Below, piece after piece: positions 1 through 33,270 of a DNA stretch of 33,270 nt. The position numbers and the translations under genes were made by a program. Under the pieces are notes generated by a model. That model was not told where the DNA came from. It saw nothing but the letters and a program-made list of their open reading frames with translations, and searched no databases. Numbering within the stretch: position 1 is the stretch's first letter; each line of letters begins with the position of its first letter. Source of the DNA: Campylobacterales bacterium (GTDB lineage Bacteria > Campylobacterota > Campylobacteria > Campylobacterales > Sulfurimonadaceae); contig JAFGUB010000041.1 in the NCBI GenBank assembly GCA_016938735.1, forward strand, positions 1 to 33,270. Direction: 5' to 3'.

Positions 1-68
1 AGCGTCTGCTGGAGCTACTAGGCAGCGGGTTTATGCGCTATTATCGGAGGGAAACGTAAAATGGAAAA

Positions 69-989
69 ATGGGGTGCGGACAGTGGGATGTATTTAGTGA
101 TTTGTGGGAGTATACTCCGGAAGAAGCCACATGGAGATCTGTCACACCAACTACTCCGTCTCCCTCTCCCCGCCAATACCACACCGCCGTTGCCAATAAT
201 GGCAAGATGTACGTTTTTGGCGGTGTTGATGCTCAGTACAACCCCACCGGCGATGCCTGGGTGTATGACCCAAGTGCCAACTCATGGGAAAAGCTCTTTG
301 AAGCTCAGGACTTTGGAGTCACCACGCAGTATTATGCCAACCGCTCCTACCAGACAGCCACACTTGATGAGCAAAGCGGCACCATCTACATCAGCGGCGG
401 CGATCTTGGCGATGGCAACGGCGCACCCGATGTGCTTGCCTATAACCCAGACACCAACACCCTCTCCCCTGCTGTCTCTTGTCCTATGGAAATGGGGCGC
501 TACGGTCATGGTTCGTTTGTGTATGACGGCAAGCTCTATCTTGCTTTCGGACGTTCCGGCAAAACCCTCAAAAATGATATCATCGAAGTTGATCTGAACA
601 ATGCTACATGTAAAACCATCTCGCCTTCAGGTGTCACACCCGATGTGCTCAAGTTTGCAACAACACTGTTGGTTGACGACAAGGTTTTCTTTATGGGGGG
701 TACAACACAGGATTTGCTGGGCGATCTGTACGGCAGCCGGAAAGTCTATATCTATCATATCTCCACTGGGTCGATGTATGAGCATTCTGAAAAGATGCCC
801 TTTATAGGGGTAGGATCAGCTGCGCTCGTTTATACTCCTATTCCCGGCATGCTTTTAGATCGCGAGAACGGAGTGGCCTACTATTACGGCAGCGAAACTG
901 AAGCAACATGGGCGTTTAAGCCTCTGGCACCAATTAACCCCTTACCCTCTCTTTCAAATCATAATAAAAGCCTAAAAAAGGTAAAATAA
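69..989 (+). CDS. Kelch-repeat beta-propeller protein, 5' end damaged
   Basis: The product (306 aa from this ATG) is made of about five kelch-type blades. Each has a hydrophobic strand ending in GG (MYVFGG, IYISGG, VFFMGG), then a D/Y/W-rich strand such as DLWEYTPEEATW or DAWVYDPSANSW. Kelch propellers are protein- or ligand-binding scaffolds; the partner cannot be told. There is no signal peptide at this start and no convincing ribosome binding site. The first blade is cut: the segment reading AIIGGK lies upstream in another frame (about 37-54) behind a TAG at 19-21, whereas its second half, FSDLWEY, is in the frame listed. The gene is therefore either a remnant or carries a frameshift near 60-80, and it probably began outside the window. 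The C-terminal tail is short and lysine-rich. The family call is fairly sure; integrity is doubtful. Confidence 0.6.
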   Translation: MGCGQWDVFSDLWEYTPEEATWRSVTPTTPSPSPRQYHTAVANNGKMYVFGGVDAQYNPTGDAWVYDPSANSWEKLFEAQDFGVTTQYYANRSYQTATLDEQSGTIYISGGDLGDGNGAPDVLAYNPDTNTLSPAVSCPMEMGRYGHGSFVYDGKLYLAFGRSGKTLKNDIIEVDLNNATCKTISPSGVTPDVLKFATTLLVDDKVFFMGGTTQDLLGDLYGSRKVYIYHISTGSMYEHSEKMPFIGVGSAALVYTPIPGMLLDRENGVAYYYGSETEATWAFKPLAPINPLPSLSNHNKSLKKVK

Positions 990-1190
990 AATAAAAACAG
1001 AGAGAAGAGAGTAGTCATGCGCGAAGGTAATGGGGACAGACAACAAAACAGCAGATCTCTCTTTTGTCTTACGCACTCGCTTTAAGATGAAGGGGACGAG
1101 GCTACTTTAAATAGACGGAAAATAAAACGGTGACGACACAACTTTTCCGTCACATATAAAGATAACCCTTCTTTTATCGACGCTTCGCAG
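990..1190. other. Intergenic stretch with inverted repeats and two GGGGAC blocks
   Basis: No gene is supported here. The sequence shows TAATGGGGACAG (about 1029-1040) and AAGGGGACGAGGCTACTTT (about 1090-1108), followed by a 9-base inverted repeat, GACGGAAAA at 1114-1122 and TTTTCCGTC at 1143-1151. An AAGAGAG/CTCTCTT pair near 1000 and 1055 could form another hairpin. The GGGGACAGG-CTACTTT wording resembles, from memory, sequences found around REP-associated (Y1/IS200-like) transposase genes in many bacteria, but no transposase is present. It could equally be terminator DNA for the two genes that converge here. Confidence 0.3.
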
Positions 1191-1299
1191 CTAATCTAAA
1201 AGTATCTTGGCTTGTTTTCCGTCAAAAACGACTTCAGGGCGACATCCCAAAGGTTGCCCTTTGGAGGTAATGGGTGTCACGATCAGGTGGGGGCGCGGA

Positions 1300-1767
1300 T
1301 CAAGCTTGAACCAGTAAACAGCCCCGCACTTTAGCGCTATGGCGCAGTATTTTGAGAATTTTTGGCGTAACGGCCAGATCCAGCGCGGTGAAGTCGTCGG
1401 GGTTTTTGATGTGCACATTGGCTCCGGCGTCGATGAGCATTTGCACCATCAGCTCCTTGCCGCTTGACGCCGCGTACATCAGTGAGGTGACGCCGTTGAC
1501 GTTGGGGGTGTCGATCTCGATGCCCGCGTCGATGAGCATTTTCACCACTTCGGGGTTCTCGCCAAAACAGGCAAGCCAGAGCGCGGTGTTGCCATCGACA
1601 TTCTTACATGTAACGTCCGCTCCAGCGTCCAGTAGGGCTTTGACGATTGCAGCGTTGCCCTCGCGGGCGGCTTTCATCAGCGCGGTGTTGCCGTAGTTGC
1701 CCTGAAGGTTGAGATTGTCCGGGGAATAGTTGTTGGCTTCAAGCCACTGCAAGACGCTTTTGTCCAT
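1300..1767 (-). CDS. Ankyrin-repeat protein, possible frameshift near the C-terminus
   Basis: The protein starting MDKSVLQWLEANN (155 aa) contains about four ankyrin repeats with the usual G-TALMKAA-GN--IVKALLDAGAD pattern, followed by a helix. It has no signal peptide, so it is probably a cytoplasmic protein-binding module. The start was chosen because GGAG sits about seven bases upstream of this ATG; the longer open frame upstream only reads through the neighbouring ATPase gene. The last residues (HSAKVRGCLLVQA) do not look like an ankyrin end. The next frame over 1191-1340 encodes a plausible tail (YWFKLDPRPHLIVTPITSKG) with normal codon use, so a one-base shift near 1340 is suspected. The gene lies 103 bases downstream of the ATPase on the same strand and carries TTACATGTAA at 1604-1613. 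Confidence 0.75.
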   Translation of the reverse strand: MDKSVLQWLEANNYSPDNLNLQGNYGNTALMKAAREGNAAIVKALLDAGADVTCKNVDGNTALWLACFGENPEVVKMLIDAGIEIDTPNVNGVTSLMYAASSGKELMVQMLIDAGANVHIKNPDDFTALDLAVTPKILKILRHSAKVRGCLLVQA

Positions 1768-1870
1768 AAATGCTCCAAATTGAGAAGATGTTGCGTTTGC
1801 GATGCAATTTATGTTCGGCGGTTTGGCTAGGGCACGCGATAGTGCGGCACTTAGGGAGCCATGTGTGAGA

Positions 1871-3064
1871 TTAGTACAAAAATCCAAAAAGCCAAAGGGG
1901 AATTTTCTTGCCATCACCGATCTCGATATCATCGGCTGCAACAAAGCCCTTTGGATTTCCTTCGAGCTGCGAAGCGGTTTTCGCACGGCCTCCGATCTCA
2001 AACACCCACGCATCGTCGATGATGAAATCGCCTTTGTCATGATAATGCACCTGATGCTGATTGCTAAGTTGAGAAACAAAAAAACTTTTACGCACCGTGC
2101 CGATATCACTTTGGGCGCACAGGACATGGAACATATTGGGGTTGTCAAGCAGCAGTTTGTCGGGCTTGTTGACCGAGCGCATACCGCTACCGCCGCGCAC
2201 TATGTGGATAAGGCTTCCCGCATCCATCCGTTCGAGGTATTTGGAGAGGGTCGGCCATGAGCTTCCGACCGCTGCGCTGAGCTTGGAGATGTTCAGTTCA
2301 TAAGGAGCGGTGCAGCAGAGCATGTACATCACTTTTTTGAGCTTATCAAGCTTGGAGGGATCGATATTGAAGATGCCGCATAGATCGACATCGATGGTAA
2401 GCGAGATGATCTCAAGCAGTTTTTGGGGGTAATCGCTCAGAGATTCTCTATAAAAAGGGTAGCAGCCGTGATCGAGATAGTTGCCAAACTGTTCCAAAGG
2501 GCGTATTTTGTTCATGATCAAAGCGGCCAGATCGTAATGATGCTCAAGGATATATGAAAAATCAAAGCGAGAAAAGCTCTCTCCTGTTTCGATTTCAATA
2601 AACTCGCGCAAAGACAATACGCCTAAATAGTGCACCACGGCACGGCGGGAGAGGTCTCCCTGGGCATGTTCGAGTCGGAGTGCTGAAGAGCCCGAAAAGA
2701 GCACCTGAAGATTAAAAACGTCATAGATCGCTTTGAGCTGTTGTGAAAAATTATTCGATTTGTGGATTTCATCGATGATCAGCAAAGCTCCGCCTCGTGC
2801 GTAAAACGCCTCGGCGACATCATACAGACCCACACCCGCCATCATGGGGTGGTCGCAGCTTATGTAGAGTATTTTCGAGGGTTCGATGCCGCAGGATTTG
2901 GCATATTGACGCAGCAAGGTGCTTTTCCCGGCACCTCTTGGCCCTTTGATCCCGATCATCTTGCTGTTGAAGTCAATGGTTGCATACAAAGAACGCCGAT
3001 AGGCCGGAACCGGATTGCTAAGAAGTTGGGCGGAGATTTTCTGAAGAGTGGGTAGATGATGCAT
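1871..3064 (-). CDS. AAA_14 / DUF4143 family ATPase
   Basis: This 397-aa protein has a P-loop ATPase domain with Walker A GPRGAGKST (residues 41-49) and Walker B LLIIDE (94-99), then a sensor-like FSGSSAL. A winged-helix stretch follows (about 235-285, ISKLSAAVGSSWPTLSKYLERM). The C-terminal part, with LLLDNPNMFHVL and FIIDDAWVFEIGGRAKT, matches the DUF4143 region of the AAA_14 family. These proteins are common and patchily distributed in bacteria and archaea; their function is mostly unknown, and some sit beside toxin-antitoxin or defence genes. The length is normal for the family. Upstream lie an AT-rich promoter region and a nested inverted repeat. The gene is transcribed away from the acetate operon. 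Family call confident, role unknown. Confidence 0.85.
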   Translation of the reverse strand: MHHLPTLQKISAQLLSNPVPAYRRSLYATIDFNSKMIGIKGPRGAGKSTLLRQYAKSCGIEPSKILYISCDHPMMAGVGLYDVAEAFYARGGALLIIDEIHKSNNFSQQLKAIYDVFNLQVLFSGSSALRLEHAQGDLSRRAVVHYLGVLSLREFIEIETGESFSRFDFSYILEHHYDLAALIMNKIRPLEQFGNYLDHGCYPFYRESLSDYPQKLLEIISLTIDVDLCGIFNIDPSKLDKLKKVMYMLCCTAPYELNISKLSAAVGSSWPTLSKYLERMDAGSLIHIVRGGSGMRSVNKPDKLLLDNPNMFHVLCAQSDIGTVRKSFFVSQLSNQHQVHYHDKGDFIIDDAWVFEIGGRAKTASQLEGNPKGFVAADDIEIGDGKKIPLWLFGFLY

Positions 3065-3097
3065 AAGTGCCTTTGTCTAAAATAAAGTTTATAGCAA

Positions 3098-3135
3098 ACT
3101 ATAGATTGGTATGAAATGTATTTTATACCTATAGT
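3098..3135. promoter_or_regulatory. Nested inverted repeat in the ATPase promoter region
   Basis: The outer arms ACTATAG (3098-3104) and CTATAGT (3129-3135) enclose inner arms GTATGAAAT (3109-3117) and ATTTTATAC (3120-3128) with one mismatch. The inner arm read on the minus strand contains GTATAAAAT, a possible -10 element about 55 bases upstream of the ATPase start. Such a layout suits an operator for a dimeric repressor, possibly autoregulation. This is inference from symmetry only. Confidence 0.35.
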
Positions 3136-3171
3136 GCTTTGTTGTCAACTGTATATTGGATCAGCCACCTG

Positions 3172-3181
3172 TTACATGTAA
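3172..3181. repeat. TTACATGTAA palindrome, intergenic copy
   Basis: This is a perfect copy of the window's iterated palindrome. It lies in the 257-base gap between the divergent ATPase and porin genes, about 140 bases upstream of the porin start. It is one of the few non-coding copies. Confidence 0.9.
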
Positions 3182-3321
3182 CCACACGAAGTACCTTATG
3201 ATACTTTTTGTAACACAAACTGCAAATTTCATTTTAAAAACGTCACTTTCTTCGATTGCTACGCTCATGCTACGTTTGGATTTTACTATGTGTCTTGAAG
3301 ACTTTCTCAAGGTAGGTATGA

Positions 3322-4656
3322 ATGAAAAAGATTGCACTTTCTGCGCTTGTGGCTCTCTCAAGCGTGGCCAGCGGAGCTGAGGATCTTAGCTCTATGTTTA
3401 GTGAAGGAAAAGCGAGCGGGCAGATCCGCTATTTCGGCGTAGACCGCGAATACCAAGGCAGCGCGGGCAACGAAACCCACCGCAATGCCAACGCCATCGG
3501 CGGTCATTTGAAGTTTGAGACGGGCGCGTTTCATGGGCTGAGCAGCGGGGTGGCGTTTTACACTTCCAACGGCATGTTTCTTAAAACCCCTCATGATGAC
3601 TACACCCAAAACGATATGACCCTACTTGGGCCAGACAACGAAAATTACAGTTTCATCGGCGAAGCTTATCTGCAATACACCAGAGGTAACACAACCTTCA
3701 AAGGCGGTCGCCAGAAGATCGACACACCGATGGCCGGAACGGACGATGCGCGTATGGTGCCCAACCTCTTTGAAGCCTATCTGCTGATCAACAAAGACCT
3801 TCCGGGCACGACGCTGATCGCCGGTCATGTGACCCGCTTTGCGCAAGGTACCTTTGGGCGTGTTTATGCCAACACGGGTCCAAGTCTGCTGGCCGTCACC
3901 TCGGGTTATTCGTATGTGGACAGCATGAACAACGTCGGTGAATTCGTCAATGCGGGCGAATACGTCGTAGGCGAAAAGACCGATGGCGTGAGCCTCCTCT
4001 CAGCCACCTATACCGGCATCGAAAACCTCAAAATCGAGCTTTGGGACTACTACGCTTATGATCTGCTCAACGCCATCTACGGCGAAGCTAATTTCTCCTG
4101 GAAGTGCCTCTTGAGCGACGCACTCAAACCTTACGCGGGTGTGCAGCTCATCAAAGAGAGCAGTATCGGCGACGAGCTGGCGGGTGAGATCGACAGCCTC
4201 TATATTGCCGGCAAATTCGGCATGAAGGTGGCAGGTTTCGATTTGAGCGTTGCCTATTCGCAAACCGGTGCCAACGACGAAGGCGACAGCCCGCTTAAAA
4301 ATGCCATCGTAACCCCATGGGGCGGTATACCGGCCTATACGCAAGGGATGGTAACACGCCACATGTTCATGGCGGGCACTTCGGCCTACAAACTTGCGGC
4401 ATCGTACAACTGGAAAGATCTGGGCACCAACCTCACCACGTCAGGCTATTACACCAGCTTTGATATGGATGAACTCAGCGGCTATGGTCTGGAGCGTACT
4501 GCTACAGAAGCAGGTTTTGACGTGATCTACAACCCTGAGTTCATCAAAAAACTGCAACTCCGCGCACGCGGCAACTTTCCGCGTGATTTTGCCGAAAGCG
4601 CGGCAGGGACGACGGGCTGGAGCGAATACCGTCTGATCGCCAATTACAACTTTTAA
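3322..4656 (+). CDS. OprD-like outer-membrane porin
   Basis: The 444-aa product starts with a signal peptide (MKKIALSALVALSSVASGA, cleavage likely before E). It continues as a chain of amphipathic beta strands with alternating aromatic residues and ends in ...YRLIANYNF, the terminal phenylalanine typical of outer-membrane beta-barrels. Motifs such as KGGRQKIDTPMAGTDDARM resemble the OprD/OprE porin group of Campylobacterota. It most likely lets small carboxylates through the outer membrane; acetate is inferred from the next genes (symporter pair and acs). The start has AAGGTAGG about six bases upstream. Nine bases separate it from the DUF4212 gene, so it is probably first in the operon. Family call confident; substrate is inference. 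Confidence 0.85.
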   Translation: MKKIALSALVALSSVASGAEDLSSMFSEGKASGQIRYFGVDREYQGSAGNETHRNANAIGGHLKFETGAFHGLSSGVAFYTSNGMFLKTPHDDYTQNDMTLLGPDNENYSFIGEAYLQYTRGNTTFKGGRQKIDTPMAGTDDARMVPNLFEAYLLINKDLPGTTLIAGHVTRFAQGTFGRVYANTGPSLLAVTSGYSYVDSMNNVGEFVNAGEYVVGEKTDGVSLLSATYTGIENLKIELWDYYAYDLLNAIYGEANFSWKCLLSDALKPYAGVQLIKESSIGDELAGEIDSLYIAGKFGMKVAGFDLSVAYSQTGANDEGDSPLKNAIVTPWGGIPAYTQGMVTRHMFMAGTSAYKLAASYNWKDLGTNLTTSGYYTSFDMDELSGYGLERTATEAGFDVIYNPEFIKKLQLRARGNFPRDFAESAAGTTGWSEYRLIANYNF

Positions 4657-4665
4657 GGAGTGTAC

Positions 4666-4980
4666 ATGAAAGAAGAAGCCATTAAAAAGATCGTCAACGA
4701 TCCTAATTTCATCACGCTGACGCGCGAGCGCAGCAAGTTTGGTTGGATACTCACCGCAGCGATGCTGGTGGTCTATTTTGCCTTTATTCTGGTCATTGCT
4801 TTTAACCCCTCCCTTTTTGGAACCCCGCTTTCAGAAGGAGCGGTGACAACCTTAGGGATTCCCGTTGGCGTGGGTGTCATTATCTTCGCCTTTGTGATCA
4901 CCGGTATCTACGTCAAGCGTGCCAACAGTGAGTTTGACGACCTTACCAAAAAAATCAAATCCAAAGCCAAGGAGTCATAA
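4666..4980 (+). CDS. DUF4212 small subunit of a sodium:solute symporter
   Basis: This is a 104-aa protein with two hydrophobic helices (about residues 28-48 and 62-85) and charged ends, the usual form of the small subunit (DUF4212, Na_symport_sm) that accompanies VC_2705-type symporters. The start was placed at ATG 4666, because AAGGAG at 4655-4660 is five bases upstream; an in-frame GTG two codons earlier overlaps that site. Its stop codon shares one base with the start of the symporter gene (TAATG), which implies translational coupling. It probably stabilises or modulates the permease in the inner membrane. Confident by length, topology and context. Confidence 0.88.
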
Positions 4981-6626
4981 TGCTGAGCCGTATTTTTATC
5001 TTCCTCGCACTCGCTTCGGCGATGCTCTTTGCCGCAGGTGCCATCGAAGGTGATGTGACCAAGCAGCCGCTCAATATGTCGGCCATCGTGATGTTCTTGC
5101 TCTTTGTGTCTGGAACACTGGGCATTACCTACTGGGCGGCCAAGCGCACCAAAACCGCCAAAGATTTCTACACTGCCGGCGGCGGGATTACGGGCTTTCA
5201 AAACGGTTTGGCGATTGCGGGGGACTATATGTCTGCAGCGTCGTTTTTGGGGATCTCCGGTCTTGTCTATATGAAAGGCTATGACGGTCTGATCTACTCC
5301 ATCGGCTTTTTGGTCGGTTGGCCGATCATCCTCTTTTTGGTCGCGGAGCAGCTGCGTAACCTCGGTAAATACACCTTTGCCGACGTCGCTTCGTACCGTT
5401 TGCGCCAGACGCCGATTCGTACGCTTGCGGCCTTTGGTGCGATTGCGACGGTTATTTTGTACCTGATCGCGCAGATGGTCGGTGCGGGCAAGCTGATCCA
5501 GCTGCTCTTTGGCATGGATTATCACTTTGCGGTAGTGATGGTGGGTGTGCTGATGATTATGTACGTCACCTTCGGGGGAATGCTCGCGACGACGTGGGTT
5601 CAGATCATCAAGGCAATCTTGCTGCTCTCGGGGGCCACCTTTATGGCGATCGCCGTGATGGCGCACTATGGCTTTAGCTTTGAGTCGCTCTTCCAAGCGG
5701 CGGTCGATACCAAAGGGGTTGCGATCATGAGTCCGGGCGGACTGGTGAGCGATCCGGTTTCGGCAATTTCGCTCGCGATTGCACTGATGTTCGGTACAGC
5801 GGGTCTGCCGCACATCCTGATGCGTTTCTTTACTGTGGCCGATGCTAAAGAGGCACGCAAATCGGTCTTTTATGCGACGGGCTTTATCGGATATTTCTAT
5901 ATCCTCACCTTTATCATCGGTTTTGGTGCGATTGTACTGGTGGCGACCAATCCTCAGTACCTTGACGCTTCCAAAGCGATCCTTGGCGGCAGCAACATGG
6001 CGGCGATTCACCTTAGCCACGCGGTGGGCGGCGACTTTTTCCTCGGCTTCATCTCGGCCGTAGCTTTTGCGACGATCCTTGCGGTCGTCTCAGGGCTCAC
6101 GCTTGCGGGTGCTTCGGCGATTTCGCATGACCTCTATGCGTCGGTGATCAAAAAAGGCAAGGCTGATGGCATGATGGAGATGAAGGTCTCTAAAATGGCG
6201 ACCATCGGCTTGGGGATTATTGCGATTTTCTTAGGTATTGCGTTTGAAAAACAGAATATCGCCTTTATGGTGGGACTCGCATTTGCCATCGCGGCATCGG
6301 CGAACTTCCCGATTCTCTTTCTCTCTATGTTCTGGAGCAAACTCACCACACGTGGTGCGGTGATCGGCGGCTCTTTGGGTCTGGCAACGGCAGCATTGTT
6401 GGTAATTTTGGGGCCGACCGTATGGGTCGATATCCTCGGCTACAAAGAGGCGATCTTCCCTTATAAATATCCAGCGCTCTTCTCTGTAAGCATGGCGTTT
6501 GTCGGCATCTGGTTCTTCTCGATCACCGACAGTAGCGACAACGCGGCCAAAGAAAAAGCGGCTTTTGAAGCCCAATACGTTCGCTCACAAACAGGTATCG
6601 GTGCCGAAGGTGCCGTAGACCACTAG
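4980..6626 (+). CDS. Sodium:solute symporter large subunit (acetate permease-like)
   Basis: The product is 548 aa with about 13 membrane segments and an N-terminal hydrophobic leader. It contains the solute:sodium symporter family hallmark [15 protein letters not shown] (about residues 81-95) and the [15 protein letters not shown] region also present in ActP-type acetate permeases. Together with the DUF4212 gene directly upstream, it fits the VC_2705-type large subunit. Import of acetate or a similar short carboxylate by Na+ (or H+) symport is inferred from acs in the same operon. The small-subunit gene overlaps its ATG, and the regulator gene begins 12 bases after its stop. It could instead carry another monocarboxylate; actP is not assigned as a symbol because the family is broader. 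Confidence 0.88.
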
Positions 6627-6638
6627 CAAAGGAAAACG

Positions 6639-8459
6639 ATGAGCAAGCTCGATCAAAAAGAGCTAATCTCTTCTATTCACCCCTTTGATCTGCTTGGCGA
6701 TATGGAGCTAGAGCGGGTCATAGAGTCTATGGATATTGCCTACTATCCCAAAGAGACGGTGCTGATCGCCCCCTCTTTGGCAACCACGGCGATGTACATT
6801 ATCATCAAGGGTGCCGTGAGCGAGTTGATCGATGATGATCTGCACAACGTCTACGGCGAAGGTGACAGCTTTGATGCCAATGCCCTCATCTACAATGAGA
6901 CCCGCAGCCGCTTCGTGGTGCAAGAGGATCTCATCTGCTACGAACTTCCTAAAGAGATCTTTTTAAATCTTCTCCAAGATATCCCCTCGTTTCAAAACTT
7001 CTATATGCAAGACTTTGCGACCAAGCATCAGCACCTCAAAGCACGACATGCCCAGAGCGATCTGACACCATTTATGGTGGCGCGGGTGGAGGAGATCTTC
7101 TTACATGTACCCTGTGTTGTCGAGGCGAATACCACCATTTTCGATGCGCTTACCCAGATGAATACCCTCAAAGCCAAAGCTATTTTGGTACGCCGCGATG
7201 AGGGCTATGGCATCGTCACCGATACCAATCTGCGCAAAAACGTGCTGCTGGGCAGCCTGAGCACTTTGCATCCGATTGGTGATATCGCTACTTATCCCAT
7301 CATCACGATCGAAAAGCAGGATTTTCTTTTTAATGCTCTGCTGCTCTTTACCAAGCACGCCATCAAGCGGTTGGTCGTGATGGATGATGGCGTGGTTGTG
7401 GGGATTTTGGAGCAGCTTGATCTGCTGAGCCACTTTGCGTCACATTCGCATCTCATTGCCATTCAGATCGACAAGGCGCAAGGAATAGAGCAGCTAGGGC
7501 GCATCGGGCGCGATCTGTTTCATCTGATCCAGTCGCTCTCATCAAAAGGGGTGAAGGTACGCTACATCTCCAAGCTGGTGAGCGAGCTCAACGTCAAGAT
7601 GATGCAGAAGGTCTTTGAACTGAGCGTGCCCGAGCATCTGCGGACGCAGTGTGCGCTGCTAATTATGGGCAGCGAAGGCAGAGGCGAGCAGCTTTTGCGT
7701 ACCGATCAGGACAATGCGCTCATCATTGCCGATGGGTGTGAAGAAGATTTTGAGCCTTGCATGAGTGCGTTTAATGCCAAGCTTAAGGCACTTGGCTTTC
7801 CCGATTGTCCTGGCAAAGTGATGGTAACCAACCCCTACTGGCGCCGCAAAGAGAGCGAATACCGAACACTCGTCGATAGCTGGATCGATACGCTCGATGC
7901 CGAAGCCCTTCAGGCGCTCTGTATCTTTTTAGACGCCAGAGCCATTGCCGGAGATAGTGCGCTGCTCTTACATGTAAAGCAGTACCTCGCCACACGCTTT
8001 GACGGCCATACGGACAATCTGGCCCATATTGCCAAGGCGGCACTGGAGTTTGAGACCCCGATTTCGCATATTTTCGGGTTTGTCTACGGCAGTAACGAGC
8101 ACAAAAGCGAGATCGATATCAAAAAAGGGGGCATCTTCGCCATCGTACACGGCGTGCGTACCCTTGCGCTGGAGTACAAAATCGAAGAGACCAACACCGT
8201 CGAGCGGATCAAAGAGCTCAACAACCGCGGCGTTTTTGACAAAAATTTTGCCACCGAGCTGATGGAGGCGTACGACACCCTTTTAGGCGTTCGGATGCGT
8301 TATCGGCTCAAGCAGTCTAACCCCTTTGAAGGAGGCAACTACATCAACCCCAAAAAACTCGAAAAGATCGAACGCGATCTGCTCAAGGAGAGCTTTAGGG
8401 TGGTCAATACCTTCAAGAAGTTTTTGGGCTATCACTTTCATCTGAATATGGTGATGTAG
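6639..8459 (+). CDS. cNMP-binding / CBS / DUF294 nucleotidyltransferase-like regulator
   Basis: This 606-aa soluble protein has three parts. An N-terminal cyclic-nucleotide-binding-like domain (about 13-125) comes first. A CBS pair (about 155-270; VVEANTTIFDAL, TYPIITIEKQDFLFNALL) follows. A GlnD-like nucleotidyltransferase core then carries GSEGRGEQLLRTDQDNA near residue 345, with the DUF294 C-terminal helical domain after it. The GS-G and D-D pattern means the nucleotidyltransferase pocket looks intact. Such proteins are often beside acetate permease and acs genes, and a role in controlling acetate uptake or activation is inferred; the target is unknown. It is preceded by AAAGGAAA and directly abuts the exonuclease gene (stop TAG followed at once by ATG). 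Two palindrome copies (7101, 7968) lie inside, both read as Leu-His-Val. Confidence 0.88.
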   Translation: MSKLDQKELISSIHPFDLLGDMELERVIESMDIAYYPKETVLIAPSLATTAMYIIIKGAVSELIDDDLHNVYGEGDSFDANALIYNETRSRFVVQEDLICYELPKEIFLNLLQDIPSFQNFYMQDFATKHQHLKARHAQSDLTPFMVARVEEIFLHVPCVVEANTTIFDALTQMNTLKAKAILVRRDEGYGIVTDTNLRKNVLLGSLSTLHPIGDIATYPIITIEKQDFLFNALLLFTKHAIKRLVVMDDGVVVGILEQLDLLSHFASHSHLIAIQIDKAQGIEQLGRIGRDLFHLIQSLSSKGVKVRYISKLVSELNVKMMQKVFELSVPEHLRTQCALLIMGSEGRGEQLLRTDQDNALIIADGCEEDFEPCMSAFNAKLKALGFPDCPGKVMVTNPYWRRKESEYRTLVDSWIDTLDAEALQALCIFLDARAIAGDSALLLHVKQYLATRFDGHTDNLAHIAKAALEFETPISHIFGFVYGSNEHKSEIDIKKGGIFAIVHGVRTLALEYKIEETNTVERIKELNNRGVFDKNFATELMEAYDTLLGVRMRYRLKQSNPFEGGNYINPKKLEKIERDLLKESFRVVNTFKKFLGYHFHLNMVM

Positions 8460-9077
8460 ATGTTTGCACGCTGGCGCCGCAACCGCAACCGCAAAAAATT
8501 GCGCGATGAGCAGTTTGATTTTCTCTTTGGCGAGAGCGAAGCGGGGGAGTATGTGGTGTTTGATACCGAAACGACGGGGCTTGATCCTAAAAAAGACGAA
8601 ATCCTCTCCATCGGGGCGGTGCTGATTCGGGGTAACCGTATCGTCACATCGGAGACTTTTGAGTGTTTTGTGCGCCCTTCGGGTCGCATTGATGCCAAAA
8701 GCATCACCATTCACCGGATTCGTCCGTGCGATTTGCAAAGCGCCATTGATCCCCATGAGGCGATGGAGGCTTTTTTACGTTTTATCGGCCCCCGGCCTTT
8801 GGTGGGCTACTATCTTGAGTTCGACGTGGCGATGATCGAGCGCTACGTCAAACCCTGGCTGGGTATTAAGCTGCCCAACCGTCAGATCGAAGTTTCGGGC
8901 CTTTACTTCGACTACAAAACAGAGTTGATTCCGCAAGGAAACATTGATTTACGCTTCGATAAAATCATCAAAGATTTGAATATTCCCAATATGGGGCAGC
9001 ACAACGCCGTCAATGACGCGATCATGACGGCCATGGTCTTTTTAAAACTTCAAACCAAATCAAGGAGAACACAATGA
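8460..9077 (+). CDS. DnaQ-like 3'-5' exonuclease
   Basis: This 205-aa DEDDh-family exonuclease shows Exo I as [10 protein letters not shown] (D35, E37), Exo II as [10 protein letters not shown] (D122) and Exo III as [11 protein letters not shown] (H181, D186), so all catalytic residues are present. A basic N-terminal stretch ([12 protein letters not shown]) may bind nucleic acid or a partner. It is too short and divergent to name as the replicative epsilon subunit. Paired with the CBS/DUF294 protein, it forms a module that recurs near acetate genes. Its start immediately follows the upstream stop codon and its end overlaps acs by four bases (ATGA), so all three are likely coupled. The substrate is unknown. 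Confidence 0.88.
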
Positions 9078-11041
9078 GTGAACTGAAAAAACCGGTATTT
9101 AAACCCAACCGTGAATTTGCCGCGCAAGCGCGCATCAAAAATATGTGCGAATACAACGCGCTGATGGATTGGGCCAAAGAGGATTATGAAGGTTTTTGGG
9201 ATCATTTTGCCAAAGAGAAGATCACATGGATGCAGCCCTATCATACGGTGCTCGATGAGTCCAATGCCCCCTTCGTGAAGTGGTTTGAGGGCGGAAAGCT
9301 CAATGTATCGGTACAGTGTATCGACCGCCATCTTGATACCCGTAAAAACAAAGCGGCGATCATCTTTGAAGGGGATCGCGGCGACAATCAGGTGATCACC
9401 TACCGCGAGCTTTACTACAATGTCAACCGCTTCGCCAATATGCTCAAAAACAATTTCGGCGTCCAAAAGGGCGACCGCGTCGTCATCTATATGCCGATGA
9501 TTCCCGAAGCTGCCTATGCGATGCTGGCGTGCGCGCGGATTGGTGCGATTCACTCCATCGTCTTTGGCGGCTTCTCTGCCGAGGCGCTGCGTGATCGTAT
9601 CGAAGATGCGCAGGCTAAGGTGGTGATCACCGCCGATGGTGCCTTTCGTAAAGATAAGCCTTATATGCTCAAACCCGTGGTGGATGAAGCGCTTAAGGGT
9701 ACCAGTGTGGTTGAGAAAGTGTGCGTGGTGGAGCGCAACGGCGAGGATGTCACTTGGGTAGCAGGGCGCGACTACTCCTACAACGAGCTCATCAAAAATC
9801 AAAGCGTTACATGTAGCCCAGAACCCATGGAGAGCGAAGAGCCGCTCTTCTTGCTCTACACCTCCGGCTCTACGGGTAAACCCAAAGGGGTCCAGCACAA
9901 TCAAGCAGGCTACATCCTCTGGGCTCAGATGACGATGGAGTGGGTCTTTGACGTCAAAGAGAACGATACCTACTGGTGTACGGCGGACGTGGGTTGGATC
10001 ACCGGACACACCTACATCGTCTATGGCCCGCTGGCTATGGGTGCGACGACCGTGATGTTTGAGGGGGTTCCCACCTATCCCGACGCAGGACGACCATGGA
10101 AGATGGTCGAAGAGTACAAGATCAACCAATTCTACACCGCACCTACAGCGATTCGCGTACTGCACAAGAGCGGCGAGCATGAGCCGGCCAAGTATGACCT
10201 AAGCAGCCTTAAGGTGCTCGGTACCGTCGGTGAGCCCATCGACCCGCCGGCGTGGAAGTGGTACTATGAGGCGATCGGCGGCGGAAAATGCGCGATTGTG
10301 GATACCTATTGGCAGACCGAGACGGGCGGTCATATCGTCAGCCCGCTGCCCGGAGCTACGCCGATCAAACCTGCGTGCGCTACATTGCCGCTGCCGGGCA
10401 TCATGGGTGAGATTCTTGATCCGCAGAGCGGCGAAAAAGTGGGCGTAGGCGAGAGCGGTTATATGTGTGTTGTGCGTCCTTGGCCTTCACAGATTCGCGG
10501 CATCTGGGGCGATCCTGAGCGTTTTGTGAAGTCCTATTACGGTGATGTCAAGAAGGATGGCAAGCCTGTCTACTTCACGGGTGATGGAGCCCTTTATGAT
10601 GAGGACGGTTACATCACCATCACAGGACGTACCGATGATGTCATCAACGTTTCCGGTCACCGTATGGGTACCGCCGAAGTAGAAGCGGCGATCAAAAAGC
10701 ATCCCAACGTTGCCGAAGTGGCCGTGGTTGGCAAGCCGCATGAGATCAAAGGCGAAGGAATTTTTGCTTATGTGGTCCTTAAAGGCGAAGACACCGTCTC
10801 TGAAGAGATGGAGATGGTCAAAGAGATCAACAACGTGATCAAAAAAGAGATCGGAAATATCGCGCTCTGCGACGATGTGATCTTCGTTCCCGGTCTGCCC
10901 AAAACCCGCTCCGGCAAGATTATGCGCCGCATCTTGCGCGCCATTGCCAAAGGCGAAGCGATCACCCAAGACACCTCAACCCTCGAAGACCCATCGGTGG
11001 TTCAAGCCATCGAATCGGCTGTCAACTCCTGCAAAATGTAA
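9074..11041 (+). CDS. acs: Acetyl-CoA synthetase (AMP-forming)
   Basis: The product activates acetate with ATP and CoA to acetyl-CoA, via acetyl-AMP, in the cytoplasm. At 655 aa it has the usual length of Acs. Visible signatures are the P-loop [14 protein letters not shown] (about 256-269), YWQTETGG, the hinge region [20 protein letters not shown] and the C-terminal [14 protein letters not shown]. The lysine of SGK is the catalytic residue that protein acetyltransferases modify in known Acs enzymes. The start has AAGGAG upstream and overlaps the exonuclease stop by four bases. As the last gene of the porin-symporter-regulator operon it completes uptake and activation of acetate. A hairpin overlaps its stop codon. 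Confidence 0.97.
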
Positions 11042-11057
11042 CGCTTTTGCGTTACAT
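11036..11057 (+). terminator. Hairpin terminator overlapping the acs stop codon
   Basis: A perfect 9-base stem, ATGTAACGC (11036-11044) and GCGTTACAT (11049-11057), is closed by a TTTT loop. The TAA stop of acs lies in the left arm. There is no long U tract after it, only a moderately T-rich stretch (GCTTGATTTT). The outer arms spell ATGTAA/TTACAT, the same letters as the window's iterated palindrome. The downstream thioredoxin gene converges on it, so it may work in both directions. Confidence 0.75.
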
Positions 11058-11088
11058 GCTTGATTTTCCGCCTCTCCCTTTCAATTTT

Positions 11089-11598
11089 TTAGAGATAAGA
11101 TGCCAAGAGCATTCTAAGATGGAGTCCCAAGGTAGAGCTGTAGCCGACTTCAGCAAAGCTCAGCGAGCCGGATGGGTTATAGATCAGCGTCGTAGGATAG
11201 GCGGCGATATTGAAGTGCGCGGCAAACGCGCCCTCGGGGTCGCTCGCCACTGCGAAGGTGTAGCCGTTTGCATCCATGTAGCGTTTTAACTCCGCATCAC
11301 TGCCAGATTTGACCGCAACACTGAGCACGTCAAAATGGTGCGAAAGCGATTCGATATGGCCCGCTTCCAGCTTACATGTAGGGCACCACGTCGCCCAGAA
11401 GTGAAGCAGGAGCGGTTTGGAGCGCTGGCTGTGTAGTTCAATAGGGGTGCCATCAAGCACTCTTAGCTCCATTTTGGGTAGAGCTGTTCCCCGTTCGAGC
11501 GGACTTCTAATGTAGCTGATCAGATTGAGTGCAAGCGTCAGAATGACTAAAGCGATAAGCAGCTCTTTGAGCCATATTTTGAGTTTAGGATGGAGCAT
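11089..11598 (-). CDS. TlpA/ResA-like membrane-anchored thioredoxin
   Basis: The protein (169 aa) has one N-terminal membrane anchor (about residues 8-28) and a periplasmic thioredoxin-like domain with the active site WATWCPTCKLE, a CxxC motif, and the cis-proline segment YPTTLIYNPSG. It probably reduces or oxidises thiols of exported proteins, for example in cytochrome c maturation or thiol homeostasis; the partner is unknown. The start at 11598 was preferred because TATAAT on the minus strand (11618-11623) overlaps the next in-frame ATG at 11619 and would give a short leader. The Shine-Dalgarno site is weak with either start. The second active-site Cys codon is part of a TTACATGTAG motif (11372-11381). 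The 3' end faces acs. Confidence 0.85.
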   Translation of the reverse strand: MLHPKLKIWLKELLIALVILTLALNLISYIRSPLERGTALPKMELRVLDGTPIELHSQRSKPLLLHFWATWCPTCKLEAGHIESLSHHFDVLSVAVKSGSDAELKRYMDANGYTFAVASDPEGAFAAHFNIAAYPTTLIYNPSGSLSFAEVGYSSTLGLHLRMLLASYL

Positions 11599-11617
11599 GA
11601 AACGATCACTTTTCGAC

Positions 11618-11645
11618 ATTATAGCTTGTGTATTCTGGCTATAAT
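11618..11645. promoter_or_regulatory. Two divergent -10 elements
   Basis: TATAAT occurs on the plus strand at 11640-11645, 22 bases before the start of the small secreted protein, and on the minus strand at 11618-11623, 19 bases before the thioredoxin start. No clear -35 boxes are seen, as is common for Campylobacterota sigma-70 promoters. This explains the divergent layout. Confidence 0.55.
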
Positions 11646-11667
11646 TGCGAACTTTTTGGAGCGTGCA

Positions 11668-12021
11668 ATGAAGCATTGGTTCGTTTTGCTGATAGGTATG
11701 AGACTGCTGGGTGAAGAGCCGCAAAGCGACTCTTTGGTGTGTGAAGTAAGCGGCGAGGAGAGCAAGATAGTGCAGTGCACCTACTTTTGTGAACGTCTCC
11801 CGTATGACCGAAACGTGACATTTGAGTGGAGTGCACCGAGTATTCTTGAAGATGGTCGCGTCCGCACCATATTGCTTGAAGCGCATCATGGCTCTATCTA
11901 TGACTTTCGTTACTACTACGGACTTGAACCTGGCATGTGGACGGTTCGGATCAGAGAGAATGAAGCCTTGTTGCGTGAAGTCACATTTGAGATTCGAACA
12001 GAGGGCGAGGAAGAGTACTAG
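11668..12021 (+). CDS. Small exported protein of unknown function
   Basis: I do not recognise this 117-aa protein. A short hydrophobic N-terminus (MKHWFVLLIGMRLLGEE) looks like a signal peptide. The rest is a predicted beta-rich domain with three cysteines early on (VCEV, VQCTYFCERL) and a pattern like an immunoglobulin-type fold (FEWSAP...GMWTVRIRENEALLREVTFEI). The start is at the ATG preceded by TTTTTGGAGCG, with GGAG seven bases away; a longer reading from 11590 would overlap the promoter. It is divergent from the thioredoxin gene, which may point to a shared periplasmic role, but that is only inference. Its stop overlaps the stop of the next, opposite gene within CTAG. Confidence 0.7.
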   Translation: MKHWFVLLIGMRLLGEEPQSDSLVCEVSGEESKIVQCTYFCERLPYDRNVTFEWSAPSILEDGRVRTILLEAHHGSIYDFRYYYGLEPGMWTVRIRENEALLREVTFEIRTEGEEEY

Positions 12022-12194
12022 CGCTCGCGCAGTTCTTTAGAAATCTGCTCTAGTTTTGATTTGGCTGGAGCGTTTTGAAAGTCGTAGTTTTCGCTTTTTT
12101 GTATGGGTGTAACCAGTGCGATTAAAATTAAAAAGAGCGCTAGAACTACGCCGCCTAGGATGGTGAGGACGATTTTGAGACGTTCGTCGTTCAT
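12018..12194 (-). CDS. Small single-span membrane protein
   Basis: This 58-aa protein starts MNDERLKIVLTIL. It has one membrane helix (about residues 7-30) and a charged C-terminal tail (SKLEQISKELRER). I do not recognise it. The ATG at 12194 was chosen because GGAGGG lies about six bases upstream, a strong ribosome binding site; the in-frame start further upstream has none. It follows the ppa and 100-aa membrane-protein genes on the same strand with a 43-base gap and is probably the end of that operon. Confidence 0.65.
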   Translation of the reverse strand: MNDERLKIVLTILGGVVLALFLILIALVTPIQKSENYDFQNAPAKSKLEQISKELRER

Positions 12195-12237
12195 AAGAGT
12201 CCCTCCTTGCGGCTTCGTGGCGTCTAGCAAGCGCTTT

Positions 12238-12540
12238 TTACGCTTCGCTCTGCTCCGTAGTCATATAGACCCAATACTCTTTGTGGCTTCGACCTTGATC
12301 GAGAAAATAGATCTGCAGCACCGCCACGCGGTAGAGAGTGATGAGCATCTTCAAATAGGGCACGAGCAGTGTTAGCGGCATCCACCAAGGCTGCGGCTTG
12401 TCCCCTTTGGAACGTATCATCTCCTCCATGCCGATATTCTTGCTCAGATAATACCCAAAGAACATGGAGAACAGGAAGTTCATGATCAGCCCTAGCGTGA
12501 GATAGGCGATAAGCTCCTGCTCGAAAAAACCTGCGACCAT
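12238..12540 (-). CDS. Small membrane protein downstream of ppa
   Basis: This is a 100-aa protein with an N-terminal membrane helix (residues 8-32, LIAYLTLGLIMNFLFSMFFG), a short polar loop containing PQPWW, and a second hydrophobic stretch (about 54-77). I do not recognise the family. Its ATG lies six bases after the ppa stop and there is no strong ribosome binding site, so it is probably translated by coupling to ppa. A role linked to pyrophosphatase cannot be claimed. Confidence 0.7.
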   Translation of the reverse strand: MVAGFFEQELIAYLTLGLIMNFLFSMFFGYYLSKNIGMEEMIRSKGDKPQPWWMPLTLLVPYLKMLITLYRVAVLQIYFLDQGRSHKEYWVYMTTEQSEA

Positions 12541-12546
12541 AACGAC

Positions 12547-13068
12547 TTATTTGCCGTAATTTTCGATCGCGTCTTGCAGAATCTTCGTAGCGACCTCTTT
12601 GCCTTCAAAGTTTTTCACTTTGACCCATTTGCCCGGCTCAAGCATTTTGTAGGTTTCAAAGAAGTTTTTGATTTTGGCCAGTGTGTGCTTTGGCAGATCG
12701 GAGAGCTCTTGAACCTCTTCAAAAGTAGGATCAATTTTCGAGACCGGAACAGCCAGAAGTTTCTCATCAATACCGCTCTCATCTTCCATGATGAGTACCC
12801 CGATCAGACGACAGTTGACAACAGAGCCCGCTTGCATGGGGTATTCGGTGAGTACCAAAATATCCGCTGGATCGCCGTCTTGCGAAAGGGTTTGATTGAC
12901 GAAGCCGTAGTTGGCCGGATAGTACATCGCTGAGTGCATGACGCGGTCAACAACGACGGCACCGCTCTCTTTTTCGATTTCGTACTTGATGTTTGATCCA
13001 TAAGGAATCTCGATGACCGCTTTGATTTTGTGTGGATTTTCACCATAACCGATTTTGCTAAGATCCAT
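12547..13068 (-). CDS. ppa: Inorganic pyrophosphatase (family I)
   Basis: The enzyme hydrolyses pyrophosphate to two phosphates in the cytoplasm, pulling forward reactions that release it, including acetyl-CoA synthesis by the nearby Acs. At 173 aa it has the normal bacterial length. The signature DGDPADILV (D64, D66, D69) supplies the metal-binding aspartates, and EIPYGSNIKYE and YPANYGFV are standard family I motifs. GGGAG lies about ten bases before the ATG. It is divergent from the oad operon across a 194-base gap and seems to head a minus-strand operon with two small membrane proteins. Confidence 0.97.
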   Translation of the reverse strand: MDLSKIGYGENPHKIKAVIEIPYGSNIKYEIEKESGAVVVDRVMHSAMYYPANYGFVNQTLSQDGDPADILVLTEYPMQAGSVVNCRLIGVLIMEDESGIDEKLLAVPVSKIDPTFEEVQELSDLPKHTLAKIKNFFETYKMLEPGKWVKVKNFEGKEVATKILQDAIENYGK

Positions 13069-13218
13069 ATTGAAGGTCTCCCGTTTTGAGTGAATTTGAA
13101 CGTTGAAATCTTAGCGAAGCTTAGCTTTTGTCTTCGTATAAGCAGAAGGGGTGAATGGGTAACAGCACTGCTTCAAATGTCAATAAAAGAGCTGTAAAAA
13201 AAGTCCTTTAATCTAGTT

Positions 13219-13240
13219 TATTATATGATTCACAACATAT
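13219..13240 (+). promoter_or_regulatory. Probable promoter of the oad operon
   Basis: TATTATATGAT contains a good -10 (TATGAT at 13224-13229) about 34 bases upstream of oadG. The preceding stretch is AT-rich with no clear -35, the style usual for Campylobacterota. AAAGGGAA provides the ribosome binding site just before the ATG at 13263. Confidence 0.45.
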
Positions 13241-13262
13241 CGGTTACAAATAAAGGGAATGC

Positions 13263-13502
13263 ATGGAAGAAGTGAACCTCGTGTGGGAGGGGATTAAGTT
13301 TATGTTTCTGGGAATGGGAACCGTACTGGTGTTCCTTGTGGTGATGATACTTGCGATGAATCTGCAAAGGATTATTATTCATAAGTACTTTCCCGAAAAA
13401 AAAATCACGATCATTCAGCAGCAAGGTGACGAGAAAGCGCGTTTGAACAAAATTGCGGCCATTACGGCGGCGATCATCCATCACAAACAAGTGAACGGCT
13501 AA
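13263..13502 (+). CDS. oadG: Oxaloacetate decarboxylase gamma subunit (OadG-like)
   Basis: This is a 79-aa protein with one membrane helix (about residues 15-34, MFLGMGTVLVFLVVMILAMN) followed by a charged tail, the form of OadG, which holds the soluble alpha subunit to the membrane pump. The sequence of such subunits is weakly conserved, so the call leans on position directly upstream of oadA and oadB and on the G-G-V-F-L-L helix pattern. It is eight bases from oadA. The histidine-rich zinc-binding tail known in some OadG proteins is only hinted at (AIIHHKQ). Confidence 0.85.
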   Translation: MEEVNLVWEGIKFMFLGMGTVLVFLVVMILAMNLQRIIIHKYFPEKKITIIQQQGDEKARLNKIAAITAAIIHHKQVNG

Positions 13503-13510
13503 GGACGGAC

Positions 13511-15286
13511 ATGGCAAAAAAACTGATTGACCTTATGGATACAACGTTTCGAGATGGATTCCAATCCGTCTTCGGCGGTCGGGTGCTTCTCAATGACTTT
13601 CTACCCGCAGTGCAAGCAGCTAAAGATGCGGGCATCAGCCACTTCGAATTTGGCGGCGGAGCCCGCTTCCAGGTTCCTTATTTCTATCTCAATGAAAACG
13701 CTTTTGACAATATGGACACCTTTCGGCGCATCGTCGGGCCGGAGGCAAACCTGCAAACATTGGCGCGCGGGGTCAACACCGTTATGCTTGATACGGCCGG
13801 ACGCGATCTCATCGATCTGCACGCTAAGCTTTTTAAAAAGCACGGTACGACAACGATTCGAAACTTTGATGCACTCAATGACGTGAATAATCTCATCGAC
13901 TCCGGACGCAGTATCGTCAACCACGGTTTGCGCCACGAAGTGGTGGTAACCATTATGGATCTGCCTCCAGGTTGCGAAGGGGCGCATACCGCTGAGTTTT
14001 ACGAAAAGATATTGCGCCAGATTCTCGATGCCGAAATCCCCTACCATTCAGTCTGCTTTAAAGATGCCACGGGAACGGCCAATCCCCAAAAAGTTTATGA
14101 CACTATCAAAATGGCCAAGCGTCTGTTGCCTGAAGGTACTCATGTGCGTTTGCATACGCAAGAGACAGCGGGTATTTCGGTGTCTCAGTATATGGCAGCG
14201 CTGGATGCGGGTGCGGACGGTATCGACTGCGCGGCAGCTCCGGTTTCGGGCGGTACCAGCCAGCCTGATATCTTGGTGCTCATGCATGCGATGAAGGGTA
14301 AGCCTTACGATTTCGGTCTCGATTTTGAAAAGGTGCTGAAGTACGAAAGCACGCTTAAAGAGTGCTTGAAAGAGTACTTTTTGCCGCCTGAAGCGACGAT
14401 GGTTGAACCACTCATCCAGTTCTCGCCCATGCCCGGCGGTGCGCTTACAGCCAATACCCAGATGTTGCGTGATAACAATATGATGGCGAAGTTCGGCGAT
14501 GCTATTTTAGCGATGCGCGAAGTGGTTGAAAAGGGCGGTTACGGTACATCGGTGACGCCGGTGTCGCAATTTTATTTCCAGCAAGCGCTTAATAATGTGC
14601 TTTTTGGTCCATGGAAAAAATTTGCTCCGGGGTATGGTCGTATGGTGTTAGGGTATTTTGGCAAAACACCGGTTGCACCTGACGCAGAGATTGTGCGGTT
14701 GGCTGCTGAGCAGATGAATCTCGAACCTACGTCCCTCAAAGCGATTGACCTGGCGGATGCGGATGAGGGTAAATCACTGCCGTTTTGGAAAACACGCCTT
14801 GAAAAAGAGGGAATCGAGACGACCGAAGAGAACATCTTTATTGCCGCAGCGTGTCAGGAGAAAGGGATCGCCTTCTTAAAAGGCGAAGCGGAAGTGAATG
14901 TAAGAAAAATTACAGATATGCCAAAAATACAAGAGGGAGAGACAAAAATGGCCAACGGAAGTTACACAGTCATCGTTAACGGCGAGAAGTTCAATGTGCA
15001 GGTAGCAGAGGGAAATGTCGAGATTCAAGTGAGTGCTGCGCCGCAACAGACGCAGGCTGCTGCTTCAGGCAGTGTTGAGCCGATTAAAGCGGCACTACCG
15101 GGCAATGTCTGGAAAATTGTTGCCAATCCCGGTGATACCGTCAAATTGGGAGACAAAATTTTGATTCTTGAGTCGATGAAGATGGAGATTGATATTGTTG
15201 CGCCGCGTGATGGTGTCATCAAGACGATCAACGTCAACGCCAATGAAAAGGTGGTAGAAGGTCAAGTGCTTGCGGTTTTGGGGTAA
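13511..15286 (+). CDS. oadA: Biotin-dependent carboxyltransferase alpha subunit (OadA / PycB type)
   Basis: This 591-aa protein has an N-terminal carboxyltransferase TIM barrel starting MDTTFRDGFQS (D10, R14, D15, Q18), a linker with the PYC_OADA region, and a C-terminal biotinyl domain with ESMKMEI (biotin lysine about K557). The sequence resembles the Campylobacterota form annotated as pyruvate carboxylase subunit B in Campylobacter. Here its neighbours are OadG and OadB, so a sodium-pumping oxaloacetate decarboxylase is the better reading. Two catalytic motifs differ from classical OadA: the usual HTHDTSG is HTQETAG (H215, Q217, E218) and KDMAG is KDATG (K184). A role with a separate biotin carboxylase, giving pyruvate carboxylase activity, is possible; no such subunit is in the window. 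Confidence 0.88.
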   Translation: MAKKLIDLMDTTFRDGFQSVFGGRVLLNDFLPAVQAAKDAGISHFEFGGGARFQVPYFYLNENAFDNMDTFRRIVGPEANLQTLARGVNTVMLDTAGRDLIDLHAKLFKKHGTTTIRNFDALNDVNNLIDSGRSIVNHGLRHEVVVTIMDLPPGCEGAHTAEFYEKILRQILDAEIPYHSVCFKDATGTANPQKVYDTIKMAKRLLPEGTHVRLHTQETAGISVSQYMAALDAGADGIDCAAAPVSGGTSQPDILVLMHAMKGKPYDFGLDFEKVLKYESTLKECLKEYFLPPEATMVEPLIQFSPMPGGALTANTQMLRDNNMMAKFGDAILAMREVVEKGGYGTSVTPVSQFYFQQALNNVLFGPWKKFAPGYGRMVLGYFGKTPVAPDAEIVRLAAEQMNLEPTSLKAIDLADADEGKSLPFWKTRLEKEGIETTEENIFIAAACQEKGIAFLKGEAEVNVRKITDMPKIQEGETKMANGSYTVIVNGEKFNVQVAEGNVEIQVSAAPQQTQAAASGSVEPIKAALPGNVWKIVANPGDTVKLGDKILILESMKMEIDIVAPRDGVIKTINVNANEKVVEGQVLAVLG

Positions 15287-15289
15287 GGA

Positions 15290-16612
15290 ATGAAAAAACT
15301 ACTCTTGAATATCTTTGCGCTCGCCTTTTTATTGCTGGCGCCTCAGGCAATGGCATCAGCTGCGCATGAACCGGTCGTAACGGAAGCAAATGAGGAGGTC
15401 TACCACGCCAAGCCGATGGGTCAGATGGTCAGTGATTTTCTCAAGCGCACAGGCGTTTATGCATTGATCTATCCCGATCCTAAAGAGAAAGGGGTTCATG
15501 GCGAAGAGATCAGTGACTTCAACAAATCAGGTGGTCGCGTCATTATGATTTTGGTCACCTTCGTGCTCTTTTATCTGGCGATCGCCAAAGGCTTTGAGCC
15601 GCTTTTACTCTTGCCTATAGCCTTTGGAGGTCTATTGGCCAATATTCCCGTAGCGGCAATCGCTGGACCGGATGGCTTTTTGGGCATCATCTACAATATG
15701 GGGATTACGACGGGTCTCTTTCCCATTCTCATTTTTATGGGTGTAGGGGCGATGACCGATTTTGGTCCTTTGCTGGCTAATCCCAAAACCGCATTGCTTG
15801 GCGGCGCGGCGCAATTTGGGATCTTCGGTACGCTCGTAGGAGCGGTGATGCTCTCTGAATATACGCCAATTGTCGATTTTACCCTCAAGCAGGCTTCGGC
15901 AATCGCTATTATCGGCGGTGCGGATGGCCCGACATCGATCTATGTGGCGACGGCGCTCGCACCTGAGCTGCTGGGGGCGATTGCGGTCGCTTCGTATTCG
16001 TACATGGCGCTTGTGCCGATCATTCAGCCGCCGATCATGAGGGCACTCACGACGGAAGCTGAGCGAAAAATCAAGATGAGCACATTACGTCCTGTGTCAC
16101 GTTTAGAAAAGTTGGTCTTCCCGATCATGGCGCTGACGCTCTCTATTTTGTTCATTCCCGACTCTACGCCGCTCATCGGTGCGTTTATGTTTGGTAACTT
16201 CTTAAAAGAGTCAGGCGTCGTCGAGCGTCTCAACGACACCTTGCAAAACGCGTTGATCAACATTGTGACCATTTTGCTCGGTCTTGGGGTCGGATCCAAA
16301 CTCGCCTCAGAGCAATTTTTGGTGCCGGAGACGCTTGCCATTATTGTGCTGGGGTTGATTGCGTTTTCGGCGGGGACGGCTGCGGGGGTGATTATGGCTA
16401 AGATCATGAACTTTTTTAGCAAACAAAAGATCAATCCGCTCATCGGCTCTGCCGGGGTCTCCGCTGTACCGATGGCGGCGCGCGTGTCGCATAAAGTGGG
16501 TACCGAAAGTGATCCTACCAATATGTTGATGATGCACGCTATGGGCCCTAACGTCTCTGGCGTTATCGGCTCTGCGGTCGCCGCAGGGGTCCTGCTCTCT
16601 ATCTTCTCCTAA
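15290..16612 (+). CDS. oadB: Sodium-translocating decarboxylase beta subunit
   Basis: The 440-aa integral membrane subunit decarboxylates carboxybiotin and couples it to Na+ export. About nine or more membrane segments are visible. Family motifs include [20 protein letters not shown] (about residues 128-147), [34 protein letters not shown] and the C-terminal [45 protein letters not shown], written here as separate conserved blocks. An N-terminal hydrophobic leader and a polar stretch of about 80 residues precede the core. It starts three bases after oadA and ends just before a strong hairpin, so it closes the operon. Confidence 0.95.
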
Positions 16613-16616
16613 GCAC

Positions 16617-16646
16617 TTACATGTAAGCCTTTTGGCTTACATGTAT
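16617..16646. terminator. Terminator hairpin made of two inverted TTACATGTAA copies
   Basis: A perfect 12-base stem, TACATGTAAGCC (16618-16629) and GGCTTACATGTA (16634-16645), is closed by a TTTT loop four bases after the oadB stop. Each arm holds one copy of the iterated palindrome (16617-16626 perfect, 16637-16646 ending in T). The downstream sequence is pyrimidine-rich (TTGCCTCTCTCTTTT). It is the natural end of the oad operon. Confidence 0.85.
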
Positions 16647-16722
16647 TGCCTCTCTCTTTTACAGTTAACCAAAATGGAATAGTGCTTGCTTTTGGATCGA
16701 TACCATCCAAAAAGGAGTATTT

Positions 16723-17157
16723 GTGGCATATCATCAACAATTACATGCAAGGCTCGAAGGTGTCGGTTCGAATCGACCCTTGGCGCGTATCGGACATGAT
16801 GAGGTGGATCGTCTGATCATCGACGAGCTGGATCGTGAATTCAACCTTTCACAGTACGATCTGGATGAGAGCGACATTTTACGCGCGATCAAGATTGAAT
16901 CCATTTTGGAGCGCTATGAGAGCGTTTTTGGACGACAATATGCCTTGAAGATCTTCTATTCTATCGCTAAAGCGGGTACGATTAACGCCGCTGCCCTAAA
17001 TGGGCTGATCCGCAGACCCAACAGCGATTTCAAAAGCATTGTCGATGCGATGATTCGTGCCAATCTCGTTTATGTTACGGCGGAACGCGATCTGGCGCTG
17101 ACGTTTGAGGGCAAGAGTTTGGCCGAGAAGATCGGTGTGGATATCTATATCGTCTAG
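16723..17157 (+). CDS. Small protein of unknown function with winged-helix-like tail
   Basis: I do not recognise this 144-aa soluble protein. It is predicted mostly helical. Its C-terminal half (about 70-144; ALKIFYSIAKAGTINAAALNGLI ... LVYVTAERDLALTFEGKSLAEKIG, shown in two blocks) looks like a winged-helix DNA-binding fold with a beta wing. The start is GTG, chosen because AAAGGAG (16711-16717) ends five bases upstream and no closer ATG has a site. It stands alone between the oad terminator and cheV. Its stop overlaps the cheV stop within CTAG, so the two genes are tail to tail. A regulator of chemotaxis or of oad would be guesswork. Confidence 0.7.
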   Translation: MAYHQQLHARLEGVGSNRPLARIGHDEVDRLIIDELDREFNLSQYDLDESDILRAIKIESILERYESVFGRQYALKIFYSIAKAGTINAAALNGLIRRPNSDFKSIVDAMIRANLVYVTAERDLALTFEGKSLAEKIGVDIYIV

Positions 17158-18092
17158 CGCTTTATCACCGAAATGATGAGCGGGATGATATCCTGACTCT
17201 TCGTTTTGTCGATAAATCCGTCGGCTCCGAGGGATTGTGCCTCTCTTTTGTTGTTTTCTCCGGTCATAGAGCTGTTGACGATTACCGGAATATTACGGGT
17301 TTCAGGATGTTTTCGCAGCTCTTGAATGACCGTAAAGCCAGACATCTCAGGCATCTCAATATCGGTGATGATGGCCGGAATGACCGAAGGATCGATCAAG
17401 GATTGCACATAATCAATCAGCAGTTTGCCGTTGTCGAAGATTTTGTACTTCAGATTGGAGTTTTCAAAGATCTTGCGCAGATGGCTTTGTGCGGTTCTTG
17501 AGTCTTCCGCGATAAGAACGGTACCTGTTTTGAGTTTTTCAGGAATTTTGAGATTGCCCAGATTGCCCGGGGAGAGTTCAGTATTGACCATTGCTTGCGG
17601 AATCACCTCGGCAAGCAGTTTTTCGTAGTCAAGTACCAAACAGAGGCTGCCATCATCCAGACGCGTGTCGTTGATGACCATCGTGTCGTTGCCCATACGG
17701 TAGCTTTCAGGCGCATGCATCTCCGACCAGTTTTTTTTGACGACGCGATGGGCGATCATAATGCGCAGACCGATAATGATACCGTTGAAATCACAGATGA
17801 GGATATCGGAATCTTTGATCTGTTCTTTGTTGAGTGTAACACCCAGCCATCGGGGGAGGTTGAGTACGGGGATCTGCATTCCGCGCAAGATAATCGTTCC
17901 CTCAAGCAGAGGGTGAGCGGAGGGTAGAAGGGTCAGGTAGTGCCGACCTGCCTCTACGACTTCGCGTGTTTTAAAGACGTTGATGGCATAAAATGGAGCA
18001 CCGGGCGCATCGCTTACTTTGAAGACGAGCAGTTGCAGTTCATTATTTTTAGCAAGACTGGTAGCGGCATCGACATGTTCGAGCAGGGACAT
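17154..18092 (-). CDS. cheV: Chemotaxis coupling protein CheV
   Basis: This 312-aa protein has an N-terminal CheW-like domain (about residues 15-165; LLVFKVSDAPGAPFYAINVF, VPVLNLPRWLG-like segment) and a C-terminal receiver domain (about 190-312). Receiver residues are intact: acidic pair E196/D197, phosphoacceptor D244 in ITDIEMPEMSG, S274 and K296. CheV links chemoreceptors to the CheA kinase, and its phosphorylation is thought to tune adaptation; several paralogues are usual in Campylobacterota. GGAG is nine bases before the ATG. It is transcribed alone, divergent from the efflux operon. Confidence 0.95.
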   Translation of the reverse strand: MSLLEHVDAATSLAKNNELQLLVFKVSDAPGAPFYAINVFKTREVVEAGRHYLTLLPSAHPLLEGTIILRGMQIPVLNLPRWLGVTLNKEQIKDSDILICDFNGIIIGLRIMIAHRVVKKNWSEMHAPESYRMGNDTMVINDTRLDDGSLCLVLDYEKLLAEVIPQAMVNTELSPGNLGNLKIPEKLKTGTVLIAEDSRTAQSHLRKIFENSNLKYKIFDNGKLLIDYVQSLIDPSVIPAIITDIEMPEMSGFTVIQELRKHPETRNIPVIVNSSMTGENNKREAQSLGADGFIDKTKSQDIIPLIISVIKR

Positions 18093-18153
18093 CGGGAGAC
18101 TCCGGAAATAAAACTGTAACGATCATATCCAAAAAGCCATGAATTCTCAAAAA

Positions 18154-18188
18154 TATACTAGAATGGCGCGTTACATGTAAGGACCTAG
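18154..18188 (+). promoter_or_regulatory. Promoter and leader of the efflux operon with TTACATGTAA
   Basis: TATACT at 18154-18159 is a good -10 and would start RNA near 18166. A perfect TTACATGTAA follows at 18171-18180, in the short leader. Its last bases contribute to the ribosome binding site TAAGGA (18178-18183), six bases before the ATG at 18189. The palindrome is thus placed where a bound protein or a small hairpin could affect expression, but most copies in the window are inside genes. Confidence 0.5.
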
Positions 18189-21100
18189 ATGGCGCGACTT
18201 GTCGATTTCTTTCTCAAAAACGTACACCTCAATCATGTGCTTTTAGCATTTTTGCTGGTCAGCGGCGTCTATGCCTATATCAAAATTCCCAAAGAGCTTT
18301 TTCCCGATACGGTGCTAGAAAAGATCGTCGTCAGCGGCAGCTACGCCGGCGCGAGTGCAAGCAACCTGGAGAAGATCGCCGTACGCGACATCGAAGAGGA
18401 GATCGGCAGTATCAGCGGCGTGAGTGAGATCGAGAGTATCATCACGCCCGGAACGTTCTCGATTGTCGTGTCGCTTGACACGGCAACCAATCCTTCAATG
18501 GTGCTCGACAAGGTACGCGACGCCATCGCCAACATCCGACGCAATCTGCCTGAAGATATGAATGAGCCGACCGCGAAACAGATGGATAAGATTCGTGATC
18601 TCATCAATGTATCGATCGCATCGGAGGCGCTCTCGTATGACGATCTTCTTGAAGAGGCGAAGGTTCTGCGGCGCTTTTTGCTGCGCATAGAGGACATCTC
18701 CGAGGTAGAAATCAACGGCGATGCCGACAAACGTATCGAAGTACGCCTGAACAAAGCCGCACTTCATGCCTATGCGCTGAGTCCCGAGGCGGTGATTGGA
18801 GCCGTATCGAATCTTTCGTACGCCTTTCCCATCGGCAATATCGACGATCCCGCCAACTTTGCCTTCATCTCCACGGTCAATGGTAAAGCCAATCAGACAG
18901 AGTGGGAGGAGACGCGCTTACATGTAAGCGGAAAATATGTTCGTTTGGGCGATATCGCCAAAGTTGCGATCTACCATCCGCAGGAGAGTTCGCTGGGATC
19001 GTTCAACGCCAAACCCTCCATCACCCTTGAGCTCTCCAAGATCGAAACAGGCAATTCGATCGAGCTCTCCAAAATTGTCCGTGCCAAGCTCAAAGCCTAT
19101 GAAGAGGCGCATCCGGGTCTGACCATCGAGACCTTTCAAGACTCTTCAAAGCCGATTAAAAACCGTCTCAGCGTGATTATCTCAAACCTCACGCTGGGGC
19201 TGATTCTCATCTTTTTCTCGATGTACTATCTCATCAACCGCAATACCGCGATCGTGGTGACGATGGGGGTGCCCTTTGCGTTTGTGATCGGCTTGCTCTT
19301 TATCTACATGATGGGCTATTCACTCAATGTCATCTCCCTGATCGGGGCGTTGCTCGTCATTGGCATTGCAGTGGATGATGCGGTGGTGGTTTCGGAGAAT
19401 ATCCAACGCCATATCGACGAGGGAGTGGCGCCCGATGAAGCAGCCAAGCGCGGGGTGATGGAGATGCTCATGCCCGTGACGATGGCAACGCTTACGACCG
19501 TGGCGGCTTTTTTTCCACTATTTATGCTCAGTCAAGAGTTGGGACTTTTTTTGAAGCTCATTCCTGTGGTGGTCATCATGGTATTGCTGGGCTCTTTGCT
19601 GGAGAGTTTCTTTTTTTTGCCGTTGCACGCCAAACACCTACTCAAAAAAGGGGAGCGTTCGCGTGACTGGAGCTGGCTCAATGACCGTTATGAGTGGGTA
19701 TTGCACCGTCTGTTACGTCATAAACTGATCACTTTGGGTTTCTTTTTTCTACTGGTGCCGCTGTTGAGCGTTTTGATTGTGAAACACTCGAATTTTCAGT
19801 TTTTTCCGAGTTTTGACGGCGACCGCATCTATGTTTCGGGTAAACTCAGCATCAATACCAAAGTCGAAGAGAGCTTTGAGATCGGTCGCGCTGTAGAGCG
19901 GGAGGTGCTCAAATACAAAGAAGAGTTGGGCATCAAGAGTGTCTCGCACGTTAGCGGCAAGCGCAAAAACCTCTTAAGTCAAAGCGAGCGGGGAGAGAAC
20001 CTTTTTTATCTTACCATTGAATTGCATGAGATGGTGGATACCAACTTCGTCAACCGCTACCTCAACCCGCTGCTCGATCTCTCGTTTGCGTTTGACAATC
20101 CCGAAAAAAGCCGTACGCTCTACTCCTATCAGGTGGCCAAAAAGCTGCGAGAATATCTGAGCCCTTTGGAGAAGCGCTACACCTTTGAGGAGTTTGCGGT
20201 GATCGAGCGGCGCGTGGGGCTGGTGCGCACCGATATCGGCGTCAATCTTATCGGCAGCAGTGACGAGAAGACCCAAGAGGCGCTGGAGCTGCTTAAGCGT
20301 TCGCTTGCTTCCGTTCATGGCGTGAGTGAAGTGGCTGATAACGTACGTCTGGGCAAGATGGAGTATAAGATTCGCATCACCCCTTACGGCGAGCAGTTGG
20401 GACTGAGTGAAAAGGGGATCGCGTCGGTACTGAGCGGCTATTTTCTAGGTAACCGCAAGGCAACCACCTTTGATGATAACGGCGTGGTCGAGATTACCAC
20501 CGAGTTTGACGAAAAAGATTCGTTGCAGAAGCTCATCGCGTTTCAACTGCCGCTGGAGGGTGGCGGGTTTGTAGCCTTGGGTGATGTGGCCGAACTGATT
20601 GCTACGAGAGATTATGAGTATATTGAGAAGCGTGACGGGGATATTGTCAAGACTGTGAGCGCCAATGTCGATAAGACGCTTACCACAGCTTCGCAGGTGC
20701 TCGAAGAGATTCGTCCCGTCCTTGAGCAGATCGAGCAAAGCGGCATCGGTGTGAAGCTGCGCGGCGAAGAGGAGAAAAACGTGCAGTTGCGCTCCGATAT
20801 GCTGCGATCGGTCGGCATGGCACTGCTGATGATGCTCATATTGCTGCTGATCATTTTCCCCAAGATCAAGTATGCTTTGATGATTCTATCGGTGATCCCT
20901 TTTTCGATCTTCGGTGCGCTTGCGGGGCACTGGATACTGGGGATGAATTTGGCGATGCCCTCTATCATCGGGATGTTGGGGCTTGCAGGCGTGGTGATCA
21001 ACGATGGCATCATCATGCTCGATTTTCTGCACGGCACCCATAAAACGCGGGACTTTTACTACCGCGCTAAACTGAGGCTGCGCCCGATCATCATCACGTC

Positions 21101-21320
21101 GCTGACCACCTTTTTGGGACTTTCGACCCTAATCTTTTTTGCGACCGGGCAGGCCAAGATTATGCAGCCGCTGGCGGTATCTCTAGGTTTTGGACTGCTG
21201 TGGGGAACGGTGATGAACCTCTTTTATCTGCCGACGCTCTATGCGCTCGTTAACAAGATTAAGCCTGAAGATGACGTAAACGGCGCAAGTGAAGCTAAAG
21301 TCACTGCTTTGTACAATTGA
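18189..21320 (+). CDS. RND-family efflux transporter permease
   Basis: This 1043-aa protein is the inner-membrane pump of a tripartite exporter. It has the RND plan: one N-terminal helix, a large periplasmic loop, six helices, a second loop and a last set of helices. Proton-relay residues are seen in TM4 (GIAVDDAVVVSENIQRH, paired aspartates). In TM10, where AcrB has a lysine in SAKNAILIVEF, this protein has VINDGIIMLDF, so the lysine position is Asn. That is found in some RND subgroups. Substrates cannot be told; hydrophobic or amphiphilic compounds are the usual range. It is followed after 22 bases by its adaptor and later by a TolC-like gene. Confidence 0.92.
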   Translation: MARLVDFFLKNVHLNHVLLAFLLVSGVYAYIKIPKELFPDTVLEKIVVSGSYAGASASNLEKIAVRDIEEEIGSISGVSEIESIITPGTFSIVVSLDTATNPSMVLDKVRDAIANIRRNLPEDMNEPTAKQMDKIRDLINVSIASEALSYDDLLEEAKVLRRFLLRIEDISEVEINGDADKRIEVRLNKAALHAYALSPEAVIGAVSNLSYAFPIGNIDDPANFAFISTVNGKANQTEWEETRLHVSGKYVRLGDIAKVAIYHPQESSLGSFNAKPSITLELSKIETGNSIELSKIVRAKLKAYEEAHPGLTIETFQDSSKPIKNRLSVIISNLTLGLILIFFSMYYLINRNTAIVVTMGVPFAFVIGLLFIYMMGYSLNVISLIGALLVIGIAVDDAVVVSENIQRHIDEGVAPDEAAKRGVMEMLMPVTMATLTTVAAFFPLFMLSQELGLFLKLIPVVVIMVLLGSLLESFFFLPLHAKHLLKKGERSRDWSWLNDRYEWVLHRLLRHKLITLGFFFLLVPLLSVLIVKHSNFQFFPSFDGDRIYVSGKLSINTKVEESFEIGRAVEREVLKYKEELGIKSVSHVSGKRKNLLSQSERGENLFYLTIELHEMVDTNFVNRYLNPLLDLSFAFDNPEKSRTLYSYQVAKKLREYLSPLEKRYTFEEFAVIERRVGLVRTDIGVNLIGSSDEKTQEALELLKRSLASVHGVSEVADNVRLGKMEYKIRITPYGEQLGLSEKGIASVLSGYFLGNRKATTFDDNGVVEITTEFDEKDSLQKLIAFQLPLEGGGFVALGDVAELIATRDYEYIEKRDGDIVKTVSANVDKTLTTASQVLEEIRPVLEQIEQSGIGVKLRGEEEKNVQLRSDMLRSVGMALLMMLILLLIIFPKIKYALMILSVIPFSIFGALAGHWILGMNLAMPSIIGMLGLAGVVINDGIIMLDFLHGTHKTRDFYYRAKLRLRPIIITSLTTFLGLSTLIFFATGQAKIMQPLAVSLGFGLLWGTVMNLFYLPTLYALVNKIKPEDDVNGASEAKVTALYN

Positions 21321-21342
21321 CCCCTTTTAAGGAGAGACGATA

Positions 21343-22137
21343 ATGCGATGGATACTAATAATCTGGATGAGTGCGCTTTTGAGTGCGCAGGAGTATTACG
21401 CCAAAATAGAGCCCTATGAAATACGTACGATTGCGGCCAATGTTTCGGGACTCATTCTCTTTACGGATGAGACCATGGAGGGGAATACCCTCTCCAAAGA
21501 GCACTTTATTCAAATGGATGACGAGCTGGACCGCATAGAACTGGAGCAGGTGAACGAGAAGATCGTACTGCTGCGTCGCTCGTTAGAGCTTAATGAAGCG
21601 CTTGTGGCCAACCACGAAGCGGTATTGGCCAAAAAACGCGACAACATGGAGCGCATCGCGGCGCTGAAGATGAAGTCGCAGATTGAAAAAGACAACGAGT
21701 ATTACGGCCTTATCACCTCCGAAAATAGCTTGATTGCGACGCAAAAAGAGATTATCTCGCTTCAGACGCAGATCAATGATTTGACCTTGCGCAAGGCGCA
21801 GCTTGAACGCTCTATCCGTGACAAGAGCCTGAGTGCTCCGGGATTCGTGCTTTATTCCTTGCTGGTGCGTCCCGGGCAGGTCGTGAGCGCTTCGACGCCG
21901 CTGGCCAAGATCGCTGATCGTTCACGTGCGCTGTTGACATTTTTTCTTAGCCGTGAAGATGCGGCTGCGGCCGGACAAAAAGTGGTCTATCTCGACGGTA
22001 TCAAAAGCGATCATAAAATCGAGCGGTTGTGGACTATCGCCGACGAACAGCATCTGAGCAGTTACAAAGCGCAGATCGTCGTTCCGGCGCCAAAGCAGTT
22101 CTCCGGTCTTGTGAAGGTGGAGCTGCGCGATGAATAA
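21343..22137 (+). CDS. Periplasmic adaptor (membrane-fusion) protein of the RND pump
   Basis: The 264-aa product has a signal peptide (MRWILIIWMSALLSAQ), a biotinyl-lipoyl-like half motif (IRTIAANVSGLILF), a long coiled-coil hairpin (about residues 60-160, LEQVNEKIVLLRRSLELNEA onward) and the second lipoyl half (APGFVLYSLLVRPGQVVSASTPLAKIAD). It bridges the RND permease and the outer-membrane channel. It is shorter than common adaptors (about 350-400 aa), with a reduced membrane-proximal domain. AAGGAG lies about 11 bases upstream of the ATG. Its end overlaps the molybdopterin oxidoreductase gene by eight bases. Confidence 0.85.
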   Translation: MRWILIIWMSALLSAQEYYAKIEPYEIRTIAANVSGLILFTDETMEGNTLSKEHFIQMDDELDRIELEQVNEKIVLLRRSLELNEALVANHEAVLAKKRDNMERIAALKMKSQIEKDNEYYGLITSENSLIATQKEIISLQTQINDLTLRKAQLERSIRDKSLSAPGFVLYSLLVRPGQVVSASTPLAKIADRSRALLTFFLSREDAAAAGQKVVYLDGIKSDHKIERLWTIADEQHLSSYKAQIVVPAPKQFSGLVKVELRDE

Positions 22138-23845
22138 CACCGCCTGTCCGCTCGATTGCTACGATGCGTGCAGCATCGTTGCGGATGCGGAAAAATTAAA
22201 AGGCGATCCGCACCATCCGCTCACCAAGGGTTATCTCTGCCCGCACCTCAACCACTATGATGAGCATGAGCGAATCACCGAGGCGCGCTACAAAGGTGAG
22301 AGCGTTAGCCTGGAGACGGCGCTGGAGCATTTAGAAGAGATGCTCGAATCCACTCCTTCGCACCGCACTTTGCTGCTGCGCGGACGGGGCAATTTTGCGC
22401 TGATGCAAGGGGTGAGCGAGCACTTTTTCGCTTCTCGCGGCGCACGGCTTTGCGGCGGCAGTCTCTGTGACGGAGCAGGACAGGCGGGGATCGAAGCGGG
22501 GCGGGGGAGTAACCGTTTGGTGGACCCCGCGCAGCTTGAACACAGTGAGGTCGTTATCGTTTGGGGGCGCAATATTCATGTCACCAACAGCCACTACCTG
22601 CCGCTGCTGAGGAGCAAAACGGTGATCGTGATCGATCCCGTGCGTACCCAGCTTGCCAAGAGTGCGGCTTTACATGTAGCCATCAAACCGCGCGGTGATC
22701 TCTATTTGGCACTTCTGCTTGCGCGATTTGCCATCATCGAGGGACTGCAAGATCCGCAACTGACGCAGCAGCGCCCGGATGCGTTACAGGAGTTTTACGA
22801 GCTGACCCAGACCATACGCATCAAAGCGACGCTGGAGAAGATCGATGTGAGTTTGGGGCAGATCGGTGCGATTTTGGAGCTGATTCGCGGCAAAAAGACG
22901 ATGATTCTGGTCGGCACGGGGGTGCAAAAGTACCGTAGCGGCGCGGAGGTGCTGCGTGCCATCGACAGCTTTGCGGCGGTGATGGGCTATTTTGGCAAGG
23001 AGGGGTGCGGAGTGAACTTTCTAGGCGACTCCATGCAGGGGCTCACTTCGCCCTTTGAAAGCCGCGCCAAGCGTGTCAGCATCGGCAACATCGACTTCAC
23101 GGGCTTTGATCTGCTCTTTATCCAAGGGGCCAATCCGCTCTCCCAGCTTCCCGACACCAACCGCGTGGAGCATCTGATGGGTAGTGTGGCCAATGTGATC
23201 TATTTCGGGCTCTATGAAAACGAGAGCAGTGCGCGCGCCGATCTGGTGATTCCCGCGCAGAGCTTTTTGGAAAAAGAGGATATCCGCTCAAGTTACGGCT
23301 ATCACGGGCTGCTTCGGATGCACGCGCAGTGCGAGGCCGAGGGTGGGATCGGCGAGTATGCGCTCTTTGCGCGGCTGTGTGCCCGTTTTGGCGTAGCGCT
23401 GCGCAGCGAGGCGGAGTATCTGGCGTTTTTTGAGTCCCAACGCGCTTTGGTGGAGGCGCGAGCTGCCATTCCCTATACGCAGGGGTTCGATACCGATGAC
23501 GGCGCGTTTGCCTTTTTGGAGGAGTGCGAAGCGGACGCGCCGGATGATGAAGGGCTCTGTTTGATTACATGTAAGAGTCCGCGCAGTCTCAATTCGCAGT
23601 TTTCGCGCGATCATCGGGTCTATCTGCACCCTTCGCACGGCTTTTTGCCGGGGCAGAGGGTGCGGGTCTCAAGCGAAAGGGGAAGTGTCGAACTCGATGT
23701 CGCGCACGATGCAAATTTACGGCATGATTGCGTTTTGATTTACAGCGGCACCCCCGGGGTGAATCGCCTGAGCTCCTCACAGCTGAGCTATGAGGGGCAG
23801 TGCGCCGCGTACCAAGAGTTACATGTAAAGGTTGAAGCATGCTAA
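22130..23845 (+). CDS. Molybdopterin oxidoreductase with one 4Fe-4S motif, short form
   Basis: This 571-aa protein of the DMSO reductase superfamily begins with the Fe-S motif CPLDCYDAC (C6, C10, C14) and KGYLCP (C37). Bis-MGD-binding segments follow (IVWGRNIHVTNSHYLPLL, LLFIQGANPLSQLPD, ADLVIPAQSFLEKEDIRSSYG) and a C-terminal dinucleotide-binding domain with LITCKSPRSLNSQF and VRVSSERGSVELDV. Members are usually 650 aa or more, so this is compact. No twin-arginine signal is present, so a cytoplasmic enzyme is likely; the substrate is unknown. GGAG lies seven to eight bases upstream. It overlaps its neighbours at both ends, within an efflux operon, which is unusual. Confidence 0.85.
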   Translation: MNNTACPLDCYDACSIVADAEKLKGDPHHPLTKGYLCPHLNHYDEHERITEARYKGESVSLETALEHLEEMLESTPSHRTLLLRGRGNFALMQGVSEHFFASRGARLCGGSLCDGAGQAGIEAGRGSNRLVDPAQLEHSEVVIVWGRNIHVTNSHYLPLLRSKTVIVIDPVRTQLAKSAALHVAIKPRGDLYLALLLARFAIIEGLQDPQLTQQRPDALQEFYELTQTIRIKATLEKIDVSLGQIGAILELIRGKKTMILVGTGVQKYRSGAEVLRAIDSFAAVMGYFGKEGCGVNFLGDSMQGLTSPFESRAKRVSIGNIDFTGFDLLFIQGANPLSQLPDTNRVEHLMGSVANVIYFGLYENESSARADLVIPAQSFLEKEDIRSSYGYHGLLRMHAQCEAEGGIGEYALFARLCARFGVALRSEAEYLAFFESQRALVEARAAIPYTQGFDTDDGAFAFLEECEADAPDDEGLCLITCKSPRSLNSQFSRDHRVYLHPSHGFLPGQRVRVSSERGSVELDVAHDANLRHDCVLIYSGTPGVNRLSSSQLSYEGQCAAYQELHVKVEAC

Positions 23846-25014
23846 AAAGCCAGTTTGACGCATTTGTGTTGCCCACCTACGCCAGAGCGGAGGTGAGTTT
23901 TGTATCGGGCGAGAATGCCACGTTATTGGACGATACTGGTAAGGATTACATCGATTTTACTTCGGGTATCGGCGTGGTGAGTATGGGTCATGGCAAAAAT
24001 GCCCTGAGCGAAGCGCTTTGTACGCAGTTGCAGCGTATCACCCACATTTCAAATCTTTTTTTGATCGCGCCGCAGGCCGAAGCGGCGGAACTGATCGTTA
24101 AAGCCAGCGGCTATGATATGGCCTGCTTTTTTGGCAACAGCGGCGCGGAGGCCAACGAAGGAGCGATCAAGCTGGCGCGTAAATACGGCGAGCAGGGCGA
24201 GAAGAAGCGTTACAAAATCATCACGCTTGATCACTCCTTTCACGGTCGTACCATCACCACCGTCAAAGCGACGGGGCAGAGCTCCATGCACCACTCGTTC
24301 GGGCCGTGGCCTGAAGGGTTTATGTACGCCGAGAATATCGACGCCGTCGAAGCGATGATCGATGATGAGACGGTGGCGGTGATGATCGAGCTGATCCAAG
24401 GCGAGGGCGGGGTGCAGCCGCTGGAGCGCGAGAAGGTGCAAGCCCTCGCCGCAGCGCTCAAAGCGCGCGATATCTTGCTGATCGTGGATGAGGTGCAAAC
24501 GGGCGTCTACCGCACGGGCGAGTTTCTGGCCTCCAACCTCTACGATATCTCGCCCGATGTCATCACGCTGGCCAAAGGGATCGGCGGCGGCGTGCCCATC
24601 GGCGTGGTGATGACCTCGCGCAAAGAGATCTTCAAAGCGGGCGATCACGGCTCCACTTTTGGGGGTAACTACCTCTCGGCGACGGCGGCCAAGACGGTGA
24701 TGCAGACGCTGGGCGCATACAAAGAGAAGGGTTTACTGGATGAAACGCTGCTCTATTTCGAAGCGGCACTGGAGCGTCTGTTTGCGGCGCACCGCGACGT
24801 GTTTGGCGAGCATGTGGGCTTTGGACTCATGCGCGGACTGCGCGTCAAGGATGCCGACACACTGGCCAAGATCATCACGCAAGCACGCGGTGAAGGGGTT
24901 TTGGTGCTGCGCTCAGGCCGCAATACCCTGCGCTTTTTGCCGCCGCTGACCATTACCAAAGGAGAGATCGATGAGGGCTTTAAGCGCCTTGAGCGCGCTG
25001 TTGCTACTCTCTAG
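23839..25014 (+). CDS. argD: Acetylornithine aminotransferase
   Basis: The PLP-dependent class III aminotransferase (391 aa) makes N-acetylornithine from the semialdehyde in arginine synthesis; ArgD enzymes often also serve in lysine synthesis as DapC. Seen here are FGNSGAEANEGAIKLAR (about 98-114), the PLP-ring aspartate in LLIVDEVQTG (D218) and the Schiff-base lysine in ITLAKGIGGG (K246). The length is standard. It overlaps the upstream oxidoreductase by seven bases and the downstream TolC-like gene by 44 bases. A 4-aminobutyrate or ornithine aminotransferase is the alternative, but the sequence pattern favours ArgD. Confidence 0.93.
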   Translation: MLKSQFDAFVLPTYARAEVSFVSGENATLLDDTGKDYIDFTSGIGVVSMGHGKNALSEALCTQLQRITHISNLFLIAPQAEAAELIVKASGYDMACFFGNSGAEANEGAIKLARKYGEQGEKKRYKIITLDHSFHGRTITTVKATGQSSMHHSFGPWPEGFMYAENIDAVEAMIDDETVAVMIELIQGEGGVQPLEREKVQALAAALKARDILLIVDEVQTGVYRTGEFLASNLYDISPDVITLAKGIGGGVPIGVVMTSRKEIFKAGDHGSTFGGNYLSATAAKTVMQTLGAYKEKGLLDETLLYFEAALERLFAAHRDVFGEHVGFGLMRGLRVKDADTLAKIITQARGEGVLVLRSGRNTLRFLPPLTITKGEIDEGFKRLERAVATL

Positions 25015-26185
25015 CAGCCTTACATGTAACGAAGAGGTGCCGCTCAGTGACTACCTCTCCAGCCTGAAGCAGCGCCAATTGTCACTCCAGAAAGAGCAGG
25101 CAAAGACACAAAGCGACATGCTGCGCGATTCGTGGATTTCGCCGCTGAATCTCAACTATAGCTATACCAAAAGCACCCCCTACGACAATGAACAGGTGAG
25201 CATGAGTGCGGGTGTGAGCATTGATCAGCCGATTTTCAAATTCGGCGGCATCTACTTTGGGATCAAATACGCCAACGCCTCTTTGGATACCCAAAACCTC
25301 ACCATCGCCCAGCAAGAGCGCACCTTGATCGCTCAGGCGCTGCGGCTGCTGATGCAGATCAAAAAAGGCGAAGTGCAGATTGAGCGTCAAAAGCTGCTCA
25401 TCGACAACGCCCGCATCAATCTGGAGCAAAAGCGCGAACAGTACATGGGCGGGCAGCTTGATTCGGGCTTTTTAGACAGCGCCATTATCGAGAAAAACAG
25501 CGCGGTGGGCACTCTTTATGATCTACAAAGTGCGCAAGAGCGGCTCATTAGCCAGTTTAAGAGCATCAGCGACGCCGATTATACGCAGTTGAGCCTGCCC
25601 CATCTGGAGTGGGTCGAGGCGGATGCGTTTTTGCAGCGCAACGTCGATCTGATGCTGGGTGCGCAAAGTATTGAGCGCGACCGCTACAACCGTCTGGTGA
25701 TTATGGCGAAGTACTTTCCTACCATCAGCCTCACCGGTGCGTACAAGTGGGAGCGCAGCGAGAAGTTTCAGCTTGGCAACACCGCAGCGGGCTTTTCGGG
25801 TGAGACGCATTACTGGAGTTACGGTGCCAAGGCAACGATGGCGCTGGATTTTAACAGTCTGCGCGACGTCGAGAGTGCGCGGCTAACCTACCTGCAGTCC
25901 AAAGTCTCGCTTGAAGATGCCGCGCGCGCCCAGAGTGCGCTGCATGAACAGGTGAAGCAAAACCTCTCCAATTTTGAGCGGCGCATTGCGCTCTCTCAAG
26001 AGAACCGCGCACTTTATGAGACGCTGGTGCACGATACGCGCATCCTCTATGAGAGCGGCTACAAAACCGAGTATGACTTGCAAAATATGCAAAACTCCCT
26101 GCAGATCGAAGCGCTCAATATCGCTGCGTATGAGTTTGATCGTCAGATTGAGCTACTGGGTCTCTACGAGAAGCTCTATCAGTGA
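24971..26185 (+). CDS. TolC-like outer-membrane efflux channel
   Basis: The 404-aa product has a signal peptide (MRALSALSALLLLSSSLTC) and two tandem helical-hairpin/beta halves typical of the outer-membrane factor family: long alpha helices (LEQKREQYMGGQLDSGFLDSA) alternate with short beta strands (ISPLNLNYSYTKS, FPTISLTGAYKWE). It would complete the tripartite pump with the RND and adaptor genes upstream. The start is supported by AAAGGAG just upstream, even though it lies 44 bases inside argD. The Cys after the signal could be lipidated, but SLTC is a poor lipobox. TTACATGTAA at 25020-25029 encodes that Thr-Cys. Confidence 0.87.
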   Translation: MRALSALSALLLLSSSLTCNEEVPLSDYLSSLKQRQLSLQKEQAKTQSDMLRDSWISPLNLNYSYTKSTPYDNEQVSMSAGVSIDQPIFKFGGIYFGIKYANASLDTQNLTIAQQERTLIAQALRLLMQIKKGEVQIERQKLLIDNARINLEQKREQYMGGQLDSGFLDSAIIEKNSAVGTLYDLQSAQERLISQFKSISDADYTQLSLPHLEWVEADAFLQRNVDLMLGAQSIERDRYNRLVIMAKYFPTISLTGAYKWERSEKFQLGNTAAGFSGETHYWSYGAKATMALDFNSLRDVESARLTYLQSKVSLEDAARAQSALHEQVKQNLSNFERRIALSQENRALYETLVHDTRILYESGYKTEYDLQNMQNSLQIEALNIAAYEFDRQIELLGLYEKLYQ

Positions 26186-27180
26186 TTTTTAGCGACTATA
26201 TGCAGGCGTGGCTCTATGGCGATGAGGGCTACTACACCCGCTACCGTCCCATCGGCAAATCGGGTGATTTTTACACCTCGGTGAGCAGCTCCAAGTTTTT
26301 TGGCGGCACCATTGCCAAACATATCGTTTCGCTGATCGATGAGGGTTTTTTGAGCGAACGGCTGAGTATCTGCGAGATCGGTGCGCACCACGGCTATTTG
26401 CTGGCCGACATCATCGAGTTTCTCTACACCCTGCGCCCCTCCTTGCTACAAAACGCGTCGTTTGTGATCGTGGAGCGCTTCGAGGCGCTTAGAATACAGC
26501 AGCAAAACTACTTTCGCGAGGCCTTCGGTGACGCGATAAGGCTCTTACATGTAAGCGATCTTGGTGCGTTACATGTAGATGAAGCTTTCTTTGTCGCCAA
26601 TGAGATTTTCGATGCTTTTCCCTGCGCACTCTATTACAAAGGTAAAGCGGCACGAGTGGAAGGCCATGAGGTGATTTTTGACGTCGAAGATGCGGTGCTT
26701 GCGGAGCAAGCCGCGCACTTTGGCAAAGATCGCGGCGAAATCGCGGTGGGGTATGAGGCTTTTGCGCAGACGATGTGCGGCAGTGCGCGGCGCTTTGCCT
26801 TTATGAGCTTTGATTACGGCGAGATGCAGTCGCGCAGCGACTTTTCACTGCGCATCTACGCCGCGCACAAGGTGCATCCTTTTTTTGAAGAAGGACTCAA
26901 TCGCGCGGCACTCTTTGGCCAAAGCGATCTAACCTATGATGTCACCTTCTTACATGTAAAGGATGCCTTTGAAGCCGTAGGGGCCAAAATGCACGCTTTT
27001 ATGCCGCAGATGAAGGCGCTCATCGAAATGGGGCTACTGGAGCTACTGGAGACTTTGCGCTTACATGTAAGCCCAGAGCTCTATGCGCAGGAGCTTGACA
27101 AGATCAAGCCGCTCATTTTGCCCGAGATGCTTGGCGAGCGTTTTAAGATGATTCTATTTCGCAAAGAGGAGAGGGCATGA
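26182..27180 (+). CDS. MidA/NDUFAF7-type SAM-dependent methyltransferase
   Basis: This 332-aa protein matches the MidA (COG1565) family: FSDYMQAWLYGDEGYY, GKSGDFYTSVSSSKFFGG, then the SAM-binding strand ICEIGAHHGYLLADII (about residues 63-78) and ANEIFDAFPCALY (about 139-151). The eukaryotic relative NDUFAF7 methylates an arginine of a complex I subunit; bacterial targets are not established. GTG at 26182 is taken as the start, because the family's conserved FMxxxLY segment begins immediately after it; it overlaps the TolC-like stop (GTGA). Four copies of the iterated palindrome lie within it, the highest density in the window. It also overlaps the next gene by four bases. Confidence 0.87.
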   Translation: MIFSDYMQAWLYGDEGYYTRYRPIGKSGDFYTSVSSSKFFGGTIAKHIVSLIDEGFLSERLSICEIGAHHGYLLADIIEFLYTLRPSLLQNASFVIVERFEALRIQQQNYFREAFGDAIRLLHVSDLGALHVDEAFFVANEIFDAFPCALYYKGKAARVEGHEVIFDVEDAVLAEQAAHFGKDRGEIAVGYEAFAQTMCGSARRFAFMSFDYGEMQSRSDFSLRIYAAHKVHPFFEEGLNRAALFGQSDLTYDVTFLHVKDAFEAVGAKMHAFMPQMKALIEMGLLELLETLRLHVSPELYAQELDKIKPLILPEMLGERFKMILFRKEERA

Positions 27181-27716
27181 AGTACCTTTTTTGGACGCTG
27201 CTGTTTGTAGTGTTGCTTGGCGCGGATGAGGTGGATGGACGCTCACCGCTGCACGACGCGGTCTATTACGAAGAGGTCGAGAAGGTCAAGCAGATGCTTG
27301 GCGCTGGCAGCGATACCGAGGTGCGTACCAAGGCAGGGCTCACACCGATGCACATCGCCATCAAAAAGAGCGATCTGGCCATGGCGCGACTGCTCAAAGA
27401 GGCTAAAGCCGATGTGGACGCGCAGGACAACCGGGGCAACACCCCTCTGATTTTGGCGATCAAACAAAAGAATTTGGAGCTGGTCACCTTTCTCGCTCTT
27501 GCTGGCGCCGATGTCAATCTGGCCAACGACGACGGTATTTCGCCGCTGCATCAGGCGGCCTTTACGGGGATCCCGACCATCGTGGAGTTTTTGCTCAAAG
27601 TGGGCGCCGATCCGCACGCCGTCAATGAAAACGGCAGCACCCCGCTGGATTTCGCGCTGGCGCGCAAAAACGCCGCAGCCGCTTCGATTTTACAGCTTTA
27701 TAAAAGGAGAGAGTAA
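27177..27716 (+). CDS. Exported ankyrin-repeat protein
   Basis: This 179-aa protein has an N-terminal signal peptide (MKYLFWTLLFVVLLGADE) and four to five ankyrin repeats (SPLHDAVYYEEVEKVKQML, TPMHIAIKKSDLAMARLL, TPLILAIKQKNLELVTFL, SPLHQAAFTGIPTIVEFLL, TPLDFALARKN). It is probably a periplasmic protein-binding module; bacterial exported ankyrin proteins have been linked to catalase support and stress tolerance, but nothing here shows that. It overlaps the methyltransferase by ATGA and thiS by one base, so it is part of the long operon. It is not closely similar to the ankyrin protein at 1.3-1.8 kb, which lacks a signal peptide. Confidence 0.88.
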   Translation: MKYLFWTLLFVVLLGADEVDGRSPLHDAVYYEEVEKVKQMLGAGSDTEVRTKAGLTPMHIAIKKSDLAMARLLKEAKADVDAQDNRGNTPLILAIKQKNLELVTFLALAGADVNLANDDGISPLHQAAFTGIPTIVEFLLKVGADPHAVNENGSTPLDFALARKNAAAASILQLYKRRE

Positions 27717-27916
27717 TGCAGGTCAAAGTCAACGGAGAGATGCTTACATGTACGCAGGGTGCTTCGCTTGAAGCATTGATTGCTCAGTTGGAGCTCGAAG
27801 GAAAAGTGATGGCGGCGGCGGTCAATATGCAGGTGATCAAGCAGGCGCAGTGGGGCGAATACACTATTGCCGAGGGCGATACGGTAGAGCTGCTTGATTT
27901 CGTCGGCGGCGGTTGA
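27716..27916 (+). CDS. thiS: Sulfur carrier protein ThiS
   Basis: This 66-aa ubiquitin-like protein ends in DFVGGG. The C-terminal glycine pair is adenylated and thiocarboxylated to donate sulfur for the thiazole ring of thiamine. The length and the pattern VKVNGE...L..LI..L.L.G...AAAVN fit ThiS; MoaD-type carriers are longer and differ in the middle. AAAGGAGAGA lies just upstream and the start shares a base with the previous stop. No thiF or thiG is nearby. One base separates its stop from the convergent acpS stop. Confidence 0.92.
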   Translation: MQVKVNGEMLTCTQGASLEALIAQLELEGKVMAAAVNMQVIKQAQWGEYTIAEGDTVELLDFVGGG

Positions 27917-27917
27917 A

Positions 27918-28265
27918 TCAGGGTTGAAGCAGCACTGCCGCGACCGCGTATTCGCCGTCATGGGTGATGGAGAGCGCGGCTTTACTAAAGCCAAAACGCT
28001 GCTGTAGCGCCGGACTAAGCGAGAGCTGCGGCGCTCCTTTCGGGCTTTTGCTGATGATCATATCGCCAAAGCCGCACTCACCCCCGATGCCGCTGCCCAG
28101 CGCTTTGGAGCAGGCCTCTTTGGCCGCCCAAAAACCCGCCGCCGTCTTAGGTGAGCCAACAAGGGCAATCTCCGCATCGCTCAAAAACCGTCTGAGCGCG
28201 GCGTCGCCGTAGCGCCCTATAAAACGCTCCATACGGCTGATTTTGATGAGATCGATACCGATCAT
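27918..28265 (-). CDS. acpS: Holo-[acyl-carrier-protein] synthase
   Basis: The enzyme transfers phosphopantetheine from CoA to acyl carrier protein. At 115 aa it has the standard length. MIGIDLIKISR (D5) and FWAAKEACSKALG (E50) supply the Mg2+-binding acidic residues, and SITHDGEYAVAAVLL is the usual C-terminal strand. Its own ATG has no Shine-Dalgarno site. It overlaps by ATGA the end of a 10-codon ORF that has an excellent one, so its translation is probably coupled. It is GC-rich like the core genome, in contrast with the SMC operon that begins 39 bases upstream. Confidence 0.95.
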   Translation of the reverse strand: MIGIDLIKISRMERFIGRYGDAALRRFLSDAEIALVGSPKTAAGFWAAKEACSKALGSGIGGECGFGDMIISKSPKGAPQLSLSPALQQRFGFSKAALSITHDGEYAVAAVLLQP

Positions 28266-28294
28266 GAGACGATGAATCTTATATGGTGATACAC
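28262..28294 (-). CDS. Ten-codon ORF between the SMC gene and acpS
   Basis: GTG at 28294 is preceded by AAGGAG (28306-28301) at a six-base spacing. It reads ten codons (VYHHIRFIVS) to a TGA that overlaps the acpS start as ATGA. The ribosome binding site itself overlaps the stop codon of the SMC gene. It could be a coupling leader peptide. It could also be the fused ends of a deleted gene, such as a lost fourth gene of the SMC operon or the former upstream neighbour of acpS. Sequence alone does not decide. Confidence 0.4.
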   Translation of the reverse strand: MYHHIRFIVS

Positions 28295-28304
28295 AATGTA
28301 CTCC

Positions 28305-31300
28305 TTAAAGGTTGAGTTCAATCGCTTCGAACTCGTTGTCGTTGTTTTTTCTAAATTTGTAGTATTTAATGCTTTCCGGTTTTGAGTAGGTCGGTTCTGG
28401 TGTTACAAAGACGATTTTGAACCCTTTTGCATTGGCAAAAGCGCGTAAACGCTCTTGATTGGCACTATGAAGACGTGATACTTCATCGACTATCAAGAAA
28501 AACGGTGTCTTCTCTTCTTGAATAAATAGCTGCAAAATAGCAATAGCAATGGCAATTTTCAGAAGCATGCTTCCACCTGTTGAGCTCTCATTTTTAAGCT
28601 GCACTACCTGTGAAACGGGTTTGCCGTTTTCAAGAAAAGAGAGGCTTAAATCGATTGTGTCTTGAAGGGAAATAGCACTTCCTTTAAGCTCCGCTTTGAT
28701 CTCTTTGAATTTTGCTTCGAGTGTTTCTAGGGCGTGGTAGACATCCTCTTTGTCATAAAACAAAGAGCTCTCTCCAAGTAATGAACTGAGATTGCCAACC
28801 ACATCGCGCAGCTCTTCAAGCAGTTTTGCAACGCTTTTTTTATCGCCGCTTTTTGTTTCGATGCGGATCTCTTTAATCACCCCAAAATCAATTGCGGAGA
28901 GATTTTTATTGATTTTTTGCACTTGAGTCATAAATCGATCTTCACTATCGCTAAAGACCGACATTTTCTGCGGCAAAAGGTTGTCAATAAAGTTGAGAAA
29001 CTTTTTATGTCCGCTCTGTTTTAGCATTTCAAGCTTTTTGTTTTTAAATTCGACGATCTCTTCAAGTTTAAGCAGTATATGAGGACTTTGAGAGATATAG
29101 GTGTGCGCTGTGTACTCCTCAAAGCTAAAAGAGACCTCTATCTCATTTTGCATATTTTTTAAAGCATTGAGTTTATCAAGTCTGGTTTTGAGATCAACTT
29201 TTTTGTTTTTATATTCTGTACACATTTCGTCATACCCATGCAGTAAAACGACAAGATACTCTTTGGTTTTTATGGGTGTAACAAGTTCAAACACTTCCTC
29301 ATTTTTTTCAAAGCGCTCAATTCCATTTTTGAGCCGTTTTTGATCTTCAAGCAGTTTTTTTTGTGCTTGAATAAGTTCCTCTACGCGGTATGCATACTGC
29401 TCAATCTTCTCATCTAGTCGTTTGGTAAATATCGCATGATTATACGAGGCAATTTTTAAGTCATTTTGTTTTAGTGTTAAAGTTTCCAAACGCTCTTTTT
29501 CGTCTGCATATTCCGCCAAAAAGTTTTGTGCCCGTAAACTCTCTTGGTACTCGCGTTGATTGTGCACAATGGCCTCTTGAAGCTCAAAGATTCGCTCATC
29601 TTTTGAGATATTGCGTTTTTTTTCTTCGTAATGTTTGATGATTTGCGTGAGTTGCTCTTGCTCTTGTTTGTGTTGTTGCTTCAAAAGGGCTTGGCGCTTG
29701 AGCAGTTCCTCTTGAAACTCCTCTTTAAATCCTTCAATATCTTGGAGATTTTTATTTCTTTGCAGACGCAACTTTTTATGAATTTGTACTATAAGCTCAC
29801 GGTTGTTGGCTATCTCATCTTGCAAGTTTGCTATGGTTTGCGTATGCTCTTTTTCTCTCTTGGAATGGAGGTTTTTGAGTATTTTTGTCTCTTCTAGCTG
29901 CTGGGTGCGGAGTGTTTGTGTCTCTATGTCAAAGGTTTTGAGCTTCGCTTCCTGTTCGCTTATCGTGTGAATAAGCGTACTTTTTTCCTTCTCTTGCGCC
30001 TCGAATGTTGCATTAAATTGCGCTTGGAGGTTGGTTAGAGACTCTTTGTAGCTCACTTCGAGTGTCTCTTGATGGACTCCTAAGGCCTCTAATTTCTGGT
30101 TTGCTTCCTCTTTTGTGGGTATTTGTTTGAGATTTTGGGTGTTGAGTTCGATTCCGAAGATGTTGTTTCCGGTCAATAAACGCGGTTCTAGCTCTTCGAT
30201 TGATCGATCAAGCAGGCTTCCATCCATCACGGGGTAAAGTGTTTTCTCCCAGCCATCAACCTCTTCATGTAAATACTCCTTGAAGCTACCGGGTTTTGCA
30301 GCTATTATGGAGGTGTAGAGGACGCGTTGCTCCTCAAGTGTGCGAAGTTCCGTGGCAAAGTTCGCTTCCAATGCGCTGCTTTGGTGTTTTAGGGCTCTTT
30401 GTAGCTCTTGTCGCGCATACTCAAGCGCCTTCAAGTCTGCTTGATGGCGTACGATCTCATCGGACACAATGCGCTTGTTGTGTCTGATCTCTTCGAAGGC
30501 TTTTTCAAAGTTTTGGTCCAAAAGTTCACGCTCATTTTTTTGCTCTGCCAAAAGAGTCTGCAAAAGTAGTTTCTCTTTGTGGATATTCTCCTCAAGGCCT
30601 TTTATCTCTGTTTCAAGATTGGTGCTGTCGTGTAGGGCTTCTTTCTCTTTTTGCTCAAACAGTAGTTCGATAGTACGGATCTTCTCGTGCAGGGAGGCCT
30701 TGAGGTTCTGTTCTTGTGAAAATAGTTTACCTTCAAACTCTCGAACCAGTTCTTTGTCTCTTTTGTGGATGAGCGCTTCGATCTCTTTATTGATACTTTC
30801 GCGTTCATCGGTAAATCCTTGTTCGAGCTTAATCAGCGCTTCATTAAGGCGGCTTTGTCTGTTCTTGATCTGCTCAAATCGATCTGCTATATTACGGTTG
30901 GCTAAAAGTTCTTCTTGAGAAAATTTCTCTTTGAGTTTCTGGATCGTTGCTATCTCTATGGTGAGTTGATTGGCAAAATGTGTGTAGCGCTTATTCCATT
31001 TTTCTAGGATTTTTTTCTTTATTTTGTGACGTTCTCTATGTTTGTGCAATAGACTTTGGGTTTCATCATACTTTGAAGTCAAAAAGAGAAGCTCTTGGCG
31101 TTCATGCTCTATGCGAAAGCTGATTTGCCCACGAAGCTCAAAAAGTTGCTCCTCCATACTAAGAAGCTTCTCTTTTAGGACATAGGCACTTTCTATAGTC
31201 TCTTTATGCTTTTCAAACTCTTTAAAAAAACGGTATCCTGATTGAAAAGCATATATTTTTTGAAGATACTCTTCATGGTTGAAATCAATCACCTTTTTTT

Positions 31301-31478
31301 CATAATCAAGCGTCGTCTGAATCGCTTTTTTAATACTTTTTGCATCAATGATTGATTTATCGATATTGAAGATTTCATTAAAAAGATCCAGAAAAATATC
31401 ACTGTTTTTTATGGATGCAAACATAAAATCCAAATAGCGCTTGTCATGCCCATAAATAATCGATCGATACTCACTCAT
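28305..31478 (-). CDS. MukB/JetC-like SMC protein, arm and C-terminal head part
   Basis: This part (1057 aa from ATG 31478) is dominated by long Lys/Glu/Gln-rich coiled coil (about residues 90-830). It ends in an ABC-type ATPase head with a signature-like ESSTGGSMLLKIAIAIA (about 965-980) and Walker B PFFLIVDEVSRL (about 992-1003). No Walker A is present: that is in the separate ORF at 31471-31878, overlapping by eight bases in a frame one base away. Joined, they would form a protein of about 1195 aa, like MukB/MksB/JetC. In such systems the SMC dimer extrudes DNA loops with kleisin (F/JetA) and KITE (E/JetB) partners. The codon and base composition is AT-rich, unlike the genes to the left, pointing to transfer. 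An alternative is another SMC-type defence ATPase, but gene order favours Muk/Jet. Confidence 0.75.
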   Translation of the reverse strand: MSEYRSIIYGHDKRYLDFMFASIKNSDIFLDLFNEIFNIDKSIIDAKSIKKAIQTTLDYEKKVIDFNHEEYLQKIYAFQSGYRFFKEFEKHKETIESAYVLKEKLLSMEEQLFELRGQISFRIEHERQELLFLTSKYDETQSLLHKHRERHKIKKKILEKWNKRYTHFANQLTIEIATIQKLKEKFSQEELLANRNIADRFEQIKNRQSRLNEALIKLEQGFTDERESINKEIEALIHKRDKELVREFEGKLFSQEQNLKASLHEKIRTIELLFEQKEKEALHDSTNLETEIKGLEENIHKEKLLLQTLLAEQKNERELLDQNFEKAFEEIRHNKRIVSDEIVRHQADLKALEYARQELQRALKHQSSALEANFATELRTLEEQRVLYTSIIAAKPGSFKEYLHEEVDGWEKTLYPVMDGSLLDRSIEELEPRLLTGNNIFGIELNTQNLKQIPTKEEANQKLEALGVHQETLEVSYKESLTNLQAQFNATFEAQEKEKSTLIHTISEQEAKLKTFDIETQTLRTQQLEETKILKNLHSKREKEHTQTIANLQDEIANNRELIVQIHKKLRLQRNKNLQDIEGFKEEFQEELLKRQALLKQQHKQEQEQLTQIIKHYEEKKRNISKDERIFELQEAIVHNQREYQESLRAQNFLAEYADEKERLETLTLKQNDLKIASYNHAIFTKRLDEKIEQYAYRVEELIQAQKKLLEDQKRLKNGIERFEKNEEVFELVTPIKTKEYLVVLLHGYDEMCTEYKNKKVDLKTRLDKLNALKNMQNEIEVSFSFEEYTAHTYISQSPHILLKLEEIVEFKNKKLEMLKQSGHKKFLNFIDNLLPQKMSVFSDSEDRFMTQVQKINKNLSAIDFGVIKEIRIETKSGDKKSVAKLLEELRDVVGNLSSLLGESSLFYDKEDVYHALETLEAKFKEIKAELKGSAISLQDTIDLSLSFLENGKPVSQVVQLKNESSTGGSMLLKIAIAIAILQLFIQEEKTPFFLIVDEVSRLHSANQERLRAFANAKGFKIVFVTPEPTYSKPESIKYYKFRKNNDNEFEAIELNL

Positions 31479-31878
31479 GGATTTGACAGTTTTTTTTAAG
31501 TGGTGCCTCTTTGAGATAGTGCTTTATTGCTTCCAAATCATAAAGTCTTCGCTCCTCATCCATGATTCGATCTAAGCTAAAGAGCTGTTTTGAAAAAACT
31601 TTTACAATCTCAGTACCACTTTTGTACATAAAGATAAAAAACTCTTCAAATATATAGGCAATATAAGAGTCTTGGTAGCGAAAATAATACTCTTTGAACC
31701 CCTCCTTGTCATTAGGAATACCAAGATTCCGTCCGTCTCTGCTAAAAAGGTAATGAATAGCGCGAATAGCAGTCGTTTTACCGCTTCCATTTTCACCTAA
31801 AAAGAAGAGGTCTTTTTGTAGATTTAGATTCAAAAAACTAAAATTAGCAGAGTTTATAAGTACCATGCTTTTGATCAT
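31471..31878 (-). CDS. MukB/JetC-like SMC protein, N-terminal Walker A part (split gene)
   Basis: This 135-aa ORF encodes an N-terminal ABC head: a first strand (INSANFSFLNLNLQKD), Walker A GENGSGKTTAIRAI (about residues 29-42), and a following SYIAYIFEEFFIF strand region. It stops at 31471, shortly after a run of eight A residues (sense strand, 31497-31490). Removing one A would carry the frame through KKTVKSMSEYRS into the long downstream ORF. So this is the missing front of the SMC protein, separated by a one-base shift. Its ATG follows directly after the stop of the MukE-like gene, with GGTGGGA as a modest ribosome binding site. Confidence 0.75.
   Translation of the reverse strand: MIKSMVLINSANFSFLNLNLQKDLFFLGENGSGKTTAIRAIHYLFSRDGRNLGIPNDKEGFKEYYFRYQDSYIAYIFEEFFIFMYKSGTEIVKVFSKQLFSLDRIMDEERRLYDLEAIKHYLKEAPLKKNCQIHE
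31490..31497 (-). repeat. Homopolymer A8 at the SMC gene split
   Basis: Eight consecutive T on the plus strand are A8 in the sense direction, located 11 bases before the second ATG. Seven A residues would fuse the two ORFs. Such runs are known sites of slippage by polymerases, of phase variation in Campylobacterota, and of sequencing error. Confidence 0.85.
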
Positions 31879-32409
31879 TTATCCCACCACGCTTTGTACA
31901 ATTTTGGTGTAGTAATCAACGGCACTCAGAACAATGTATTCATCTTTTGAATCATTTTCTTTTTTCTCTAAAATATAGTTTTTTTCCAAAAGATCAAAAA
32001 AACGCTCTACGATATCTTTTAAGTCTTTCGTTTTAAATATATATTCAATTTTTTGCTCTAAAATAGGGTCGTCCTTTTGCTTGAAATGCACAATAAAGTC
32101 GGTTTGCTTTAAAAGAGTTCCGCGTTCAAGATAAGGAAAAAGCTGTTTTAAGATAGCGATACACAAGAGGATGTTTTTGTGATTGTTCAAAAATGCCTGC
32201 AGCTCCGCTTCGCTCATCTTCTCATTTTTTGAGAGATAAAAATATCCATTTTCCCCATTGAGTGTAAATCCTAGTTTTTTCATTATTTTGGAAAGTTCAT
32301 CAAAATTTTCTTCTATCATCAAAAACTTTGCTTCATCACTCTGTTTTTGCGAATTTATAGATATTAAAACTCCTTTGCTTAAAACCTTAAAAACTTCATC
32401 TAAGCCCAT
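31879..32409 (-). CDS. MukE/JetB-like (MksE) condensin subunit
   Basis: The 176-aa protein is helical with a probable tandem winged-helix arrangement (EELSKIMKKLGFTLNGENGYFYLS-type segment near 35-60, and LFPYLERGTLLKQTDFIVHF near 95-120). That is the shape of MukE/MksE/JetB KITE subunits, which bind the kleisin. The assignment rests on size, predicted fold and position between a helical F-like gene and the SMC gene; direct similarity is weak. It overlaps the upstream gene by ten bases, with AAGGTGG before its ATG, and abuts the SMC start. AT-rich. Confidence 0.6.
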   Translation of the reverse strand: MGLDEVFKVLSKGVLISINSQKQSDEAKFLMIEENFDELSKIMKKLGFTLNGENGYFYLSKNEKMSEAELQAFLNNHKNILLCIAILKQLFPYLERGTLLKQTDFIVHFKQKDDPILEQKIEYIFKTKDLKDIVERFFDLLEKNYILEKKENDSKDEYIVLSAVDYYTKIVQSVVG

Positions 32410-33270
32410 TGTGCCACCTTGATTCCATATTGATTGAATGAGGGTCTAAACACCACTTCTTTACATGTAAGCATTTGCATATAGATTTTAAACGCCTCTT
32501 CGAGCAGACTTTGTGCTTGATACCTCTGCAACTGTGGATGATGATAGATAAACAAGAAAAGATCCTCGCATTTGTTTTGCCGTAGATCGTCTGTGATCTG
32601 TTGTAGATCGATGATCTCAAGCTTCTCTGTTTCTTGATGCTTGATAGGGCTATTTTTGATAGGTTTGGAAACATTGATCTCACATAGTAGTGCGTGAAGC
32701 TCTTTAGAAAATTTGGCAATATCTCGCTCTTCCGGCAGAAATGCCACTCTATTTTTTTGACTTGGCGCTATTGTGTAGTAGAGATGTTTGGCGTGATGGA
32801 TCAGATGTTCATCAAGTGCTTGGGTCTCTTCGGTGAGTATTTGATTGGAGAGCTGCATAAACTGCTTATTTTGTAAACGTCTTTTTTTTGTTTGCACTAA
32901 AAAGAGGTTGAGCTCATGGATGTACTGATCGACATTTTCTATATAGCCCAAAATAGAGATGCTAATACTTTGCAATAAGGTATCAATAGACTCTGCAACG
33001 CCACGCAAATCTTCTCTAAAAAAAAGACCTATTTGTTTATTGGCACCGATAAGCTCGCTCACTTTTTCTAAAATATCCGCTGCACTTTCTATCAAAATAT
33101 CAATATTGAGCGAGGTATCATTTTGTAAACGCAGCAAAAGCACTTTGATCTCTCTATCTCGATTGTGTAATTTAAAGTAGAGGTTTTCTACGAGGGATAA
33201 AATAACCGTAATGTAGTAGATATCTTTAGTCTCTAAATAGCGTTTTTTTGTCTTGACAAGCTCTTTATAT
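32400..33270 (-). CDS. MukF/JetA-like (MksF) kleisin subunit, 5' end outside the window
   Basis: The reading frame is open to the right edge, so the gene is partial: at least 289 residues, ending ...YGIKVAQWA. An internal ATG at 33143 is not taken as the start, because the codons upstream (YKELVKTKKRYLETKD) look equally coding. It is almost all helix, with a long coiled-coil middle, consistent with the helical core of kleisin subunits MukF/MksF/JetA; the N-terminal winged helix would lie beyond the window. It overlaps the E-like gene by ten bases. A TTACATGTAA at 32461-32470, read as Leu-Thr-Cys-Lys, is the only copy in this AT-rich operon. Confidence 0.6.
   Translation of the reverse strand, partial: YKELVKTKKRYLETKDIYYITVILSLVENLYFKLHNRDREIKVLLLRLQNDTSLNIDILIESAADILEKVSELIGANKQIGLFFREDLRGVAESIDTLLQSISISILGYIENVDQYIHELNLFLVQTKKRRLQNKQFMQLSNQILTEETQALDEHLIHHAKHLYYTIAPSQKNRVAFLPEERDIAKFSKELHALLCEINVSKPIKNSPIKHQETEKLEIIDLQQITDDLRQNKCEDLFLFIYHHPQLQRYQAQSLLEEAFKIYMQMLTCKEVVFRPSFNQYGIKVAQWA

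Follow-up and report, generated by a model that had tools for sequence, protein, structure and literature searches.

The jetC/mksB gene of a divergent Wadjet-like operon is split into two open reading frames at a run of eight A's in the 33,270-nucleotide stretch of DNA analysed here (the window). The split gene encodes the SMC subunit; the operon has four genes in the order JetD-A-B-C and is Wadjet/MksBEFG-like. We consider it highly probable that the break is a one-off, non-programmed +1 indel at an A7 run, either a recent mutation or a consensus error, and not a built-in switch. By a single base, one jetC copy was probably switched off.

The sense strand over the junction reads CTT AAA AAA AAC TGT CAA ATC CAT GAG TGA, with 11 bases separating the A8 run from an ATG at which translation of the arm could restart (Table 1). 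Downstream of the break, the arm frame carries the signature STGGS and the Walker B motif FFLIVDEV. Removal of one A, or a -1 shift, unites both frames as LKKTVKSMSEYR, and this junction agrees with LKKTVKSLSEYR or LGEYR in intact homologs. A sequence-only reading of this DNA had described an SMC gene broken at A8 into ORFs of 135 and 1057 aa, which A7 would join and which held no further lesions. The sequence and its ORFs confirm the two-part gene and its joining at A7, and jetD, jetA and jetB are also intact across the contig break. In the homopolymer survey, which covered 0.74 Mb of this genome sampled by stretches, 18 A8/T8 runs fall within open frames, and the run at 31490-31497 is the sole one to join two frames; thus the jetC split is more than chance.

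Table 1. Positions of the jetC junction, its operon, the flanking genes and a second split gene.
Feature	Location	Strand	Basis
acpS, host gene flanking the insertion downstream	27918..28265	-	
jetC/mksB arm ORF, 1057 aa: remaining N-lobe, coiled coils, ABC signature, Walker B (DUF3584)	28305..31478	-	
jetC/mksB head ORF, 135 aa, Walker A GENGSGKT, AAA_23; ended by an out-of-frame TGA	31471..31878	-	ORF list, Pfam
Head/arm overlap ATGAGTGA; possible restart codon (ATG)	31471..31478	-	
A AAA AAC, possible -1 ribosomal slippery heptamer, head frame	31489..31495	-	
A8 run, site of the frame break	31490..31497	-	
AGAGG resembling a Shine-Dalgarno sequence, 10 nt before the heptamer; probably no more than Glu-Ala codons	31506..31510	-	
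jetB/mksE, 176 aa, intact	31879..32409	-	Pfam MksE, E=2.9e-16
jetA/mksF, C-terminal 289 aa, gene cut by the contig end	32400..33269	-	
jetD, 259 aa	L059 (contig C32) 220-999		DUF7281 match at its cut-off
fliL, far side of the insertion	C32:1056-1619		
Split sensor kinase gene	L089 9424-11249 = G000 contig C6, about 49424-51249		

Further information about the operon was obtained from its other genes. The window ends inside jetA (33270) and shares only TTATAT, a 6-base overlap, with contig C32 (L059), which carries the first 76 aa of jetA together with jetD. JetC matches DUF3584 and AAA profiles, and its Walker A, signature and Walker B motifs are visible in the alignment; the KITE subunit JetB/MksE is present according to its Pfam match. 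The kleisin JetA/MksF is assigned solely by its position and size, as Pfam and PADLOC gave no match. Searches against solved structures found no relative of JetB by sequence, a chance-level match only for JetD, and coiled-coil matches only for the JetC profile, and for this reason folds were compared. The predicted JetC fold of an intact relative matches MukB (MukBEF) and JetC, including that of Wadjet-II (9qe0), by Foldseek. For jetD, the predicted fold most resembles topoisomerase VI-A and the Corynebacterium glutamicum nuclease MksG (8b7f; probability 1.00 with modest E-values), and the protein bears Toprim-like VENGE and DYNIEG motifs. The guess of a defence ATPase made in the sequence-only reading is therefore supported, as the gene codes for JetC/MksB in a JetABCD-like operon.

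The operon shares with Wadjet JetABCD/MksBEFG its four genes, with a jetA in the kleisin position, an MksE-family jetB, a MukB-like SMC jetC and a Toprim-type jetD. It differs in its order D-A-B-C, in leaving the PADLOC models largely unmatched and in its frameshifted jetC. The PADLOC Jet models did not match JetA, JetB or JetD and gave a weak match to the P-loop region of JetC; consequently, we file the operon as divergent Wadjet-like and not as a typed Wadjet system. Sulfurimonas sp. GWF2_37_8 (L013) has an operon 71% identical to this one, with the same gene order. In the PC08-66 operon, jetA is directly preceded by a gene (L011 3519-3989) that does not resemble jetD and looks like one for a small PIN-domain (VapC-type) protein. 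By kinship to Wadjet/MksBEFG, the operon would act in anti-plasmid defence. We thus identify in Campylobacterota, among relatives of Sulfurimonas, a divergent and putatively anti-plasmid JetDABC operon largely missed by PADLOC models. Such operons may be under-annotated in the phylum, the 259-aa jetD being missed by these models.

The operon is a clean horizontal acquisition. It is placed between fliL and acpS (window 28265-28305; L059 999-1056), and the empty site is found in another species of the same genus, where fliL and acpS overlap directly (L107 3126-4036). Its GC content is about 34-40%, against 51% for the genome. A search for relatives in viral contigs and plasmids found none.

The nature of the frame break is best judged from the relatives. 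In the full-length ones (about thirty, from the family and the order), JetC is encoded in a single frame that stays open, without a stop, over about 1180-1210 aa, and the junction peptide is conserved as LKKTVKSLSEYR or close variants. None of the intact homologs shares the break. The run at the junction is A7 in 11 of 15 relatives, A5 in two, A6 in one and absent in one, and none of the 15 has A8. The A7 of the relatives is in frame and owes its presence simply to codons for Lys-Lys and then Thr or Arg. Since most relatives have A7 and none A8, the window represents a single-genome addition of one A to an inherited A7. A two-chain protein as the state of the family, one of the options in the sequence-only reading, is ruled out by the single-chain relatives. 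The slippage-controlled condensin also envisaged there finds no support in the comparison, given that A7 is in frame in relatives, that A8 occurs in none of them and that A8 is at the low edge for slippage. Its phase variation and sequencing error survive, but as versions of a one-off +1 indel at A7.

Against the 71%-identical operon of L013, the head has a dN/dS of 0.07 and the arm one of 0.08, with similar values for jetA and jetB; these ratios are rough, as synonymous sites are near saturation. On this comparison, both head and arm have evolved under strong purifying selection. With such low values on both halves, decay has not set in, and the lesion is either too young for visibly relaxed selection or not real. 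When placed on the model of an intact relative, the junction falls within the N-terminal ATPase lobe, in a strand (residues 128-131) flanked by helices of this globular head; the coiled coil follows about 70 residues further on. As the break lies inside this lobe, truncation is predicted to disable the ATPase.

We propose that replication slippage may recently have added one A to the inherited A7, in a lineage without MutL; alternatively, the extra A would come from a homopolymer consensus error. If the mutation is real, translation would mostly end within the N-terminal ATPase lobe, at 135 aa, leaving defence largely off in that clone, where a change of the tract could revert it. Any full-length or two-chain product would then be incidental leakage and not evolved control. 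Neither this genome nor 20 relatives gave a MutL match above the curated cut-off, while all 14 controls matched, which makes replication slippage plausible. The jetC split fits among the singleton frameshifted genes of the GeneTack survey, with which it has in common a non-conserved frame break and intact homologs, and from which no difference is apparent. In that survey, non-conserved, BLAST-validated frameshifts were ascribed to sequencing error or recent indel (PMC3711429).

That the sequencing or assembly is simply wrong, and the genome truly has A7 and an intact JetC, is the part of the one-off indel reading that we regard as possible yet would not bet on. The absence of any other lesion and the strong purifying selection speak for it, as does the AT-rich operon, in which the contig break within jetA and the 6-base overlap to C32 could mean thin coverage. 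The second A-run frameshift of this genome points the same way. There, an A7 (L089 9908) splits a Tll0287-like/PAS/histidine-kinase sensor gene, the Tll0287 profile being matched at 32-83 upstream and at 92-144 downstream of the run. With this second case within 0.74 Mb, such indels are not unique in this genome. However, of the 19 A8/T8 runs examined within ORFs, 18 keep the frame, and the coincident Leu-to-Met change at the possible restart codon (see below) is real sequence. Orthologs compared with those of genome G010 showed no true frameshift; the homopolymer frame-join scan of G010 is a rough control only. Two frameshift candidates from that comparison proved to be antisense shadow ORFs. 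With the other 18 A8/T8 runs intact and no ortholog frameshifts, homopolymers are not generally misread. We infer a real mutation somewhat more readily than an error, and infer a loss of function as well.

A phase-variable switch, in which the gene would pass between A7 (on) and A8 (off) at rates that selection can act on, appears quite unlikely. MutL was not found in the family, and reversible inactivation through a poly-A tract is known for Listeria inlA (PMC2831843), which has in common with jetC a potentially reversible poly-A frameshift towards the 5' end of the coding sequence. However, the jetC run is short and follows from ordinary, conserved Lys-Lys-Thr codons, in which it differs from inlA, and it is known here from one genome of the species. 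Moreover, the run is not lengthened in relatives, which carry 5 to 7 A's if they retain the Lys codons; the operon also has other A8 runs of equal length. A search of the literature on Wadjet phase variation or MksB frameshifts gave nothing on point.

If the A8 is real, it could instead be tolerated, with JetC made as two coupled chains or in small full-length amounts through slippage at A AAA AAC, an outcome to which we give a small chance. If true, this would be a natural split-SMC or a recoding-throttled anti-plasmid motor, and the gene would offer a natural test of an SMC ATPase head working in two pieces or dosed by recoding.

Rescue by recoding, in which some full-length JetC would arise because transcripts lose one A or ribosomes slip by -1 at A AAA AAC, is in our opinion unlikely. 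Selection has been maintained on both head and arm, which speaks for it. The Shine-Dalgarno-like AGAGG 10 nt upstream would aid the -1 slippage, and its spacing from the heptamer resembles that of the dnaX site. Nevertheless, this string lies within Glu-Ala codons, and a similar GAGG is found in L011, where the frame is intact. The heptamer belongs to a class known from bacteria, with one IS example proven, but the AAC-to-AAA shift that it demands is less readily tolerated by bacterial ribosomes (PMC4066793). Some IS elements may use eight-base A/T runs, but as a rule A/T runs are visibly selected against only from nine bases on (PMC1088944); A8 is thus marginal, at the low edge of productive bacterial slippage. 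The interrupted tssM1 of Citrobacter rodentium, which like jetC has a poly-A run just upstream of a premature stop, is the best precedent, being rescued by transcriptional slippage. However, tssM1 has A11, where A's are added with about 20% rescue, whereas jetC has A8 and would need to lose one A (PMC4256274). A downstream stimulatory hairpin was no better than shuffles (z -0.84, with 34 of 200 shuffles as good; not significant), and the frame break was not found in any relative. In terms of programmed recoding, jetC presents the slippery run, while a conserved frame break and a stimulatory structure are absent.

The other form of tolerance, two coupled chains with a stop at TGA, a restart at the overlapping ATG and reassembly of head and arm polypeptides, we judge very unlikely. 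Its strongest point is the restart codon itself. The ATG is present in this genome only, relatives having Leu or Val codons there, and of 67 columns with conserved Leu just one has Met in this genome, its codon being the ATG in question, roughly a 1-in-67 coincidence in a comparison chosen post hoc, after seeing the data. This lone change fits adaptation to the split. The ATGAGTGA overlap is also suggestive of coupling, as the jetD/jetA and jetA/jetB gene pairs overlap too. On the other hand, the intact relatives are all single chains, the cut is inside the N-lobe and not at a domain boundary, and no Shine-Dalgarno sequence is near the ATG.

Beside the one-off indel that we favour, jetC is independently disrupted in other relatives. 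In genome G474 (L159), jetC is interrupted by an IS21-type, istB-like fragment; in G303 (L157, L158) it is divided over two contigs; and G239 (L160) has many frameshifts across jetD, jetA and jetC. As jetC is broken by other means in these three genomes, its inactivation is an ordinary outcome. In Clostridium, a mutant with improved plasmid uptake had spontaneously lost jetABCD (PMC12287153).
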